Assembly: GCA_027064425.1 (NCBI GenBank)
Contig: JAMOPO010000003.1
Span: forward strand, 100,607-164,606
From: Methanobacteriota archaeon
GTDB taxonomy: Archaea; JAADCQ01; Methanopyri; Methanopyrales; Methanopyraceae
Direction of reading: 5' to 3'
DNA: 64,000 bases
The position numbers and the translations under genes were made by a program. Positions 1-64,000 of the stretch are shown piece after piece; positions within the stretch are counted from its first letter, which is position 1, and each line of letters begins with the position of its first letter. The notes under the pieces were generated by a model, which saw nothing but the letters and a program-made list of their open reading frames with translations, was not told the origin of the DNA and did no database searches.

Positions 1-311
1 GGGGTGGACCCGGTCCCCTCGGGGCCGGCTTCCCCCGGCCGACCTGCCTCCGGCGACCCCCGAGCGGCCGCGGGTCCGGGGTGGGCTGCTCCCTCTCGGG
101 CCTGACCCGGTGCCCCGGCAAAGGCGGTGGCACGCCGCCCTCCGGCGGCGGCCCCGCCACCCCGGGCCCCCGGGGGGCCGGAGGGTCATCGGTCGGTCCG
201 GGGGGGCCGGGCCCCCGAGGGGACCGGGCCGCCCCCTCGGCTTCGGCCCCCGCATGAGGCGGATTTCGGGTGACAGCGGACCGCCAGCCCGCCGGCCTAG
301 CCCGCCGCCGT
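1..311 (-). ncRNA. Archaeal signal recognition particle (SRP/7S) RNA, 3' end cut by window edge
   Basis: Read on the minus strand, this GC-rich stretch carries the archaeal SRP RNA signatures. Near the 5' end (about 303-292) is GGGCTAGGCCGG, the conserved start of the Alu domain. Around 258-235 is the GGGGCCGAAGCC segment. At about 108-83 is the helix 8 element that binds SRP54/Ffh, with GGTCAGGCCCGAGAGG followed by GGAGCAGCC (GNRA-type tetraloop GAGA). The usual archaeal length of roughly 310 nt fits a start near 311, so only the last few bases, which should pair with the 5' end in helix 1, are missing. A TATA-like box lies 25 bases upstream. The RNA scaffolds SRP19 and SRP54 for membrane targeting of secretory proteins. 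Exact ends are inferred. Confidence 0.9.
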
Positions 312-330
312 TGATCCCGGTGAGTCATCA

Positions 331-340
331 CAATTTAACG
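331..340 (-). promoter_or_regulatory. TATA-like box for the SRP RNA
   Basis: On the minus strand this reads CGTTAAATTG, one of the few A/T-rich spots in the area. Its centre is about 25 bases before the inferred RNA start near 311, the normal archaeal TBP/TFB spacing. Confidence 0.6.
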
Positions 341-350
341 GTTTGGGTCG

Positions 351-830
351 TCACTCGCGCGCCACGTACACGTACGCCTCGCACTCCCCGAGCGGCGTTT
401 CGACGCGCTCCCTCCTCCGCTCGTACAGGGCGGGGTAACCCTCGTACCGGTCTATCTCGCGGATTTCCTCGTCACTGAGTCCCACCAGCAGCACCCCGGA
501 GACGCGAGACCCCTCCTTCTCGCGGATGGTGTTGTACCGGTTCCCCACGTCCTCCAGCGCGAGCTCGTAACCCTTCAGCACCGCCGGGTACACCATGTAA
601 GGGACCCGGCCGATGACGGACGCCACGGTTTCCGGATCCGTCAGCGTGCCGTAGGCGAACACGCGCTCCGGGGGCAAATCTTTAGGCACTTCATCCTCCG
701 GGCCGACGACGATCGCTTCCCCGCTGCTCTGGATGACGAACCGTAAGATGGCGCGCTCGTCTTCTTCCTCGTCCTCCTTCGGGAGGATCATCAGCCTGCC
801 GCCGCGGCCCACGTACACGTGAACCTTCAC
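351..830 (-). CDS. Gamma-glutamylcyclotransferase-like (GGCT/AIG2 fold) protein
   Basis: The 159-residue product has the GGCT-like fold signature FAYGTL at residues 58-63 and the later motif YEGYPALYERR near residues 128-138, both typical of the family that cyclises gamma-glutamyl amines. Residues 1-50 form an acidic lead-in that is not part of the usual domain. The true substrate in archaea is unknown; several members of this fold are not cyclotransferases. The gene ends right at the SRP RNA promoter and is transcribed towards it. Its start lies close to, and divergent from, the DUF2070 gene, so the two probably share a short control region. Family assignment is solid, function is inferred. 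Confidence 0.8.
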   Translation of the reverse strand: MKVHVYVGRGGRLMILPKEDEEEDERAILRFVIQSSGEAIVVGPEDEVPKDLPPERVFAYGTLTDPETVASVIGRVPYMVYPAVLKGYELALEDVGNRYNTIREKEGSRVSGVLLVGLSDEEIREIDRYEGYPALYERRRERVETPLGECEAYVYVARE

Positions 831-854
831 ACGGCATCCCGGGGACCCGGTGCC

Positions 855-2522
855 GTGAGCGGGCTTATGCGTTTGTCGTTCAGACTACCTGGGGCGAGGA
901 CCTGCGCGGTAGCCTGGGCACTCGCGACGCTCGCAACGCTCGCGGCCTCTCCCCGGCTAACGGCGTACGCGCTCCTCCCCGTGCTAGGCTGCCTCTGCAC
1001 GGTCCTCTCCGACCGGGTACGAGGCCGTGACGTGCCCGTCAACCGGTGGGTGTTCACCTGGGCGATCGCCGGCACGCTCGACCTGGTGGGAGCCGCTCTC
1101 GCGACCCTGGCACCCGCCGTCCTGGCGGCGGCTCGGGGACTCTCCTCCACGCTCCTGTCGCTGTCACTGCTCGGCACGGTCGAGCGGTCCCCGATCAGGA
1201 GCGCCGCCGTCCTCCTCTACCTGGCGGCGAGCGCCATCCCGCTGTCGAGGGTGGCCAAGACGTCGCCGCTGCTCCCCCTCCTTCCATCTCTGACCGGGTG
1301 GGTCATCGCCGCCCTCGCGATAACGGTCCTGGACACGGTCACCAAGGCCTCGCTGGGGATCGGTACCACGGAGGCGCTGGCGGAGTTTCTCAAGTTCAAG
1401 TCTGGCCGTAAGCACTCCCTGGACGCGATCTTCCGCCGGCTCAGCACGGTGACGCGCGTGACCGTCCCCGTGCGAGTCCTCGCCTTCCTAAGCTCCGGAA
1501 AGGTCGTAGGATGCTTCGTGATACCCTGGGTTCACCCGGGCCCGGTGGGGAAGATCGGGGGCGGAGACCTACCCGGTCGGATCGTGAGGAGGCTGCTCAA
1601 GCGGGGCGTGGTACCGCTCGTATTCCACTCCACGACCACGCACGACTTCAACCCAGTGGACCGTCGCGAGGCCGAGAAGGTCGTCGACGCGGTGGTCGAG
1701 CTGGTTCGGCGGGCGGAGGGCTCCCGCGGGTCCGCACGCGCGTCCCGGGCCGTGCGTGGGAGCGAGACGGACTCGATCGGCCAGGTGCTGGGGAACCGGT
1801 TGTTCCTGGTCCTCTCCAAGTACCCTGAGCCCAGCGACGATATTGACCCCGCGACCGGCGTCTACATCGAGGCCAGGACGGGCGCGTGGGTGGTGGACGG
1901 TCACAACTGCTTCGGCGACCCCGAGGAGGGCCGCGTGCACGCGTTCTCCCCGGACTTCTGGCGGCTGCTGAACGACGCGCTCTCCATCTCGGACCAGGTG
2001 GAGGCGACCACCGGCCTTCGAGCCGGGTTCGCTCACGCGGATCCGGAGCTGGGGCCGGAGTCAGGAGTGGGCAGCGGTGGAGTCTCGGTGGCGGCGGTGG
2101 AGGTGGACGATCATCGGACGCTGTACGTGGTCCTGGACTCGAACAGCATAGTCAGGGAGCTGAAGGAGCGCATCGAGCGGGAGCTGTCAGACCTTGCGGA
2201 TGAGGTAGTGGTGTGTACCTCGGACTCGCACGAGGTGAACCCGCGCGGATATAACCCGGTTGGCGACGCGCTGGTGAAGGCGGACGAGGAGCTCGTCCGG
2301 GCCGTAAGGGAGGCGGCTGAACGGGCGGTTGACGGGCTCAAGCCCTGCGAGGTCGTGGAGCTGGAGGAGTGGGTCGAGGTCGCGGTCACCGGCCCGGGCA
2401 GCTTCCAGCAGCTGTCTCACTCCGTCAAGGTCGCCCAAAGGATGGTCAAGATACTCCTCCCCGCGGTCTTCCTGGGGGTGACGGTTCTTTCCACGGTCAC
2501 CGGGCTCTGGCTCCCGGGCTGA
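855..2522 (+). CDS. DUF2070 family membrane protein
   Basis: The product has several hydrophobic segments in its first 180 residues, a long soluble region, and one more membrane segment at the C-terminus (about the last 25 residues). The soluble part carries motifs I associate with the archaeal DUF2070 family: a PGPVGKIGGGDLP stretch, HSTTTHDFNP, and DGHNCFGDPEEG, rich in Asp/His and possibly metal-binding. No function is established. The reading frame extends back to an ATG at 819, but that would overlap the divergent gene; GTG at 855 or ATG at 867 is more likely and I use 855. The next gene starts two bases after the stop, so they are probably cotranscribed. Confidence 0.75.
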   Translation: MSGLMRLSFRLPGARTCAVAWALATLATLAASPRLTAYALLPVLGCLCTVLSDRVRGRDVPVNRWVFTWAIAGTLDLVGAALATLAPAVLAAARGLSSTLLSLSLLGTVERSPIRSAAVLLYLAASAIPLSRVAKTSPLLPLLPSLTGWVIAALAITVLDTVTKASLGIGTTEALAEFLKFKSGRKHSLDAIFRRLSTVTRVTVPVRVLAFLSSGKVVGCFVIPWVHPGPVGKIGGGDLPGRIVRRLLKRGVVPLVFHSTTTHDFNPVDRREAEKVVDAVVELVRRAEGSRGSARASRAVRGSETDSIGQVLGNRLFLVLSKYPEPSDDIDPATGVYIEARTGAWVVDGHNCFGDPEEGRVHAFSPDFWRLLNDALSISDQVEATTGLRAGFAHADPELGPESGVGSGGVSVAAVEVDDHRTLYVVLDSNSIVRELKERIERELSDLADEVVVCTSDSHEVNPRGYNPVGDALVKADEELVRAVREAAERAVDGLKPCEVVELEEWVEVAVTGPGSFQQLSHSVKVAQRMVKILLPAVFLGVTVLSTVTGLWLPG

Positions 2523-2523
2523 C

Positions 2524-3612
2524 GTGTACTGCACGGCGTTCGGACTCGGGTTCGGCCACGCCTCGCGGGTGCTGGGGATCACCCGGGAGCTGCTGAGGCT
2601 GGAGGCTGACGTCGTGCTGAGCTCCTTCGGGGAGGGGTGGAGGCTGCTCACCAGGGAGCTGCCCGACGCGACCGTGTACAGGATCCCGACGATCGAGATC
2701 TTCTCCCGCTCGGGCTCCTTCAGCGTAGTTCACGTGCTGAAGCGGCACCCCGATCTCCCGCTGCGGTTCTACGCCGGGCTCGAGCTGGACATGAGGATAA
2801 TCCGGCGGCACGGCTGCCGGGTGGTAGTGTCCGACTGCCAGTTCCACGCGCTGGCGGCGGCGCGCCTGCTGGACGTGCCCGTCGTGCTGATCACCAACCT
2901 CCTCCGGGTCCCGAACGCCGACCCGGCCTCGAGGCTAGTGAATTGGTTCCTGCGGGAGTTTCTCAGCCTGGCCGACGTCGTGATCGTCCCCGATGCGCCC
3001 TTCGACGAGTCCACCGATCTCGACGCGGAGGTGGTCTGGGTGGGACCGATCCTCCGGGTCCGGCCGGACGAGCTCCCCGGCGAGCGGGAGATCAGGGAGC
3101 GCTTCGGTCTGCCTGAGGACACGCCGATCGTCCTAGTCACGGCCGGCGGTTCCCCGCACGGTAGACGGATCGTGGAGCTCGCCGTCGAGGGGATCAGGCG
3201 ACTCGAGGAGGATGTGTTCACGATCGTCGTGAGCAGCGGGCTGGGAGCCGAGATCCTGCGCGGGATTCCGGGCCGGGTCCTCAGCTACGTGGACAACTTG
3301 ATGGAACTGATCAAGGTGGCGGACGTGGTGGTCACTCACGGCGGGCACACCACCATCTCCGAGTGCGCCTGCCTAAGGACGCCGGTCGTGTCCATCCCAC
3401 TGCCCGGGCATCCGGAGCAGCTGATGAACGCCCGCCGGGTGGAGGAGCGGCGGCTGGGGGTCGCCCTGATGCCTGAGGACCTCTCGCCGGTCCGGGTGGC
3501 CGAGGCTATAAGGGATGCGATGGGCAGCCGGGTACCGCGGGCGCGATTGATGGACGGCAGGGGGGCGGAACGGGCTGCCCGCATCGTCCGGGAGGCAATG
3601 GACGCGCCGTGA
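2524..3612 (+). CDS. MurG-like (GT28-type) glycosyltransferase
   Basis: The 362-residue protein follows the GT-B plan. An N-terminal Rossmann domain begins with FGLGFGHASRV (residues 6-16), comparable to the glycine-rich loop of MurG and of UDP-sugar transferases. The C-terminal half carries THGGHTTISECACLRTPVV (about residues 263-281), the nucleotide-sugar donor site typical of this group. It should move a sugar from a UDP-linked donor to a lipid or wall acceptor at the inner membrane face; the acceptor is unknown. Start is GTG, two bases after the DUF2070 stop. The gene is followed by a dolichol-kinase-like membrane protein, which hints at lipid-linked sugar metabolism. Confidence 0.8.
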   Translation: MYCTAFGLGFGHASRVLGITRELLRLEADVVLSSFGEGWRLLTRELPDATVYRIPTIEIFSRSGSFSVVHVLKRHPDLPLRFYAGLELDMRIIRRHGCRVVVSDCQFHALAAARLLDVPVVLITNLLRVPNADPASRLVNWFLREFLSLADVVIVPDAPFDESTDLDAEVVWVGPILRVRPDELPGEREIRERFGLPEDTPIVLVTAGGSPHGRRIVELAVEGIRRLEEDVFTIVVSSGLGAEILRGIPGRVLSYVDNLMELIKVADVVVTHGGHTTISECACLRTPVVSIPLPGHPEQLMNARRVEERRLGVALMPEDLSPVRVAEAIRDAMGSRVPRARLMDGRGAERAARIVREAMDAP

Positions 3613-3625
3613 GGTAGGCCGGCAG

Positions 3626-4174
3626 CTGATACACATCGGGTTCGGGCTGCTGTTCATGGTCCCCCTGCACCTGCTCGGCCCGATCAAGTTCTGCCTGTTC
3701 TTGCTCGCGATCCTCATCCCTGGTTTGGCCGTGTCCGCCTGCGTGCGCCGCGGGATTTACGTTCCGCTGATCACGGAGCTGGTGGAGACGTTCGAGCGAC
3801 CAGAGGAGATGGAGCTGCCCGGGCAGGGCACCCTGCACTTCCTCACCGGCGTGCTGGTCGCGACCGCCATCGCCCGGCAGGTCCAGATCGTGGACGTGGC
3901 GATCATCGTGCTGGCGGTGGGGGACGGCGTGTCCACGATCGTGGGGGTTCCGTTCGGCCGAACGCCGCTCCCCCACAACCCGGACAAGAGCTTAGAGGGC
4001 AGCCTGGCCGGCTTCGTCTCCGCGGCCGCGCTGGCCTCCATCTGGACGCGAGACCCGGCCGCGTCCGTGCTGGCCTCCCTAGTGGGGACCGCGGTGGAGA
4101 CGCTGCCGGCGCTGAACGATAACGTCACCATTCCCATCGCCGTCTCTCTGTTCCTCCTCTGGTGGTGGTCCTGA
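3626..4174 (+). CDS. Dolichol/phytol kinase-like (SEC59/CTP-transferase-type) membrane protein
   Basis: The product is a small polytopic membrane protein with about five hydrophobic segments. The motif VGDGVSTIVGVPFGRTPLP and the later KSLEGSLAGF are typical of the family that contains dolichol kinase, phytol kinase and phosphatidate cytidylyltransferase, which use CTP on isoprenoid alcohols or lipids. The only ATG is at 3656, yet the upstream in-frame codons encode a family-like N-terminus (RRQLIHIGFGLLF). No ATG, GTG or TTG lies between the upstream stop (3548-3550) and 3656. A CTG at 3626 follows a GAGGT ribosome-site-like sequence at 3611-3615, so I extend the gene to it provisionally. 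Substrate could be an archaeal polyprenol. Confidence 0.65.
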   Translation: MIHIGFGLLFMVPLHLLGPIKFCLFLLAILIPGLAVSACVRRGIYVPLITELVETFERPEEMELPGQGTLHFLTGVLVATAIARQVQIVDVAIIVLAVGDGVSTIVGVPFGRTPLPHNPDKSLEGSLAGFVSAAALASIWTRDPAASVLASLVGTAVETLPALNDNVTIPIAVSLFLLWWWS

Positions 4175-5100
4175 TGAGACTGGCGATCACCGCGGCGGCC
4201 TCAGCCGCCGCCCTTGTCCTCGTGATGCTGTGGGGACCGGACTACCTTGCGCCCGCCGCGCTCATCCTGGAGGGGGGTAGCAAGCCGAAAGTGGTGGCGT
4301 TCTTGCTTCTGATGACCCTGACATCGGCCGCCGCGATCCTCCTCAGACTCCCCGATCGCAGGTGGGAGCTCGCACTCCTAATTCTCCCGTTCCTATCGAA
4401 CGCCCTCCACTGCGTCGGGGTGAGCTTGTCCGGGCTGCCGACGACCGTGGAGGTGTTCGTGTTCGACGGCACGAAGCTGGAGGGGGACTCGCCCTTCCAC
4501 ACCCACGTGGGCAAGTCTGCGGTCTCCACGGTGCTGCCCAGCTCCGCCGAGCCCGTCTCCGCGCACTCCGGCCGCTCGCTGTGCCGGGTTTACCCGGCGT
4601 CCGTCCGGGCCGCCGAGCTGGCGGTCGTAACCACCTCAGTGGTCCTCGCGGCCGCCGCCAGCCGCGGCCCGGTGACGTGCTTCGCCGGCTCCCTGCTGGC
4701 GATGAGCACGGTGGACGGGGGAGGATTCTCCCTTCCCTACATCAACGGGTGCTGGCTGATGGCCCTGACCGAGGCCGCTCGGGGAGGGAAGGTGGAGTCG
4801 GCGACGTTCGGCTTGGCAGCCCTGCTGTCCCCCTACGCCAAGATGGTGCTCGGGACTGAGGTCACGGCCCGGTACTACGGGTCGCGCTGGGACCGGATCC
4901 ACGTGATCCCGGTGAACGTGCCCAAGCCGGTGCTGACCGAGGCGGGCGCCAGGCCGCTCGGACCCGGCGTTTACGCCATCAGGGCCCGAGACAGGTGCGC
5001 CTTCCTGCGCGGGCTCGAGCGCGGGCTGCGCGAGAGGAGGTGCCGGTGGGCCGAGGTCCTTCTGGTCCCAAACATCGGGGCGCACCTTACGACCGGCTGA
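4174..5100 (+). CDS. Uncharacterised membrane protein
   Basis: I do not recognise this roughly 308-residue protein. It begins with a membrane helix, has further hydrophobic stretches near residues 40-90 and 145-175, and ends with a soluble, Arg-rich region of about 100 residues. The central part has histidines and serines (SPFHTHVGKSAVS, then SAHSGRS). The reading frame extends to a GTG at 4162, but the ATG at 4174 overlaps the stop of the upstream gene as ATGA, a common coupling arrangement, so I choose 4174. It is the last gene of the rightward group that starts with DUF2070 and the glycosyltransferase. Confidence 0.6.
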   Translation: MRLAITAAASAAALVLVMLWGPDYLAPAALILEGGSKPKVVAFLLLMTLTSAAAILLRLPDRRWELALLILPFLSNALHCVGVSLSGLPTTVEVFVFDGTKLEGDSPFHTHVGKSAVSTVLPSSAEPVSAHSGRSLCRVYPASVRAAELAVVTTSVVLAAAASRGPVTCFAGSLLAMSTVDGGGFSLPYINGCWLMALTEAARGGKVESATFGLAALLSPYAKMVLGTEVTARYYGSRWDRIHVIPVNVPKPVLTEAGARPLGPGVYAIRARDRCAFLRGLERGLRERRCRWAEVLLVPNIGAHLTTG

Positions 5101-5548
5101 CCCGACTCTCAACGAACTCCCTGAGAAGGTCTCTCTCAACTCCCAGGGCCTCGGCCAGCCTGTCCGTCGCCTCCCGGACGAAGTCCTCAACGACCTCCTC
5201 CAGCTCCCGCTCCACCTCCTCCAACTCCTCCTCCAGTTCCTCAGAAGACCCGCTCAGCTTGGACTTCGACTTGCGCAGCTCCTCGTTGATGCGGTCCGCC
5301 CTCCGGCGGAGCTCGCGCACCTTCTGATCGACCTCCATCTCCCGCTCTACGACGCCGACGACCTCTTCGAAGTCGAACTCAGCCCGCACGATCCGCGTGA
5401 GCAGCCGGTCGAATTCGTCCTCCCCTAGGCGCCCTCGTAGGTGCTCGGTGAGCTCCTCCAGGAACCGCTCGACTCGGAGGGAGGTCTTCGGGTCCAGCTC
5501 TCGCAGCTTCCTGCCGAGCTCGGCCGGGTACGCCTTGAACGCTCTCAG
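5087..5548 (-). CDS. Coiled-coil protein with probable CTG start
   Basis: The C-terminal 100 residues are strongly charged with heptad-like runs (for example EELEEELEEVERELEEVVED), indicating a coiled coil. The first conventional start is GTG at 5389, but the same frame continues upstream with coding-like composition (FKAYPAELGRKL, then RVERFLEELTEHL) until a stop directly before 5548. That extension contains no ATG, GTG or TTG. A CTG at 5548-5546 overlaps the TGA of the upstream radical SAM gene (CTGA) and is preceded by GGTGA at a suitable distance. I therefore annotate a product of about 153 residues. Function is unknown; the overlap suggests coupling to the radical SAM protein. It also overlaps the convergent membrane-protein gene by 14 bases. 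Confidence 0.55.
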   Translation of the reverse strand: MRAFKAYPAELGRKLRELDPKTSLRVERFLEELTEHLRGRLGEDEFDRLLTRIVRAEFDFEEVVGVVEREMEVDQKVRELRRRADRINEELRKSKSKLSGSSEELEEELEEVERELEEVVEDFVREATDRLAEALGVERDLLREFVESRVSRS

Positions 5549-6762
5549 CTCCCCTCACCCGCCCTGCGCTCCAGCTCCTCGATCCGAATGGGCAGCCGGT
5601 CCTCGGGGGATATCTTGCGGATGTACCTGCGCCTGAACCTCGGATCCTGCATCCGGCATCGGTCGCTCCAGCGCTTCCACTCCGGGTGCGAGGTGAGCCT
5701 CTTCCACGCCTTCTTGAGCCCTACCTCGCGCACGTTGCCGAACGAGATCGGGGTAAAGTCGCAGGGGGTTACCTCCCCGTCGTTGGTCACGTGACACTGG
5801 ACGTAGCCCGCGAAGCACCCCGACCCGTGCCGGCTGTTCACGTACGACATCACGGACACGCGCGGGCCCGACCGCTTGTCCCGGTTCCATCGTAGGTGCA
5901 GGTCAACGAGCTCCTCCCGGTGGCGCTTGGACAGGATGACGTCCTCCCGGTGGAGCAGGCGGCCGGTGGGCACGGCGTCGAACACGGTAACCTCGTGCAC
6001 ACCCAGCCGGGCGGCCAGCCTGAGGAGGTCCTCCACCTTGCCGGTCTCAACGGCCTCCGGGGTGGCGTACGTTGAAATGCCCACGAGCACGCCCGCATCC
6101 AGGCAGGCTCGAATACCCTCCAGGCACCGGTCGAAGAGCCCCGGAACCCCGCGCAGCTCGTCGTGCTCCTCCGGATCGGGGCTGTCGATGCTCACGTGGA
6201 CCGCGTAGACGCCCGCCTCGGCGAGCTCGTCGACCCGCTCCCGCAGGTTGTACCCCGCGGTGAACACCGCTGCGATCGCCTTGTCAGGGTCGACGCTCGA
6301 GATCAGCTCGGGCAGATCCTCCCTCAGCAGCGGGTCACCTCCGGTGAAGGTCACGTTGTACGTGCCGAGGTCCAGAGCGTCCTCGATGACCTCCTTCCAC
6401 TCCTTGGTGGACAGCTCCTTCCGGCTCCTCCGGGCCGCGCTGCAGTGCACGCAGTTGCACGGACACCTGGCGGTCACGGCCATGGTGATGGCCTCGGGGA
6501 TCCGGCGCCTGAGCAGCTCGGACTTCAGCCTGGCCTTAATCAGCCGGATGAAAGCCTTGCTGGGGAGCGGGGGTAGGTACAGGGAGAAAACTATCCTGTC
6601 CTCTAGGACGGCGGCCGGCTTCTCCTCCTCCAGGTGCCTGAGCAGCTTCTTGAGCGGGCTCAAGAGCCTCGCCAGCCGGCCCGAGAGCTCGAAGCTAACC
6701 TCTCCCTCGTTCACCACGGCCTCCAGCCTCACGCCCGGCTTATCGACCAGAGTCACTCGCAA
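5545..6762 (-). CDS. Radical SAM protein with SPASM-like C-terminal region
   Basis: The 405-residue protein has the radical SAM cluster motif CX3CX2C at C100, C104 and C107, followed by the glycine-rich FTGGDPLLREDLPEL. The C-terminal region contains CFAGYVQCHVTNDGEVTPC with neighbouring SFGNVREVGLKKAW, the pattern of SPASM auxiliary-cluster domains in PqqE/AhbC/MoaA-like enzymes. About 90 residues precede the radical SAM core. Substrate cannot be told from sequence; SPASM relatives modify peptides or haem precursors. It precedes and overlaps a coiled-coil gene, and a site-2 protease gene lies just upstream on the same strand, so the three may form an operon. Confidence 0.8.
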   Translation of the reverse strand: MRVTLVDKPGVRLEAVVNEGEVSFELSGRLARLLSPLKKLLRHLEEEKPAAVLEDRIVFSLYLPPLPSKAFIRLIKARLKSELLRRRIPEAITMAVTARCPCNCVHCSAARRSRKELSTKEWKEVIEDALDLGTYNVTFTGGDPLLREDLPELISSVDPDKAIAAVFTAGYNLRERVDELAEAGVYAVHVSIDSPDPEEHDELRGVPGLFDRCLEGIRACLDAGVLVGISTYATPEAVETGKVEDLLRLAARLGVHEVTVFDAVPTGRLLHREDVILSKRHREELVDLHLRWNRDKRSGPRVSVMSYVNSRHGSGCFAGYVQCHVTNDGEVTPCDFTPISFGNVREVGLKKAWKRLTSHPEWKRWSDRCRMQDPRFRRRYIRKISPEDRLPIRIEELERRAGEGS

Positions 6763-6768
6763 GGCGCG

Positions 6769-7842
6769 CTAGAGCCCCAGTCCGCGGTGAGGTATCCGAA
6801 TGTTGAGGATGAGCAGGGCCAGCGCCGCCAGCGTGACCGTGGTCACGATCTTGGAGGCGGCCTCCCGGCCCAGCACCTCGCGAAGCGCCTCCTCCAGGAT
6901 CCTTCCCCCGTCCAGGGGCTTGATCGGCAGTAGGTTGGCCACGCCGACACCCAGGGACAGCAGCCCCAGCAGGTTCAGGAAGGCCAGCAGGTCGATCGCG
7001 ACCTCGGACACCCGGTAGCCACCGAAGTTGGGTATCACGTACACGCCCAGCACGGGCCTGCCCCGCCACAGCCTCACCTTAACGCGCTTGGTACCCCGAT
7101 CCGTCTTCACCGTGACCGTCTCGCCGGGCCTGTGACGGCCCACCTCGTTCCTAAGGTCCTGGATAGTGCTCACCTGTTTGCCCTCCACGCTAACTATCCG
7201 CTCGCCCGGCTCGAGCGGGACGTCCTTGAACACCTTCCCGTGGACGATGACCCCGCTGCCCGCCAGTACGGGGGCGTAGGCGAGCAGGGTCACGAGCGCC
7301 CAGCAGACGAAGTACGTGAGCACGTTGAACGCCGGGCCGGCGCTCAGGATCTCGATGCGGTGCCTAAGCCGGGCCCGCTCGAACTCCTCCCGATCCGGCT
7401 CGACGAACGCGCCGGGGAAGATCAGGAGCAGGAAAAACCCGACGCGCCGAATCCTGACACCGGTCAGCCGGAGCGCCACCGCGTGCCCCAGCTCGTGAAC
7501 GATGAGTATGGTTGCGAGCGACACCGCCCCGGAGACCAGCGGTATCGTCACGCCCGGGAGCAGGGGCACGAACTCGCCACTCCCCGGTCCCGACGTCGCG
7601 ATCCCCCTCACCAGCAGGAACGTCGCCAGGCCGAGCCCGGCCACTCCTATCACCGGGGAGAGCTTAACCAGTACCCGGAGGATCACCCCCGACCGGCCGC
7701 TGACCAGCCGCTCCAGCCCGGGCACCCGGTCGGTGTACTTGTAGAGGACTCCCCACCGGAACTCCATTCCCAGGATCCTGCCCAGACCCGCGGCGACGGC
7801 GATCGCGATCGCCAGCGCCAGGATGGTGCTTACCTCCACCAC
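6769..7842 (-). CDS. Site-2 protease (M50) family membrane metalloprotease with PDZ domain
   Basis: The 357-residue protein has the zinc-binding HELGHAVAL motif in a membrane segment and the second metal motif LDGGRILEE near the C-terminus, both diagnostic of M50 intramembrane proteases. Between them sits a soluble PDZ-like domain (about residues 190-260, with LEPGERIVSVEGKQVS). The N-terminus and the region around residues 60-120 are hydrophobic. The family cuts membrane-bound regulators or leftover signal peptides. The start is GTG at 7842, a few bases from the divergent nucleotidyltransferase gene. Confidence 0.87.
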   Translation of the reverse strand: MVEVSTILALAIAIAVAAGLGRILGMEFRWGVLYKYTDRVPGLERLVSGRSGVILRVLVKLSPVIGVAGLGLATFLLVRGIATSGPGSGEFVPLLPGVTIPLVSGAVSLATILIVHELGHAVALRLTGVRIRRVGFFLLLIFPGAFVEPDREEFERARLRHRIEILSAGPAFNVLTYFVCWALVTLLAYAPVLAGSGVIVHGKVFKDVPLEPGERIVSVEGKQVSTIQDLRNEVGRHRPGETVTVKTDRGTKRVKVRLWRGRPVLGVYVIPNFGGYRVSEVAIDLLAFLNLLGLLSLGVGVANLLPIKPLDGGRILEEALREVLGREAASKIVTTVTLAALALLILNIRIPHRGLGL

Positions 7843-7865
7843 AACGCCCCCAGGAGTGATCCACG

Positions 7866-8549
7866 ATGAAGGAGGTCAGGTACTCCGACGAGCGTTGGAA
7901 GCTTCTGGAGAAGCTCCGCGAGAAGGCCCGCCGAGTGGTCGAAACGCTCTCCAACCTGGGGCTGGAGGGCTGGGTGCACGGTAGCGTGGCTCGAGGTGAC
8001 GTCAGGAAGGGCAGTGACGTGGACGTGTTCGTCCCCCAACCGGTGTCCCCACACACCGTTGACGCTCTGGTTGAGTCCGCCCCGTACGAGGTCCTTAAGA
8101 TTGTGGCCACGCTGCCCACGCCCAGGGACTGCGTCCGGGTCAAGGTCAAGATGGAAGGCGACGTGGAGGTCACCGTCCCCATCACGACACCCTCGGACCG
8201 GGAGCTCGAGTTCTACGACTTCTCCGGTAAGCTGACACCCGAGGCGCTGGACCGGGACGAGCGCGTGCCCGGTGTCAACAAGCAGCTCAGGATGATCGAG
8301 CCCCGGCCGTGGGGCCACGTCGAGTACTCCATTCTCGGTCGGGAAGGCGAGGTGGCCTCCAAGCTGGGGATCAGCGTGCAGCTCGTCAACGAGCGGATCA
8401 AGGCCCTCACGCGCAGGGATAAAGTAGGTGTCCAGGGGGTCCACGCCAAGGTCGAGGGTCGGCCGGGTGAGCCCACGGTCGAACTGCTCCGGCGGCTGGC
8501 CCGGAGCAACCCCAAGGCGGCGGAGAAGCTCTCGGACCTGGGGGTGTAA
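7866..8549 (+). CDS. Predicted nucleotidyltransferase (pol beta superfamily, COG1665-like)
   Basis: The 227-residue product has the minimal nucleotidyltransferase signature: GS at residues 39-40 followed by DVD at 51-53, where the two aspartates would bind the catalytic metals. A third acidic residue probably sits in the VEVTVPI strand near residue 105. The C-terminal half is conserved in the archaeal group COG1665 and has helical, DNA- or RNA-binding character (SKLGISVQLVNERIKALTRR resembles a winged helix). Substrate is unknown; tRNA or protein nucleotidylation are options. ATG start follows GGAGTGATCC. The next gene starts two bases after the stop. Confidence 0.75.
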   Translation: MKEVRYSDERWKLLEKLREKARRVVETLSNLGLEGWVHGSVARGDVRKGSDVDVFVPQPVSPHTVDALVESAPYEVLKIVATLPTPRDCVRVKVKMEGDVEVTVPITTPSDRELEFYDFSGKLTPEALDRDERVPGVNKQLRMIEPRPWGHVEYSILGREGEVASKLGISVQLVNERIKALTRRDKVGVQGVHAKVEGRPGEPTVELLRRLARSNPKAAEKLSDLGV

Positions 8550-8551
8550 CC

Positions 8552-9175
8552 GTGGGAACCGTCACACCGGAGGATCCGCGCATCCGGTTGCTCCTGTCCT
8601 TCGTCGGTTACGCGAAGGATCGGGCGTCCTCCGGCGCCTACTCCGACGTGAACCGGCGCCAGCTATTGGAGGTCCTGGAGAAGCTTGAGTCCAAGCTGCA
8701 GGAGATCCGCTACTCGTACCTACCATCGAGCCAGGTCGCTGAGGAGCTCTCCGGGCTGCGCTCGGAGCTCGAGGACGCCGCGAATCCGGAGGAGCCCGAC
8801 CTCCGCTGGCTGCTCGAGTACCTGGAGCACGCCGATCGCCTGTTCGAGCGCGAGGCCGAGGATGAGGCCGACGCCGTGCTGTGCACGGTGTGTGAGGTGC
8901 TGAGCGTGCGAGACCACCCGGAGGCCGACAACCTCTGGATCACGACCGTGAACGCCGGGGACTTCGGTAAGAGGACCGTGGTGACGAACCTCGAGGATGT
9001 GGATGAGGGGGACTCGATGGCGCTGGCCCTGCTCCCGCCGCGGGAGTTCATGGGGGTCGTCAGCGAGGGGATGTTCTGCGGTGAGGCCGAGGGTGACCCC
9101 GGAGAAATCATAGAGCCCCCTGACCGTGGCGAGGTCCGAAGCGCGGTGATGGAGTGGTTGGAGGGGGAGCGATGA
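8552..9175 (+). CDS. RNA-binding protein with C-terminal EMAP/Trbp111-type domain
   Basis: The first 110 residues are helical and acidic. The last 95 contain an OB-fold tRNA-binding domain of the EMAP-II/Trbp111 kind, with VLSVRDHPEADNLWITTVNAG and LLPPREFMGVVSEGMFCG, matching the archaeal group COG2517. Such domains bind the outside corner of tRNA. The product may aid an aminoacyl-tRNA synthetase; LysRS lies two genes downstream on the same strand. GTG start at 8552; the stop overlaps the next gene's ATG (ATGA). Confidence 0.8.
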   Translation: MGTVTPEDPRIRLLLSFVGYAKDRASSGAYSDVNRRQLLEVLEKLESKLQEIRYSYLPSSQVAEELSGLRSELEDAANPEEPDLRWLLEYLEHADRLFEREAEDEADAVLCTVCEVLSVRDHPEADNLWITTVNAGDFGKRTVVTNLEDVDEGDSMALALLPPREFMGVVSEGMFCGEAEGDPGEIIEPPDRGEVRSAVMEWLEGER

Positions 9176-9591
9176 CGATGGTTGACCCGGAGGACCTGAC
9201 CTACCGCGAAAAGCTCGTCCTGCTGGCCCTGTACGAGGAGTTCGACGGTGGCCCGGCCGGCGTGAAGAGGCTGGCGCCGGTGGTCCACATGGACAAGACC
9301 AAGGTGGCGCGGGCGCTCAACGAGCTCGAAGAGAAGGGGCTGGTCGAGTTCGAGCACATGAAGGGCCGGTGGCTCACCGAGGAGGGCGAGAAGGTCGCTA
9401 AGGAGATCTCCAAGGAGATGGACCTTCCGAAGGACGAGGGACCGTACCAGTGCTCCGAGTGCGGTCGGAAGTACAAGCACCTGCGGCTGAAGTGCGCGGT
9501 CTGCGGTGGTGAGATCGAGGTCAACAAGGATCATCCAGACGCGGCCAAGGCGGAGTGGAACCTGGAGCGCGCTCGGAAGGGATACCTCTAA
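9172..9591 (+). CDS. Winged-helix protein with C-terminal zinc ribbon
   Basis: The 139-residue product has an N-terminal winged-helix domain (residues 8-80, with KTKVARALNELEEKGLVEF as recognition helix and turn) and a C-terminal zinc ribbon with two CXXC pairs (CSECG and CAVCG, about residues 98-118). This combination is common in small archaeal transcription regulators. The reading frame extends to a GTG at 9154, but ATG at 9172 overlaps the upstream stop and fits coupling with the RNA-binding protein gene, so I choose it. The target is unknown. Confidence 0.75.
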   Translation: MTMVDPEDLTYREKLVLLALYEEFDGGPAGVKRLAPVVHMDKTKVARALNELEEKGLVEFEHMKGRWLTEEGEKVAKEISKEMDLPKDEGPYQCSECGRKYKHLRLKCAVCGGEIEVNKDHPDAAKAEWNLERARKGYL

Positions 9592-9635
9592 TCCCTCCCC
9601 ACGCGCCCGCGCAATCGTTCTTGGGGAGCTAACGT

Positions 9636-11285
9636 TTGAAGGAGCACTGGGCGGAGGTGAAGGCGCGGGAGGTTGAGAAGCACCTCGAGGAGCACGGGTT
9701 AGAGGAGGTAGTCGTAGCGAGCGGCGCCTCGACCTCCGGCCGGCTGCACGTGGGCAACGCCCGGGACGTCCTCACCGCGGACGCCGTGGCCCGGGTGCTG
9801 GAGGAGCGAGGGCACGACGTTCGGGTGATCTGGGTCTCCGACGACGTGGACCCGCTGCGCAGGATCCCTCGGGACCTCCAGGACGAGCTCGACGAGGAGT
9901 ACCTCGGCGTCCCCTACAAGGCCATCCCACTCGAGGACGGCACCCCTTACTCCGACCATTGGGCCGAGCGGTTCGTCCGCGAGCTGCGCGAGTTCGGCGT
10001 CGACGTCGACTGGGTATCCTCCGCCGAGCTGTACACGGAGGAGGAGTTCGCGGAGCTGGTCCGGCAGGCCGTGCGTGACTACTACGAGAACGGACGACTC
10101 AAGTCCATCTTCCGCCGGTTCGGTCTCAAAGAGGCCCGCGTGTACATGCCCATCTGCGAGCGGTGCGGTCGCATCGCTACAACTCGGGTTAAGTCCATCG
10201 ACGGATGGGAGATCGAGTACGTCTGCGAGGGTCGTCACCGCGTGGGCGACGCCGTGCTCGAGGGCTGCGGTCACCGCGGCAGGCTCGACCTCCGGACGCC
10301 GATCGAGGTGAACGACCTCGAGGTCCCTCCGGGCAAGCTGGGCTGGAAGGTGGAGTGGCCTACCAGATGGTACTACCTTGGCGTCGCCTGCGAGCCGTTC
10401 GGTAAAGACCACTACGTGTCCGGCGGGTCCTACGAGGTCGGCTCTGAGATCGTGGAGGAGCTCTTCGACTTCCCGGCCCCGGTGCCGGTGCCGTACGAGT
10501 GGATCACGCTGGAAGGGAAGGCGATGTCCTCCTCCAAGGGGCACTACGCGACCCTGTCCGACTGGGCGGAGGTGTGCCACCGTGAGGTCCTTCGCTACTT
10601 CGTGCTCAGGAGCAAGCCGCTCAAGCACCTCGACCTCGACCTGAGGTTCGGGCTGCTCCAGCTCGTGGACGACTACGACGAGCTGGAGGCCAAGTACTTC
10701 AACGGCGAGGCGGACGAGCGGGAGCGCCGACTGTACGAGCTCACGCGCGTGGACGGCGTGCCCGAGGAGTGCCCACCGCACGTCCCGTTCCGGTTCTGCG
10801 CCGTCGTCGTTCAGGTGCTCGACATCCGAGGCGAGGTGGGCGAGGAGGAGCTAGAGCGGGCCGTCCGCGTGTTCCGCAGGACGGGGCATCTCGAGGAGGA
10901 GCCCGAGGGCTTCGGGCGTGAGTGGCTGAGGGAGCGGCTGGAGAAGGCGGCCCGGTGGGTGGACCGGTACGCGCCCGAGGAGGTCCGGTTCCGGGTGCGC
11001 GAGGAGCCGGAACCCGTGGAGCTGGACGAGGCGGAGCGCGAGTTCCTGCGGACCCTGCTGAGGCGGCTGGAGGAGGTCGAGTCCGAGGATCCGTCCGAGC
11101 TGCAGCGCGCGTTCTTCGACGCCGCCCGGGACGCCGGACTTAAGCCCGGCCGCGCCTTCCGGGCCTTCTACCGCGTAGTCATCGGGAAGGACAGGGGCCC
11201 GAGGGCCGGAACGCTCACAGCGGCCGTGGGGGTGGATCGGATTTCGGAGCTGATAAGGGGCTGCCTCGAGGCTTCCGGAGGCTAG
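9636..11285 (+). CDS. lysK: Lysyl-tRNA synthetase, class I
   Basis: The 549-residue protein is a class I LysRS, the archaeal type unrelated to the bacterial class II enzyme. It has the HIGH-equivalent HVGN at residues 38-41 after ASGASTSG, and the KMSKS-equivalent KAMSSSKG beginning near residue 295. A zinc-binding region with CERCG (about residue 175) and a second Cys pair near residues 195-210 lies in the inserted domain. It charges tRNA-Lys with lysine. The start is TTG at 9636, preceded by GGGGAG; no other start fits the N-terminus. The downstream radical SAM gene probably overlaps the last 25 bases. Confidence 0.95.
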   Translation: MKEHWAEVKAREVEKHLEEHGLEEVVVASGASTSGRLHVGNARDVLTADAVARVLEERGHDVRVIWVSDDVDPLRRIPRDLQDELDEEYLGVPYKAIPLEDGTPYSDHWAERFVRELREFGVDVDWVSSAELYTEEEFAELVRQAVRDYYENGRLKSIFRRFGLKEARVYMPICERCGRIATTRVKSIDGWEIEYVCEGRHRVGDAVLEGCGHRGRLDLRTPIEVNDLEVPPGKLGWKVEWPTRWYYLGVACEPFGKDHYVSGGSYEVGSEIVEELFDFPAPVPVPYEWITLEGKAMSSSKGHYATLSDWAEVCHREVLRYFVLRSKPLKHLDLDLRFGLLQLVDDYDELEAKYFNGEADERERRLYELTRVDGVPEECPPHVPFRFCAVVVQVLDIRGEVGEEELERAVRVFRRTGHLEEEPEGFGREWLRERLEKAARWVDRYAPEEVRFRVREEPEPVELDEAEREFLRTLLRRLEEVESEDPSELQRAFFDAARDAGLKPGRAFRAFYRVVIGKDRGPRAGTLTAAVGVDRISELIRGCLEASGG

Positions 11286-12367
11286 ACACGGAGAACGTCG
11301 TCCGCGGTGAGCTGCCCAAAGGCTGCCGGCTCTGCGTCAAGGGCGCCAAGCTGGTGGTCTTCATCACCGGCGAGTGCGAGCGGGGCTGCTGGTACTGTCC
11401 CGTCTCCCCAGAGCGCAAGGGCCGGGACGTGATGTACGCCAACGAGCGGCCGGTGCGCGGCGAGCGGGACCTGCTGGAGGAGGCGGAAATTATGGACGCC
11501 AAGGGGGCCAGCCTGACGGGAGGCGACATCACCCTGCGGCTCGACCGCTGCGAGGAGGTGGTAACCACCCTGAAGGGCGAGTTCGGTGAGGACTTCCACG
11601 TCCACGCGTACGTGCCGGCGGAGTCCGTGAGCCGAGAGGCGCTCGACAGGCTCTCGGAGGCTGGCCTCGACGAGCTCCGGATCCACCCGTCCTTTAACGA
11701 GGACATCAACGAGCGGGCCGCCCGGTTGGCCTCAGAGTACGACTGGGACGCTGGATTCGAGATGCCCGCGATCCCCGGTCGGGAGGACTGGATCGTGGAG
11801 GTGGCGAGGCTGTCGGAGCGGCACGGGCTGGACTTCTTGAACGTTAACGAGCTCGAGTTCACCGAGTCGAACGCCGAGGAGCTCAAGGTGCGCGGGTTCA
11901 AGCGGGTGAGCGAGGACTCCGACGCCGTGCAGGGCAGCGAGGAAACGGCGATAAGGGGTCTCGCCAGGGCCGCGAAGGAGGTCTCCATCACGCTGCATTA
12001 CTGCCCGTCCGTCGTTAAAGACTCCGTCCAGCTGCGCGAGCGGCTCAAGCGAACCGCCCTGAACGTGGCGGAGGAGCACGAGATGGTCGACGAGGACGGC
12101 CTGATCGTCCGCGGAGAGATTAGAGTGAAATCCGGCGACCCGGAGGACGTCGCCCGGGTGCTGACGGAGATCCTGGAGGTGCCGGAGGAGTGGGTGAGGG
12201 TGCGCACGGACCGGGTGGAGGTGAAGCCCGTAGTCCTGGAGGAGCTGGCCGACCTCCTGGACGACATCGCCGAGGCGGCCGGGTGCGAGCTCGAGGCCGT
12301 GATCGTTCGGGAGTACCCGACGTGGGACCGGACCGTGGTGGAGGTGTGGCCGGTTGGGGGTGAGTGA
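11261..12367 (+). CDS. Radical SAM protein (COG2108-like, pyruvate-formate-lyase-activase related), probable CTG start
   Basis: The core has the radical SAM motif CX3CX2C in GECERGCWYCPVSPERKG, followed by SLTGGDITLR, and an acidic C-terminal half. The first conventional start (GTG, 11354) would begin only seven residues before the cluster motif and drop the upstream segment KGCRLCVKGAKLVVF, whose CxxC is typical of COG2108 proteins. The frame is open upstream to a stop at 11141-11143 but has no ATG, GTG or TTG. CTG at 11261, after GATAAGGGG, is the best candidate and overlaps the end of lysK by 25 bases. Substrate is unknown. Confidence 0.7.
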   Translation: MPRGFRRLDTENVVRGELPKGCRLCVKGAKLVVFITGECERGCWYCPVSPERKGRDVMYANERPVRGERDLLEEAEIMDAKGASLTGGDITLRLDRCEEVVTTLKGEFGEDFHVHAYVPAESVSREALDRLSEAGLDELRIHPSFNEDINERAARLASEYDWDAGFEMPAIPGREDWIVEVARLSERHGLDFLNVNELEFTESNAEELKVRGFKRVSEDSDAVQGSEETAIRGLARAAKEVSITLHYCPSVVKDSVQLRERLKRTALNVAEEHEMVDEDGLIVRGEIRVKSGDPEDVARVLTEILEVPEEWVRVRTDRVEVKPVVLEELADLLDDIAEAAGCELEAVIVREYPTWDRTVVEVWPVGGE

Positions 12368-12877
12368 GTGACCCGGAGGAGGGGGAGGATCTCGGCCCGG
12401 ACGCTGCGGCACGTCGGCCGGGTCTGGCGGGTGGCGATGTACGCCGGCTCCGTCCTGACGATCCTGCTGATCGCCCTCCTCACCGTGACGTCCATCAGCC
12501 AGTACAGCTACGAGGCCCAGGTCCTGCTGTTCGGTAACTACGCGGACCAGCTGAAGCACATCAACGCGGAGTACGAGCGGCTGAGAGTGGAGTTCATGAA
12601 GACCAACGAGAGACTTCGGACGCTGCGAGAGATGTACCCGATCCCGGGCCCGGAGCTGCACCGCGTCGAGAAGATCAGGGCTAAGGCGTCGCTGGAGCTC
12701 GCCTCCCTAAACGAGAAGCGCAAGGATGCGGAGTTCGCGGTGTACGTCATGCACGACCCGGCAACGTCGGACGTCAAGATCGGCGAGTGCCTGGCGGAGC
12801 TAAGGAGGGCCAGGATGGCCGTCAGGGCCTTCGCTAGGGCGGTCAACGAGCTTGAGAACAAGTACGCACGCGGCTGA
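12368..12877 (+). CDS. Membrane-anchored coiled-coil protein, unrecognised
   Basis: The 169-residue product has a basic N-terminus (residues 1-22), one strong membrane segment (about residues 23-45), and a charged helical remainder likely to form a coiled coil. I do not recognise a family. GTG start at 12368 immediately follows the stop of the radical SAM gene. Its 3' end overlaps the TTG start of the next radical SAM gene by 26 bases. Position between two radical SAM genes suggests cotranscription but not function. Confidence 0.55.
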   Translation: MTRRRGRISARTLRHVGRVWRVAMYAGSVLTILLIALLTVTSISQYSYEAQVLLFGNYADQLKHINAEYERLRVEFMKTNERLRTLREMYPIPGPELHRVEKIRAKASLELASLNEKRKDAEFAVYVMHDPATSDVKIGECLAELRRARMAVRAFARAVNELENKYARG

Positions 12878-14174
12878 CCGAGCGGAGGTCGAGCTGGGAG
12901 CCATCCACGAACGGCTCGACGTGAGGTTGGAGGACAGGCGCCTCAAGTTCACCCTGTACGACCTGATCGAGTTCGAGGTCGACCCCTCGGAGCTCGCCCG
13001 GATGGTCTCCGCCCTGCTCTCCCGGATCGAGCGGCGGCACGTACCGGCCAGCGTCGACGGGACCCGGGTCGCGGCATCCACCGACCGGAGAACCCTCAAG
13101 GAGGTCCTCCAGCAGCTGATCTCACGGCTCGCCGGGGAGGCCGGGACCCACGCTCACACCCGCCGCCGCCTGATTTACATTTCGGAATCCTCCGGCATCC
13201 CCCTCATCGGTCACTCCGCCTTCGGCATCATCGATCGGGGTACCAACGTGCTTCAGGTCCGCCCCATCACCGGGTGCAACCTCTGCTGCATCTACTGCAG
13301 CGTGGACGAGGGGTGGGTGTCGCGCACCCGCTGGCGGGACTTCATGGTGGACCCGGACTACCTGCTGGACTGGTTCCGGGAGATCGCCGACTTCAAGGGG
13401 GAAGGGGTCGAGGCCCACATCGACGGACAGGGCGAGCCGACCCTGTACCCGTTCCTACCAGATCTAGTGCAAGGGTTGAAGGAGCATCCCAACGTCGACG
13501 TCGTCTCCATGCAAACCAACGCCGTCCCGCTGGACGAGGACTACGTCGACGAGCTCGTCGAGGCGGGCTTGGACCGGTTTAACGTCAGCATCAACAGCCT
13601 GGACCCGAAGAAGGCGCGCGCGATGGCCGGCTCGAAGGACTACGACGTCCGGCACGTGATGCGAATCGCCGAGTACATCGCCAAGGAGACCCGCGCGGAC
13701 GTGCTCCTGGCGCCCCTGTGGCTGCCCGGGTACAACGACGAGGACATCGTGGAGATCATCGAGTTCGCGGTCGAGATCGGGGCGGGCGAGCGGTGGCCAC
13801 CGCTCGGGATCCAGAACTACCTGGAGTACCGGTTCGGTCGGAGGCCCAAGTTCTTGCGCAGGGTCGTCCCGATGAAGGAGTTTTACCGGTGGCTTCGAGA
13901 GCTCGAGCGTAAGACGGGGGTCAGACCGCTGGTGCTGAAACCCGAGCACTTCGGTACGGAACCGCGGAAGTCCCTCCCCAAGCCCTTCCGCCGCGGCGAC
14001 AGGGTTCAGGCGGAGGTCGTGTCGGAGGGGCGCATTCGAGGCGAGATGATCGCCCGGGCCTCGGACCGCGTGATCGCGGTCCCGGACTCCGCCAAGAAAT
14101 TAAGCGTGGGTGACGTCGTGGAGCTGCGGATAACTCGGGATAAGCACAACATCTTCGTGGGGGAGCTCGCGTAG
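12852..14174 (+). CDS. Radical SAM protein with C-terminal TRAM domain (COG2100-like)
   Basis: The 440-residue protein has an N-terminal region of about 130 residues, a radical SAM core with CX3CX2C at C142, C146 and C149, the DGQGEPTLYP motif that binds SAM, and a C-terminal TRAM RNA-binding domain (about residues 378-440, FRRGDRVQAEVVSEGRIRGE to NIFVGELA). TRAM domains also occur in tRNA-modifying methylthiotransferases, so an RNA substrate is plausible. The start is TTG at 12852, inside the upstream gene. The rpsS gene follows 12 bases downstream. Confidence 0.82.
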   Translation: MRTSTHAADRAEVELGAIHERLDVRLEDRRLKFTLYDLIEFEVDPSELARMVSALLSRIERRHVPASVDGTRVAASTDRRTLKEVLQQLISRLAGEAGTHAHTRRRLIYISESSGIPLIGHSAFGIIDRGTNVLQVRPITGCNLCCIYCSVDEGWVSRTRWRDFMVDPDYLLDWFREIADFKGEGVEAHIDGQGEPTLYPFLPDLVQGLKEHPNVDVVSMQTNAVPLDEDYVDELVEAGLDRFNVSINSLDPKKARAMAGSKDYDVRHVMRIAEYIAKETRADVLLAPLWLPGYNDEDIVEIIEFAVEIGAGERWPPLGIQNYLEYRFGRRPKFLRRVVPMKEFYRWLRELERKTGVRPLVLKPEHFGTEPRKSLPKPFRRGDRVQAEVVSEGRIRGEMIARASDRVIAVPDSAKKLSVGDVVELRITRDKHNIFVGELA

Positions 14175-14186
14175 GGGGGCGCTCGC

Positions 14187-14666
14187 ATGGCTGAGGAGAC
14201 CGAGGAGAAGTCCTCGGAGGAGAAGGGAGAGGAGGACATCCCGGACTGGTGGGAGAAGGAGTGGGCGGAGTTCCGGTACCGCGGTTACACGCTGGACGAG
14301 CTGATGAAGATGCCGCTGGAGGAGTTCATCGAGCTCCTACCGGCGCGCCAGCGTCGCTCGCTGAAGCGTGGATTGCCGTCCAGGCACAAGAAGCTGCTGC
14401 AGAAGGTCCGGCGGGCCCGGAGGCTCCTGCGGCGCGGTAAGAAGCCGCCGGTGATCCGGACGCACTGTCGGGACATGATCATCCTGCCGGAGATGGTCGG
14501 ACTGACCATCGCCGTGTACAACGGTAAGGAGTTCAAGGAGGTCAAGATCGAGCCGGAGATGATCGGGCACTACCTCGGCGAGTTCTCGAAGACCAGGAAG
14601 AAGGTCGAGCACGGCGACCCGGGCATCGGCGCCACGCGGAGCTCACTCTTCGTACCGCTCAAGTGA
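14187..14666 (+). CDS. rpsS: 30S ribosomal protein S19
   Basis: The 159-residue product matches archaeal/eukaryotic S19 (S15e type): [14 protein letters not shown], the basic stretch [40 protein letters not shown], and [26 protein letters not shown]. The first 25 residues are an acidic extension. S19 sits in the small-subunit head. In most archaea the gene is in the S10 operon next to rpl2 and rpl22; here it stands among radical SAM genes, so the operon is broken. ATG start follows GGGGGG. Its end overlaps the convergent gene by 24 bases. Confidence 0.95.
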
Positions 14667-15353
14667 GGCCGCTGGGAACCGGAGCCGGACCCCGTACAGG
14701 GACACCCGGCCGCCGAGCTCCTGCACACGGCGTATCAGATTGAGCTCCATCCAGTCGTCGCGGACGCACAGCCACCGCTCCAGCAGTCCATCGTACCCGG
14801 TGACCGCCCTGGCCTTCCCCACTCGAACGTCCTCCTCGCCCCTCAGCAGCCCCTTCAGCTCGTCTCCCACGCGGTTGACTGCCTTTTTCACGCTCCAGTC
14901 GTTGTCCAGATCGTACTCCCGGAGGTAGTACAGCGCGATTTTAAGTGGCTCCAGCGCCGAGCCGCCGCGCCACTTGATGGTCCGCTCCACGGAAGCCTCG
15001 GCGGTAACGGTCACCTCCTCCGCGTCCAGCTCCCGGGACTCCATCTCGCACTTTTCGAACTGGACCGCGATCACGGTCAAGAACTTTGAGTCTCCCAGCC
15101 GGCGCGCCCGGAGCCCGAACGTGTACCTGGCGTCATCGACGGGCCCGTCCACGAGCGAGTTCGTGGGCACGTCCTCGTCCCGGCGCGTCCAGAGCGTTAA
15201 CGAGCACTCCACCTCGGAGTACTCCCGGGCGGGCGAGTGTGCGACCATCTCGGTCAGCGTCTCGTAAACGCTGACAACCTGGCCCTTGTCGAGCTCCAGA
15301 GCGTGACGCCGCGCCAGCTTCGCTCCCGTTTTATGGACCGTGATCACCACCCC
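14643..15353 (-). CDS. Uncharacterised conserved-looking protein
   Basis: I do not recognise this protein. It looks soluble, mixed alpha/beta, with [20 protein letters not shown] in the middle and [21 protein letters not shown] later. The reading frame begins upstream at 15440, but that would run deep into the divergent radical SAM gene and its first 29 residues look non-coding; tandem GTGs at 15353 and 15350 are better starts. Even so the two divergent starts are only about 17 bases apart. The 3' end overlaps rpsS by 24 bases. Confidence 0.55.
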
Positions 15354-15369
15354 CTGGGGAGGTCGGCTG

Positions 15370-16824
15370 TTGAGCCTCGACGTGCTCTTGGTGAACCCGC
15401 CGGATGTCACGACTAAGTACGAGCGCTTCCTGGGGATCACGGCACCGCCCCTGGGGATGGCCTACATAGCGGCCGTGCTGGAGGAGGCAGGGTACAGCGT
15501 TCGCATCCTGGACTGCCCGCCGCTGGAGATGAGCTGGGAGGAGTTCCGCAGGACCGTCCGGCGGCTGAAGCCTAAGATCGTATCCATAATGGCGACGACC
15601 CCGATCATCAGCCAGGCCTACAAGGCCGCCAAGATCGTGAAAGAGGAGCTCGAGGACGCCATCGTGTGCCTCGGCGGTTACCACCCCACGTTCATGGACG
15701 TGGAGTGCCTCCGGGAGTGCGAGCACGTTGACATCGTTGTTCGCCGGGAGGGAGAGTTCACCCTGCTCGACCTCGTCCGGGCCTTCATCGACGGGGTGAA
15801 GTCGCTCTCGGACATCCTCGGCATCACGTACCGGAGGGAGGACGACATCGTCCGGAACCCGGATCGGCCACTGATCCAGGACCTGGACGCGCTGCCGCTC
15901 CCGGCTCGGCACCTGCTTCCGATGGACCGGTACACGTTCTTCGGGACCAGGACGAGCGCGACCACCGTGATCACCAGCCGAGGGTGCCCCGTCGGCTGCG
16001 ACTTCTGCGCCTCGTCCCAGATGCATGGCCGGAAGCTCCGCATGCACTCCGCCGAGCGCGTCGTATCGGAGGTGGCGCACGTCCACGAGCGCTACGGCTC
16101 GGACATCATCGCCTTCGTCGACGACACCTTCACCTACGACCGGCGCCGGGTGGAGAAGATCTGCCGGCTGATGATCGAGGCCGGACTCGACGTAACCTGG
16201 GGTTGCGCCGCCCGCGTGGACACCATCGACCGGGAGCTGCTCGAGCTGATGCGGGAGGCCGGCTGCTCCGTCCTGTTCTTCGGCGTGGAGTCCGGCTCCC
16301 AGGAGATCCTGGACAACGTGGGGAAGGGATTCACCGTCCGGCAGACGAAGCGGGCGTTCAAGCTCTGCCGGGAGATGGGCATCCGGACGGTCGCGTCCGC
16401 CGTCATCGGCCTGCCGGGCGAGACCCACGAGACCGCCCGGGCCACGATCAAGCTGCTGAAGGAGCTCGACCCGGACTACGCCGTGGTCTCCGTCGCCACC
16501 CCGTACCCCGGCACCAGGTTCTTCCAAGAAGTCATCGAGGAGGAGCTTCTGGTCGAGGAGGACTGGGACAAGTTCACCCTGATGGAGCCGGTGGCGGCCA
16601 CCACCGAGCTCTCCCCGGAGGAGATCAAGCGGTACCAGCGTCGCGCCATGCTGGAGTTCTACCTGCGACCCCGCTACCTGCTCCGGCGCATCAAGGAGGA
16701 TGGTCTGGACGCCATCCGCGTCGCCGGCACCATGATGGCCGAGGTGACGTTCAAGAAGCTGAAAGCCCTGATCTCGCGCCTCCCCAGCCCTAGGTTCTCA
16801 CACCGTGAGGACTCGGACGAGTGA
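15370..16824 (+). CDS. B12-binding-domain radical SAM protein
   Basis: The product (about 484 residues) starts with a cobalamin-binding-like domain (LLVNPPDV, then PPLGMAYIAAVLEEAGYSV, and CLGGYHPTFMD), followed by a radical SAM core with SRGCPVGCDFCASS (CX3CX2C). This order (COG1032) is shared by class B radical SAM methyltransferases and related enzymes acting on lipids, cofactors or natural products. The reading frame extends to GTG 15340, but TTG at 15370 follows GGGGAGGT and gives the family N-terminus (SLDVLLVNPP). Substrate unknown. Its end overlaps the convergent mevalonate kinase gene by 35 bases. Confidence 0.85.
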   Translation: MSLDVLLVNPPDVTTKYERFLGITAPPLGMAYIAAVLEEAGYSVRILDCPPLEMSWEEFRRTVRRLKPKIVSIMATTPIISQAYKAAKIVKEELEDAIVCLGGYHPTFMDVECLRECEHVDIVVRREGEFTLLDLVRAFIDGVKSLSDILGITYRREDDIVRNPDRPLIQDLDALPLPARHLLPMDRYTFFGTRTSATTVITSRGCPVGCDFCASSQMHGRKLRMHSAERVVSEVAHVHERYGSDIIAFVDDTFTYDRRRVEKICRLMIEAGLDVTWGCAARVDTIDRELLELMREAGCSVLFFGVESGSQEILDNVGKGFTVRQTKRAFKLCREMGIRTVASAVIGLPGETHETARATIKLLKELDPDYAVVSVATPYPGTRFFQEVIEEELLVEEDWDKFTLMEPVAATTELSPEEIKRYQRRAMLEFYLRPRYLLRRIKEDGLDAIRVAGTMMAEVTFKKLKALISRLPSPRFSHREDSDE

Positions 16825-17773
16825 CGTACGCCCGGTACCCCATCGCGTCGATCAAGGCCGCCGCCGTCTCAGCCCGCGACTCGTCATCGAACAGGCCGAT
16901 CGCGCACCCACCTCCACCGGCTCCAGTCACCTTGGCACCCAGCGCCCCCGCCCGCCGAAGCGCGTGCACGATCTCGTCCAGCTCCCGAGTCGAGACGCCC
17001 AGCGCGGAGAGAAGGCCGTGGTTCACGTCCAGCAGCTCACCGAGCCTCCTCAGGTCTCCGGACTCCAAGGCCCCCTCCACCTTGAGAACCAAGTCACCGA
17101 TGGCCTCCATCACCCGCTCTCCGACCGACCCCACCGAGTCCAGCAGCTCGGCGACCCGGTCGACCATCTCCCCGGTCCTCGACGGCCGGCCCGAGTACGC
17201 GATCACCAGGACCAGGTCCTCCGGGCAGTCCAGTCGCCTGAACTCGCGCCCCGTGATCGAGAGCACGCCACCGTAGGTAACGGTCGTCGGGTCGACCCAG
17301 CTGGCCCTGCCCTGCACGTCCAGCTCAACCCGCCGGACGAGCTCGCGCAGCCGGTCCCGGCTCAGCTCTTCCCCCGAGAGGCTCGCCAGGGCGGCGATGA
17401 CCCCGGCGCTCACCGCGGCCGACGTCCCCAGCCCGCTGGCCGGGGGCGCCTCGCCCCTAATCCTCACCTCCGCCGGCGGGGGCGAGAACTCCTCCGTGCA
17501 CAGCCCGATGGCCGACGCCACGTAGCTGAGCTCCCTGCCCAGCCCCGGGGAGGACACCCGCCGAACGTCTCCGGACGGCGTCACCGTGGCTCGCACCTCT
17601 CCCAGCGCCTGCTCGCCCAGCTCGGTCCGGACCGAAAACGCGTCTCCGTCGGACTCCTCGGCCTCCACCTCCACGTACAGCTCGACCGCGGCCGATATGG
17701 CGGGGTGCCCGTACACCGCCGCGTGCTCTCCCGAGAGGATAACCTTCAATGGAACCCTGACGTGGGCACCCAA
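16790..17773 (-). CDS. mvk: Mevalonate kinase
   Basis: The product of about 327 residues is a GHMP kinase. Near the N-terminus is VRVPLKVILSGEHAAVYGHP, the mevalonate kinase start motif, and PPASGLGTSAAVSAG is the ATP-binding GHMP loop. KVTGAGGGGCAIGL near the C-terminus is the third GHMP motif. It phosphorylates mevalonate for isoprenoid lipid synthesis. The reading frame runs far upstream to 18574, but that part is antisense to the DUF2226 gene and lacks family similarity. TTG at 17773 gives the expected length and N-terminus; a second TTG eight codons later is possible but would cut into the motif. Confidence 0.92.
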   Translation of the reverse strand: MGAHVRVPLKVILSGEHAAVYGHPAISAAVELYVEVEAEESDGDAFSVRTELGEQALGEVRATVTPSGDVRRVSSPGLGRELSYVASAIGLCTEEFSPPPAEVRIRGEAPPASGLGTSAAVSAGVIAALASLSGEELSRDRLRELVRRVELDVQGRASWVDPTTVTYGGVLSITGREFRRLDCPEDLVLVIAYSGRPSRTGEMVDRVAELLDSVGSVGERVMEAIGDLVLKVEGALESGDLRRLGELLDVNHGLLSALGVSTRELDEIVHALRRAGALGAKVTGAGGGGCAIGLFDDESRAETAAALIDAMGYRAYVTRPSPHGVRT

Positions 17774-17824
17774 CGGGCCCCACCCCTGAGCCCGCCGAGC
17801 GGCCTCGACCCCGGGTGATACGCC

Positions 17825-18655
17825 TTGCGGATCCCCCGAACGCTGGAACCCGTGGTTAGCGACGAGTTCGTCGAGAGCCTCGACGACCTGGTCGCCCGCA
17901 TCAACGAGGCGGAGCTGAGCTCCGGCCTCATCCGGATCACCAAGCGGGTCGAGCGCGACCTGTACGACGCCATCATCCTCGTCCTGAACGGCGCGGTGGC
18001 GCACCTGCAGGTGGAGAACGTGACCTCCAGGGAGCGCTGGGAGGGGGAGGAGGCGCTGGACGTCCTCCGAGAGATCCTGGCGGACATCAGCCCCGAGGAC
18101 CCCGCCGTCCTGGATATTTACCGCGGGCCGGGCCGAGAGGTCGAGTCCTTCGCCCGATACCAGCTGGGCGTGGAGGAGCTCGGCGAGTACGACCTGGCGT
18201 CGGTTATCATGGAGGCCTACGAGGAGGCGGGTGCCGCCGAGGGGGAGGAGAAGGTCGTAGAGTTCAGCGAGGAGGCGGAGGAGAAGCCGGAGGCCGAGGC
18301 CGGCGCTGAGGTCGAGGCTGAGGTTGAGGAGGGGGTCGAGAAGGAGAAGGAGAAGGAGGAGGTCGAGGAGCTGTCCCGAGAGGAGCTGCTCGAGAAGTAC
18401 GGGATTAAGGAGCCCGACGAGTCCTTCGTCGAGTCGGTGCTGGAGGACATGACCGGGCCCTCCGAGGACCTTCACAAGCAGGTCGAGCGGGTGCTGCGAG
18501 GATACGGTATCACCATCTTCCAGCTGTCCGGGGTCGTCCTCGTGGACCCCCGCAGCGAGGAGGACGTCAAGCACATCGAGGAGGCTGTCGAGGACATGAA
18601 GGAGGACCTCGGACTCAACGAGATCTCCGTCCGGATCCGCGGGAAAAACATTTAA
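17825..18655 (+). CDS. DUF2226 family protein with acidic linker
   Basis: The 276-residue protein has a conserved N-terminal domain (residues 1-135), a low-complexity Glu/Lys/Ala linker (about 136-185), and a C-terminal domain with LVDPRSEEDVKHIEEAVEDM. I associate this plan with the archaeal DUF2226 family, whose function is not known. TTG start at 17825, 51 bases from the divergent mevalonate kinase start. The stop codon lies inside the A/T-rich box that probably serves as promoter for the downstream tRNA gene. Confidence 0.7.
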   Translation: MRIPRTLEPVVSDEFVESLDDLVARINEAELSSGLIRITKRVERDLYDAIILVLNGAVAHLQVENVTSRERWEGEEALDVLREILADISPEDPAVLDIYRGPGREVESFARYQLGVEELGEYDLASVIMEAYEEAGAAEGEEKVVEFSEEAEEKPEAEAGAEVEAEVEEGVEKEKEKEEVEELSREELLEKYGIKEPDESFVESVLEDMTGPSEDLHKQVERVLRGYGITIFQLSGVVLVDPRSEEDVKHIEEAVEDMKEDLGLNEISVRIRGKNI

Positions 18656-18656
18656 C
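18648..18656 (+). promoter_or_regulatory. TATA-like box for tRNA-Arg
   Basis: ACATTTAAC within a GC-rich context, overlapping the DUF2226 stop codon. It is centred about 35 bases before the tRNA, allowing a short 5' leader for RNase P. Confidence 0.55.
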
Positions 18657-18686
18657 CGCCCCCGACCGGAGGTGACACGGAGCGTC

Positions 18687-18764
18687 GGGCCGGCAGCTCA
18701 GTCTGGACAGAGCGCGGGCCTTCGGAGCCCGTGGTCCCGGGTTCAAATCCCGGCCGGCCCACCA
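18687..18764 (+). tRNA. tRNA-Arg (anticodon TCG), with encoded CCA and C at position 8
   Basis: The acceptor stem GGGCCGG pairs perfectly with CCGGCCC, followed by A73 and an encoded CCA. The D-arm stem is GCTC/GAGC, the anticodon stem CGGGC/GCCCG encloses the loop CTTCGGA with anticodon TCG, and the T-arm is CCGGG-TTCAAAT-CCCGG. No intron is present. Position 8 is C instead of the near-universal U. In M. kandleri, most tRNAs have C8, which the deaminase CDAT8 edits to U8 so that the U8-A14 tertiary pair can form; the same requirement is expected here. Confidence 0.97.
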
Positions 18765-18771
18765 GCCCGAA

Positions 18772-18792
18772 TCGTTACGAAGTCCGTAACGA
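18772..18792. repeat. Palindrome of the CGTTACG-N5-CGTAACG family (copy 1)
   Basis: TCGTTACG and CGTAACGA are perfect 8-base inverted arms around a 5-base spacer. It lies 8 bases after the tRNA and 4 bases before the next possible TTG start. Three more sites with the same arms and spacer occur in this window. It could be a dimeric protein site or an RNA hairpin. Confidence 0.8.
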
Positions 18793-18795
18793 ATC

Positions 18796-19026
18796 TTGGG
18801 GCGTCCCGCGTTGGACGAGCTCCGCGACCGGCTACAGGCCGGTCCGTTCGAGGTCGTGGCGGCCAAGCTGGAGGAGGTACTTCAGCGGCTCGACCGACTC
18901 GAGTCCAAGCTCGATGAGCTGCTGGCCCGGGTGGAACGTTTAGAGCGGGAGCTGGGAGAGGAGGCCGGGGAGGGCGATGAGCGTACCGGAGAGCATCGCG
19001 GTGATCGGGCTGGGAGTGGAGGGTAG
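18796..19026 (+). CDS. Small coiled-coil protein
   Basis: A product of 71-76 residues with a clear heptad stretch (LEEVLQRLDRLESKLDELL, then RVERLERELGEE), so likely a short coiled coil. Starts are TTG at 18796 or TTG at 18811; the second gives MDELRDRLQAG. The last 50 bases overlap the start of the Mur-ligase gene, and the C-terminal tail (GEGDERTGEHRGDRAG) looks less natural. I do not recognise a family. The gene sits right behind a palindrome that could control it. Confidence 0.5.
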   Translation: MGRPALDELRDRLQAGPFEVVAAKLEEVLQRLDRLESKLDELLARVERLERELGEEAGEGDERTGEHRGDRAGSGG

Positions 19027-20242
19027 GGCCTGCGCCAGGCGACTGGCCGAGTTGGGGATCAGGGTTTACGCCTCCGACCTCAGAACCGACGTGGACACGT
19101 CCGACCTGGAAGAACTCGACAACGTGGAGGTGGACCTGGGGACCCACGATCTGGATAAGATCGCCGAGTGCGAGGCCGTGTACGCGTCCCCGAGCATCCC
19201 CGACGATGCCGAAATCGTTCGGAAAATCCGCGAGCTCGAGGTCCCGTTCCTCGAAGACGCGCTGACGTGGCCCGAAGAGGCCGACTTCATCGTCGTCAGC
19301 GGCACGAACGGCAAGACCACCACGGTTCACATGATCGGGCACCTGCTCGACGCCCTCGGTGTCGACCACCTGCTGGGCGGGAACGCTGGCGGCGGGTTCG
19401 ACGGCTACGCGACACTCTACGTCCGCGCGGAGCTGGAGCGCCCGGACGTGGTCGTATGCGAGGTCTGCGATATGACCCTTGACTACTTCACCACCCGAGC
19501 CCCCGGCTACGACGTGGCCGTGTTCCTGAACTTGGGGAGGGATCACCTCGACTACCACGGGTCGCTGGACCGGTACGCGGAGCGGGCGGCAAGGTTCTGC
19601 GACGAGGCCGAGGTGGCCGTGGTGAAGTGCTCAGGCCGCGAGCGTGACGTGGTGCGCTTGATGTCATCCGACCCCGTCTGCTTCGATCGACTCGATGTGG
19701 AGCCGGAGCTGCGGCTCCGGGGCAGGTTCTACGAGCTGGACGCGAAGGCCGCGATCGCGGCGGTCTCCGAGGTCACCGGGGAGGACCCGGACGAGCTGGC
19801 CGACCTGCTGTCGGACTTCCGGGGCGTGCCGGGCAGGGTGAGGGAGTACAAGGTCGACGGGGGAGCGGTGGTGGTCGGGAAGACGGACAACCTCTCGGCG
19901 CTCCGGGCCGTCGTGCGGGATTACGGACCGCTCGACATCGTGTTCTGGGGCACCCCGAGACCGGGTGAGGACTACCGGATCCGCGGTCTGGGCCGGGTTC
20001 TCAAGGAGGCTGGCGTCGAGGAGGTACTGGTCTTTCCCGGCCTCTCGGAGGAGACCGTCCCGGACGTCCTCCGGGAGCTCGAAGGGTCGGGGTTGGAGGC
20101 CCGTGAGGTTCCCGCGGACGAGGTGGTCGAGCGGGCGCTGGAGGCGGCCAGAGAAGGGGCCCGGGTCGGCATACTAGGGAACGGTCAGCGCCGGATCACC
20201 CGGATGCAGAGGGAGGTGGAGGAGGCGCTGGAAACGCAGTAG
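18977..20242 (+). CDS. MurD-like Mur ligase (possible pseudomurein peptide ligase or F430 synthase)
   Basis: The 421-residue protein has all three Mur ligase parts. An N-terminal Rossmann domain (IGLGVEGRACARRLAELGI, residues 10-28) resembles MurD. The central ATPase domain has the P-loop SGTNGKTTT near residues 108-116 and a later LGRDHLDYHGS that matches the Mur ligase His/Asp motif. A C-terminal domain completes it. Methanopyrus has a pseudomurein wall whose peptides are built by Mur-type ligases, and the methanogen F430 synthase CfbE is also a Mur ligase homologue. Sequence alone does not decide between these. ATG start follows GGGGAGGG. Confidence 0.8.
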   Translation: MSVPESIAVIGLGVEGRACARRLAELGIRVYASDLRTDVDTSDLEELDNVEVDLGTHDLDKIAECEAVYASPSIPDDAEIVRKIRELEVPFLEDALTWPEEADFIVVSGTNGKTTTVHMIGHLLDALGVDHLLGGNAGGGFDGYATLYVRAELERPDVVVCEVCDMTLDYFTTRAPGYDVAVFLNLGRDHLDYHGSLDRYAERAARFCDEAEVAVVKCSGRERDVVRLMSSDPVCFDRLDVEPELRLRGRFYELDAKAAIAAVSEVTGEDPDELADLLSDFRGVPGRVREYKVDGGAVVVGKTDNLSALRAVVRDYGPLDIVFWGTPRPGEDYRIRGLGRVLKEAGVEEVLVFPGLSEETVPDVLRELEGSGLEAREVPADEVVERALEAAREGARVGILGNGQRRITRMQREVEEALETQ

Positions 20243-20275
20243 CCTTTTGATCGTGCCCGCCCCCTCCCGACGGGG

Positions 20276-21028
20276 GTGCCGGGGGTGGGACGCGTCGAGT
20301 TCATCCGCGTGATGGACGAGGTGCCGGAGTGCGAGGTGCTGATCGAGGGGTACCCGGGCATCGGCATGGTAGGCGTAATCGCCGTGCGGCACATGGTGAT
20401 GGAGTTCGGGGCCGAGCCCGCGTTCGTGATGAAGACGGAGGACATGCCCACGGCCGCGATCGTGCACGACGGGCGCGTGTACCCCTCCGCGGGCCTGTTC
20501 GTGAGCGGTGAGGAGGGTCTCGCGTTCTTTTACTCCGAGCAGGCCGATCTGCGCCCGGGCATTGTCCAGGAGATCTCTGAGTCGGTGGCCGACCTCGCGC
20601 GCGAGGTGGGCGTGGAGACGATCGTATGCTTAGCCGGTATCAGGGCCCCGGAGCCGGAGGATGAGCCCAGCCTGTACTACGCCGCCACCTCGGAGCGGGC
20701 GGCCGAGCCGTTCAAGGACGTCGCGGAGCCGCTGGAGCGGGGCACGATCACCGGGGTCAGCGGTCCGCTGCTGCTCGAGGGGGACCTCCGCGGGCTGGAG
20801 GCCGTCTGCCTCCTCGTGGAGACCCCGGGGACGTACCCTGACCCCCGGGCCGCCTCCAAGGTGGTCGAGGCGCTGAACGAGGGGCTGGGGCTGGACATTG
20901 ATACCTCCAAGCTCGAGGAGGAGGCGGAGCGTATCGCCAAGGCGGTGGAGGAGACCATGGAGAGGATGCGCCGCGAGCGCGTGGAGGAGGAAGAGGAGGA
21001 GGCACCCACCGAGCGGATGTTCGTGTAG
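20276..21028 (+). CDS. PAC2 family (proteasome assembly chaperone-like, COG2047) protein
   Basis: The 250-residue product shows the PAC2 pattern: VLIEGYPGIGMVGVIAVRHM (residues 22-41), then FVMKTEDMPTAAIVHDGRVYPSAG and, later, GVSGPLLLEGDLRG. The family is named after eukaryotic proteasome assembly chaperones, and archaeal members are widespread. The C-terminal 45 residues are acidic and helical. Start GTG at 20276 (or 20285). An A/T-rich CCTTTTGATC at 20243-20252 sits about 26 bases upstream and could drive a nearly leaderless transcript. Confidence 0.85.
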   Translation: MPGVGRVEFIRVMDEVPECEVLIEGYPGIGMVGVIAVRHMVMEFGAEPAFVMKTEDMPTAAIVHDGRVYPSAGLFVSGEEGLAFFYSEQADLRPGIVQEISESVADLAREVGVETIVCLAGIRAPEPEDEPSLYYAATSERAAEPFKDVAEPLERGTITGVSGPLLLEGDLRGLEAVCLLVETPGTYPDPRAASKVVEALNEGLGLDIDTSKLEEEAERIAKAVEETMERMRRERVEEEEEEAPTERMFV

Positions 21029-21040
21029 GGTGGGTCGGCC

Positions 21041-21436
21041 TTGAGAATGCCCGCCATCACCGGTGTGAGCCCCCGAGTGCTCGAGCAGCTGGCCGCCGGT
21101 GGCAGCGTGCAGATCCTGATCAGGAGCAGCAACAACCTGGACGCGGTAAGGAAGCTCGAGCCGGGCGACTACGTGTTCGTGACCAGCGTTGGGAAGCGGG
21201 AGATGAAGGAGGGCGTCGAGGGGATCGTGGCCACTGTGAAGTCCATCCGGATCGTCCACGAGCGGCTCGTCTCGGGCGGGCCCGAGGAGGAACACTTCGA
21301 GCGGGAGTTCGAGGCCGCGAGGATCGTGCTAACGAAATCGGGGCTCGGCAGCGTCCGGGAGGTGAAGGACTACGGGCTCGGGAAGCGCACCGAGGTGGAG
21401 GTAGAGCTGAGGTCGACGGTCTCAGAGGCCTACTGA
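21041..21436 (+). CDS. DUF473 family protein
   Basis: The 131-residue protein matches the small methanogen family DUF473: ALTG-like start (MPAITGVSPRVLEQL), DYVFVTSVGKREMKEGVEGI and later DYGLGKRTEVEVEL. Function is unknown. TTG start at 21041, 12 bases after the PAC2 gene, so probably one transcript. Confidence 0.8.
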   Translation: MRMPAITGVSPRVLEQLAAGGSVQILIRSSNNLDAVRKLEPGDYVFVTSVGKREMKEGVEGIVATVKSIRIVHERLVSGGPEEEHFEREFEAARIVLTKSGLGSVREVKDYGLGKRTEVEVELRSTVSEAY

Positions 21437-21446
21437 GGGGTAGGGG

Positions 21447-22235
21447 ATGATCCGCTGGCTCGCGGCCTTCCTGGCGGCCCTTACGCTGCTGGCCCCTGCC
21501 ATCATCGCCGTGCGCGACGCCGAGCAGGCGGCCGCGTACGCGAACTCGGTACGACAGCGAATGGGCTGGAAACCGCTGCCGCCGGACCTGCTCCCCTACT
21601 GCGACATGCTCGACGTGGTCACGTGCCGGGTCGGCGGCGTCCCCGTCGCCAAGCTCTTCATCTACCCGCCGCTCAGGCCGGTCACGATCCCCCGGGTGGC
21701 GCCGGGAGAGCGCGAAATCGACGTCGTGAGGGACATCGCCCGCTTCGTCTCCGACACCATGACGTACGACGTGTGCTCCGAGCCGTCGCAGTACACCCCG
21801 GACGTGCTCGAGAGGACCGTGGGTCAGCTGCTGCTCACCGGACACTGGCGGGGCGCGTGCGGCACGGCCGCGTACCTGTTCTCGTACCTGTGCAGGTGCT
21901 ACGGCATCCCGACCCGGATCGTTCTGATCGAGCCCTCGGGCGTTCCCACCGTGGTACCCGGCACCCGGGTGGCACCGGCCCGAGTGATGCTTCACGCCCA
22001 GGTTCAGGTGTGGGTGGACGGTCGATGGATCACCGTGGATCCCTCCGTCGGCATCGTGGGCGACTCCGACAAGCCCGTGAAGGGGAGCAGAGTCCGCCCG
22101 GACGGCACCGTGCTCCAGACGCCCGGAGTCCGCCGGTGGATGGTCGAGTCGCAGGGGCCGGTCGTCTTCTGGACGAACCTCACCGCCCTCGCCCGGTACG
22201 TTCTCCGGCTGTCCGAGGGCATCAGTGCTTCTTGA
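21447..22235 (+). CDS. Secreted transglutaminase-like protein
   Basis: An N-terminal signal or anchor helix (residues 3-25, LAAFLAALTLLAPAIIAV) is followed by a transglutaminase-like fold. The probable triad is Cys in GHWRGACGTAAYLF (about residue 137), His in MLHAQVQVWVDGRWITVDPS, and Asp in the same motif. Such domains in methanogens include pseudomurein endopeptidases of phages and wall-binding proteins, so a role in wall turnover is possible. The protein carries additional cysteines (CDMLDVVTCR) that could form a disulfide. The 3' end overlaps the convergent DNA ligase gene by 14 bases. Confidence 0.78.
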   Translation: MIRWLAAFLAALTLLAPAIIAVRDAEQAAAYANSVRQRMGWKPLPPDLLPYCDMLDVVTCRVGGVPVAKLFIYPPLRPVTIPRVAPGEREIDVVRDIARFVSDTMTYDVCSEPSQYTPDVLERTVGQLLLTGHWRGACGTAAYLFSYLCRCYGIPTRIVLIEPSGVPTVVPGTRVAPARVMLHAQVQVWVDGRWITVDPSVGIVGDSDKPVKGSRVRPDGTVLQTPGVRRWMVESQGPVVFWTNLTALARYVLRLSEGISAS

Positions 22236-24051
22236 GGATCTCCTCGTAGATCCTTCGGACCTTCTTGATCGTGTCCGCATCCTCCGGGCCCAGGTCCTCC
22301 CTGACCCGGACCAGCCTCGGGAACCGCAGGGCGAACCCGGACGAGTACTTCGGGCTCTTTTGGATGTCCTCGAACTCGACCTCGAACACGATCTCCGGCT
22401 TGAACCGGACCTCGCGCCCGGACTCCTCGACCACCAGATCCTTCTCCTCGACGAACAGCTTGGTCAGTCGCTCGAGCGTCTCGTCGTCCATTCCCGTCCC
22501 GACCTTACCCACCTCTAGCAGCTTCTCCTTGTTCTCATCCCACACGGCCAGCAGGTACGAGCCGATCAGTCCCTTCCGCTTGCCCTTGCCCCAGATACCA
22601 CCGACGACCACGCAGTCCAGCGTCTCGAGCACCGGCTTGACCTTGAGCATCTTCTTCCCGCGGACGCCCGGCGTGTAGTCCGCGCTCAGGTCCTTCACCA
22701 TCACGCCCTCGTGACCCATCTCCAGCGCCTCGTGGAACATCTCCGCCGCCTCCTTCGGGTCGTCGGTGATGAGCTGGTCCACGAGCATCACTTTGCCCTC
22801 CTGCTCGTTCACGATCTCCTCCAGGCGCCGGCGGCGCTCCTCGAACGGCGCGTCCACCAGGGACTCACCGTCCACGTACAGGCAGTCGAACAGGTACAGC
22901 TCGACCGGGATCTCGCGCCGGACCTCCTCGATGTCGTACTTCCGCTTGATCCGGTGCAGCAGCTCCTGGAACGGTCGCGGCTTGCCGGTCTCCGGGTCGA
23001 TCGCGACCGCCTCTCCCTCCAGGATGAACTCGTCCGCGTCCACGCACTCCTTGACCGCCTCCACGAGGTCCGGCAGCGCGTGCGTCACGTCCTCGATCCG
23101 GCGCGTGTAGACGCGTACTTCCTCACCGTCCGAGTGCACCTGCACCCGGGCGCCGTCCAGCTTGATCTCAACCGCTCCCTTACCGCCCACCTCCGCCAGC
23201 GCCTCCTTCACGTTCCGCGCCGCCTGCGCGAGCATCGGCTTGATCGGCCGCATCGGCTTCAGGTCGATCTGCTTCAGCCCCTCCTCACCCTCCGTCGCCG
23301 CGACCTTGGCCACCAAGCCGATGTCGTTGGAGAGCATGTGCGCCCGCTCGACCAGCTTCTTGCTGACGCCGAACGCCTGAGAGATGGCCTCCTCGACCGT
23401 GTTCTCGCGCACGCCGGTGCGCAGCTCCTCCAGCACCTGCCGGACCAGGTACCGCGCCTCCTTCGGTCGGGCCCGGGCCAGCAGCCCCATCAGCAGCCTC
23501 ATCTTCCGCTTGACCGCTCCCTCCCCCTCCACCTCCGCGACCTTTTCGAACGTCTCTCGCACCTCCTGAACGGTCAGCGGCTGCGAGGAGAATAGCGTGG
23601 ACGTCTTCTTCCTCCTCAACAGCTCCTCGGCCACCGAGCCCAGGTCGCCCAGCTGCTTGAACAGCTCCGTCACCTCGGACTCGGAGGCGCCCGTCGCCTG
23701 CGCGATCGTCTTCTGCATCAGCTTGGTACCGATGCCCAGCTCCCGCGAGTCCCAGCCCGGGAAGACCTGGTTGGCCAGGAAGACGGCCACCGTGTCGAGC
23801 GCGTCCTCAGGGCACTGCCGCAGGAACTGAGCGATGAGCGCGATCTTCGCCTTTCGGGAGCTGATCCGCTCCAGCCGCTCGAACGCCTCCGCCAGCGAGG
23901 AGTAGTACACGTCCCCATCCGTGGTCTTAACCTCCAGGCTGGGCGAGGGCTCACGCTCCCTTCTCTCCTTCTCCTCCTTACCCTTACCCTTGGGAGGAGA
24001 GGTTATGAACGAGTCCAGCCTGCGCGAGCCCGGGGGGCGCGTCCGGGCCAC
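22222..24051 (-). CDS. lig: ATP-dependent DNA ligase with N-terminal extension
   Basis: The 609-residue protein has the ligase active-site motif KLDGARVQ with the AMP-accepting lysine near residue 297, EGEAVAIDP (motif IIIa region), EGVMVKDLSADY (motif IV) and KVKP (motif V). It seals nicks in replication and repair. Typical archaeal ligases are about 560 residues; the extra 45 or so are a basic, low-complexity N-terminal tail containing RRLDSFITSPP. That tail resembles the PCNA-interacting tail of eukaryotic ligase I in position. GTG start at 24051. It could instead start further in, but the tail lies in one open frame with normal codon use. Confidence 0.92.
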   Translation of the reverse strand: MARTRPPGSRRLDSFITSPPKGKGKEEKERREREPSPSLEVKTTDGDVYYSSLAEAFERLERISSRKAKIALIAQFLRQCPEDALDTVAVFLANQVFPGWDSRELGIGTKLMQKTIAQATGASESEVTELFKQLGDLGSVAEELLRRKKTSTLFSSQPLTVQEVRETFEKVAEVEGEGAVKRKMRLLMGLLARARPKEARYLVRQVLEELRTGVRENTVEEAISQAFGVSKKLVERAHMLSNDIGLVAKVAATEGEEGLKQIDLKPMRPIKPMLAQAARNVKEALAEVGGKGAVEIKLDGARVQVHSDGEEVRVYTRRIEDVTHALPDLVEAVKECVDADEFILEGEAVAIDPETGKPRPFQELLHRIKRKYDIEEVRREIPVELYLFDCLYVDGESLVDAPFEERRRRLEEIVNEQEGKVMLVDQLITDDPKEAAEMFHEALEMGHEGVMVKDLSADYTPGVRGKKMLKVKPVLETLDCVVVGGIWGKGKRKGLIGSYLLAVWDENKEKLLEVGKVGTGMDDETLERLTKLFVEEKDLVVEESGREVRFKPEIVFEVEFEDIQKSPKYSSGFALRFPRLVRVREDLGPEDADTIKKVRRIYEEILKKH

Positions 24052-24082
24052 GATCCACTCCCCCCGATCACCCGTGTTCGAG

Positions 24083-24093
24083 CCGTAAAAAAC
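24083..24093. promoter_or_regulatory. A/T-rich promoter box between lig and rio2
   Basis: CCGTAAAAAAC is the only A/T-rich element between the divergent DNA ligase (start 24051) and RIO2 (start 24126) genes. It lies about 38 bases before rio2 and 32 before lig, so it may serve either strand. Confidence 0.5.
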
Positions 24094-24125
24094 GCATTCG
24101 CGATCGGTCGGGCGGCACTCGCGCC

Positions 24126-25028
24126 ATGGTGATGGTGGAACGGGTGGTCCAGGCGTTCCCGCAGATGGAGCCGGAGGACTTCAAGGTCCTTCGCGCCCTG
24201 GAGCTCGAGATGCGCCACCACGAGTGGGTCCCGTTCGAGCGCCTGCTCGAGCGGACGGGGTTCGACGAGAAGGAGCTCGGCTACCGGCTCTCCCGGCTGG
24301 ACCGGTGGGACATGATCATCCGAACGCGGCGTGAGACGGTCGGCTACCTCGGTTACCAGCTACGCCCGGAGGGGTACGACGCCCTCGCGCTCCGCGTCCT
24401 GGTGGAGGAGGGCATCATCGAGGGTCTAGGGCCCGAGATCGGCGTGGGCAAGGAGGCGGACGTGTACCTGGGCATCTCGCCCAAGGGCGTCGAGCTGGCG
24501 GTCAAGTTCAACCGGATCGGGCGGACGAGCTACACCAAGATCAAGCGCTACCGGGAGTACGTGAAGGATAAGCGCCACATCTCCTGGCTCTACGTCAACC
24601 GGCTGACCGCCGAGCGGGAGTTCGAGGCGCTCCTGCACCTGTACCCGGAGGGCGTGCCCGTGCCGCGGCCCGTTTACCAGAACCGGCACGTGCTGGTCAT
24701 GACGAAGTTCGATGGAAAGGAGCTGGCGGAGACCCGCGTCGACGACCCGGAGCGGGTCCTCCGGGAGATCCTGGACGCTTACCATCAGGCCCTCGAGGTG
24801 GGAGTAGTCCACGGGGACCTGAGCCAGTTCAACATCGTGGTCGAGAACGACGGCAGCGTGCTCCTGATCGACTGGGCGCACTGGGTGGACCTCAGTCACC
24901 CGTCCGCGTCCGAGCTGATCGAGCGGGACGTCCGAAACGTGTGCGAGTACTTCCGGCGAAAGTACAGAATCTCGGTAGACTACCGGGAGTTCCTGCCGGA
25001 TGAGGAGGTTTACGGGGATCGAGGGTAG
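24126..25028 (+). CDS. rio2: RIO2-type serine protein kinase
   Basis: The 300-residue protein starts with a winged-helix domain (residues 1-90) specific for RIO2, followed by the RIO kinase domain. GVGKEADVYLGI (about 110-121) is the nucleotide-binding loop, VHGDLSQFN (from about residue 228) the catalytic loop with Asp, and LLIDWAHW the metal-binding Asp (near 249). RIO2 acts as an ATPase in maturation of the small ribosomal subunit. ATG at 24126 or 24132. The gene diverges from DNA ligase. Confidence 0.93.
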   Translation: MVMVERVVQAFPQMEPEDFKVLRALELEMRHHEWVPFERLLERTGFDEKELGYRLSRLDRWDMIIRTRRETVGYLGYQLRPEGYDALALRVLVEEGIIEGLGPEIGVGKEADVYLGISPKGVELAVKFNRIGRTSYTKIKRYREYVKDKRHISWLYVNRLTAEREFEALLHLYPEGVPVPRPVYQNRHVLVMTKFDGKELAETRVDDPERVLREILDAYHQALEVGVVHGDLSQFNIVVENDGSVLLIDWAHWVDLSHPSASELIERDVRNVCEYFRRKYRISVDYREFLPDEEVYGDRG

Positions 25029-25100
25029 TCCCCGATGAGAGGGTGGCCCGTTACCGACGGCGGGTTGGCGGATCGGCGACACCTGCGCCCGTCTCGCAAC

Positions 25101-25109
25101 CGTAAAAAG
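25101..25109 (+). promoter_or_regulatory. TATA-like box for the polyferredoxin gene
   Basis: CGTAAAAAG stands out in GC-rich sequence 36-44 bases before the polyferredoxin ATG, similar in form to the box before rio2. Confidence 0.45.
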
Positions 25110-25144
25110 CGTCCGCCGGCGAGGGGCTGCCGGGGCGGCCGCGG

Positions 25145-26044
25145 ATGCCGATCGAGATCGACCTGGACTCCTGCCTGCTCTGCGAGGCCTGCGTCGCGGC
25201 CTGCCCGACCGGGGCCATCCGACGGGAAGATGACGACATGAACCACTGCATCGTGTGCGGAGCCTGCGCCAAGGCGTGCCCCAACGACGCGCTGGAGGTG
25301 GAGGACCTCGAGCGGGAGATCGACGGCGAGACGGCCGAGGTCAAGCGGATCGGCTGGCGGCCCGAGGAGTGCGAGAAGGAGGAGCCGCCGATCTGCGGTG
25401 AGCACTGCCCGCAGGAGATCCTGCGCATCGAGGACGGGTACCCCGAGCTGAAGGGCTTCTGCGTGATGTGCCTGCGGTGCATGGAGACGTGCCCGATCGA
25501 CGCGATCGGCGTCAAGGGCGTCGTCGAGCCCAAGTCCGAGCCGCCGGAGCACCCGGAGGACAAGGAGGTGTACGTGCACCCGGACCGGTGCGTCGGCTGC
25601 GCCTACTGCGTGCAGGTCTGCCCGAACGACGCGATCGAGCTGGTTTCGACCGACGAGGAGTTCTTCAAGGCCGAGGAGAACGAGTGGTCCCCAGTGTACG
25701 TGGACCCCGAGACGCTCGAGCTCAAGCAGGGGCGTAAGGTCGCCAGGATCGATGAGGACAAGTGCGCCGGCTGCACCCTGTGCGCCCAAGTGTGCCCGTG
25801 GGGCGCGATCACGGCCTCGCGGGAGGTCCCGGTTCAGCCCCGGGAGGTCGAGAACGAGGTGGATGAGGATGCCTGCGTCGGCTGCGGGGTCTGCGCCGAG
25901 GTCTGCCCGGGCAACCTCATCGAGGTGGACGGAGTGGCCAAGGTGCCCGAGAAGTGCCCCGCGTGCAAGCTCTGCGAGCGAGCGTGCCCGGTGGACGCCA
26001 TCAAGGTCAACGTCACCTACGAGCGCGCCGGAACCATGAAGTAA
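25145..26044 (+). CDS. Polyferredoxin with about seven or eight [4Fe-4S] motifs
   Basis: The 299-residue protein consists of ferredoxin repeats. Canonical CX2CX2CX3CP motifs are CLLCEACVAACP, CIVCGACAKACP, CVMCLRCMETCP, CVGCAYCVQVCP, CAGCTLCAQVCP, CVGCGVCAEVCP and CPACKLCERACP. An eighth, between the second and third, is irregular (CEKEEPPICGEHCP). Methanogens use such proteins (MvhB, FwdF, EhaP/EhbK types) as electron wires for hydrogenases and formylmethanofuran dehydrogenase. No partner enzyme is encoded nearby, so the assignment to one complex is open. ATG start follows GCGGCCGCGG. Confidence 0.9.
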   Translation: MPIEIDLDSCLLCEACVAACPTGAIRREDDDMNHCIVCGACAKACPNDALEVEDLEREIDGETAEVKRIGWRPEECEKEEPPICGEHCPQEILRIEDGYPELKGFCVMCLRCMETCPIDAIGVKGVVEPKSEPPEHPEDKEVYVHPDRCVGCAYCVQVCPNDAIELVSTDEEFFKAEENEWSPVYVDPETLELKQGRKVARIDEDKCAGCTLCAQVCPWGAITASREVPVQPREVENEVDEDACVGCGVCAEVCPGNLIEVDGVAKVPEKCPACKLCERACPVDAIKVNVTYERAGTMK

Positions 26045-26075
26045 CGCCCCGTCCGCTCCCCCACCAGGGCGCTCC

Positions 26076-26870
26076 ATGAGGATCGGCTCGTACCAGCTCG
26101 GAGGCTCCTACCGCCCCGCGGTCTTCACGGACGACGGGGTGAAGGTGTACCAGGCCTCCTTCCGCGAGTTCCTCCAGGCCGCCCACTCCGGCGATCTCGA
26201 CGACCTAGACTACCAGCGAGTCCCCCTCCGCGAGGGCAGGATCGGTCCCCCGGTCCCCCGGCCGCCGAAGATCATCTGCTTCGGGCTGAACTACCGGGAG
26301 CACGTCGAGGAGCTGCGAGAGATGGGAATGGAGGTCCCGGAGAAGCCGGTGATGACCATGAAGGCGCCCACCGCCGTCATCGGCCACCTGGACACCGTCG
26401 TGATCCCGCGCGATGTGGGCCGCGTCGATCACGAGCTGGAGCTCGCGGTCGTGATCGGCGAGCGCTGCCGCCGAGTCTCCCCGGAGGAGGCTCGGGACGT
26501 TGTCTTGGGCTTCACGATCATCAACGACGTGACGGCCCGCGACGTCGAGCGGGAGGAGGGCCAGTGGGTCCGGGCCAAGAGCTACGACACGTTCGCGCCC
26601 ATGGGCCCCTGGATCGAGACGGAGCTTGAGCCCGAGAGCCTGGACATGCGCCTCGAGGTCAACGGTGAGGTCCGGCAGCGGGCCAACACGGACGACATGG
26701 TCATGGACCCGTACGAGCTCGTCGCGTACACCTCACAGGTGATGACGCTCGAGCCCGGGGACGTGATCGCGACGGGCACGCCACCCGGCGTCGGGCCCAT
26801 GGAACCCGAGGACAAGGTCGAGCTGACCATCGAGGGCATCGGCACGCTGACTCACTACGTGGGCAGGTAG
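26076..26870 (+). CDS. Fumarylacetoacetate hydrolase (FAH) family protein
   Basis: The 264-residue protein has the FAH fold signature: ICFGLNYREHVEEL near residue 68, KAPTAVIGHLDTVVIP, then the metal-binding acidic cluster DHELELAVVIG and the TARDVEREEGQW and TGTPPGVGPM motifs. Family members hydrolyse or decarboxylate acyl-pyruvates, or hydrate dienoates. The substrate here is unknown. It follows the polyferredoxin gene after 31 bases and converges on tiaS. Confidence 0.88.
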   Translation: MRIGSYQLGGSYRPAVFTDDGVKVYQASFREFLQAAHSGDLDDLDYQRVPLREGRIGPPVPRPPKIICFGLNYREHVEELREMGMEVPEKPVMTMKAPTAVIGHLDTVVIPRDVGRVDHELELAVVIGERCRRVSPEEARDVVLGFTIINDVTARDVEREEGQWVRAKSYDTFAPMGPWIETELEPESLDMRLEVNGEVRQRANTDDMVMDPYELVAYTSQVMTLEPGDVIATGTPPGVGPMEPEDKVELTIEGIGTLTHYVGR

Positions 26871-26922
26871 GGTGTCGGCAATCCTGTCAGTCGTCATCCG
26901 CACGCTCAGCCCTGGCCGCTCG

Positions 26923-28224
26923 TCATCCACCCTCCCGGATCGGGGAGGGCTCCAGCAGGCCCAGATCCACGAGGTACTCCGGCTTGGACAGGTGCCGCCG
27001 GGCCGCGGGGGGCGCCTCGTAAACCCGGCCCTCGACCAGCTCCCGAGGCACCTCCATCCGGACCTTGGCGTCCTCCGGCGCCCAGTCACCGCAGCGCCTG
27101 CACTTGAACCCTTTCCCCCGCCCGGCCGAGCTCATTCTCCGCTCACACCTACCGCAGATGGGTCGAATCTCCCGCTCCTCTCGGGCCAACTCCAACGGGA
27201 GGAGCTTCTCAACGTTGATCGTCCTGGGATGCTTCGGCGTCTCGGGCCTCACCGCGCCCGCCACCCGGATGACGTCGCCCGGCCGCAGCGCCTCCACGAC
27301 CTCCGTCAGCGGCCTCGCCGGGGCGAACGCCGCCAGGTCGACCCGGTTCCCGTCCTCGTCCTCGCACGGGACGACCACGTGTCCCCCGCGAATTCGGCGC
27401 GGCTCGCCCTCCACTCGAACCTCCACCACCACGCTCTCGTAGTCCGAGGCCTCCGACAGGTCCCCGACGGGTCGTAGGTGCGCGTCCGTCCCCTGGTTCG
27501 TTTCGAAGACGACGTAGTCGGCCACGGGCTCCCGGGTCTCGACGAGCTCCGGTACCAGCTCCTCGAGGACCCAGGCCTCCACGGCCCGCACGCCGTACAG
27601 GACGGGGCACGGCGTGTTGGGCGTGATCAGCACCTCACCGTGCAGCCGGTCCACGTTGTCGAAGGTGATCGGGAACGTGCGCTCGTCCATTCTCCACACC
27701 GAGTCCTCCACCACCCGGCGCTCTCGGCCCCAGAACCGCTCCTCCCGGTACGCGATCCCCTCGTAGGTCACCTCCCGCCCTCGCAGCCGCGCGAAGCCCA
27801 GCGCGGCGATCGCCCCCACGACGCCGCGCCCACTCCGGAGCACCTCCACCTCGTCGACGCGCTCCAGCACCTCGCTCGGGCCGACGATCCGTCGGACCGC
27901 CTCTTTATATACCACCTCGCAGGTCCTCGGGGGGCGGCGACCGGGGTAAAGCACCACCCCGGGCCGAGTCTCGGGATGATCACCGGTCAGCTCGTCGAGG
28001 ACACGCTCCACCACCTCCCTCACGTCCACCTCGCCCTCGACCCTCAAGGCCACCGCCGCGTTGCCCCTCGTCTTGAACGGAACGTTCGGATTCAGCCGGA
28101 CGAGGAACGGCCGGCCCACGCACTCCGCCCCGGCCCGCTCCAGCTCTCGCATCAGCCGGACCGCGGTGTAGGTGGTGCACCCACCGTCCGGCGCGTCGGT
28201 GTCGTCGAGGCCTATCCATAGCAT
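26923..28224 (-). CDS. tiaS: tRNA(Ile2) 2-agmatinylcytidine synthetase TiaS
   Basis: The 433-residue protein begins with WIGLDDTDAPDGGCTTYTAV, the ATP/tRNA-binding N-terminus of TiaS. The middle contains GLDDTD-type kinase features and an OB-fold (about residues 285-350), and the C-terminal part has a zinc ribbon (CGRCERR to CRRCG, about 370-390). TiaS attaches agmatine to C34 of tRNA-Ile2 so that it reads AUA, using ATP to activate both substrates. Length is normal. ATG start at 28224. Confidence 0.93.
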   Translation of the reverse strand: MLWIGLDDTDAPDGGCTTYTAVRLMRELERAGAECVGRPFLVRLNPNVPFKTRGNAAVALRVEGEVDVREVVERVLDELTGDHPETRPGVVLYPGRRPPRTCEVVYKEAVRRIVGPSEVLERVDEVEVLRSGRGVVGAIAALGFARLRGREVTYEGIAYREERFWGRERRVVEDSVWRMDERTFPITFDNVDRLHGEVLITPNTPCPVLYGVRAVEAWVLEELVPELVETREPVADYVVFETNQGTDAHLRPVGDLSEASDYESVVVEVRVEGEPRRIRGGHVVVPCEDEDGNRVDLAAFAPARPLTEVVEALRPGDVIRVAGAVRPETPKHPRTINVEKLLPLELAREEREIRPICGRCERRMSSAGRGKGFKCRRCGDWAPEDAKVRMEVPRELVEGRVYEAPPAARRHLSKPEYLVDLGLLEPSPIREGG

Positions 28225-28250
28225 GACAGACCGCCCGAGGGGAGGTGAGG

Positions 28251-28442
28251 ATGGCGAGCCAAAAGATGGTCGCGGCCGTCGTGGCTCACCTGCTCCCCTT
28301 CTTCATGGGCGGCGCCGGCATCTGCTTCCTGCTCCTCGCCTCCCTGCAGGACGATGAGGCGCTGCGGAGGCTGGGGCTCCTCCTGGTGATCCTCACCGGG
28401 CCGATATCGGTCGCGGTCTCCCTAGCCATCGTAGGGGGGTGA
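28251..28442 (+). CDS. Small membrane protein, unrecognised
   Basis: A 63-residue product with two hydrophobic helices (about residues 5-26 and 38-60) joined by a short charged turn (DDEALRR). ATG at 28251 is preceded by GGGGAGGTGA, a strong ribosome site, which supports expression; the GTG at 28245 lies inside that site. The stop overlaps the GTG start of the downstream regulator gene. No family recognised. Confidence 0.55.
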   Translation: MASQKMVAAVVAHLLPFFMGGAGICFLLLASLQDDEALRRLGLLLVILTGPISVAVSLAIVGG

Positions 28443-29434
28443 GCGGGCTGAACGTACGGGAGGAGCTGCTATCGGACCTGGAGGAGTTCCTGAGGTCAGG
28501 TGGGCACGAGGTCGTCCGGGTAGACCGCGCCTGCTTCGACCTCCTCGTGATCACGAGGGACGGGCGCTCCTTCATCGTCAAGGTGCTCACGAACGTGGAC
28601 GGGCTGCGGAAGGAGGTAGCGGAGGACCTCAAGGTGATCTCCCACTTCCTGGAGGCCGTGCCGGTTATCGTCGCGCTGCGTCGCCGGTCCGGCCCTCTGG
28701 AGCGCGGGGTGGTGTATCACCGGTACGAGATCCCCGTGATGGAGCCCATCACGTTCGCGAAGACCATCGAGGGCGAGCCGCCCAGGGCCGTGGCCGATCG
28801 GGGCGGGAAGTACGTCGAGGTCAGGGAGGAGGAGGTCGAGAGCGTCCGCGTGTCGAGCGTGCGGCGCCGGCAGCTGAAGCTGGAGGGTGGTCGGGTCAGT
28901 CTGGCCCGGGCCGAGGAGGCGGAGATCGAGGGCGTCCCGGTGCGCTTTCGGGTGCCGGAGCGCGTCGACACGGGCAAGGACCGGATGACGCGGTTCGAGC
29001 GCCGGGTGGCCAAGCACCTCGAGCGGATGGGCGCCGAGCGCACGGGCAAGGTTCGCCGGGCTCCCTTCGAGCTCCTGGCTAAGGACGGGGACACGGTCCT
29101 GGTGCAGTCGGAGGACGTGAGCAGCCGGGAGTCGATGGCCCTCCGGGACGTGGTTCAGGTCACGGGCTCGATCGGGTTCGTGGTCACGCGGAAGCGGCGC
29201 AAGCGCGCCTCGTGCCTGCCGACCATCGACCTGGAGACGCTGGAGGATCTGAAGGACATCGAGGACCTGAAGGAGTACCTGGAGGAGCACGACCCGTCGG
29301 AGAAGATCCGCGAGCTGGTCGAGGAGGCCGGGGTCACCTCGCCCAAGGAGATCGCGAGGCGCACGGGGCTCAGCGAGTCCGTGATCCGGGAGCTCCTCAG
29401 GCGCATGACCGCCGAAGGCGACCAAAAGTTTTAA
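28439..29434 (+). CDS. Archaeal HTH transcriptional regulator (COG1395-like)
   Basis: The 331-residue protein combines an N-terminal nuclease-fold-like region ([19 protein letters not shown]), a central domain, a second similar region near residues 185-245 and a C-terminal helix-turn-helix ([20 protein letters not shown]). This is the plan of the archaeal putative regulators grouped in COG1395. It sits directly upstream of the thermosome gene, and its last codons contain the thermosome promoter, so a regulatory link is possible but unproven. GTG start at 28439 overlaps the preceding stop. Confidence 0.75.
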
Positions 29435-29440
29435 ATATAA
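29427..29440 (+). promoter_or_regulatory. Strong archaeal promoter (BRE/TATA) for the thermosome gene
   Basis: AAGTTTTAAATATA is the best TATA match in the window and is preceded by a purine-rich BRE-like ACCAAA. It overlaps the stop codon of the upstream regulator gene. Expected transcription start is near 29460, giving a leader of about 25-30 bases containing GGGGGAAGGGGG. Confidence 0.85.
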
Positions 29441-29486
29441 GTGCTCGGAGGTCAGCCCCGGAGCGGGGGAAGGGGGTCGAGCCGAA

Positions 29487-31133
29487 ATGGCCATGCTAGC
29501 TGGTGACGGGCGGCAGGTCCTGATCCTGCCCGAGGGTTACCAGCGGTTCGTGGGTCGTGACGCGCAGCGGATGAACATCATGGCGGCGCGAGTCGTCGCC
29601 GAGACCGTGCGGACCACGCTCGGTCCGATGGGCATGGACAAAATGCTCGTCGACGAGATGGGCGACGTGGTCGTCACCAACGACGGCGTGACCATCCTCG
29701 AGGAGATGGACATCGAGCACCCAGCCGCCAAGATGGTCGTGGAGGTCGCGAAGACGCAGGAGGACGAGGTCGGTGACGGTACGACCACGGCCGTCGTGCT
29801 GGCCGGTGAGCTGCTGCACAAGGCCGAGGACCTGCTGCAGCAGGACATCCACCCGACCGTGATCGCGCGCGGCTTCCGGATGGCGGTCGAGAAGGCCGAG
29901 GAGATCCTGGAGGAGATCGCCGAGGAGATCGACCCGGACGACGAGGAGACGCTGAAGAAGATCGCGAAGACCGCGATGACCGGTAAGGGCGTCGAGAAGG
30001 CCCGAGACCACCTGGCCGAGCTGGTCGTGAGGGCCGTCAAGCAGGTGGCCGAGGAGGAGGATGACAAGATCGTCATCGACACGGACCACATCAAGCTGGA
30101 GAAGAAGGAGGGTGGCGGCCTAGAGGACACCGAGCTGGTCCAGGGTATGGTCATCGACAAGGAGCGAGTGCACCCGGGCATGCCGCGGCGGGTTGAGAAC
30201 GCCAAGATCGCCCTACTGAACTGCCCGATCGAGGTGAAGGAGACCGAGACGGACGCCGAGATCCGGATCACGGACCCGGAGCAGCTGCAGGCCTTCGTCG
30301 AAGAGGAGGAGAAGATGCTGAAGGAGATGGTGGACAAGATCGCCGAGACCGGCGCGAACGTGGTCTTCTGCCAGAAGGGTATCGACGACCTGGCCCAGCA
30401 CTACCTGGCGAAGAAGGGCATCCTGGCCGTCCGGCGCGTCAAGAAGTCCGACATGCAGAAGCTGGCTAGGGCCACCGGCGGTCGGATCGTGACCAACATC
30501 GACGACCTGAGCGAGGACGACCTAGGTGAGGCCGAGGTCGTCGAGGAGCGGAAGGTCGCGGGCGACAAGATGATCTTCGTCGAGGGCTGCAAGGACCCGA
30601 AGTCGGTCACCATCCTGATCCGCGGCGGTACGGAGCACGTCGTGGACGAGGCCGAGCGAGCCATCGAGGACGCGATCGGAGTCGTGGCCGCCGCGCTCGA
30701 GGACGGCAAGGTCGTGGCCGGCGGTGGCGCGCCAGAGATCGAGGTCGCCCGGCGGCTGAGGGACTACGCGGACAAGGTCGAGGGCCGCGAGCAGCTGGCG
30801 GTCGAGGCGTTCGCGGACGCGCTGGAGATCATCCCGCGGACGCTGGCCGAGAACAGCGGACTGGACCCGATCGACGTGCTGGTGCAGCTGCGAGCCAAGC
30901 ACGAGGAGGGTGACGTGACCGCCGGCGTCGACGTCTACGACGGCGAGATCAAGGACATGCTCGAGGAGGGCGTCGTCGAGCCACTGCGAGTGAAGACGCA
31001 GGCACTGGCGAGCGCCACCGAGGCGGCGGAGATGATCCTGCGGATCGACGACGTCATCGCCGCCCGGGAGCTGAGCAAGGAGGAGGAAGAGGAAGAGGAG
31101 GAGAGCGGCGGTAGCAGCAGCACCGAGTTCTAA
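29487..31133 (+). CDS. ths: Thermosome (group II chaperonin) subunit
   Basis: The 548-residue protein has the group II chaperonin signatures: [18 protein letters not shown] (residues 36-53 or so), [18 protein letters not shown], and [15 protein letters not shown], together forming the ATP site, with catalytic Asp in GDGTTT. The C-terminal tail is acidic with Gly/Ser ([14 protein letters not shown]). It forms the double-ring folding chamber with built-in lid. It follows a strong promoter, as expected for an abundant heat-related protein. ATG at 29487 (or 29493). Confidence 0.97.
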
Positions 31134-31170
31134 ACCCTCACCCCCTCACGCCCAAAACATTCTTCCCGCA

Positions 31171-31211
31171 GATCGTTACGAACCTCGTATCGTTATGGCT
31201 CTCATAACGAT
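31171..31211. repeat. Palindrome of the CGTTACG family with changed arms (copy 2) plus extra half-site
   Basis: ATCGTTATG and CATAACGAT form perfect 9-base inverted arms (31189-31197 and 31203-31211) around a 5-base spacer. Compared with the other copies, both arms carry matching changes (C to T and G to A). A further half-site GATCGTTACG is at 31171-31180, 18 bases before. It lies between the convergent thermosome and DUF131 genes. Confidence 0.8.
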
Positions 31212-31226
31212 CGGTCGGGCGGGGAG

Positions 31227-31484
31227 CTAGAGCTCTTTCAGCCCCCACCACATCGCGATCGCGAGCACCATCAGCACCAGCGCCACCAGGGCGGCCAGCA
31301 GCGCCATCTTAGGCGAGCTGCCCACCACTATCGGGACCGGCCCGATTAGGATCACGCCGGCCCACTCCCCACGCCCCGACGCACTCTTAACCGCCATCAG
31401 CAGGATCGCCACCGCCGTCAGCAGCACCCCCAGCAGCGTAACCAGCAGCCCCACCCACACGAGATCCTCCAGCTTCACCCTCAT
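31227..31484 (-). CDS. DUF131 (TIGR00304) family membrane protein
   Basis: The 85-residue product has two to three membrane helices (about residues 8-32, 42-54, 58-80) and the conserved stretch GVILIGPVPIVVGSS between them, typical of the small archaeal family DUF131. Function is unknown. ATG start at 31484; the start is 20 bases from the divergent secF start. In several archaea such small membrane genes lie near sec genes, though I cannot confirm that here. Confidence 0.8.
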   Translation of the reverse strand: MRVKLEDLVWVGLLVTLLGVLLTAVAILLMAVKSASGRGEWAGVILIGPVPIVVGSSPKMALLAALVALVLMVLAIAMWWGLKEL

Positions 31485-31504
31485 CCCCCCGGGGTGACCG
31501 GCGC

Positions 31505-32329
31505 TTGAGGGTGCTGGAAGCGTACGTCGGGAACCTCGGGCGGCTGCTGATCGTCACGCTCGCGTTCACCGCGGCGTGCGCCGGGTCCCTCGTAACGCTG
31601 GGGGTGAAAATGGGCGTTGACCTTAAGGGAGGGACCATGCTGGTCGTCAAGTCAGACCAGGACCCGGACACGCTCGCGCGGAGGTCGGCCCGGGTTCTCG
31701 GCGTCCCGGACGTGCAGGCGGTCCGGTCGTCCCAGGGCGTGATTCTGCTCCAGGTGCCCAGGTACCTGTCCGCGGACGCGGTCCCCCGCCTGGAGCGGGC
31801 GCTGCACGTCAAGGTCGAGTCGATGCAAACCGTCGGACCTGCGCTGGGCCGGGCCTTCTGGAAGAGCGTGAAGATCGCGGTCCCGCTGGCCATCGTCGCC
31901 GTCGCGGTGATAGTCTTCGGAATCTTCCGCCGACCGCTGCTGAGCGCGACGGTCCTGGCGGCCCTGGGGCTGGACCTGCTCGACGCGCTGGGGCTCATGG
32001 CGCTGACGGGCATCCCGCTGACGCTCGCCAGCTTCGCCGGCCTGCTCATGATCATCGGCTACGCGGTGGACAGCAACATCCTCCTCTCCATGTACACGGT
32101 CAAGCGCCGCCGGGCCCGCACGGTGGACGAGGCCATCCAGGAGTCGTTCAAGACGGGCATGACCATGGTCATGACCACGGCCGCGGCGGCGGGCGCCCTG
32201 TTCCTGCTCTCCACCTCGGAGGCCATGTTCGAGATCGCGGCGGTGGTCGTGTTCGGCCTCATCGCCGACGTGCTCAACACCTGGGTGTTCAACGCCTGGG
32301 TGATCCGAGAGAAGATCGCGGGGAGATGA
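31505..32329 (+). CDS. secF: Protein-export membrane protein SecF
   Basis: The 274-residue protein has six membrane segments, a first extracytoplasmic loop beginning GVDLKGGTMLVV (SecD/F signature), and the helix 4 motif with YAVDSNILLSMYTVKRRRA, followed by EAIQESFKTGMTMVMTT. With SecD it assists late steps of secretion through SecYEG, driven by ion gradients. TTG start at 31505. secD begins four bases after the stop; the F-D order is also found in other archaea. Confidence 0.93.
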   Translation: MRVLEAYVGNLGRLLIVTLAFTAACAGSLVTLGVKMGVDLKGGTMLVVKSDQDPDTLARRSARVLGVPDVQAVRSSQGVILLQVPRYLSADAVPRLERALHVKVESMQTVGPALGRAFWKSVKIAVPLAIVAVAVIVFGIFRRPLLSATVLAALGLDLLDALGLMALTGIPLTLASFAGLLMIIGYAVDSNILLSMYTVKRRRARTVDEAIQESFKTGMTMVMTTAAAAGALFLLSTSEAMFEIAAVVVFGLIADVLNTWVFNAWVIREKIAGR

Positions 32330-32332
32330 GCG

Positions 32333-33541
32333 TTGAGCGTGGCCTGGCTGCGGGAGCACTGGCGGCTTTTGGTCATCTGCCTCGTCTGGATCGTGTCCGC
32401 CGCCTCGCTGACCACGAAGGGGCTGAACCTGGGCCTGGAGCTCAAGGGCGGCACGATGGTCATCGCCCGCACGGACCACCCGCTCAGCAAGAAGGAGATG
32501 GACCAGGCGGTCTCGGTCCTCCAGAGCCGCCTCTCCACCTTCGGCTTCAAGGGGATCAAGGTGCAGCCGGTGGGTCGGGACCACATCATCGTGATGATGC
32601 CTGGGACGCCGCCCAAGGAGGCGGTCGAGCTGATCACCCGACCGGGCCGGTTCGAGGCGAAGTACAGGGGCAAGACCGTGCTCACGGGCCAGGACATCGA
32701 GGCGGTCGAGTCCTACCGGATCCAGCGGGTCGAGGGCGGGTACCGGTGGGAGGTGCCCTTCCGGCTGACCCCGCAGGGGGCGCGCCGGTTCGCCGAGGTG
32801 GCTAAGAGGGCCCCCGGTCAGCCGATCGACATGTACCTGGACAACAGGAAGGTCTCCAGCCCGCGGATCTCCCAGGAGCTGGCCATGGCGGCGGCTTCCG
32901 GCCACATGGAACGTGAAATCGAGATCCAGGGCGGCGCGCCCACGCGGGAGCAGGCCGAGCGGGAGGCCAAGGAGATCATGGCGATGCTCAGGTCGGGCCA
33001 GCTGCCGGCGAAGCTCATTCCTGAGGGCGTGTACTCCGTCTCCGCAACGCTCGGTCAGAACTTCCTGAAAATGGCCCTGATCGCCGGCTCGATCGCCTTC
33101 GTCGCGGTGGCCCTGATCATCGCGCTGAGGTACCGGGAGCTGCGCGTGGTGGGGCCGATCCTGTTCACGGGCTCCTCGGAGGTCGCCTTCCTGCTCGGAA
33201 CGGCGTCGCTCACCGGCTACACCATCGACCTGCCGGCGCTCGCGGGAATCATCCTGTCGATCGGTAGCGGCGTCGACGACCTGATCGTGATCACCGACGA
33301 GATCATCCGCGGCGAGCGTAGGGGTGAGGAGGCCCCGCTGAGGCAGCGGATCAAGCGCGCGTTCAGCGTCGTCGTCGCCGCGTTCGCGACGCTGGCGGCG
33401 GCTATGGCCGCGCTGTTCTTCGCGGGAATGGGCCTCCTGAAGGGGTTCGCGATCATGACCGTGCTGGGAGCGCTGTACGGCGTAGCCATCACCCGGCCCG
33501 TCTACGCGGACCTCCTGCGAAGGCTGCTGCAGGAGGAGTGA
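32333..33541 (+). CDS. secD: Protein-export membrane protein SecD
   Basis: The 402-residue product has an N-terminal helix (about 10-28), then GLNLGLELKGGTMVIA, a large extracytoplasmic domain (about 40-235) and five C-terminal membrane helices including the signature GSGVDDLIVITDEIIRGERRG. It pairs with SecF in protein export. TTG start at 32333, immediately behind secF. The trkH gene follows after 12 bases, so cotranscription is possible. Confidence 0.93.
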   Translation: MSVAWLREHWRLLVICLVWIVSAASLTTKGLNLGLELKGGTMVIARTDHPLSKKEMDQAVSVLQSRLSTFGFKGIKVQPVGRDHIIVMMPGTPPKEAVELITRPGRFEAKYRGKTVLTGQDIEAVESYRIQRVEGGYRWEVPFRLTPQGARRFAEVAKRAPGQPIDMYLDNRKVSSPRISQELAMAAASGHMEREIEIQGGAPTREQAEREAKEIMAMLRSGQLPAKLIPEGVYSVSATLGQNFLKMALIAGSIAFVAVALIIALRYRELRVVGPILFTGSSEVAFLLGTASLTGYTIDLPALAGIILSIGSGVDDLIVITDEIIRGERRGEEAPLRQRIKRAFSVVVAAFATLAAAMAALFFAGMGLLKGFAIMTVLGALYGVAITRPVYADLLRRLLQEE

Positions 33542-33553
33542 CGGGGGGAGCCC

Positions 33554-35095
33554 GTGACGAACCCGATCATGGACTTAAAAGTGGTAGGCAGGACCCTGGG
33601 CGCGGTGGTCAAAGCCTCCTCCGCGCTGCCCCTCCTTCCCATCCCGGTCGCGCTGGTGTATCACGAGTTCTCTTGCGTCCCCTCCTTCCTCGTTACCTTC
33701 GCCCTGATGCTCGTTCTCGGGCTCCTCCTCGAACGCATCCCGGGCGACGAGCGTCAGGTTCGTCCCCGGCACGCCATGGTGTCGGTGCCCCTCCTCTGGC
33801 TGCTGATTCCGCTGCTCACGGCGATCCCCTACCGCACGTGCGAGCGGATGTCTTGGCTCGACGCCTACTTCGAGAGCATGTCCGGTTGGACCACGACCGG
33901 GCTCACGGTCCTCCCGGACATCGACCACGCCCACCGGTCGATCCTCTTCTGGCGGAGCCTAGAGCAGTGGGTGGGAGGGCTGGGCCTCGTCGTGACGGTG
34001 ATCAGCATCCTCCGGTTCGAGACCCCGAGCCTGCTGTACGTGGCGGAGGCCCGGGAGGAGCGAATTCGGCCGAACGTCGTCAACACCGCCAAGGAGATGT
34101 GGAAGATTTACGCGGTCATCACGGCGGCCGGCACCCTGCTCCTCTGGGCCCTGGGCATGAGCCCGTTCGACGCGCTCAATCACGCGATGACGGCCGTCGC
34201 CACGGGCGGGTTCTCGACCCGAGCGGACAGCATCGCCGCCTACCGCTCGCCCGCGATCGAGCTCGTCACGGCCCTCCTCATGGTCCTCGGCGCGACGAGC
34301 TTCGTAACCCACTACCGCGCGGCCAAGACCCTGCGCGTGCACCCCGGAGGGCGACTCCGGCGGCTTCTCCGTGCCCTGAAGCACTACGCCCAGGACCTGC
34401 AGTTCCTCGTGATGCTGGCGCTGATCCTGGCCACCACCGCGTACATGGCCCTGCACGCAAAGACGCCGCTCCCGGAGGCGCTCCGCTGCTACGGGTATCA
34501 GGCCGTGTCAGCCATCACCTGCTGCGGGTTCTCGAACGCGAACGTGCCCAGCTTCCCCGACTACGCCAAGCTAGCCCTCACCGTGCTCATGATCATCGGC
34601 GGCTCCACGGCCTCAACCGCAGGCGCCATCAAGGTCCTGAGGTTCCTCATCATGGCGGAGGCCATCCGGGTCGCGATCGCGCGGCGGACGCGTCCCGTCC
34701 GCGGGGTGATCGTGCCCAAGATCCGGGACCGGGCCCTTTCGGAGGAGGAGATCGTCGACGCGTTCACGATCGCCGCATCTTACCTGTTCTTCGTCGTCGT
34801 GGGCACGTTCATCCTCGTCAAGTGGTACGGCTACGACCCCGTTGACGCGCTGTTCGAGGTCGCGTCCGCGCAGGGTGGTGTCGGGCTCTCCTCCGGGATC
34901 ACCGGCCCCGACGCCCCGGCTGGCGTGAAGGCCCTCCTGATCTTTCACATGTGGATCGGCCGGCTCGAGGTCCTGCCGTGCCTGGCGGCGATGTACTGGG
35001 CTCTCACCATGCTCAAGGGCCTCGTCACTCCGGGGGCGAGGGTACTTGCACGTGATCATCGTGGGAGGAGGGCGGGTGGGCCGGATTCTGGCTGA
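33554..35095 (+). CDS. trkH: TrkH-type potassium uptake membrane subunit
   Basis: The 513-residue protein is a polytopic K+ channel-like transporter. Its four selectivity loops are visible: SGWTTTGLTV, ATGGFSTRAD, SAITCCGFSNAN and AQGGVGLSSGIT. The third loop has CCGF where TAGF is usual. It works with the cytoplasmic gating ring TrkA, encoded next with an overlap. Methanopyrus is known for very high internal potassium cyclic-diphosphoglycerate, so strong K+ uptake fits. GTG start at 33554. The last 50 bases overlap trkA; the C-terminal tail (RVLARDHRGRRAGGPDSG) may be partly non-conserved. Confidence 0.93.
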   Translation: MTNPIMDLKVVGRTLGAVVKASSALPLLPIPVALVYHEFSCVPSFLVTFALMLVLGLLLERIPGDERQVRPRHAMVSVPLLWLLIPLLTAIPYRTCERMSWLDAYFESMSGWTTTGLTVLPDIDHAHRSILFWRSLEQWVGGLGLVVTVISILRFETPSLLYVAEAREERIRPNVVNTAKEMWKIYAVITAAGTLLLWALGMSPFDALNHAMTAVATGGFSTRADSIAAYRSPAIELVTALLMVLGATSFVTHYRAAKTLRVHPGGRLRRLLRALKHYAQDLQFLVMLALILATTAYMALHAKTPLPEALRCYGYQAVSAITCCGFSNANVPSFPDYAKLALTVLMIIGGSTASTAGAIKVLRFLIMAEAIRVAIARRTRPVRGVIVPKIRDRALSEEEIVDAFTIAASYLFFVVVGTFILVKWYGYDPVDALFEVASAQGGVGLSSGITGPDAPAGVKALLIFHMWIGRLEVLPCLAAMYWALTMLKGLVTPGARVLARDHRGRRAGGPDSG

Positions 35096-35705
35096 GCTGC
35101 TGATCGCTCACGGTCACGACGTGGTCATAATAGAAAAGGACAAAAAGCGGGCCCAGGAGCTCGCCCAGTCCGAGCTGGACGTGCTGGTCGTTCAGGGTGA
35201 CGCCACCGACCTCGACGTGCTCCAGGACGCGGAGATCGAGTCGGCCGACGTCGTCGCCGCGGTCACCGACAGGGACGAGGTGAACCTGGCCGTCTCACTG
35301 ATCGCGAAGGAAGAGTTCAACGTCGACCGGGTCGTCTCCAGGGTCACGGACGACCGGTTCGTCGACATCTTCCGCCGGCTAGGAGTCGACGCCGTGGTGA
35401 ACCCGGACCGGAGCGCGGCGCAGCTGATCGAGAAGGCGATCACCCGACCGTACCTCGTCGACATGATCACGTTCGGCCGCGGCGAGGCCGAGCTGCTGGA
35501 GTTCGAGGTCTCGGAGGGTTCCAAGATCTCCGGGAAGAAGATCTCGGAGCTTCCCGACGACTGCGTCGTCGTCGCGCTCTACCGGGAGGGCGAGCTCGTC
35601 CTGCCGCGCGGCGACACGGAAATAAACCCCGGCGATAGGGTGCTCGTGCTCGCGCTTCGTGACAAGCTCAAGAAGGTGGAGAAGCTGTTTAGGAGCCGCG
35701 AGTAG
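35046..35705 (+). CDS. trkA: TrkA-type potassium transport regulator (NAD-binding RCK)
   Basis: The 219-residue protein has an N-terminal Rossmann RCK domain (IIVGGGRVGRILAELL, then an acidic residue at the end of beta-2 in VVIIEKDKKRA) and a C-terminal TrkA-C domain (from about residue 140). It forms the ligand-gated ring on TrkH. TTG start at 35046 overlaps trkH by 50 bases, an unusually long but in-family arrangement because the N-terminal motif begins at once. The ATP synthase genes begin 17 bases after its stop. Confidence 0.94.
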   Translation: MHVIIVGGGRVGRILAELLIAHGHDVVIIEKDKKRAQELAQSELDVLVVQGDATDLDVLQDAEIESADVVAAVTDRDEVNLAVSLIAKEEFNVDRVVSRVTDDRFVDIFRRLGVDAVVNPDRSAAQLIEKAITRPYLVDMITFGRGEAELLEFEVSEGSKISGKKISELPDDCVVVALYREGELVLPRGDTEINPGDRVLVLALRDKLKKVEKLFRSRE

Positions 35706-35722
35706 GGCGGGCGGGAGGAGGC

Positions 35723-36046
35723 ATGACCTCGGTGGCGGAGGCCCTCGACCGGATTCGGTCCGCGGAGTCCGAGGCGAAGGAGAAGGTCGAGAGCGCCCGG
35801 GAGAAGGCGGAGGAGATCGTCGAGGAGGCCGAGAAAAAGGCTGAGAAGCTGATTGAGGAGGCCAAGAGCGAGGCGGAGGAGGAGGCCGAAAAGATCCGCC
35901 ACCAGGCCGAGAAGGAGGCGAAGGAGGAGGCTCGGAGGATCAAGGAGGAAGGCGAGAAGGAGGTCGAGGAGCTGAAGGAGAGGGCTGAGAAGCGGATGGA
36001 CGAGGCGGTCGAGATCGTGGTTAAACTGGTTCTGGGGGAGGAGTAG
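35723..36046 (+). CDS. atpH: A-type ATP synthase subunit H
   Basis: The 107-residue product is nearly all Glu/Lys/Ala-rich helix with heptad spacing (EEIVEEAEKKAEKLIEEAKS and so on), as in subunit H, which pairs with subunit E to form the peripheral stalks. It is the first of seven co-directional ATP synthase genes. ATG start after GGGAGGAGG. No separate promoter is evident in the 17 bases behind trkA. Confidence 0.88.
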   Translation: MTSVAEALDRIRSAESEAKEKVESAREKAEEIVEEAEKKAEKLIEEAKSEAEEEAEKIRHQAEKEAKEEARRIKEEGEKEVEELKERAEKRMDEAVEIVVKLVLGEE

Positions 36047-36047
36047 C

Positions 36048-38024
36048 GTGGCGATCCGCGAGATGGAGGAGGTGTTCATTTTCTGCCTGAAGGAAGACGT
36101 CGTCGACGTGCTCAAGCGCGTTCAGGTCGAGGGCTGCCTGCACATCGAGGACTTCTGGGAGGTGCACGGTGTAGAGCGGTTCTACGGCGTCGAGCAGCCC
36201 GAAGCCCCGGAGGAGCTGATCGAGGTCACCGACGTGCTGACCTCACTGGCGCGGCTCCGCGACTCCCTGAAGGAGATCTACGAGGAGGTCAAGGAAGAGG
36301 GGATGCTGGAAGCCCTCACCTCCGTTTTCCGGGCCGAGGAGCCCGAGAAGGTGGAGTTCGAGCTCCAGCCCACGTCCGAGGTGCTCGACTCCGCGAAGGA
36401 GTTCCTGGAGCGGCTTGAGGAGGAGGTGGGGGAGAAGCTCGACCGAATCGACGAGCTCGAGTCGGAGCTGGAGCGGCTGGAGGAGGCCCGAAACTTCCTG
36501 GACCACGTCACCGAGAGCTTCGACGTGGGGCACTTGGGCGAGGGCCCGTACGCCGTCGCCAAGCTGTACGTCGTCAGGTCCGACGTCTGGGACGAGCTCG
36601 TGGAGAAGCTCAAGGGTGAGCCGGCCTACGTTGGAGAGGTGGGGCGGACCGAGGACGAGGACGTGGTGGCCGTCATCGCCTTCCCAAAGGATGAGTCGGA
36701 GCTGGAGGCCGAGATCCGGAGGCTGGGCGCGACGGAGCAGGAGGTGGTTAACGAGGTCCTGGAGGAGCTGTCCGGCGACGTGGAGTCCGCTCGGGAGGAG
36801 CTGGAGCGGCGGATCCGGGAGACGCGGAAGGAGCTGCGGGAGCTGCGGCGCGAGCTCGCGGAGTACTACGAGGAGCACGAGGCCGAGATCAACGCCTGGA
36901 TCGAGCTCCTGGAGAACGAGCGAGAGCTGCTGGACGAGATCCCGAAACTGGCGATGACGGACCGGACGTACCTGATCTACGGCTGGGTGCCGAAGGAGAG
37001 GGTCGACCGGCTTGAGCGCGCCGTCGAGGAGGTCACCGACGGACGCTGCGCCGTCATTCGGGAGCAGGTGGCGGACCCGGAGGAGATGCCCGTCGAGCTG
37101 AAGAACCCGAGACCGCTCAAGCCCTTCGAGACGCTCGTCGAGATGTTCGCGCTCCCGAAGCCAACCGAGGTTGATCCGACCCCGGTCTTGGCGGTGTTCT
37201 TCCCGATCTACTTCGGGTTCATCCTTACCGACGCCGCCTACGGTGCCATCCTAACGGCGCTCGCGGCCGCGATCCGCGCCACGAGCGGTCGGGTGGACGA
37301 GAGCCTCAGGACGTTCTCCGAGCTGATGATCTACGCCGGCGTCGCGACGATCATCCTGGGCGTGCTGACGGGCGGGTACTTCGGCAACCTGTTCGGGATC
37401 AAGCCCCTCTGGGTCGACCCGATGAAGGACCCGATCACGATCCTGCTCGTCGCCCTCGGGTTCGGCGTGCTGCACGTGGCCCTGGGCCTGATCCTCGGAA
37501 TGTACATCTCACTGCGGAAGGAGCGGGACGTCAAGGCCTTCCTGGGTGACCACCTGTCCTGGTTCCTGGTGCTCGTCGGCGGCCTGCTGCTGGTCGTCGG
37601 AGCGGCGAAGTGCGGGCTCAGCAGCCCGGTGACCTACGCGGGCGGCGCCCTGATGATCCTCGGTGCGATCCTGGTCCTGGCCTTCCATGGCCCACTGGGC
37701 GCGCTAGACATGATCGGGCTCATGGGTGACGTACTGTCGTACTCGCGACTGCTGGCCGGCTGCCTGTCCACGGCCGGCATCGCCCTCGTGGTGAACCTGC
37801 TAGCCAAGATGGCGAAGGGACTCGCCGGCGCCCTGGGGCTGGTCGCCGCCGCCATTATCCTGGTCATCGGGCACATCTTCAACATGGCGATGAACGGGCT
37901 GGGTGGCTTCGTGCACAGCCTGCGACTCCACTACGTGGAGTTCTTCAGCAAGTTCTACGAGGGAGGTGGGAAGCCGTTCGAGCCCCTGAGGGTTAAGGGC
38001 GAGCACCTGAAGATCCGGGCGTAA
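36048..38024 (+). CDS. atpI: A-type ATP synthase subunit I (subunit a)
   Basis: The 658-residue protein has a long acidic cytoplasmic half (to about residue 370, with coiled coils) and a membrane half with about seven or eight helices. The motif MGDVLSYSRLLAGCLSTAGIA in the membrane part includes the arginine expected at the ion half-channels, and GLGGFVHSLRLHYVEFFSKF near the C-terminus is a family signature. It forms the stator path for ions next to the K ring. GTG start one base after atpH. Confidence 0.95.
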   Translation: MAIREMEEVFIFCLKEDVVDVLKRVQVEGCLHIEDFWEVHGVERFYGVEQPEAPEELIEVTDVLTSLARLRDSLKEIYEEVKEEGMLEALTSVFRAEEPEKVEFELQPTSEVLDSAKEFLERLEEEVGEKLDRIDELESELERLEEARNFLDHVTESFDVGHLGEGPYAVAKLYVVRSDVWDELVEKLKGEPAYVGEVGRTEDEDVVAVIAFPKDESELEAEIRRLGATEQEVVNEVLEELSGDVESAREELERRIRETRKELRELRRELAEYYEEHEAEINAWIELLENERELLDEIPKLAMTDRTYLIYGWVPKERVDRLERAVEEVTDGRCAVIREQVADPEEMPVELKNPRPLKPFETLVEMFALPKPTEVDPTPVLAVFFPIYFGFILTDAAYGAILTALAAAIRATSGRVDESLRTFSELMIYAGVATIILGVLTGGYFGNLFGIKPLWVDPMKDPITILLVALGFGVLHVALGLILGMYISLRKERDVKAFLGDHLSWFLVLVGGLLLVVGAAKCGLSSPVTYAGGALMILGAILVLAFHGPLGALDMIGLMGDVLSYSRLLAGCLSTAGIALVVNLLAKMAKGLAGALGLVAAAIILVIGHIFNMAMNGLGGFVHSLRLHYVEFFSKFYEGGGKPFEPLRVKGEHLKIRA

Positions 38025-38036
38025 GGGGGGAGGGGC

Positions 38037-41000
38037 TTGGTAAGCACCGAGCTCGCGATCGCCGCCATCGGAGCGGGCATAGCGGCGGGCGTGGCGGGAG
38101 TAGGTTCGGGTATCGGCCAGGGTATCGCCGCGGCGGCCGGTGCCGGAGCGGTGGCCGAGGACGAGCGAGCCTTTGGTAAAGCGATCGTGTTCTCGGTGCT
38201 GCCGGAGACGCAGGCGATCTACGGGCTTCTCATCGCGATCCTCATCCTCGCGGGAGTTGGGCTGCTGGGCGCGGCCAAGACGATCACGATGGGCGCCGCT
38301 CTGGCCGCGCTGGGCGCGGGCCTGGCGGTCGGTATCGCCGGCATCTCAGGCATCGGACAGGGCATCGCGGCCGCGAGCGGAATCGGTGCCATCCTTAAGG
38401 AGGAGGGCCTGTTCGGTCGCGCGATCGTGTACTCCGTCCTCCCGGAGACGCAGGCGATCTACGGCCTCCTCGTCGGCATCATTATACTCGTAGGGGCCGG
38501 GCTGCTGGGTGGCGGAGCCGGCAAGGTCTCCATCGGTACCGGTCTAGCCGCGATCGGCGCCGGGCTGGCGGTGGGACTGGCCGGTACCTCAGGCATCGGA
38601 CAGGGCATCGCGGCGGCGAGCGGGATCTCCGCCATCCTGCGGCGAGAGGAGCTCTTCGGACGGCTTTTGGTCTTCTCGGTACTGCCGGAGACGCAGGCGA
38701 TCTACGGCCTGCTCGTGGCGGTGTTGATCGCGCAGTTCTTGGGAATCCTTGGCGGACCGAGCTCCGTCTCCGTGGGCGCGGGCCTGGCCGCGCTGGGCGC
38801 GGGCCTGGCGGTCGGGCTGGCGGGAACCTCCGGAATCGGTCAGGGAGTTGCCGCGGCCAGCGGAATCAGGGCCATGGTCGAGAACGAGGGGATCTTCGGT
38901 CGGGCGCTCGTGTTCTCCGTCCTCCCGGAGACGCAGGCGATTTACGGCCTGCTGGTCGCGATCCTGGCACTGTTCTCGCTGTTGAGCCCGTCGCTTAGCC
39001 TGGCGGCCGGGATCGTGGCCCTGGGAGCGGGTCTAGCGGTCGGTATCGCCGGCACCTCGGGCATCGGACAGGGCATCGCAGCCGCGAGCGGTATCTCCGG
39101 CGCCCTGAAGCGGGAGGAGCTGTTCGGCCGTCTGATCGTGTTCTCCGTCCTCCCGGAGACGCAGGCCATCTACGGACTGCTCACGGCGATCATGGCCCTG
39201 TTCCTCGTGGGCGGCAGGGCGGACCTGGCGGCCGCGCTCGCGGCGCTGGGTGCGGGCCTCGCGGTGGGCTTCGGAGGCACGTCCGGCATCGGGCAGGGTA
39301 TCGCGGCGGCCAGCGGAATCCGGGCAATGGTCGAGCGGGCCGAGCTGTTCGTCCGCGGGATGGTCCTGTCCGTGCTGCCCGAGACGCGAGCGATCTACGG
39401 ACTGCTCATCGCCATCCTGGCGCTGTTCATGATCAAGTCCGGCTCGCTAGGCGCCGGCCTGGCGATGGTCGGAGCCGGCCTCGCGGTGGGTCTCGTGGGA
39501 GTCTCGGGCATCGGCCAGGGCTTCACGGCGGCCAGCGGATCCGCCACCCTGGTGAAGCACGAGGGCTTCTTCGGGCGGGCGATTATCTTCTCGGTGCTGC
39601 CGGAGACGCAGGCGATCTACGGACTGCTCACGGCGATCCTCGTGATGATGTTCGCCGGCCTCCTGGGCGGAGGCGCCGGCAACGTGGGCGTGGGAGCCGG
39701 TCTGGCCGCGCTGGGCGCGGGCCTGGCGGTCGGGCTGGCGGGCAGCTCAGCGATCGGCCAGGGTATCGCGGCGGCGAGCGGCGTGAGCACGTCCGCCGAG
39801 CGCTCGGAGCTGTTCGGCCGGTCGATCGTGTTCTCCATCCTACCGGAGACCCAGTCGATCTACGGGCTGCTCATCGGCATCATGCTGGCGGTGTTCGCGC
39901 TGAAGGCCAGCACACCGATCGCCGCAGGACTCGCCGCGATCGGGGCCGGTCTCGCGGTCGGTATCGCGGGCTTCTCGGGCATTGGTCAGGGAATCGCGGC
40001 GGCGGGCGGCATCGGAGCGCTGGAGCGGGACCCAGGCTCCTTCGGTAGGTCGCTGATCTTCTCAATCCTGCCGGAGACGCGGTCCATCTACGGACTGCTC
40101 GTGGCGATCCTGGTCATGGTAGGCCTGGGCATGATGGGGGGCGCGTTCGGCGGCAACGCGGCGGTGGGTCTGGCGGCCATTGGAGCGGGTCTGGCGATCG
40201 GCATGGCGGGCCTCTCCGGAGTGGGCCAGGGAGTCACGGCCGCGACCGGTATCAGCAACGTCGTCCGGGACCCGGGGCTGTTCGGACGGTCGCTGCTGTT
40301 CTCGGTGCTGCCGGAGACGCAGGCGATCTACGGGCTGCTGATCGCGATCATGGTGATGATGTTCCTGGGCATCCTGGGCGGCTCGAAGACGCCGACGCTC
40401 GGGGCGGGGCTGGCGGCGCTCGGTGCGGGACTCGCCGTCGGTATCGCGGGCAGCTCGGGTATCGGTCAGGGACTGTCCGCCGCGGCCGGTACGGTCGCCA
40501 TCGGCGAGCGGACGGAGCTCTTCGGCCGGTCGATCGTGTTCTCCATCCTGCCGGAGACGCAGGCGATCTACGGACTGCTCATCGGCATCCTGGCGATGAT
40601 GCCGATCATGACGGGGGCCGGCAGCCTCAGCGTGGCGGCGGGCCTGGTGGCCGCGGGGGCCGGACTGGCGGTGGGAGTTGCGGGCACGTCCGGTATCGGT
40701 CAGGGAATCGCGGCGGCGGGCGGCACGGGCGCGCTGTCCGAGCGGGGCGAGCTGTTCGCTCGGTCGCTGGTCCTGTCGATCCTGCCGGAGACGCGGTCCA
40801 TCTACGGCATGCTGATCGCCATCATCGGGATGTCGATGGCGGGACTGCTCGGCGGGACCCCCAAGGCGAGCCTGGCGGCCGGGCTCGCGGCGATCGCGGC
40901 CGGCATCTCCGTCGGCTTCGCGGGACTGTCGGGTGTGGGTCAGGGCGTCACCTCGGCCCGAGGCTCCGCCTCGATGGCCAAGCGCGAGGAGGCGTTCGGC

Positions 41001-41096
41001 CGCTCGCTGATCTTCTCCGTCCTGCCGGAGACGCAGGCGATCTACGGGCTGCTGATCGCGATCCTGGTCGTCTTCACCGCCCTCGCCGCCGCCTAA
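38037..41096 (+). CDS. atpK: A-type ATP synthase subunit K (proteolipid) with thirteen fused hairpins
   Basis: The 1019-residue protein is thirteen tandem two-helix proteolipid hairpins in one chain; ordinary subunits have one or two. Each hairpin has helix 1 with GIGQG or GVGQG (variant AIGQG) and helix 2 with LPET followed by Q/R and IYG. The ion-binding glutamates are at residues 57, 137, 217, 297, 374, 449, 523, 604, 680, 760, 840, 918 and 998, all present. LPETQAIYG resembles sodium-binding NtpK of Enterococcus. Hairpins 6, 9 and 12 have PETR instead of PETQ. A 13-hairpin proteolipid is known from M. kandleri. TTG start at 38037, after GGGGAGGGG. Confidence 0.97.
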   Translation: MVSTELAIAAIGAGIAAGVAGVGSGIGQGIAAAAGAGAVAEDERAFGKAIVFSVLPETQAIYGLLIAILILAGVGLLGAAKTITMGAALAALGAGLAVGIAGISGIGQGIAAASGIGAILKEEGLFGRAIVYSVLPETQAIYGLLVGIIILVGAGLLGGGAGKVSIGTGLAAIGAGLAVGLAGTSGIGQGIAAASGISAILRREELFGRLLVFSVLPETQAIYGLLVAVLIAQFLGILGGPSSVSVGAGLAALGAGLAVGLAGTSGIGQGVAAASGIRAMVENEGIFGRALVFSVLPETQAIYGLLVAILALFSLLSPSLSLAAGIVALGAGLAVGIAGTSGIGQGIAAASGISGALKREELFGRLIVFSVLPETQAIYGLLTAIMALFLVGGRADLAAALAALGAGLAVGFGGTSGIGQGIAAASGIRAMVERAELFVRGMVLSVLPETRAIYGLLIAILALFMIKSGSLGAGLAMVGAGLAVGLVGVSGIGQGFTAASGSATLVKHEGFFGRAIIFSVLPETQAIYGLLTAILVMMFAGLLGGGAGNVGVGAGLAALGAGLAVGLAGSSAIGQGIAAASGVSTSAERSELFGRSIVFSILPETQSIYGLLIGIMLAVFALKASTPIAAGLAAIGAGLAVGIAGFSGIGQGIAAAGGIGALERDPGSFGRSLIFSILPETRSIYGLLVAILVMVGLGMMGGAFGGNAAVGLAAIGAGLAIGMAGLSGVGQGVTAATGISNVVRDPGLFGRSLLFSVLPETQAIYGLLIAIMVMMFLGILGGSKTPTLGAGLAALGAGLAVGIAGSSGIGQGLSAAAGTVAIGERTELFGRSIVFSILPETQAIYGLLIGILAMMPIMTGAGSLSVAAGLVAAGAGLAVGVAGTSGIGQGIAAAGGTGALSERGELFARSLVLSILPETRSIYGMLIAIIGMSMAGLLGGTPKASLAAGLAAIAAGISVGFAGLSGVGQGVTSARGSASMAKREEAFGRSLIFSVLPETQAIYGLLIAILVVFTALAAA
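38037..41096 (+). repeat. Thirteen tandem ~225-243-bp coding repeats in atpK
   Basis: The DNA repeats at 240 bases for hairpins 1-4 and 9-11, and varies from 222 to 243 elsewhere, as measured between the LPET codons (38202, 38442, 38682, 38922, 39153, 39378, 39600, 39843, 40071, 40311, 40551, 40785, 41025). Helix 2 codons are nearly identical between copies, while loops between hairpins differ in sequence and length. Confidence 0.93.
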
Positions 41097-41119
41097 CTCC
41101 CCTTCCGGGGTGAGCCGGC

Positions 41120-41722
41120 ATGGGCCTGGAGGAGCTGGAGAAGAAGATCATTGAGGAGGCCGAGCGCGAGGCGAAGGAGATCATCGAGGAGGCCGAGGAG
41201 GAGGCGGAGAAGATCCTGGATAAGGCCAAGCGTGAGGCCGAGGAGAAGCGCCGGGAGATCCTCGAGCAGGCCAGGCGGGAGGCTGAGACGCGGAAGCGTC
41301 GGGAGATCGCTCAGGCGAAGCTCGAGGTACGGCAGCTTCGACTCAAGGTCAAGGAGGAGTGCATCGAGGAGGCGATGGAGCGGGCCAAGGAAGAGATTCG
41401 GAAGATGGCGGAGGACGGGAGCCGCCGCTACCTGGAGTTCCTCGAGCGGGCGGCGATCGAGGCCGCGAGAGCGCTGTCGTCGGATAAGGTGATCCTGAGG
41501 GTCAACGAGCGCGACCAGGAGGCGATGGAGGAGCTCATCCCCGACGTGCGCGTGGAGGTGGACAAGGAGATCGAGCTGGGCGACCCGGTGGACATCCTGG
41601 GCGGCGTGATCGCGGAGAGCGAGGACGGGTCCGAGGTCTTTGACAACTCCGTGGAGGCCCGGCTGAAGCGCATGAGGTCCGAGCTGGTGAGGAGGGTCTC
41701 CGAGACCCTGTTCGGGGGCTAG
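41120..41722 (+). CDS. atpE: A-type ATP synthase subunit E
   Basis: The 200-residue product has a long N-terminal charged helix (residues 1-100) followed by a globular C-terminal domain (with LGDPVDILGGVIAESEDGSEVFDNSVEARL), the plan of the peripheral-stalk subunit E that pairs with H. ATG start after GGGGTGA. It follows atpK by 23 bases. Confidence 0.93.
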   Translation: MGLEELEKKIIEEAEREAKEIIEEAEEEAEKILDKAKREAEEKRREILEQARREAETRKRREIAQAKLEVRQLRLKVKEECIEEAMERAKEEIRKMAEDGSRRYLEFLERAAIEAARALSSDKVILRVNERDQEAMEELIPDVRVEVDKEIELGDPVDILGGVIAESEDGSEVFDNSVEARLKRMRSELVRRVSETLFGG

Positions 41723-41728
41723 CGGTCC

Positions 41729-42856
41729 GTGGACCTGCTTCACCTCCCCACCCAAGACTACGTCCTGATCGCGGTGGGCGTGATCGCACTGGTCACGGTT
41801 CTCACCATCGTCCTCTCGATCCCGATCACCGAGGTGATCTGGAAGTACGCCCCGTACGCCTACCCGCTGCCCAAGGCCAAGGCGCTGGAGGCCGAGACGC
41901 TGGACGAGGACGAGTTCGAGGAGCTGAAGGACGCCTCGCTGCGCGACCTGGTGGCCAGGCTGGAGGAGCTGGGGCTGGAGCCCGAGTCGGTCAGACCCCT
42001 GCTACAGGGCAACACCGAGCCCGTGGAGGTGGCCATCAAGCGCCGCGCCGTCGAGTCCGTGATGGACCGGCTGGCGGAGTCCGGTCCGGAGGATCTGGAG
42101 GCGATGGTCCGCGCCCTGATGGCGCGGTACGAGCTCGAGGACCTGAAGGCCGTGATCCGGGCCCTGCACGCCGGTGAGGAGCCGGGTGAGCTCGTGGACC
42201 GGCCCGTCCTGCTGGACGAGGACGAGTGGCGGGAGGTCCGGGACGCGCAGTCGGTCCAGGAGGTCGTCGAGCGGTTACGAGGCACACCGTACGATCGGTA
42301 CCTGGAGGAGGCGGTGCGGGAGTACGAGGAGACGGGGTCCCTGTTACCCGTCGAGCTCGCGCTCGACCGCGCTTACTACGAGCACCTGTGGGAGCTGGTG
42401 ACCGGCGAGGAGGTGGACGAGGAGCTCGCCCGGCTGCTGGGGCTGGAGATCGACCTATACAACGTGGAAGTGGCCCTCCGCGGCGCCCTGCTGGGGCTGG
42501 ACCCGGAGACGATCCGCCGGGCGATGGCCGACGGTGGCTGGGAGCTGGCGGAGTGGAGGAAGCGGGAGCTTGCGGAGGCGGAGGATCCGGGCGAGGTCGT
42601 GGAGCAGGTGGCCAACACCTCCTTCGGCCGGTACCTGGAGGAGGCGATGGAGGAGTACTCCGAGTCCAAGGACGTTGAGATCCTGGACCGGGCCGTCCGG
42701 CGCGCTCGGTACGAGACGGTGTCCGACCTCATCCAGGGGGACATCGTGGGCGCGCCCGCGGTCGTCCAGGCCGTGTACGCCAAGCAGCGCGAGGTGGACA
42801 ACTTAATCGCCCTGGTCAACGCGAAGGTCGCCGACGTCGAGTTCGCCCCGGTGTAG
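41729..42856 (+). CDS. atpC: A-type ATP synthase subunit C
   Basis: The 375-residue protein matches subunit C (d in V-type), the helical cone that joins the central stalk to the K ring. It has a hydrophobic N-terminal stretch (about residues 12-35), as do several methanogen AtpC proteins, then KYAPYAYPLPKAKALEAE and repeated three-helix bundles with TSFGRYLEEAMEEY. The C-terminal DNLIALVNAKVADVEF resembles the family end. GTG start at 41729. Confidence 0.9.
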   Translation: MDLLHLPTQDYVLIAVGVIALVTVLTIVLSIPITEVIWKYAPYAYPLPKAKALEAETLDEDEFEELKDASLRDLVARLEELGLEPESVRPLLQGNTEPVEVAIKRRAVESVMDRLAESGPEDLEAMVRALMARYELEDLKAVIRALHAGEEPGELVDRPVLLDEDEWREVRDAQSVQEVVERLRGTPYDRYLEEAVREYEETGSLLPVELALDRAYYEHLWELVTGEEVDEELARLLGLEIDLYNVEVALRGALLGLDPETIRRAMADGGWELAEWRKRELAEAEDPGEVVEQVANTSFGRYLEEAMEEYSESKDVEILDRAVRRARYETVSDLIQGDIVGAPAVVQAVYAKQREVDNLIALVNAKVADVEFAPV

Positions 42857-42868
42857 GGGGCCCGCCCC

Positions 42869-43222
42869 ATGGCGTACACCGTCGCCGCGATCGTCGACAG
42901 CCAGATCGCCCCCGGCTTCCGCCTCGTCGGAGTGCGCACGATCGAGGCGGACGAGGTGAACCCGAAGGACGCCGTCCGCGAGCTGGCCTCCGACCCCGAG
43001 GTGGGCGTGATCATCCTCACCGAGGACGTCGCGGAGGAGGCGAAGGAGGTCATTGAGGAGATCCAGGAGGAGAAGCTCTCGCGCGGTGAGCCGACGCCTA
43101 TCTTCGTAACCATACCCGGACCCGAGGGACCGAAGGAGGAGGTCGAAATCGAGGAAATTGTTAAGAAAGCGGTCGGTGTCGAGATCGACGTTGAGAAGAT
43201 CGAGGGGCGGGGGAGGCCGTAG
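42869..43222 (+). CDS. atpF: A-type ATP synthase subunit F
   Basis: The 117-residue product has the Rossmann-like F subunit fold: [40 protein letters not shown], then [14 protein letters not shown]. Subunit F binds the central stalk (with D). The C-terminal 25 residues are acidic. ATG start; the atpA ATG follows the stop after one base. Confidence 0.92.
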
Positions 43223-43223
43223 C

Positions 43224-45005
43224 ATGGCCAAGGTGAAGGGTGAGATCGTGAAGGTGGCGGGTCCGGTGGTCGAGGCGGTCGGCTGCGAGGGCGCGCGGAT
43301 GTACGAGGTCTTCCGGGTCGGCGACGAGGGCCTGATCGGAGAGGTGATCAACGTAGAGGGCGACCGGGTCACGATCCAGGTCTACGAGGAGACGGCCGGC
43401 CTCCAGCCGGGTGAGCCGGTCAAGGGCACCGGCGAGCTGCTGTCCGTGGAGCTGGGTCCGGGCCTGCTGACCCAGATCTTCGACGGCATCCAGCGCCCAC
43501 TGCCCAAGATTCGGAAGAAGGTGGGCGACTTCGTCGAGCGCGGAATCATGCTGCCGGCTCTGGACCGGAAGAAGAAGTGGGAGTTCACGCCGAAGGTGGA
43601 GGAGGGGGACAAGGTCGAGGAGGGCGACATCCTGGGGACCGTGCCCGAGACCGAGCTCATCGAGCACAAGATCATGGTCCCGCCCGGCATCTCGGGTGAG
43701 GTGATCGAGATCGCGGCCGATGGCGAGTACACGGTCGAGGAGACGATCGCGGTCATCGAGGACGAGGAGGGCGAGGAGCACGAGATTAAGATGTACCAGG
43801 AGTGGCCGGTGCGCCGGCCCCGGCCGTACAAGCGCAAGCTCGACCCGGAGGAGCCCCTGATCACGGGCCAGCGCGTGATCGACACGTTCTTCCCGGTCGC
43901 CAAGGGTGGTACCGCCGCCATCCCCGGCCCGTTCGGGAGCGGTAAGACGGTCACCCAGCAGCAGCTGGCGAAGTGGGCTGACGCGCAGGTCGTCGTGTAC
44001 ATCGGGTGCGGCGAGCGAGGTAACGAGATGACGGAGGTGCTGGAGGACTTCCCGGAGCTGGAGGACCCGCGCACGGGCAAGCCGCTGATGGAGCGCACGA
44101 TCCTGGTCGCGAACACCTCCAACATGCCGGTGGCCGCGCGGGAAGCGTGCATCTACACGGGCATCACCATGGCGGAGTACTACCGGGACATGGGCTACGA
44201 CGTGGCGCTGATGGCGGACTCCACGTCCCGGTGGGCCGAGGCCCTGCGAGAGATCTCCGGTCGACTGGAGGAGATGCCGGGTGAGGAGGGCTTCCCGGCG
44301 TACCTGGCGTCCCGGCTGGCCGAGTTCTACGAGCGGGCGGGCCGCGTCGTGTGCCTGGGTTCCGACGACCGGATCGGCTCCGTCACGGTCGTGGGCGCGG
44401 TGTCCCCACCGGGCGGCGACTTCTCGGAGCCGGTGACGCAGAACACGCTCAGGATCGTGAAGGTGTTCTGGGCGCTGGACTCCAAGCTGGCGGACCGACG
44501 GCACTTCCCGGCGATCAACTGGCTGCAGTCCTACTCGCTGTACCTGGACGACGTCGAGGACTGGTGGCACGAGAACGTGGGCAAGGACTGGCGGAAGCTG
44601 CGCGACGAGGCGATGGAGATCCTGCAGCGAGAGTCGGAGCTGGAGGAGATCGTCCAGCTGGTCGGACCGGACGCCCTGCCGGAGAGCGAGCGCCTGATCC
44701 TCGAGGTTGCCCGGATGATCCGCGAGGACTTCCTGCAGCAGAACGCGTTCCACGAGGTGGACACGTACTGCCCGCCGGAGAAGCAGTATGAGATGCTGAA
44801 GACGATCATCCACTTCAAGGAGCGCGCGGAGGAGGCCCTGGACAAGGGCGTGTCCATCGACGACATCCTGGAGATGGAGGTCATCGACGACATCGCCCGC
44901 ATGAAGGAGATCCCGAACGAGGAGGCGGTCGAGAAGATCAGGGAGATCCGGAAGAAGGTGGACAAGGAGTTCGACAAGCTCATCGAGGAGGCCGAGGCCT
45001 CCTAG
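43224..45005 (+). CDS. atpA: A-type ATP synthase catalytic subunit A
   Basis: The 593-residue protein has the P-loop GPFGSGKT near residue 235, the A-subunit non-homologous insert (about 110-200), [15 protein letters not shown], and [23 protein letters not shown]. It is the ATP-hydrolysing or synthesising subunit in the hexameric head. No intein is present. An in-frame TTG lies upstream at 43158 but would overlap atpF; ATG 43224 gives the family start ([15 protein letters not shown]). Subunit B, usually next, is absent; trmY follows instead. Confidence 0.97.
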
Positions 45006-45027
45006 GCCCCCCACGCCCCTCCCGCAT

Positions 45028-45046
45028 CGTTACGGGGGTCGTAACG
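45028..45046. repeat. Palindrome of the CGTTACG-N5-CGTAACG family (copy 3)
   Basis: CGTTACG and CGTAACG around a 5-base spacer, between the atpA stop and trmY. The last base of the right arm is the first base of the trmY GTG start. The arms can be extended outward (CCGCA against TGCGG) with one unpaired T, so an RNA hairpin would hide the start codon region. Confidence 0.82.
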
Positions 45047-45627
45047 TGCGGGAGTTCCTCGTGATCTTCAACGAGGCCCCCACCACCCCGGAGCGCGTCA
45101 AGCTGAAGGACCTCCCCGGCTCCGGCCGCTTCGACCTCGTGTGCCGCGTCACGACGCAGGCCCTGCTGTACTCCCACGGCGTGCGCACGAACTCGGTGGT
45201 GCACCTGCTCCTGCGCGGCCCGGACGACCCGCCCAAGCTGATCACGGTCACCGGGCGCCGGGTGCGGCGACTGTACCCCGACGAGCGGACCACGGCCATA
45301 CACCTGCGGCGCGCCTTAGCCGCCGAGCCCGAGACGGAGCCGCACCCCGGGTTCTACGTCCGCAGGATGGACCTGAAGGACTTCCTGAACGAGTTGAAGG
45401 GAGCCACGGTCTACTACCTCAGCGAGGATGGAAAGCCCCTTGAGGAGGTGGACCCCGAGGAGGACGCCGTCTTCGTGCTCGGGGACCACGAGGGTCCGAC
45501 CTCGGAGCAGGACGAACTACTGCGCAGACGGGCGGACTCCGTGATCTCGCTGGGGCCGATTCCTTACCACGCCGACCAGTGCATCGTGATCATCCACCGG
45601 TACCTCGACGTCAAAACCGAGTCTTGA
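45046..45627 (+). CDS. trmY: tRNA (pseudouridine(54)-N1)-methyltransferase TrmY
   Basis: The 193-residue SPOUT-fold protein matches TrmY: REFLVIFNEAPTT at the start, GRFDLVCRVTTQALLYSHGVR, VHLLLRGPDDPPKLITV, and the knot region FVLGDHEGPTSEQDELL followed by SLGPIPYHADQCIVIIHRYLD. It methylates pseudouridine 54 of archaeal tRNA in the T loop. GTG start at 45046 directly at the end of a palindrome. A second copy of the palindrome lies 15 bases after its stop, so the gene is bracketed. Confidence 0.92.
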   Translation: MREFLVIFNEAPTTPERVKLKDLPGSGRFDLVCRVTTQALLYSHGVRTNSVVHLLLRGPDDPPKLITVTGRRVRRLYPDERTTAIHLRRALAAEPETEPHPGFYVRRMDLKDFLNELKGATVYYLSEDGKPLEEVDPEEDAVFVLGDHEGPTSEQDELLRRRADSVISLGPIPYHADQCIVIIHRYLDVKTES

Positions 45628-45642
45628 GCGCCTTGGCCGGTA

Positions 45643-45661
45643 CGTTACGGACCCCGTAACG
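45643..45661. repeat. Palindrome of the CGTTACG-N5-CGTAACG family (copy 4)
   Basis: CGTTACG and CGTAACG around the spacer GACCC, whose outer bases can also pair, giving 8-base arms with a 3-base loop. It lies 15 bases downstream of the trmY stop and 74 upstream of the next start. A terminator hairpin, an operator, or a remnant of a small mobile palindrome are all possible. Confidence 0.8.
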
Positions 45662-45735
45662 ATTCGGAGTATGACCGTTTCGGGGAACTCAACTAAAGCC
45701 GCCGGCTGGCCCTGACACCGAGGGCCCCGCCCAAC

Positions 45736-46185
45736 ATGCGCCATTTATACCTCACAGCCTTCCCGGACAGGGTTCTGTTCGCGGCCCTGGATGACGAGTT
45801 CCTCCCCGAGCGGGCCTACCTCAGCCATCGGGACGGTCGGTCCAAGTTCTCGACTGAGGAGTCCGAGATCTCCGTGAGCGTTGACGACGACTTCATCCTG
45901 AAGGCCAAGGAGAGGCTGGAGCGCGAGCTGAGGGAGGCGATGAACGGTCGTCCACGCCTTATTCGGGCCGAGAAGCGGGAGGACCTGCCGCGGGGCGAGG
46001 CCGTGGAGGTTTACGGGGCGGGCGCCGGCGAGGAGGTGTTCGCCGGCCGCTTCGAGCTGGGCGAGGAGGTCTACATCGCCGCCCGCGGGACGGACACCGA
46101 GACCGCCCGCGAGGTCACGGAGGTCTCGGAGGAGGTCCTGATGGACCTCCTGGCTCGGGTCATCGACCTGTATCACTCCTCCTGA
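45736..46185 (+). CDS. Uncharacterised protein
   Basis: I do not recognise this 149-residue soluble protein. It is acidic, with a beta-rich start (LYLTAFPDRVLFAALDDEF), a helical middle (ILKAKERLERELREAM) and a beta-rich end (RFELGEEVYIAARGTDTETA). ATG at 45736 lacks a clear ribosome site. The A/T-rich ATTTATACC at 45741-45749 lies inside the first codons, which is odd. The 3' end overlaps the convergent thiamine-binding-like gene by 13 bases. Confidence 0.55.
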   Translation: MRHLYLTAFPDRVLFAALDDEFLPERAYLSHRDGRSKFSTEESEISVSVDDDFILKAKERLERELREAMNGRPRLIRAEKREDLPRGEAVEVYGAGAGEEVFAGRFELGEEVYIAARGTDTETAREVTEVSEEVLMDLLARVIDLYHSS

Positions 46186-46475
46186 AGCCGCCGCCTCACC
46201 GACTCCACCTTCCCCTCCGCCGTCACCTCGCGGTCCAGTCGCTCGTCTATCCGCACCGTGAGGATGATTCTGTCCGCGTGCTTCACGGCCTCGTCGTGGG
46301 CGGTCCGAATCGCCTCCAGCGCCTCCTCGATGTCCTCGACCTCGACCACGGTCCCCATGGGTCCGACCTGCGGGTCGAAGCCCCTCTCCTCTAGAGCCCG
46401 GACGACCTCGGCCACCTCCTCGCTGAAGCTCGTGGATCCGGTGCCCAGGAAGTACACGGAGATCTCGACCAGCAC
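46173..46475 (-). CDS. MTH1187/UPF0045 family thiamine-binding-like protein
   Basis: The product of about 100 residues has the ferredoxin-like fold pattern of the MTH1187/YkoF-related family: VLVEISVYFLGTGSTSFSEEV and GFDPQVGPMGTVVEVEDIEEALEAI, then HADRIILTVRIDER. Relatives bind thiamine or a pyrimidine part of it. The frame is open upstream to 46556, but the family N-terminus begins at GTG 46475. An A/T-rich box (GGTTAATGTG on the minus strand, 46491-46500) lies about 21 bases upstream, implying an almost leaderless mRNA. Confidence 0.85.
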   Translation of the reverse strand: MLVEISVYFLGTGSTSFSEEVAEVVRALEERGFDPQVGPMGTVVEVEDIEEALEAIRTAHDEAVKHADRIILTVRIDERLDREVTAEGKVESVRRRLQEE

Positions 46476-46534
46476 CCGGCCGGCCCCCGACACATTAACC
46501 TGGGGACTCGATCGGGTACCGATCAGGGGCTGAG

Positions 46535-47284
46535 GTGAGGGTAACCGTCTCCTCACTAAGCGTTGGCGATTGGTGGGCGGACACGGCCCGGATTAACCGG
46601 CTCCCGGAGCTCACCGGTGCTGACGGCGTGGAGCTGATCCTGGAGGGTTCTCACCAGCCCTCCCGCTTCGAGCCTGAGGAGCTGAGCGTGGAGGTGGACT
46701 CCGTGCATGCCCCTTTCGCGGACGTGAACTTCGCCACCCCTAGCGAGCACCACCGCGAGTACGCGCTCGACGTCCTGCGCCGTGCGGCGGAGGTCGGTGT
46801 GGAGCTGGGCGCCCGGTACGTGGTCGTGCACCCCGGCCACCTCACCCCGGTCACCGTCAAGGATCGGGACCTGGCGCTCGACTTCTGCATCGAAACGCTC
46901 CGGGAGGCGAGGAAGATCGTGGGCAAGCTCGGGTTAACGCTGGCCGTGGAGAACATGCCTGACCACGAGATCCTGCTCGGAACCAGCCCCGAGGAGATCG
47001 CGGAGATCGTGCGGTCCAGCGGCTGCCACTTCGCGCTGGACGTCGGTCACGCGCTGACGTGCGACGGGTCCCCGCTCCCGTACCTGGACGAGCTCGAGCC
47101 GTGCGTGGTGCACGTGCACGACAACTCCGGGAAGAAGGACGAGCACAGGGCGCCGGGAGACGGCATCCTCAGGGTCGAGGAGCTGAAGGAGGTGCTGGAG
47201 CGCTGCGAGCTGCCCGTCGTTGAGGTGAAGGAGGTGAGCGACGCGCGCGAGGGCGTCGCGCTGGTTAGGGAGCTCACGCGATGA
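46535..47284 (+). CDS. Sugar phosphate isomerase/epimerase-like TIM barrel protein (AP endonuclease 2 superfamily)
   Basis: The 249-residue protein has the xylose-isomerase-like TIM barrel signatures: DGVELILEGS, VDSVHAPFADVNFA, ARYVVVHPGHLTP, LAVENMPDHEIL, HFALDVGHALTC, and VVHVHDNSGKKDEHRAPGDG. The His, Glu and Asp residues in these motifs would bind divalent metals. It could be an isomerase or an endonuclease IV relative; the former is more likely because endonuclease IV-specific motifs are not clear. GTG start at 46535, 60 bases from the divergent thiamine-binding-like gene. Confidence 0.82.
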   Translation: MRVTVSSLSVGDWWADTARINRLPELTGADGVELILEGSHQPSRFEPEELSVEVDSVHAPFADVNFATPSEHHREYALDVLRRAAEVGVELGARYVVVHPGHLTPVTVKDRDLALDFCIETLREARKIVGKLGLTLAVENMPDHEILLGTSPEEIAEIVRSSGCHFALDVGHALTCDGSPLPYLDELEPCVVHVHDNSGKKDEHRAPGDGILRVEELKEVLERCELPVVEVKEVSDAREGVALVRELTR

Positions 47285-47285
47285 G

Positions 47286-47894
47286 TTACCCGCGAGCCAG
47301 CCCGTCCAGGGCTATCGCCCGGCCGTCCTTCAGCAGCAGCGGGTTGACGTCCAGCTCTGTCCAGCCCTCCTCCCGGTAGGCCTCCAGCACCCTGCCCACA
47401 AGGTCGCACAGGTCGTCCGCGTCCACCTCGGACAGCAGTGCGCCGCCCCCCTTCATCCTTCTCAACGCTCGCTCGACCTCCCCGGGGTCCAGCGGCGGGA
47501 GGCGAGCGATGTAGGTGCCCAGCTCCTCTACGAGGCCGCCGCCCACCCCCAGCAGGACCACCGGGCCGAAGGTGGAGTCCCGCTTGACGCCGAGGAAGGC
47601 CTCAACGCCGCCCGCCGTGTCCACGTGCCGCTGCACCATGATCCGGCCCTCCGGCCAGCGATTCAGCAGCTGCTGGGCGAACTCGGCGACGTCCTGGCGC
47701 GAGGGAACGGCGGTTTTGACGGCCCCGGCGCGGGCCCTGTGAGCGACCTCCGGGTGCAGGAGCTTAACCACGTAGGGTGGGTCGAAGTCCAGGTCGTGCG
47801 CCTCCTCCGGATCCTCGAGCACGGCGTGGTCCGGAACCTCGACGCCGTGGCGCTCCAGGGCGCTGAGGACCTCGTCCTCGAGGATCAGGGTCAA
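47286..47894 (-). CDS. ADP-forming acetyl/acyl-CoA synthetase beta-subunit-like (ATP-grasp) protein
   Basis: The 202-residue product has the ATP-grasp pattern of the ADP-forming acyl-CoA synthetase beta subunit: PPYVVKLLHPEVAHRARAGAV, MVQRHVDTAGGVEAFLGVKRD, FGPVVLLGVGGGLVEEL and TELDVNPLLLKDG. These enzymes make ATP from acyl-CoA, ADP and phosphate together with an alpha subunit, which is not encoded here. It is slightly shorter than usual. It overlaps the stop of the upstream aminotransferase gene by four bases, so they form an operon. Confidence 0.85.
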   Translation of the reverse strand: MTLILEDEVLSALERHGVEVPDHAVLEDPEEAHDLDFDPPYVVKLLHPEVAHRARAGAVKTAVPSRQDVAEFAQQLLNRWPEGRIMVQRHVDTAGGVEAFLGVKRDSTFGPVVLLGVGGGLVEELGTYIARLPPLDPGEVERALRRMKGGGALLSEVDADDLCDLVGRVLEAYREEGWTELDVNPLLLKDGRAIALDGLARG

Positions 47895-49024
47895 GCCCGC
47901 AGCAGCTCCCCGATGACCTCGTTGAAGGCCTCACAGAACCTCTCGATGTCCTCTCGTGGAGCCGAGAAGGCCACGCGGATGAACCCCCTGCCGTGCCGCG
48001 TGCTCGTGTAGTAACCGGTCCGGACGAAGATGCCGTGATCCGTGTAAAGCTTGCCCACCACGGTGCGCGAGTCCAGGTGTTCATGCTCCGAGAAGTCAAT
48101 GACCAGGCAGTTGGCATGGGACGGGTACACGGGGATCCTGATACCGTCCCCCTCGCACTCGCGCTTGATCAGGCGCTGGTTCCGGCGCACCTCACGCATG
48201 AGCTTGGGGATCCACCAGTCTCGCGCTTTGAGGGCCGCGATGGCGGCCTCCTGGGCGATGACGTTGATACCGAGCTTGCTGACCTTGTGCTTGCAGATCT
48301 GCTCCAGCAGCCGTTTCTCACCCACGATTGCCCCGACCCGCAGCCCGGCGAGCCCGTAGGTTTTGGAGAAGCTGTAGAGGTCCACGCACCGCTCCGGATC
48401 CATCTCACAGGCCACGGGCTGGTGTGGGGCGAAGTCCCGGTACGTGCAGTCGTGAACCAGGAACGCGTCGGCGTCCTGGGCCAGCTCGACCAGCCCGCGC
48501 AGCTCACGCTCGTTGAGGCTGCTCCCCAGCGGGTTGAGCGGGTTGATCACGAAGATCAGGTCGAGCTCGCGCAGGCTCCCGTCGAGCTCCTCCTGGATGA
48601 CGTCCGCGGTCATCTTGTAGTCGGTTTCGGGGGAGTAAACGTCGATCTCCTGGACCTCGATGCCCTCGGCCATCATCATCCCGTCGATGGTTTTGTACCC
48701 CGGATCCGGCGTGACGGCCACCCCGTTGCTCGCCAGCGCCCGGATGGTGGCGTGGACGCCCTCGATCGCCCCGTTGGTTATCACGGCCTCGAACTCGTCG
48801 TCCTCCAGCCCGAAGTACTCCAGGACGCTCCGGCGCAGCCGCTCGTCTCCGCGCGGGTTCGCGTACACGTTGTACGGAGCCTCCAGCGCCGCCCGGATGA
48901 CGGCCCTTCGAACCTCCTCCGGCGGTCCCAGCCGGTTGGTGTTCTGACCCAGCTCGATGACCTCGCCGGAGTGGATCTTCCTGAAGAGCTCGTCCGGGGA
49001 GTCCGGTATCCAGTCCTCCGGCAT
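47891..49024 (-). CDS. PLP-dependent aminotransferase (class I/II)
   Basis: The 377-residue protein has the fold type I aminotransferase motifs: PYNVYANPRGDERLRRSV, NPLNPLGSSLNE (with Asn contacting PLP), HDCTYRDF, and SFSKTYGLAGLRVG, whose Lys forms the Schiff base. The C-terminal arginine for substrate carboxylate is likely in GRGFIRVAFS. Closest in style to histidinol-phosphate or aspartate aminotransferases; substrate unresolved. ATG start at 49024. A promoter-like box lies about 20 bases upstream. Confidence 0.88.
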   Translation of the reverse strand: MPEDWIPDSPDELFRKIHSGEVIELGQNTNRLGPPEEVRRAVIRAALEAPYNVYANPRGDERLRRSVLEYFGLEDDEFEAVITNGAIEGVHATIRALASNGVAVTPDPGYKTIDGMMMAEGIEVQEIDVYSPETDYKMTADVIQEELDGSLRELDLIFVINPLNPLGSSLNERELRGLVELAQDADAFLVHDCTYRDFAPHQPVACEMDPERCVDLYSFSKTYGLAGLRVGAIVGEKRLLEQICKHKVSKLGINVIAQEAAIAALKARDWWIPKLMREVRRNQRLIKRECEGDGIRIPVYPSHANCLVIDFSEHEHLDSRTVVGKLYTDHGIFVRTGYYTSTRHGRGFIRVAFSAPREDIERFCEAFNEVIGELLRA

Positions 49025-49040
49025 CGAACCCCCGACGCGC

Positions 49041-49049
49041 CTTTATCCC
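49041..49049 (-). promoter_or_regulatory. TATA-like box for the aminotransferase gene
   Basis: On the minus strand GGATAAAGG, centred about 21 bases before the ATG at 49024, which implies a leaderless transcript. Confidence 0.5.
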
Positions 49050-49061
49050 CCGACGTGCTTT

Positions 49062-49072
49062 TGTGTAAATAC
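49062..49072 (+). promoter_or_regulatory. TATA-like box for the HTH-ACT regulator gene
   Basis: TGTGTAAATAC, centred about 25 bases before the GTG at 49092, again predicting a leaderless transcript, back to back with the aminotransferase promoter. Confidence 0.6.
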
Positions 49073-49091
49073 CGACGGGGGTTACGGGCGC

Positions 49092-49601
49092 GTGCGCCTG
49101 AAGGGGAGGGCCCGGGACATTCTCGAGCTCGTGGTGGACAACCCGGGCACCACGGTCTCAGAGCTGGCCCAGCGGCTCGGCCTGCACCGCAGCACGATGG
49201 ACCGGTACATCAAGATCCTCAAGGACTTGGGGCTCGTGCGCACTAAACCCGGCCGGGGCGGTGGGGTCTACCCCACCTGCGACTCCATCGTTCTCGTCCG
49301 CTCGGACGGGGAGGTGAGCCTCGTTCGTCGCGGCGGCTCGCTGGCGAGGATAACGGTCAAGGCGGACGACCGGCCGGGACTCCTCGCGGACGTGTCCGAG
49401 CGACTCGCCAGGGCCGGGGTTAACATACTGGAGACCGAGCTCCGGGTGGTCGACGGCGTCGCGATTATGGAGTTCGAGGCGGAGAACGTGATCCACGAGG
49501 AGGTGCTCCGCGAGCTGCGAGGACTCAAAGGCCTCCGCGAGCTGAGGATCGAGAGCGTCAGAGATGACGGCGGGCGGGATGAGGGTGACGACGCCGGCTG
49601 A
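49092..49601 (+). CDS. HTH transcriptional regulator with C-terminal ACT domain
   Basis: The 169-residue product has a winged helix-turn-helix (TTVSELAQRLGLHRSTMDRYIKIL) at residues 17-40 and an ACT ligand-binding domain (ARITVKADDRPGLLADVSERLARAGVNI) from about residue 90. ACT domains often bind amino acids, which fits control of the divergent aminotransferase. The frame extends to 48957, but GTG at 49092 with an upstream TATA-like box is better. The Trm10 gene overlaps its 3' end by 38 bases. Confidence 0.82.
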   Translation: MRLKGRARDILELVVDNPGTTVSELAQRLGLHRSTMDRYIKILKDLGLVRTKPGRGGGVYPTCDSIVLVRSDGEVSLVRRGGSLARITVKADDRPGLLADVSERLARAGVNILETELRVVDGVAIMEFEAENVIHEEVLRELRGLKGLRELRIESVRDDGGRDEGDDAG

Positions 49602-50568
49602 GGCGCTGCGCGAGCTGCTCGGGTCCGGCCGCGTCCTCGTCCCGCGCGGCTACAAGCCCGGCAGGGCGACGGGACGCGCCGCAGTGAACCACTTCGCCCT
49701 GTACGCCGCCCGTAAGGGGCTGGGGTTCGACCCCGAGGACGCCCCCACCCGACCTCTCACCTCCTGGCGCGGGCTCGAGCTCGCGGTCCCCGGGAACGAG
49801 GGCAAGGCAGACTACCGGGCCGTACCGGGCGACGCGGAGATCCCGGCGGAGGAGCTGAGGGCCCGGATCCCCGACTACCCGGCGAAGCCGCACTTCGTCG
49901 TGGACTTCAGGTTCTGGAACGAACACTCCCGGTTCGGCCAGACCAACCTGATCCGGCAGACCTCCGTCACCGCCTCCACGCTCCGCCGATACCTCTCCGA
50001 CCGGCACCTGACCATCGTTAACGCCCCGTCGGAGGCGCGGAGGAGGTTCGGTAAGGCGTTCCCAACGTTTGAGGGCGGGTTCCGGGACTGGGAGGAGCTG
50101 CTCTCGGAGCTGGGTGAGGACCGGGTCGTGCTGCTCGATCCCAACGCGGACGAGGAGCTGACGGAGCGGGACCTGGAGCGCTACGACGTCTTCGTGCTCG
50201 GCGGTATCGTGGACAACAACATGCAGGGATGGACCGAGAAGCTGGCCCCGGGCATCCCGGCGGACGTGGTCCGGCGCAAGATCACGCTCCGCGGCCGCGT
50301 CGAGGGGGTCCCGGACCGCATCAACTCGCTGGTCGAGGCGCTGTGCCGGGTGATAGTCGAGGGGGAGAGCCTCCGGGAGGCCGTCCTGAGCGTTCAGTCC
50401 CCGAGGTTTGCGAGGCGCAGGCTCAGGATCGAGCTGAGGAGGGTCGACAGGCTGGACCGTGAAACCCTTGAAGAAATCCGGGAGGTGGTGAACCTGCCCC
50501 GGGAGGAGATCATCGCAAGGGCACGAGAGATGGGGATCCCGGTCGAGGTTGACCTGCAGGATGGTTGA
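49564..50568 (+). CDS. trm10: Trm10-type SPOUT tRNA (N1-purine-9) methyltransferase
   Basis: The 334-residue protein matches archaeal Trm10 (COG2419): the SPOUT core contains VVLLDPNADEEL, FVLGGIVDNNMQGWTEKLAP (the conserved Gly-Gly-Ile-Val-Asp near the SAM site) and IPADVVRRKITLRG. Archaeal Trm10 enzymes make m1A9 and/or m1G9 in tRNA. The N-terminal 130 residues are an RNA-binding extension. ATG at 49564 or 49579. The next radical SAM gene overlaps its end. Confidence 0.85.
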   Translation: MTAGGMRVTTPAEALRELLGSGRVLVPRGYKPGRATGRAAVNHFALYAARKGLGFDPEDAPTRPLTSWRGLELAVPGNEGKADYRAVPGDAEIPAEELRARIPDYPAKPHFVVDFRFWNEHSRFGQTNLIRQTSVTASTLRRYLSDRHLTIVNAPSEARRRFGKAFPTFEGGFRDWEELLSELGEDRVVLLDPNADEELTERDLERYDVFVLGGIVDNNMQGWTEKLAPGIPADVVRRKITLRGRVEGVPDRINSLVEALCRVIVEGESLREAVLSVQSPRFARRRLRIELRRVDRLDRETLEEIREVVNLPREEIIARAREMGIPVEVDLQDG

Positions 50569-51508
50569 GCTGGGCTACGAGCGGGCCGAGCGGTGCAAGG
50601 TTCAGGGCAAGCCCGCCTGCCGGGTCGGCCTCAAGGATGGCCGCCGGCTGATCCACGATGCCCACCTGTCCAGGCCGGAGCACTACTACTCCGTGTACCA
50701 GAGCTGCTGCAACTGGGAGTGCAAGTTCTGCCACTCTTGGCGGTTCACGCAGCGCCCGGTCGGGACGTGGTGGAGCCCCGAGGACTTCGTCGAGCGCGCG
50801 CTCGAGTACCGGGAGCAGGTAACCGTGTGGGAACCCCGCAGGCGGGCCACGTCGTTCCACGCCCTCGACCTCTGCCTCGGCTGCGGCAAGTGCGTGCTGG
50901 GAGAGCGGCCCGACTGGTGCCCCGGCAAGGTCGATCCGGACGACATCGTGCCCAGCCCGCAGGGGTGGGGACCGGCCCGCAACATCGTCGCGTTCACGGG
51001 CGGCGACCTCACCTGCCGGCCCGACTTCTACGTCGAGGCGATCAAGGCGCTCAAGCGGGAGACCGACGACCTGTGGGTGCTGCTTGAGAGCAACGGGTTC
51101 GGGCTGGTGGAGGAGCACGTGGAGGAGCTGGCCGCGGCCGGCCTCGACTCCGTGTGGCTGGACATCAAGGCGTGGGACGAGGAGACGCACCGGGAGCTGA
51201 CCGGGGCCACCAACGAGCACACCCTCGAGTGCGTGGAGCTGCTCCGGGAGCACGACGTGGTGGTCGAGGTGTGCACGCTCTACATCCCCGGTCACGTGGA
51301 GGCGGACCAGATCCTCCGCATCGCGCACCACGTCGCCCAGATCGATCCCAGCATTCCGTTCACGATCCTCGCCTACTTCCCCGAGTACAAGATGTCCGCC
51401 CGGCCGCCTAAACGGTCCGAGCTGGAGACGGCCGAGCGGCTCGCCCGGGAGGTGGCCGGGCTGAAGCAGGTCAGGATCGGGAACGAACACGTGGCCCTTC
51501 CCGGCTGA
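50561..51508 (+). CDS. Radical SAM protein with extra Cys-rich cluster insert
   Basis: The product of about 315 residues has the core motif CNWECKFC (CX3CX2C, after QSC) and a Cys-rich insert LCLGCGKCVLGERPDWCPGK that could hold an auxiliary Fe-S cluster, followed by FTGGDLTCRPDFY (SAM-binding) and VWLDIKAWDEETHRELTG, typical of pyruvate-formate-lyase-activase relatives (COG1180 style). Substrate unknown; a glycyl radical enzyme is not encoded here. ATG at 50561 overlaps the Trm10 end; a TTG at 50549 is the alternative. Confidence 0.82.
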   Translation: MVELGYERAERCKVQGKPACRVGLKDGRRLIHDAHLSRPEHYYSVYQSCCNWECKFCHSWRFTQRPVGTWWSPEDFVERALEYREQVTVWEPRRRATSFHALDLCLGCGKCVLGERPDWCPGKVDPDDIVPSPQGWGPARNIVAFTGGDLTCRPDFYVEAIKALKRETDDLWVLLESNGFGLVEEHVEELAAAGLDSVWLDIKAWDEETHRELTGATNEHTLECVELLREHDVVVEVCTLYIPGHVEADQILRIAHHVAQIDPSIPFTILAYFPEYKMSARPPKRSELETAERLAREVAGLKQVRIGNEHVALPG

Positions 51509-51963
51509 TGGGGGCCCGGAGGTTGGGCCGTAAAGTCAAGTGCTTCTGCGTGTGCAAGGGGAAGTACCCCGCGCCCGCGCTCGCCGTCGACGGGATCGTG
51601 CCCTACGAGGACGGGGTGGTGCTGATCAGACGAGGGAACGAGCCGTTCAAGGGCAAGCTGGCCCTACCCGGCGGGTTCGTGGAGTGCGGGGAGACCGTGG
51701 AGGAGGCCGTCGCGCGGGAGGTGAGGGAGGAGACCGGGCTGAGGGTGCGTCCCGCGGAGCTGGTGGGTGTGTACTCTGACCCCGAGCGCGACCCGCGGGG
51801 ACACGTCGTCTCCGTGTGCTTCCTGTGCGAGGTGGAAGGGGGCGAGCTGCGGGCCGGCTCCGACGCCGCGGACGTTGAGGTGGTAGATCCCGAGGACCTC
51901 TCGCCCGAGGACCTGGCCTTCGACCACTACCAGATGCTGCGCGACGCGGGGCTCGTGGATTGA
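51508..51963 (+). CDS. Nudix hydrolase (ADP-ribose pyrophosphatase-like)
   Basis: The 151-residue protein has the Nudix box GGFVECGETVEEAVAREV continuing to REETGL (about residues 52-74), the metal-binding loop for cleaving nucleoside diphosphate derivatives. LALPGG precedes it as usual. PAVDGIVPYEDGVVLIRRGNEPFKGK-type N-terminal strand matches ADP-ribose pyrophosphatases of archaea. Cysteines near the N-terminus (CFCVCKGKYP) are uncommon for the family. ATG start at 51508 overlaps the preceding stop. Confidence 0.9.
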   Translation: MGARRLGRKVKCFCVCKGKYPAPALAVDGIVPYEDGVVLIRRGNEPFKGKLALPGGFVECGETVEEAVAREVREETGLRVRPAELVGVYSDPERDPRGHVVSVCFLCEVEGGELRAGSDAADVEVVDPEDLSPEDLAFDHYQMLRDAGLVD

Positions 51964-52604
51964 GGCCGGAGCTGGAGGGCCTGGTGCTGCTGAGCCTGGG
52001 GGTGATCGTGCTCACCGTCTCGGTCTACGCCCTCGGGAACACTCAGGAGCCGCTCAGGTTCCCCGAAACGGATAACCCCTCCCTCTGCGACCGACTGTTC
52101 ACGATCATCTCGGGAGTCGTCGCGGGGACGGCGATGGCGGGGATGGGAGCCCTGAAGTTCCGGAGGAACGAGCGGGTGAAGGCCGCGCTGGGGCTGGTGA
52201 AGAAGGCGGAAAAGTACCTGGAGGAGGGCTCTGAGCGCATCCCGGCCAAGTATAACGCGCTGACCTACGTCCTGCGCGCTCTCAAGTGCGTGAAGAGCGC
52301 GGCCGCGTTGCTTGAGGAGGTGGAGCGCGAGCTCGAGGAGAGCGAGAAGGAAGGTGGGAAGGAGGAGAGGCGGGAGCGAGGGAAGCGGGAAGAGGAGGAT
52401 GAGCGGGAGGGGGAGGAGGGTGTACGAGCCGCTGAAGGAGAGGGCGGAGCCGGGCGATCGGGTGGTGGTGACGGGGATCGTGGTGAGCGAGGATCCGCTG
52501 ACGATCGACGACGGGGAGAGGCTCGTGAAGTGTCCTCCGACGGAGGCGGTGGAGCTGAGGGACGCGAGCGGGAGGAAGATCGAGGAGGGCCCGGAGCGGG
52601 GTGA
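51960..52604 (+). CDS. Membrane-anchored charged protein, 3' part overlaps next gene
   Basis: An N-terminal membrane segment (residues 6-26), a second (about 43-62), then a helical, charged domain (KFRRNERVKAALGLVKKAEK; VLRALKCVKSAAALLEEVER) and a Lys/Glu tail. From about residue 147 onward (52400) the frame runs through the next gene and becomes Gly/Arg/Asp low-complexity, which looks like non-coding translation. The true stop may have been lost through a frameshift, since another frame has TGA at 52400, overlapping the next ATG. TTG start at 51960 overlaps the Nudix stop. No family recognised. Confidence 0.5.
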   Translation: MRPELEGLVLLSLGVIVLTVSVYALGNTQEPLRFPETDNPSLCDRLFTIISGVVAGTAMAGMGALKFRRNERVKAALGLVKKAEKYLEEGSERIPAKYNALTYVLRALKCVKSAAALLEEVERELEESEKEGGKEERRERGKREEEDEREGEEGVRAAEGEGGAGRSGGGDGDRGERGSADDRRRGEAREVSSDGGGGAEGREREEDRGGPGAG

Positions 52605-52734
52605 GGTGGTCCGGGTCTTCGGTGTCGTGATCGACGCGCGCGAGGACCGGGTCACCGTGGAGCCGCACGCCGTGCAGCGGCTGGACGTCGAACCCGAGCT
52701 CTGGCGGGACGTGCGGAGGGCGACCCATTATTAA
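52399..52734 (+). CDS. Small OB-fold-like protein
   Basis: The 111-residue product has an OB-like beta pattern: PGDRVVVTGIVVSEDPLTID, RLVKCPPTEAVELRDASG, VVRVFGVVIDAREDRVTVE. It may bind nucleic acid, but I cannot assign a family with confidence. The ATG at 52399 follows GGGAAGAGGAGG, a good ribosome site; the frame extends upstream to 52312 without support. The gene is immediately upstream of PCNA, and the PCNA promoter overlaps its stop. Confidence 0.6.
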   Translation: MSGRGRRVYEPLKERAEPGDRVVVTGIVVSEDPLTIDDGERLVKCPPTEAVELRDASGRKIEEGPERGEVVRVFGVVIDAREDRVTVEPHAVQRLDVEPELWRDVRRATHY

Positions 52735-52736
52735 AC
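52724..52736 (+). promoter_or_regulatory. TATA-like promoter for pcn
   Basis: ACCCATTATTAAA overlaps the end of the OB-like gene. The expected start is near 52757, giving a short leader containing the ribosome site GGGGGTGA (52761-52768). Confidence 0.7.
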
Positions 52737-52773
52737 GCCCGGCTCGCCGGACTCCCCCCAGGGGGTGAGAGCC

Positions 52774-53544
52774 GTGACCCTGTTCCGAGCGTACCAGGAG
52801 GAGGCCCGGTACTTCAAGTACGCGTTCAACGCGGCGGGCAAGGTCGTCGAGGAGGCCCCCTTGATCATCTCGCCGGACAAGGGCATCCTGTCCCGGGCAA
52901 TGGACGCCTCACACATCGCCATGGCCGTGCTGGAGATGCCCTGGGAGATGTTCGACGAGTACGAGGCGCCGACCGAGGAGGAGGAGCTGATCTACGGGCT
53001 GGACATGGAGGAGGTGACCCGCATCGTCCGCCGGACCCGGGTCACCGACGAGTTCACCCTGGAGGCGGAGAGCGAGGACGAGGTGATCGTGAAGCTGGCC
53101 ACCGGCGGTTACGAGCGCGAGTTCAGGCTGCGGAGCATCGAGATCGAGGACATTCCAGACGAGCCGGAGCTGGACTACACCGTGGAGGTCACGGTCGTAC
53201 CCGACTTCGTGCAGGACGCCGTGCGAGACGCTGACCTGGTCAGCGACACGGTGAAGGTGGGCGTCGAGGACGGCACGTTCTACTTCAAGGCGGAGGGCGA
53301 GCGGGGCACGGTGCAGCCGAAGGTGCAGGAGGGAGCGGAGGCCCTGCTGGGGTTCGACGCCGAGGAGGACGTCGAGACGGCCTACCCGCTGGACTACCTC
53401 AAGGACATGATCCAGGCCGCGCAGGGCGCCGAGAGCGTGATCATCCGACTCGGCGAGGACATGCCGCTGGAGCTCGAGTTCCGGATCGGTCCCGCCGGCG
53501 AGGGCCGGCTGAAGTTCTACCTGGCCCCGAGGGTCGAGGAGTAG
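52774..53544 (+). CDS. pcn: DNA polymerase sliding clamp (PCNA)
   Basis: The protein of 256 residues has the PCNA two-domain repeat: LDYTVEVTVVPDFVQDAVRD, TFYFKAEGERGTVQPKV, YPLDYLKDMIQAA and the C-terminal RLKFYLAPRVEE. An acidic interdomain linker (DIPDEPELD) is present. It forms the trimeric ring that tethers polymerase, FEN1 and ligase. GTG at 52765 is also in frame but lies within the ribosome site GGGGGTGA, so GTG at 52774 is the better start. Confidence 0.95.
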   Translation: MTLFRAYQEEARYFKYAFNAAGKVVEEAPLIISPDKGILSRAMDASHIAMAVLEMPWEMFDEYEAPTEEEELIYGLDMEEVTRIVRRTRVTDEFTLEAESEDEVIVKLATGGYEREFRLRSIEIEDIPDEPELDYTVEVTVVPDFVQDAVRDADLVSDTVKVGVEDGTFYFKAEGERGTVQPKVQEGAEALLGFDAEEDVETAYPLDYLKDMIQAAQGAESVIIRLGEDMPLELEFRIGPAGEGRLKFYLAPRVEE

Positions 53545-53546
53545 GC

Positions 53547-53996
53547 CTACCCCGCCCCGTACAGGTACCTGTCCAGCAGCGCCTTCGGGTACCCCACGTA
53601 CGGAATCCGGAACACCACCTTACCGCTGATGTACTTCGGCGGCACCGGTGACCACGGGTCCGGCAGCGGGTTGTTGTCCCCCTTCGTGACCACGCCCTTG
53701 GGCGTCTTCGCGATCACCCGGTGCACGACCGGCACGGAGCGACCCGGCAGCCGGTACACGATCACGTCACCCGGCTTGATCTCCCTGTACGGGACGCCCA
53801 CGACCAGCAGCACATCGCCCACGTTATAGTACGGATACATACTCTCGGAGATCACCGTTACCACTGGGTCCGGCGTGCCCAAGATGAACCCCAACCCGTA
53901 CCTGAGCCCGTAACCCAGTGCCACTCCGATGACCACGTAGACGACCACGGCCTTCCAACCGCGCAGCGACCTAAGCCGCCGGATCGCGCGCCGCAA
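53547..53996 (-). CDS. Signal peptidase I (archaeal S26B type)
   Basis: The product of about 149 residues has one N-terminal membrane segment (VVVYVVIGVALGYGLRYGLG) followed by the catalytic Ser motif ISESMYPYYNVGDVLLV, YRLPGRSVPVVHRVIAK with the His that replaces lysine in ER-type enzymes, and TKGDNNPLPD with the third conserved Asp region. It removes signal peptides outside the membrane. The frame extends to 54137, but the upstream part is not conserved; TTG at 53996 gives a natural N-terminus. An A/T-rich box lies 40 bases upstream. Confidence 0.9.
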   Translation of the reverse strand: MRRAIRRLRSLRGWKAVVVYVVIGVALGYGLRYGLGFILGTPDPVVTVISESMYPYYNVGDVLLVVGVPYREIKPGDVIVYRLPGRSVPVVHRVIAKTPKGVVTKGDNNPLPDPWSPVPPKYISGKVVFRIPYVGYPKALLDRYLYGAG

Positions 53997-54030
53997 TCCA
54001 CGCTCCCCCGGTGGGCGCCGACACCGGGCT

Positions 54031-54040
54031 GAGAAATAGG
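54031..54040 (-). promoter_or_regulatory. A/T-rich promoter box for signal peptidase
   Basis: On the minus strand CCTATTTCTC, about 40 bases before the TTG at 53996; the only A/T-rich spot in the right position. Confidence 0.45.
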
Positions 54041-54059
54041 TACCGGGGGCGGGGTGAGA

Positions 54060-54090
54060 CCACCGGTAACCGGTCACGTTACCCCGGTGG
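54060..54090. repeat. Inverted repeat with strong hairpin potential
   Basis: CCACCGGTAAC and GTTACCCCGGTGG can pair (7 base pairs, a 2-base bulge, then 4 more) around the loop CGGTCAC. The inner part is GGTAAC-N7-GTTACC, the reverse order of the CGTTACG-N5-CGTAACG family. Confidence 0.6.
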
Positions 54091-54270
54091 GGCGGCGGAT
54101 CTCGTCGCCACCCCGCCGAGGAGCGGCAGGACCTCACCCCCTAGCCCGCGCTCGGACTCGACTATAACCGCCCACTTCTCAGACGACCGCGTGGTACGGC
54201 CGCGCCCTAATTCTCTTGGACGCCGGAGCTTTGTCGGCCGCTCCTGACAACTCGCTACGCTGCCCAGGGG

Positions 54271-54280
54271 TAGACTTAAC
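54271..54280 (+). promoter_or_regulatory. TATA-like box for cobQ
   Basis: TAGACTTAAC, 33-42 bases upstream of the TTG start of cobQ; modest match to the archaeal TATA consensus. Confidence 0.45.
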
Positions 54281-54312
54281 CGGGACGGCACGTCACCGGT
54301 CCGGGGCTAAGC

Positions 54313-55797
54313 TTGCCCGCGCTGATGCTCGTGGGCACCTGCTCAAACTCCGGGAAATCATTCCTCGCCGCCGCGCTGTGCGCCTACCTCCGACGGCGAG
54401 GAGTGGACGTCGCCCCGTTCAAGTCCCAAAACATGTCCTTGAACTCCTGCGTCGCGCGAGAGGGGGGAGAGATCGCCGTCGCCCAGGCTTTCCAGGCCCG
54501 GCTGGCCGGCCACGAGCCCTCGATTCACCATAACCCGGTGCTCCTTAAACCCAAGGGAGAGCGCCGATCCGAGGTCATCGTCCACGGTCGGCCCATCGGC
54601 ACCATGACCTACGACGAGTACCGGCAGATCGCCCTGGACGAGCCCTGGGAGGCGGTGAAGGAGTCGGCGGAGCTGCTCGCCGAGGAGCACGAGGTGATCG
54701 TGGCGGAGGGGGCCGGCTCCCCGGCCGAGATCAACGTCCTCGACACCGACATCGCGAACCTACGCGTGGCGGAGCTGCTGGACGCCGACGTGGTGCTCGT
54801 CGCTGATATCAGCCGGGGAGGGGCGTTCGCCGCCGTCTACGGAACGGTGAAGCTCCTCCCAGAGCGCTGGCGGAGGTTGATCAAGGGGTTCCTGTTCAAC
54901 AAGTTCCGAGGCGACGAGTCCATCCTAGAGCCGGGAATCCGCGAGCTCGAAAGGAGGCTTGGAATCGAGCACCTGGGCACGATCGGGGTCGTCGAGGACT
55001 TCTGGATGCCCTGGGAGGACTCCGAGGCGCTGGACGCCCACTCGCCCGGCCGTGGGACGGTGCGCGTGGCCGTCGTCCGGCTCCCTCGAATCTCCAACTT
55101 CACCGACTTCGAGCCCCTGGCCATGGAACCCGACGTCCGGGTGGAGTTCGTGGACCCCCGGGACTCCATCCCGGAGGACGCCGACGCCGTCATCCTCCCG
55201 GGGACCCGGACCACGATCCCCGACCTTGAGGAGCTCCGCCGTCGCGGGATGGATGAGGAAATCGTTCGGGCCGCGGAGGAGGGCACCGTCGTGTTCGGGG
55301 TGTGCGGTGGCTTCCAAATGCTGGGCCGGAAGCTGATTGACGAGGGGGGCGGTGAGCTGGAGGAGGGGGAGTCCGTGCCCGGGCTCGGCCTGCTGGACGC
55401 GGTTACCGTCTTCCCGGCCGACGCGGGCAAGGTCACCGTGCTCACCCGCGGGCGCGTGGTGCACCCTGAGCTCCGCGGCATCGAGGTTGAGGGCTTCGAG
55501 ATCCACGAGGGGCGAACTCGGGCCCGGGATCCGGCCTTCCTGCGCGTCCTCAAGGGGTACGGGAACGACGGGTCGGGCCGCGACGGCGCGTACAGGACGG
55601 ACCTGCCGGTCCTCGGGACTTACCTCCACGGCATCTTCTTCAACCGGAGGTTCCGGCACGCGTTCCTCCGGTGGGTGTCGGGCGGCGAGTGGAAGCCTCC
55701 CGAGCACGACGTCGTTCGGCGCGCGTTCGAGCGGAACCTAGAGCGGGCGGAGGACATTCTCGAGTCGACGTCTCTGCCCGACCTGCTAGGGGTGTAG
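54313..55797 (+). CDS. cobQ: Cobyric acid synthase (CobQ/CbiP)
   Basis: The 494-residue protein has an N-terminal ATP-binding domain with LMLVGTCSNSGKSFLAAAL (P-loop at about residues 8-17) and FKSQNMSLNS, plus EGAGSPAEIN. The C-terminal class I glutamine amidotransferase domain has the nucleophile Cys331 in VFGVCGGFQMLG and the His/Glu region near GTYLHGIFFN. It amidates four carboxylates of adenosyl-cobyrinic acid a,c-diamide. Methanopyrus needs corrinoids for the MtrA methyltransferase. TTG start at 54313. The next gene starts three bases after the stop. Confidence 0.95.
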   Translation: MPALMLVGTCSNSGKSFLAAALCAYLRRRGVDVAPFKSQNMSLNSCVAREGGEIAVAQAFQARLAGHEPSIHHNPVLLKPKGERRSEVIVHGRPIGTMTYDEYRQIALDEPWEAVKESAELLAEEHEVIVAEGAGSPAEINVLDTDIANLRVAELLDADVVLVADISRGGAFAAVYGTVKLLPERWRRLIKGFLFNKFRGDESILEPGIRELERRLGIEHLGTIGVVEDFWMPWEDSEALDAHSPGRGTVRVAVVRLPRISNFTDFEPLAMEPDVRVEFVDPRDSIPEDADAVILPGTRTTIPDLEELRRRGMDEEIVRAAEEGTVVFGVCGGFQMLGRKLIDEGGGELEEGESVPGLGLLDAVTVFPADAGKVTVLTRGRVVHPELRGIEVEGFEIHEGRTRARDPAFLRVLKGYGNDGSGRDGAYRTDLPVLGTYLHGIFFNRRFRHAFLRWVSGGEWKPPEHDVVRRAFERNLERAEDILESTSLPDLLGV

Positions 55798-55800
55798 CCT

Positions 55801-56382
55801 TTGGACCTGGACCGGCTAAAGGCGACCTCCTTCGAGCGCGTGACCCGGCCGATCGAGCCCAAGGACGCCGGCCTGATCGTGGAGCGACTGGGGCTTCTCC
55901 CGGGCCACCGGGTCTTCGAGTCCGGGGTGGGCTCCGGGTTCCTCACGGCCTCAATGGCCCGGATCGTGTACCCGGAGGGTGAGGTGGTGGGAGTTGAGAT
56001 CGATGGAGACAAGCTCGAGAAGGCGCGCCGGAACCTCCAGCAGCTGGACCGCATTTACGAGGAGAGCGTCACGTTAGAACGGAGCGACGCCCGGGAGTTC
56101 CTGAGGGACGTAAGGGACGAGTTCGACGCCATGGTCCTGGACCTGCCCCGGCCGGAGGAGGTCCTTGAGGTGGGCCTGGACGCGCTCAAGTCCGGCGGCA
56201 AGGTCGCCGTCTTCTGCCCGTTCTACGAGCAGGTCAAGGCCGTGTGGGAGGTGCTGGAGGACCACTGCGCGTGGCTGGAGGCCGTCGAGGTCATCGAGCG
56301 GGAGGTGCGGGTGGAACCCCAAGGGGTTCGCCCGGGCCGGTCGTCGAGCCACACCGGCTTCCTGGTCTTCGGCCGCGTTTAG
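55801..56382 (+). CDS. TrmI-like tRNA (adenine-N1)-methyltransferase family protein
   Basis: The 193-residue Rossmann methyltransferase has RPIEPKDAGLIVERLGLLPG, SAM loop FESGVGSGFLTASMARI, VLDLPRPEEVL (family motif IV) and the end RSSSHTGFLVFGRV. These match the TrmI/Gcd14 group, which makes m1A57/58 in the T loop of tRNA. It lacks the small N-terminal domain of longer TrmI proteins. The position after cobQ might suggest CbiT, a related precorrin methyltransferase, but the PxPW-like motif and C-terminal HTGFLVF favour TrmI. TTG start at 55801. Confidence 0.78.
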   Translation: MDLDRLKATSFERVTRPIEPKDAGLIVERLGLLPGHRVFESGVGSGFLTASMARIVYPEGEVVGVEIDGDKLEKARRNLQQLDRIYEESVTLERSDAREFLRDVRDEFDAMVLDLPRPEEVLEVGLDALKSGGKVAVFCPFYEQVKAVWEVLEDHCAWLEAVEVIEREVRVEPQGVRPGRSSSHTGFLVFGRV

Positions 56383-57176
56383 GCCAGGCCCAGGAACTCC
56401 AGCACCTCCCGCTCACCCATCGGACTGGGGACGGTCCCCCTGGCCTCGAGCATCCTTTCGGCCAGCTCCCGGAACCTGTCCGCCGCCTCGGACTCCGGGA
56501 ACGCCCGTAGGACGGTCCTCCGTCGGGTCTCCGCCTCCCTAACCTCGCGCAGGAAAGGCAGGTCGTAGAGCAGCTCCGCTCCGACCCGCTCGCAGAACTC
56601 CTCGACCTTGGTCGGGTCCGCCTCCTCCGTCCTGCGGTTGTGGATGATTCCCCCCAGCGCCGCCCCTCCCCGGCGAGCGTACTCCGCGATCCCGCGGCAG
56701 ATGTTGTTCGCGGCGTACAGGGACATCGGCTCGCTGGAGGTCACCACGAACACGGCGTCCGCGAACCCGCGCCGGATCGGCAGCGCGAACCCGCCGCACA
56801 CGACGTCTCCGAGCACGTCGAAGATCACCACGTCTACCTCCTCGAAGACCCCCCACCGGTCGAGCAGCTCCAGCGCTTTCAGCACACCTCGCCCCGCGCA
56901 CCCGACCCCGGGCTTAGGCCCACCGGACTCGACGCAGCGCACCCCGAAGTCGCCCTCGAAGATCACGTCGTCCGGGGACAGGCGGTCACCCTTGCGCCGG
57001 TACTCCCGCATCACCGTCGGGATCAGCCGGCCCGTGAGGGGGAGCGTCGAGTCCGCCTTGGGATCGCACCCGACGAGCATCACCTCCATGCCCTCCTCCG
57101 CCAACGCCGCCGCCACGTTCGCGGCGATGGTGGACTTCCCGATCCCTCCCTTCCCGTAAACGGCCAGCTTTTTCAA
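56379..57176 (-). CDS. cfbC: NifH-like CfbC, reductase component of F430 biosynthesis
   Basis: The 265-residue protein is a NifH homologue: P-loop YGKGGIGKST at residues 7-16, GCDPKADST, and the two cluster-binding cysteines in GVGCAGRG and DVVCGGFALP. Group IV NifH proteins of methanogens act with CfbD as Ni-sirohydrochlorin a,c-diamide reductive cyclase, making the ring of coenzyme F430. Methanopyrus has no nitrogenase genes in this window, so CfbC is the natural reading. The frame extends to 57260, but TTG at 57176 gives the family start. cfbD is not adjacent. Confidence 0.85.
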   Translation of the reverse strand: MKKLAVYGKGGIGKSTIAANVAAALAEEGMEVMLVGCDPKADSTLPLTGRLIPTVMREYRRKGDRLSPDDVIFEGDFGVRCVESGGPKPGVGCAGRGVLKALELLDRWGVFEEVDVVIFDVLGDVVCGGFALPIRRGFADAVFVVTSSEPMSLYAANNICRGIAEYARRGGAALGGIIHNRRTEEADPTKVEEFCERVGAELLYDLPFLREVREAETRRRTVLRAFPESEAADRFRELAERMLEARGTVPSPMGEREVLEFLGLA

Positions 57177-57198
57177 CGGAGGACGACCCCTTCCCGGG

Positions 57199-58014
57199 GT
57201 GTCGGGCTTGCGCAGGACGACGGTCGCGGTGCTGCTCGTGGCGGTGATCGTGCCGGCCACCGGGTACTCGTACCACCAGGTTAACTACGGTCGAGGCTAC
57301 GTGGAGCGGCCCGTCGTGACCTTCGGGGAGACGACCTGGCGCCACGCGGTCGGGCAGGCCATCCGGCTGTTCAACGCCGCGGGCGTGGACGTGTCCGGCG
57401 CTCACCGCGTGGTGGTGACCGCCGAGGAGACCAACCGGGTCGCCGCCAGGGTCACGGGCCGGCACTACACGCGGGACGAGATCTACAGCTGCGCCGCGGT
57501 GACGCCCTACGACCGCCCGCCGAGGGAGTACAAGGAGGTTGAGGGGTACCGGATCTACGTCGGCCCCGAGATCACGGTGTGCCGGCCCGAAACCTACGCT
57601 GAGGCGCTGGCGTCGGTCGGCGCCCCACCGTGCTCGGTCACCGTGAGGAGCCCCGTTCGGGCCACGGGAGAGGCCGCGCTGGCCGGCGTCTACAAGGCGC
57701 TCAGGGAGGCCGGGGTGCGGGTCTCCGACAAGGACGCCCAGTTCTCGCAGGCCGTGCTGGAGGCCGTGAAGTCCGCGGGCCGTGACCCCAGGAAGAGGGC
57801 GGCCGCCGCGATCGTGGTGGCCGTGTGCGTGTTCGAGGGGGAGGATAATCCTAAGGGGGCGGAGCAGGTGCAGCGTCGCGTAGAGGAGGCGTACGGCGTC
57901 CGGCTGCCCCCCGACACCGCGGTCAACGCGGCCCGCGCCGCCCGCCTGGCGAAGGAGGGAGCCGACTACTCCCGCTGGTGGCTCCTCAAGAGGCTCCTCG
58001 AGTACTGGCTCTAG
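57199..58014 (+). CDS. Secreted DUF1002-like protein
   Basis: A signal peptide (LRRTTVAVLLVAVIVPATGYS) precedes a soluble protein. RVVVTAEETNRVAARVTGRHY, YRIYVGPEITVCRPETYAEAL and SVTVRSPVRATGEAALAGVYKAL match the pattern of DUF1002 proteins, known mostly from Firmicutes (YpuA type) and of unknown function. An archaeal member is uncommon in my experience. GTG at 57199 or TTG at 57208; the second has GGGGTG at good spacing. The divergent cfbC start is only about 22-31 bases away. Confidence 0.72.
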   Translation: MSGLRRTTVAVLLVAVIVPATGYSYHQVNYGRGYVERPVVTFGETTWRHAVGQAIRLFNAAGVDVSGAHRVVVTAEETNRVAARVTGRHYTRDEIYSCAAVTPYDRPPREYKEVEGYRIYVGPEITVCRPETYAEALASVGAPPCSVTVRSPVRATGEAALAGVYKALREAGVRVSDKDAQFSQAVLEAVKSAGRDPRKRAAAAIVVAVCVFEGEDNPKGAEQVQRRVEEAYGVRLPPDTAVNAARAARLAKEGADYSRWWLLKRLLEYWL

Positions 58015-58028
58015 GGGGCGTCGCCCGC

Positions 58029-58880
58029 GTGCCCAAGTACGAGCCTCCGATCCCGGAGCTCGAGCTGAACCCGGAGGAGGAGGTGAAGCGGGTGGCCGAG
58101 TTCATCAAGTCGGTGTTCGAGGAGGCGGACCGCGACACCGCCGTGATCGGGCTGAGCGGCGGCGTCGACTCCTCGACCGCCCTGGGCCTGACCGTGGAGG
58201 CGCTGGGAAAGGGCAACGTGGTGGCCCTGATCCTGCCGGAGCGGGACACTCCTGAGTCGGACGTGGAGGATGCGATCGAGACGGCGGAGCGGTTCGGCGT
58301 GGAGTACCACGTTCAGGACATTACCCGGGTCCTCGAGGCGTTCGGCGCCGGGTCGTACGTTCCGTGCCGGGCGTTCAACCGCCGCAGCGACGCCAACCTG
58401 AAGCCGCGGGTGAGGATGTGCGTGCTCTACTACTTCGCCAACGAGCTCGAGGGGCTGGTCGTCGGGACGAGCAACCGGACGGAGTGGCTGACGGGCTACT
58501 TCACGCTCCACGGAGACGGGGCCTGCGACCTGGCCCCTATCCGGCACCTGTACAAGACGCAGGTTTACCAGGTGGCGGATCACCTCGGGGTGCCGAAGCG
58601 TATCGTCGAGGAGAAAGAGCCGTCGGCGCGACTGTGGCCGGGCCAGACCGACGTCGGTGAGCTGGGCATCGACTACTCGAAGCTGGACGCCATCCTCTAC
58701 GCGCTCGTGGAAGAGTCGCTGTCCCCGGAGCGGACGGTGGAGTGGCTGAGGGAGCGCGACGTGGAGGTTAATAAGGAGGAGGTCGAGGAGGTGCGCAAGC
58801 TGGTGATCAGCTCATCCTACAAGCGCCGGCTACCGCCGGGGCTCGACGTGCCGGAGCCGGAGGACCCAGCCCTATCCTAG
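58029..58880 (+). CDS. nadE: NH3-dependent NAD+ synthetase
   Basis: The product of about 283 residues has the PP-loop SGGVDSSTAL starting near residue 43, PCRAFNRRSDANLKPRVRM, and VVGTSNRTEWLTGYFTLHGDGACDLAPI, all NadE motifs. It makes NAD+ from nicotinate adenine dinucleotide, ATP and ammonia. It lacks a glutaminase domain, so it uses free ammonia. The frame begins earlier at 57978, but GTG at 58029 avoids overlap with the DUF1002 gene and gives the usual length. Confidence 0.94.
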   Translation: MPKYEPPIPELELNPEEEVKRVAEFIKSVFEEADRDTAVIGLSGGVDSSTALGLTVEALGKGNVVALILPERDTPESDVEDAIETAERFGVEYHVQDITRVLEAFGAGSYVPCRAFNRRSDANLKPRVRMCVLYYFANELEGLVVGTSNRTEWLTGYFTLHGDGACDLAPIRHLYKTQVYQVADHLGVPKRIVEEKEPSARLWPGQTDVGELGIDYSKLDAILYALVEESLSPERTVEWLRERDVEVNKEEVEEVRKLVISSSYKRRLPPGLDVPEPEDPALS

Positions 58881-58895
58881 GGGACGCGGCGCGGC

Positions 58896-59276
58896 TTGGG
58901 TGGCGTGGCGGTGACGTTGGAGTTCGGCTGCGAGTTCGGGGCGAAGCTGTGGGTGGCGCAGCAGTACGCGTGCATGGCCGTGACCCTGGTGATCATCACC
59001 TTTCTGATCGGTCACGCCCGAATGTCCCTCCGGAACGGGGACCCGGACTGCGCTCTCGTATGCTTCGGGACGATGATGATGCTCGCCTCCACCGGCGTGC
59101 TCGGCCCGCTCACCACCCTAGTGCACCTGTACAGGCTGTTTCCGCACGTAAAGCTCGGGCTGTTCAAATGGTCGTTCATAGGCCTGCTCACCGCCGGCGT
59201 CGCCACCTTCACGCTCGGGATGCTCAACATCCTCTCTCGCCGTCCACCCCGCCCGTTCCGGGGCGAGGCACGTTGA
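58896..59276 (+). CDS. Small membrane protein, unrecognised
   Basis: A 126-residue product with three hydrophobic helices (about residues 22-44, 53-75 and 90-112) and a basic C-terminal tail (SRRPPRPFRGEAR). TTG start at 58896. Its stop overlaps a TTG start of the next gene as TTGA. No family recognised. It belongs to a run of unassigned genes between nadE and dapB. Confidence 0.55.
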   Translation: MGGVAVTLEFGCEFGAKLWVAQQYACMAVTLVIITFLIGHARMSLRNGDPDCALVCFGTMMMLASTGVLGPLTTLVHLYRLFPHVKLGLFKWSFIGLLTAGVATFTLGMLNILSRRPPRPFRGEAR

Positions 59277-59989
59277 TCGGGACCCTGCTCGCGTCACACT
59301 GCTGTCCGCTCGCCGTCACGTGGGACATCGTCGCGGAGCTGATCGACCTTCTCCCTCCCACCATCAAGCTGGCGTGCTCAGGTCGAGAGCTGCGCGAGCT
59401 CTGCCTGGAGTCAGGCCGGGAGGTTGAGTGCGACCTCAAGGAACCGCGAGGGGACACGGTCCTGCTGATCGAGGAGGAGAACGTCGGCGGCGGTCTCAGG
59501 AGGGCGCTCTCCCGGGTGCGCACCGTGGTGGTCGTGACCGAGGATCCGTACGAGGCCTCGGCCGAGTACGGGGTGGTCGGCGTCGACGCGTCCCGGGTGT
59601 ACGTGCCCGTCGAGCGCCGGGGCGACCTGCTGGTCGTGCGATTCTCGTACTCCGGCTTCCTGTACAACATAGGGTTGAGGGACTCGGGTAAGTTCCCCGT
59701 CCCGCCGGACTACGACGCGCTTTACAACTCGCTCGCCGCCGAGATACCCCGCGTACGCACCATAGCCGAGCTGTCCAGGGTCTCGGGCTTCCACGAGGTG
59801 CCGGTCCGCCTCGCTCTCATTCACGGCTGGCTGAGGTGGGGAAGGAGCCACGTGCTTAGGCTGGAAGACTGGTTCCCGCCCGGAACGTCACCGATGGAGG
59901 ATCGGGCCTCACCCCGGGATCTCCTGGAGGGGCGCACGACGCTCCTCGTGACCGTTCCCGCCAGGTACCCCATAATCCCCTGGCCCTAG
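59273..59989 (+). CDS. Uncharacterised soluble protein
   Basis: The product of about 238 residues has Rossmann-like alternating segments (DTVLLIEEENVGGGL, RTVVVVTEDPYEASAEYGVVGVD) and a C-terminal helix-turn-helix-like stretch (TIAELSRVSGFHEVPVRLAL). I do not recognise the family. The open frame extends to 58949, but that part is antisense-like to, and overlaps, the small membrane protein gene. TTG at 59273 overlaps the upstream stop (TTGA). The combination hints at a regulator, with low confidence. Confidence 0.5.
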   Translation: MIGTLLASHCCPLAVTWDIVAELIDLLPPTIKLACSGRELRELCLESGREVECDLKEPRGDTVLLIEEENVGGGLRRALSRVRTVVVVTEDPYEASAEYGVVGVDASRVYVPVERRGDLLVVRFSYSGFLYNIGLRDSGKFPVPPDYDALYNSLAAEIPRVRTIAELSRVSGFHEVPVRLALIHGWLRWGRSHVLRLEDWFPPGTSPMEDRASPRDLLEGRTTLLVTVPARYPIIPWP

Positions 59990-59993
59990 CGGG

Positions 59994-61046
59994 GTGCCGT
60001 CCTTGGTCCTGCGCTCCAAGCACCTACCGTCGCTGCTGATAGAGGGGAAGGTTTCCGAGGACGTTGAGGAGGTGGTGGACGACCGCGGGAACCTCGACCT
60101 GGACAGGCTGGTGGACGAGTGCGTCGAGAGGCTGAATCCCGCCCCCGAGCTCAGGGATAAGGTGCGCGAGGCGGCGCTCGAGGCGTCGGAGCGCATCGGG
60201 TTCCCGATGGGTGAATCGGCCGAGTTCGATCTATGCCCGTGGCTGGCCCCGCGGGTGTTCTGGGACCGGCTGGAGGAGCTGTACGAGGGACGGCTGGAGT
60301 CGGAGCCCGCCTCGGACGCCGAGGTGGTCTTCATCTCGGTTCACCACCACAAGCGCGGGGTCTCGGACTACGTCTACAGGACTCTAGAGCGGTTCGAGCC
60401 GGAGGTGGTCTGCCTGGAGACCAGCCCCGCCGGCCTGGAGACGGCCCTTCACTACACCCTGTCCCCGCTCCCCCACGCGGGAATCGAGGTGATGGCGCGG
60501 ATCCCGACGAAGATGCTCCTCGGAGTCTACAGGGACGTGTACGGGGCGCTGGTGTACTGCGTGAGGACCGGGGCCGTGCCCGCGCCCGTGGACGTACCGG
60601 CATCGCTGCGCGCGGAGAAGATGCGAGACGATCCGGCCTCTCTCGAGGACCCCAGCGTCTTCGGGTTCGGGCGCGATGTGGATCAGGTGCTGGGACCGAC
60701 CGGGGAGCTGTTCTTCCTCGAGTATGAGCGCGTGGAACCCGCGCTGCGAGAGCTGGGGGAGAGGGTGCGAGAGAGCGTCCCGCTGCTGGCCTCGGAGGGT
60801 TTCGTTAAGTTCCATCTCTCGTACCGGGAGGACTACATGCTGAGCCGGATCGCGCAGCTCGCGAGCGAGTTCGACCGCGTAGCCGTCGTGGTAGGAGCCG
60901 TACACACGGCGGCGATGGAAGCGAAGTGGCGGAGGGAAGACTTCAGTTACCATGAGCTCGAGCCCGAGGAGTACAAAGGTGTGGAGTGGACGCTGTCCCC
61001 GGACTACAAACGGCACAAGTTGGTTGCAGAGGGTGAGTACCGGTGA
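59994..61046 (+). CDS. TraB-like domain protein
   Basis: The 350-residue protein has features of the TraB/PrgY-like fold: EVVFISVHHHKRGVSDYV (first His strand), FEPEVVCLETSPAG (Glu), LSYREDYMLSRIAQLASEF, and VAVVVGAVHTAAMEA near the C-terminus. In TraB proteins these conserved Glu, His and Arg residues line a putative active site. Function is unknown; bacterial relatives act on pheromone peptides or related molecules. The first 95 residues are helical and acidic. GTG start; dapB overlaps the stop. Confidence 0.6.
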   Translation: MPSLVLRSKHLPSLLIEGKVSEDVEEVVDDRGNLDLDRLVDECVERLNPAPELRDKVREAALEASERIGFPMGESAEFDLCPWLAPRVFWDRLEELYEGRLESEPASDAEVVFISVHHHKRGVSDYVYRTLERFEPEVVCLETSPAGLETALHYTLSPLPHAGIEVMARIPTKMLLGVYRDVYGALVYCVRTGAVPAPVDVPASLRAEKMRDDPASLEDPSVFGFGRDVDQVLGPTGELFFLEYERVEPALRELGERVRESVPLLASEGFVKFHLSYREDYMLSRIAQLASEFDRVAVVVGAVHTAAMEAKWRREDFSYHELEPEEYKGVEWTLSPDYKRHKLVAEGEYR

Positions 61047-61864
61047 TCGGAGTTATTGTCATCGGCGCGACGGGGCGGATGGGCAGAAGGGTCTGTCGAA
61101 TGGTGCTGGAGGATGACGAGATGGAGCTTGTGGGGGCCGTAGCCTCCCCGAGCTCGCCCCACCTGGGCCGCGATATAGGCCTTATCATCGGCCAGGAGAA
61201 GGCGGGGGTGGAGGTCGCTCCCCCGTCCGCGATCCCCAACCTGGCGGAGGAGGCGGATGTTGCCATCGACTTCACGGTCCGGGAGGCGGCGCTGGAGAAC
61301 ATCCCGGTGGCGGCAAAGGCCGGCCTGGACCTGGTCGTGGGCACGACGGGATTCAGCGAGGAGGAGTTGGATCGGCTCAAGCGGACCATCCTCGAGGCGG
61401 AGGTCTCGGCGGTAATCTCCCCGAACATGTCGCTGGGCGTCAATCTGCTCTTCGAGCTCACGCGGCAGTTGGCCCGCGTGCTCGGAGAGAATGGGTTCGA
61501 CTTTGAGATCGTGGAGGTTCACCACCGAAACAAGGTGGACGCGCCCAGCGGGACCGCGCTGAAGCTCGCGTCGATTATCGAGGAGGAGCTGGGTCGAGGG
61601 AAGAGAGTGTTCGGCCGGGAGGGTGAGACCGGGCCGCGCGAGGACGACGAGATCGGCGTCTTCGCGGTCCGAGGCGGCGAGGTCGTGGGGGACCACACGG
61701 TGATGGCGTTGGGGGAGTACGAGCGGATCGAGATCAAGCACCAGGCACTGTCCAGGGACGCGTTCGCGAAGGGAGCGCTGGTGGCGGCGAAGTTCGTGGT
61801 TGAGGCGCCGCCCGGGGTCTACGACATGCGCGACGCCCTGTTCCGCGGCTCTAAAGCCCCCTGA
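61043..61864 (+). CDS. dapB: 4-hydroxy-tetrahydrodipicolinate reductase
   Basis: The 273-residue protein has the NAD(P)H-binding loop [10 protein letters not shown] at residues 8-17, [25 protein letters not shown], and the signature [16 protein letters not shown] (near residues 158-173) with catalytic His and Lys. It reduces hydroxy-tetrahydrodipicolinate in lysine and diaminopimelate synthesis; lysine also goes into pseudomurein peptides. GTG start overlaps the upstream stop. Its end overlaps the convergent valS by 14 bases. Confidence 0.96.
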
Positions 61865-64000
61865 TCTCCAGGACCACCCCCGGCCTCACCTCCACGGCCC
61901 TGCCCTCGCCGCCCTTCACCCTCAGCTCCCACTCCACGTCCACGCACTCCTCGTCCAGCTCCACCTCCTCGCCGTCCACCTCGATGACCGCCTTGCCCTT
62001 CTCTCGGATCTCCCGGGCGACCTCCTCGCCGTGCTCCTCGATGTACTCCATGATCTTGCCCGTCAGCTCCCGGTAACGCGGGCCGATCACGTCCATCCGC
62101 GGCTCCACCTTAACCGGCACCTTCTCCAGCTCCGGCTCTCCCACCTCCACCTGAATTTCCTCGGCCCGGGTGGCACTGTACAGATCCGGTAGCGAGCGCT
62201 CGATGGCCCTCGCCAGCTCCTCGTCCTCGACGTAGATCGTGAGCCCCTCGAACTCGGCGCCCATTCGCAGCCCGGCGTCCGTCTTCGCCTTCCGCACCTC
62301 CGACACGATGGCTCGGAGCACCTCGCCCTGCTCCTCCACCTCCTCGTCGATCCACGACTCGTCAGCCTTCGGCCACTCCTGACGGTGGACGCTCTCATCG
62401 AACAGCCGGTGATACAGCTCCTCGGTCACGAAGGGCATGAACGGTGCCAGCAGCCGCAGCAACCCGTCCACGATCACCGTGAGCACGGCCTGGGCGGCCC
62501 GCTTCGACCCCTCGCCCAGCTCCTCCGGCCGGTACAGCCGCAGCTTGGCCATCTCCAGGTAGTCGTCCGCCAGCTCCTCCCACGCGAACTCCTCGATCGC
62601 CTTGATCGCGTCGTTGAACCGGTAGTTCTCCTCCAGACACTCGGTCACCTTCTTCACGAGCCGGTGGTACCGGGACAGAATCCACCGGTCCGCGGTCGTC
62701 AGCTCGTCCTCGACGTCCTCCGGGGAGAGCGACGTGTCGACGTAGTCCTTGACCAGCCGACAGATGTTCCACACCTTCTTCGCGAACCGGTAGCCGCGGC
62801 GGATCGTCTTGGTCATGTACTGCACGTCCGAACCCGGGGCGCCCGAGGACACGGCCCAGTACCGCAGAGCGTCCGCGCCGTACTCCTCGATCACCTCGGT
62901 CGGCTCCACCACGTTACCCCGCGACTTGCTCATCTTGTGACCGTCCTCGCCGAACACCATCCCGTTGATCAGGATCTCCCGGAACGGCTCGCTGTCCGCG
63001 TGGATCAGCGCGCGGACGGTCGTGTAGTAGAGCCACGTCCGAATGATGTCGTGACCCTGCGGGCGTAGATCTACGGGCAGCTCGGGCTCCTTGTCGGGCC
63101 ACCCCTGAACCACCAGCGGGGTGATGGAGCTGTCCATCCAGGTGTCCATCACGTCCGTCTCGGGCTCGAACTCCGTGCACCCGCACTCCGGGCACTCGTC
63201 CACGGGCGGATCGTCCTTGGTCGGATCGACCGGCAGCTGGTCCTTGTCCGCCGGGATCACCTTGCCGCACTCCTTGCAGTACCAGACCGGGATCGGCGTC
63301 GCGAAGACTCGCTGGCGGGAGATGCACCAGTCCCAGTCCATCGAGTCCGCCCAGTCCTCGAGCCGCTTGCGCATGTGCTCCGGGATCCACACCATCTTCC
63401 TCGCGGCCTTCTTCACCTCCTCCGCCAGGTCTCGGACGCGCACGAACCACTGCTCCTTGACCAGGATCTCGATCGGGGTCTTGCACCGCCAGCACACGCC
63501 CACGTTCTGCTTGATCTTCTCCCGGTCCTTCAGGTAGCCCTCCTCCTCCAGGGCCTTGACCACCGCCTCCCGCGCCTCCTCGACCTTCATCCCCGCGAAC
63601 TCACCGGCCACCTCCGTCATCCGGCCGCGCTCGTCGATGGCCTTCACGATCGGAAGGTCGTGCCGCTTGACCCAGGTCACGTCCTGCTTGTCACCGAACG
63701 TACAGATCATCACGATGCCCGTACCGAAGTCCGGGTCCACCTCCTCGTCGGCGATGACAGGTACCTCCCAGGGCACGTCCCGCTCGCCGAAGCGCTCGTG
63801 CAGCGGCACGACCAGCTTCTCGCCGATGAGGTCCTGGTACCGCTCGTCGTCCGGGTGCACGGCCACGGCCACACAGGCGGGGAGCAGCTCCGGCCGCGTC
63901 GTCGCGATCGTGACGGACCCGTCCCCGTCCGCGAGCGGGAACTCAATGTAGTTGAGGTAGGTCTCGCGGGTGACGTACTCCACCTCGGCGAAGGCGATGG
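61851..64000 (-). CDS. valS: Valyl-tRNA synthetase, N-terminal part beyond window
   Basis: The visible 716 or so residues are the C-terminal four fifths of ValRS. The editing domain shows [20 protein letters not shown], then [28 protein letters not shown] with two zinc-type Cys pairs, the KMSKS motif in [12 protein letters not shown], and the helical anticodon-binding domain. The frame continues without a stop past 63983 to the window edge ([11 protein letters not shown]), so the GTG at 63983 is not the start. The HIGH motif lies outside. C-terminal part lacks the bacterial coiled-coil arm. Confidence 0.96.

Follow-up and report, generated by a model that had tools for sequence, protein, structure and literature searches.

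Palindromes at the atpA-trmY locus

The window (the whole stretch of 64,000 nucleotides that was analyzed) contains atpA, encoding the archaeal ATP synthase subunit A, followed by trmY, encoding tRNA (pseudouridine(54)-N1)-methyltransferase, with one copy of a palindrome behind each of the two genes (Table 1). An earlier note on this DNA had described both copies, and both proved exact at the positions given there, sharing their 7-base arms and having spacers of 5 bases each. The GTG start codon of trmY indeed opens with the last G of the upstream copy; the match to the TrmY family begins at residue 1 from this codon, and 15 bases separate the trmY stop codon from the downstream copy. Three further copies were located in the window, one behind a tRNA-Arg gene and two, overlapping, behind the thermosome gene.

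Table 1. Genes, palindromes, and associated tracts in the window
Feature	Position	Strand	Basis or remark
tRNA-Arg gene	18687..18764	+	ARAGORN, Rfam RF00005
Palindrome 3' of tRNA-Arg	18773..18791	.	Exact match, 37.4 bits, 8 nt past CCA
Thermosome gene	29487..31133	+	NCBIfam thermosome; double palindrome at its end
C-rich tract ACCCTCACCCCCTCACGCCCAAAACATTCTTCCCGCAGAT, thermosome end	31134..31173	+	Enriched class
Palindrome, first of overlapping pair	31174..31192	.	1 mismatch
Palindrome, second of overlapping pair	31191..31209	.	CGTTATG-GCTCT-CATAACG
DUF131 protein gene, convergent partner	31227..31460	-	Pfam PF01998; ends 17 nt from double palindrome
atpA, archaeal ATP synthase subunit A	43224..45005	+	NCBIfam TIGR01043; 45028 palindrome at its end
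C-rich, G-poor 3'UTR tract GCCCCCCACGCCCCTCCCGCAT, atpA stop to palindrome	45006..45027	+	Enriched class
Palindrome after atpA	45028..45046	.	CGTTACG-GGGGT-CGTAACG, exact match
GGGGGT inside palindrome, possible trmY Shine-Dalgarno	45034..45039	+	Sequence; speculative
trmY, tRNA (pseudouridine(54)-N1)-methyltransferase	45046..45627	+	NCBIfam NF002560
Palindrome after trmY	45643..45661	.	CGTTACG-GACCC-CGTAACG, exact; 15 nt past trmY stop

The spacer, which had been taken to be free in sequence, is constrained: its first base is mostly A and its last mostly T, extending the arms to 8 bases, and the refined consensus reads CGTTAYGA-N3-TCRTAACG with AAT/ATT flanks. Within the window, nine matches with at most three mismatches were found against 1.95 expected, a number equaled by none of 100 dinucleotide shuffles, and a position weight matrix (PWM) scan yielded five sites at 24 to 37 bits, with the next best at 9.2. 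The whole genome (G000; 1.54 Mb in 57 contigs) holds 20 exact copies, 52 with at most one mismatch, and 81 with at most two, while a reversed control pattern gave no match anywhere in it. The overlapping pair at 31174 to 31209 shares two bases (the copies being 17 bp apart) and fills part of the gap between two convergent genes.

In all five Methanopyrus species, trmY lies behind atpA, ATCGTTACG...CGTAACG is found at the junction, and the palindrome directly adjoins the start of trmY; elsewhere the gap has diverged. In this copy, the spacer is GGGGT in four of the species and AGGGG in the fifth. The atpA copy is thus present at the same place in every sister species, a comparison to which the earlier note had tied any functional role. 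The palindrome behind trmY is good in two of the five species (one of them G003); in AV19 and G001 it is decayed and lies within a trmY that has become longer, and in G004 it is gone. With the upstream copy found in five species and the downstream copy good in only two, and with the same element present behind dozens of unrelated genes, the view that trmY is bracketed as a unit was not supported; the bracket is incidental, and each copy belongs to the gene ending before it, atpA or trmY.

These data also bear on the suggestion that the two copies are the ends of a small mobile unit that brought trmY to a position behind atpA in place of atpB. While trmY is flanked by two copies, as such a unit would be, the atpA-trmY order is kept in five species, the downstream copy is variable, and nothing beyond the palindrome itself is common to the copies of an element that recurs behind dozens of genes, making this explanation hardly credible. 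Moreover, atpB sits elsewhere in the genome. The G000 atpB gene (C15:304151-306358; L191, L192) is interrupted in frame by an intein that carries LAGLIDADG and intein-splicing domains. Extragenic palindromes of the REP/BIME type resemble the Methanopyrus element in being intergenic, in lying behind genes, and in numbering dozens to hundreds of copies. Unlike those, however, the Methanopyrus copies have only the palindrome in common, keep a fixed spacing from CCA, and occur at every checked tRNA gene; with alignment columns beyond +22 at background level across 71 tRNA sites, no sign of REP/BIME or MITE descent was seen.

Placement behind stable-RNA and protein genes

Placement was counted in the window and in 457 kb of sequence surrounding the sites, with genes called by ARAGORN and a codon-model gene finder. 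Although this sequence is about 89% genic and 10.6% intergenic, 73 of the 76 PWM-scored copies were intergenic (binomial p ~ 4e-67), and the motif is therefore far from being as frequent inside genes as between them, a distinction on which the earlier note had also made a functional role depend. As many as 63% of the sites lie within 25 nt of the 3' end of an upstream gene, compared with 11% of random intergenic positions; near gene starts, sites were not enriched (21% versus 28% of random intergenic positions).

At tRNA genes, a palindrome lies 7 to 13 nt past the CCA end of 28 of 28 tRNA genes in G000 and of 28 of 28 in Methanopyrus kandleri AV19, most commonly at a distance of 8 or 10 nt, with scores of 13.7 to 41.8 bits (99% null, -3.3). 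Unbiased tRNA counts come from these two genomes only, since in G001, G003, and G004 the tRNA loci had been chosen for holding the motif, a selection bias that also applies to the ortholog table. Four ARAGORN calls with neither a CCA end nor the motif, one in G000 (L039, not among the Rfam matches) and three in G003, were set aside as doubtful. Behind its copy, the tRNA-Lys gene (L130) seemingly has a second, degenerate half-site array. Other stable-RNA genes are likewise followed by palindromes, at 14 nt (5S rRNA), 17 nt (SRP RNA), 86 to 278 nt (16S rRNA), and 136 nt (23S rRNA). At three contig ends of G000 (L049, L059, and L069), palindromes and then a protein gene, instead of 23S, come after the 3' end of 16S, so that 16S and 23S appear to be unlinked in this genome.

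A motif CGTTA(N)9TAACG has been reported about 10 bp downstream of about half of the AV19 tRNA genes, where it was guessed to be a signal for tRNA 3' maturation (BMC Genomics 2017; PMC5217627). Its palindrome, genus, and tRNA-downstream position are those described here, and the pattern CGTTA-N9-TAACG was recovered in 34 and 50 copies, against 0 for the control. New are the presence at all checked tRNA genes, behind other stable RNAs and protein genes, and in five species, as well as the extended consensus, the C-rich partner tract described below, and evidence for constraint at the level of DNA rather than of RNA pairs.

About 34 protein genes of G000 are also followed by the palindrome, among them atpA, trmY, the thermosome gene, mcrB, mcrA, the genes for ribosomal S15, L7Ae, and S10, purM, truD, a polyferredoxin gene most like FwdF, and genes for several exported proteins. 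Across 92 gene ends, the distance from stop codon to palindrome has a sharp floor at 14 nt. In the window, which offers an unbiased sample, a site lies no more than 70 nt from the gene end at only 5 of 67 genes; the palindrome therefore represents one class of gene end, and most protein genes must end otherwise. The stretch between stop codon and palindrome has a composition of its own, with C at 0.50 and G at 0.20, compared with 0.34 and 0.33 at palindrome-free ends (p = 3e-11 in G000), and a C-rich, G-poor tract was also found in the other four Methanopyrus species (p = 1e-12). The tract is unstructured. The word CACGCC occurs at 11 of 34 palindrome-bearing CDS ends versus 5 of 122 other ends, and recurrent words are CCCCTCACGCCCC in G000 and CCCTCCC in the other species. 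At tRNA genes the C-rich tract is absent, and it is the folded tRNA that immediately precedes the palindrome.

Present in five of five Methanopyrus species, the palindrome occurs with at most one mismatch in 9, 15, 38, and 50 copies in the four genomes other than G000, while 36 other archaea contain 0 to 2 such copies each, so that the signal was not seen outside Methanopyrus in this set. Among 84,980 species genomes, the 21-bp form has one recurrent site outside Methanopyri MAGs. In 11 Halorubrum records (L199, L203, L205, L206, L208, L212, L214, L216, L218, L219, and L222), the gap separating carA from an Lrp/AsnC gene of divergent orientation holds one copy of TCGTTACGANNNTCGTAACGA per record. 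This copy is a candidate autoregulatory operator, and judging from its location, sequences of this kind may serve as Lrp/AsnC-type sites.

DNA site, RNA hairpin, and other readings

Across the 71 tRNA sites, GTT and AAC of the half-sites are nearly invariant and position 6 is C or T, with the two half-sites varying mostly independently. Read in the sense direction, the sites have more C.A mismatches (34 cells) than G.U wobbles (24), the opposite of what selection for RNA pairing would produce; pairing is in excess at pair 6/14 alone (p about 0.009), and the mixture of species can account for this. Folding was predicted at 37, 85, and 98 C with tRNAs as a control, using extrapolated energies and ignoring high intracellular salt, and by this measure the motif RNA is folded at 98 C at none of the 71 sites (2 of 71 when flanks of 10 to 12 nt are included), compared with 70 of 71 tRNAs. 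Conservation is stronger in the proximal half-site than in the distal (28 versus 55 mismatches, p = 0.004), and the proximal half-site more often has its AAT flank (52 versus 11 of 71), so that the element is directional relative to the gene. Since the sites show no conserved pairing and predictions have the RNA stem melting at 98 C, a DNA-level site for a dimer appears likelier than an RNA hairpin. The suggestion that a hairpin hides the trmY start fares no better, as its stem is predicted to be unfolded at 85 to 98 C.

An RNA hairpin (CGUUACGA...UCGUAACG) might still stop the polymerase or act as a signal for cutting or protecting 3' ends, the tRNA maturation proposal of 2017 (PMC5217627) being one form of this idea. 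The symmetry permits pairing, it is the sense-oriented proximal half that is better conserved, and AV19 RNA-seq has 3' processing first (PMC3695527). Given that most pairs lack covariation beyond column composition, that C.A exceeds G.U, and that tRNAs are predicted to remain folded at temperatures at which this stem is not, we consider the hairpin unlikely; a tRNA-specific signal, moreover, would not be expected behind mRNAs, SRP, and rRNA genes. A different possibility is that a chromosome protein, either architectural or a topoisomerase (e.g., topoisomerase V, which is exclusive to Methanopyrus), binds the palindrome at gene ends and there removes positive supercoils or establishes a boundary in the chromatin, much as gyrase binds BIMEs, with termination being a side effect or absent. 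The positions at gene ends and between convergent genes would suit such a protein, as would the very active genes concerned (tRNA, mcrB, mcrA, atpA, ribosomal protein, and thermosome genes) and the weak AsnC-like helix-turn-helix (HTH) match of topoisomerase V in five species. The tight CCA spacing and the 14-nt floor behind stop codons, however, point to the transcript end, and a text search of the topoisomerase V-DNA structure paper turned up neither a sequence preference nor a palindrome, for which reasons this reading, too, seems quite improbable.

We regard it as very unlikely that the palindrome is the operator of an ordinary regulator, for example of the Lrp/AsnC type, controlling the gene that follows (here, trmY). 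Such a role would match the 5-3-5 geometry that the palindrome shares with Lrp/AsnC-type sites and the presence of the same 21-bp palindrome once per genome at the carA-Lrp/AsnC gap of the 11 Halorubrum records, but the Methanopyrus sites lie behind genes and not at their starts, and no promoter-like A+T-rich sequence precedes trmY. Furthermore, neither a search for the AsnC-type HTH domain nor a comparison with the Halorubrum protein yielded a full-length Lrp relative in Methanopyrus, the domain matches including topoisomerase V, PheS-like, and HTH-regulator-like proteins. In the window, a 331-amino-acid protein encoded upstream of the thermosome gene (28439-29434) has a weak C-terminal winged HTH (PF13412, E 2.6e-5) and is a possible regulator.

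A putative factor-dependent terminator

Archaeal transcription termination is described as driven by U-tracts, with the nuclease FttA (aCPSF1) as a factor. FttA is encoded in all five Methanopyrus species, and the sites studied here share with that system their location at gene ends; they differ in having no U-tract and, instead, a C-rich tract plus a DNA palindrome. No T-rich columns follow the motif at the 71 tRNA sites, and a T5 run within 120 nt of the gene end was found at 0 of 44 convergent and 0 of 18 tRNA ends, which does not fit an archaeal U-tract terminator. Nor do the sites fit a bacterial-type intrinsic terminator, as the U-tract is missing and the hairpin is predicted to be unfolded at 98 C at 71 of 71 sites. 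A search of titles and abstracts in openly available literature on Methanopyrus terminators and tRNA yielded no paper that proposes the palindrome as a terminator. The TFIIS-type zinc ribbon of TFS (PF01096) was found in none of the five Methanopyrus genomes, while it was present in four control archaea, in agreement with PMC5715097; Methanopyrus has been cited as the sole archaeon without TFS. The loss of TFS, already recognized for M. kandleri, is thus genus-wide.

From its placement and from the constraint on its sequence, we infer that the palindrome probably forms the DNA part of a Methanopyrus transcription terminator that is sequence-specific and dependent on a factor, with both termination and a dedicated protein forming part of that inference. 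Of the suggestions in the earlier note, a site for a dimeric DNA-binding protein, here putative, and a mark for the end of the message are supported. A two-fold symmetric protein would bind GAATCGTTAYGA-N3-TCRTAACGATT and block RNA polymerase arriving from upstream, and the stalled polymerase would be released with the help of the nascent RNA, in the form of the tRNA fold where a tRNA gene ends and of the C-rich tract, to which FttA perhaps binds, where a protein gene ends. With TFS missing, a blocked polymerase would be beyond rescue by TFS-stimulated transcript cleavage. Between convergent genes, a single site could serve both directions. A more far-reaching version, in which a dedicated DNA-binding roadblock protein and a C-rich transcript signal end stable-RNA genes and many highly used protein genes, having replaced the U-tract in connection with the loss of TFS, is put forward tentatively, as possible rather than probable.

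A close parallel is with the roadblock terminators of RNA polymerase I (Reb1/Nsi1 and TTF-I), in which a stable hairpin and a pyrimidine-rich tract are combined with a roadblock site 15 bp beyond the stop (PMC12366685). Both systems have a sequence-specific DNA site just past the transcript; in Methanopyrus, the site lies past the mature RNA or the stop codon, i.e., at the predicted transcript end, and has before it either a C-rich tract, behind a CDS, or a folded tRNA. The polymerase I terminators differ in being eukaryotic, in serving rDNA, and in having a longer offset than the Methanopyrus tRNA spacing. This spacing is the chief argument against the roadblock reading: given that eukaryotic roadblocks halt the polymerase about 15 bp ahead of their site (PMC12366685), a simple roadblock of that offset, with 7 to 13 nt between CCA and site, would trim 2 to 8 nt off the tRNA, unless the archaeal offset were shorter or a few 3' bases, including CCA, were re-added. 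For Haloferax, a downstream motif with a bound protein has been suggested as a minor roadblock (PMC7237163). In Methanopyrus, gene ends lack U-tracts and the sites studied here lack RNA hairpins predicted to be stable at growth temperature, and the palindrome together with the C-rich tract would offer a concrete, testable answer to how such genes end: sequence-specific roadblock termination outside eukaryotic rDNA.

At atpA/trmY and at mcrB/mcrDC, which has a like layout (a strongly used gene, the palindrome, and then lesser genes), the site lies within a gene cluster and leaves little room for a promoter behind it. It is therefore probably a partial terminator there, lowering the expression of the next gene, and graded termination would be predicted within both clusters. 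Internal terminators are known to grade expression within operons of Methanococcus maripaludis (PMC10450193). The GGGGGT inside the atpA palindrome may double as the ribosome-binding site of trmY, in which case the trmY message would contain the palindrome and arise by read-through. A separate observation concerns L050:7891-7966, where the palindrome behind mcrA overlaps an apparent TATA box and start region (TTTTTAAG) ahead of the next gene.
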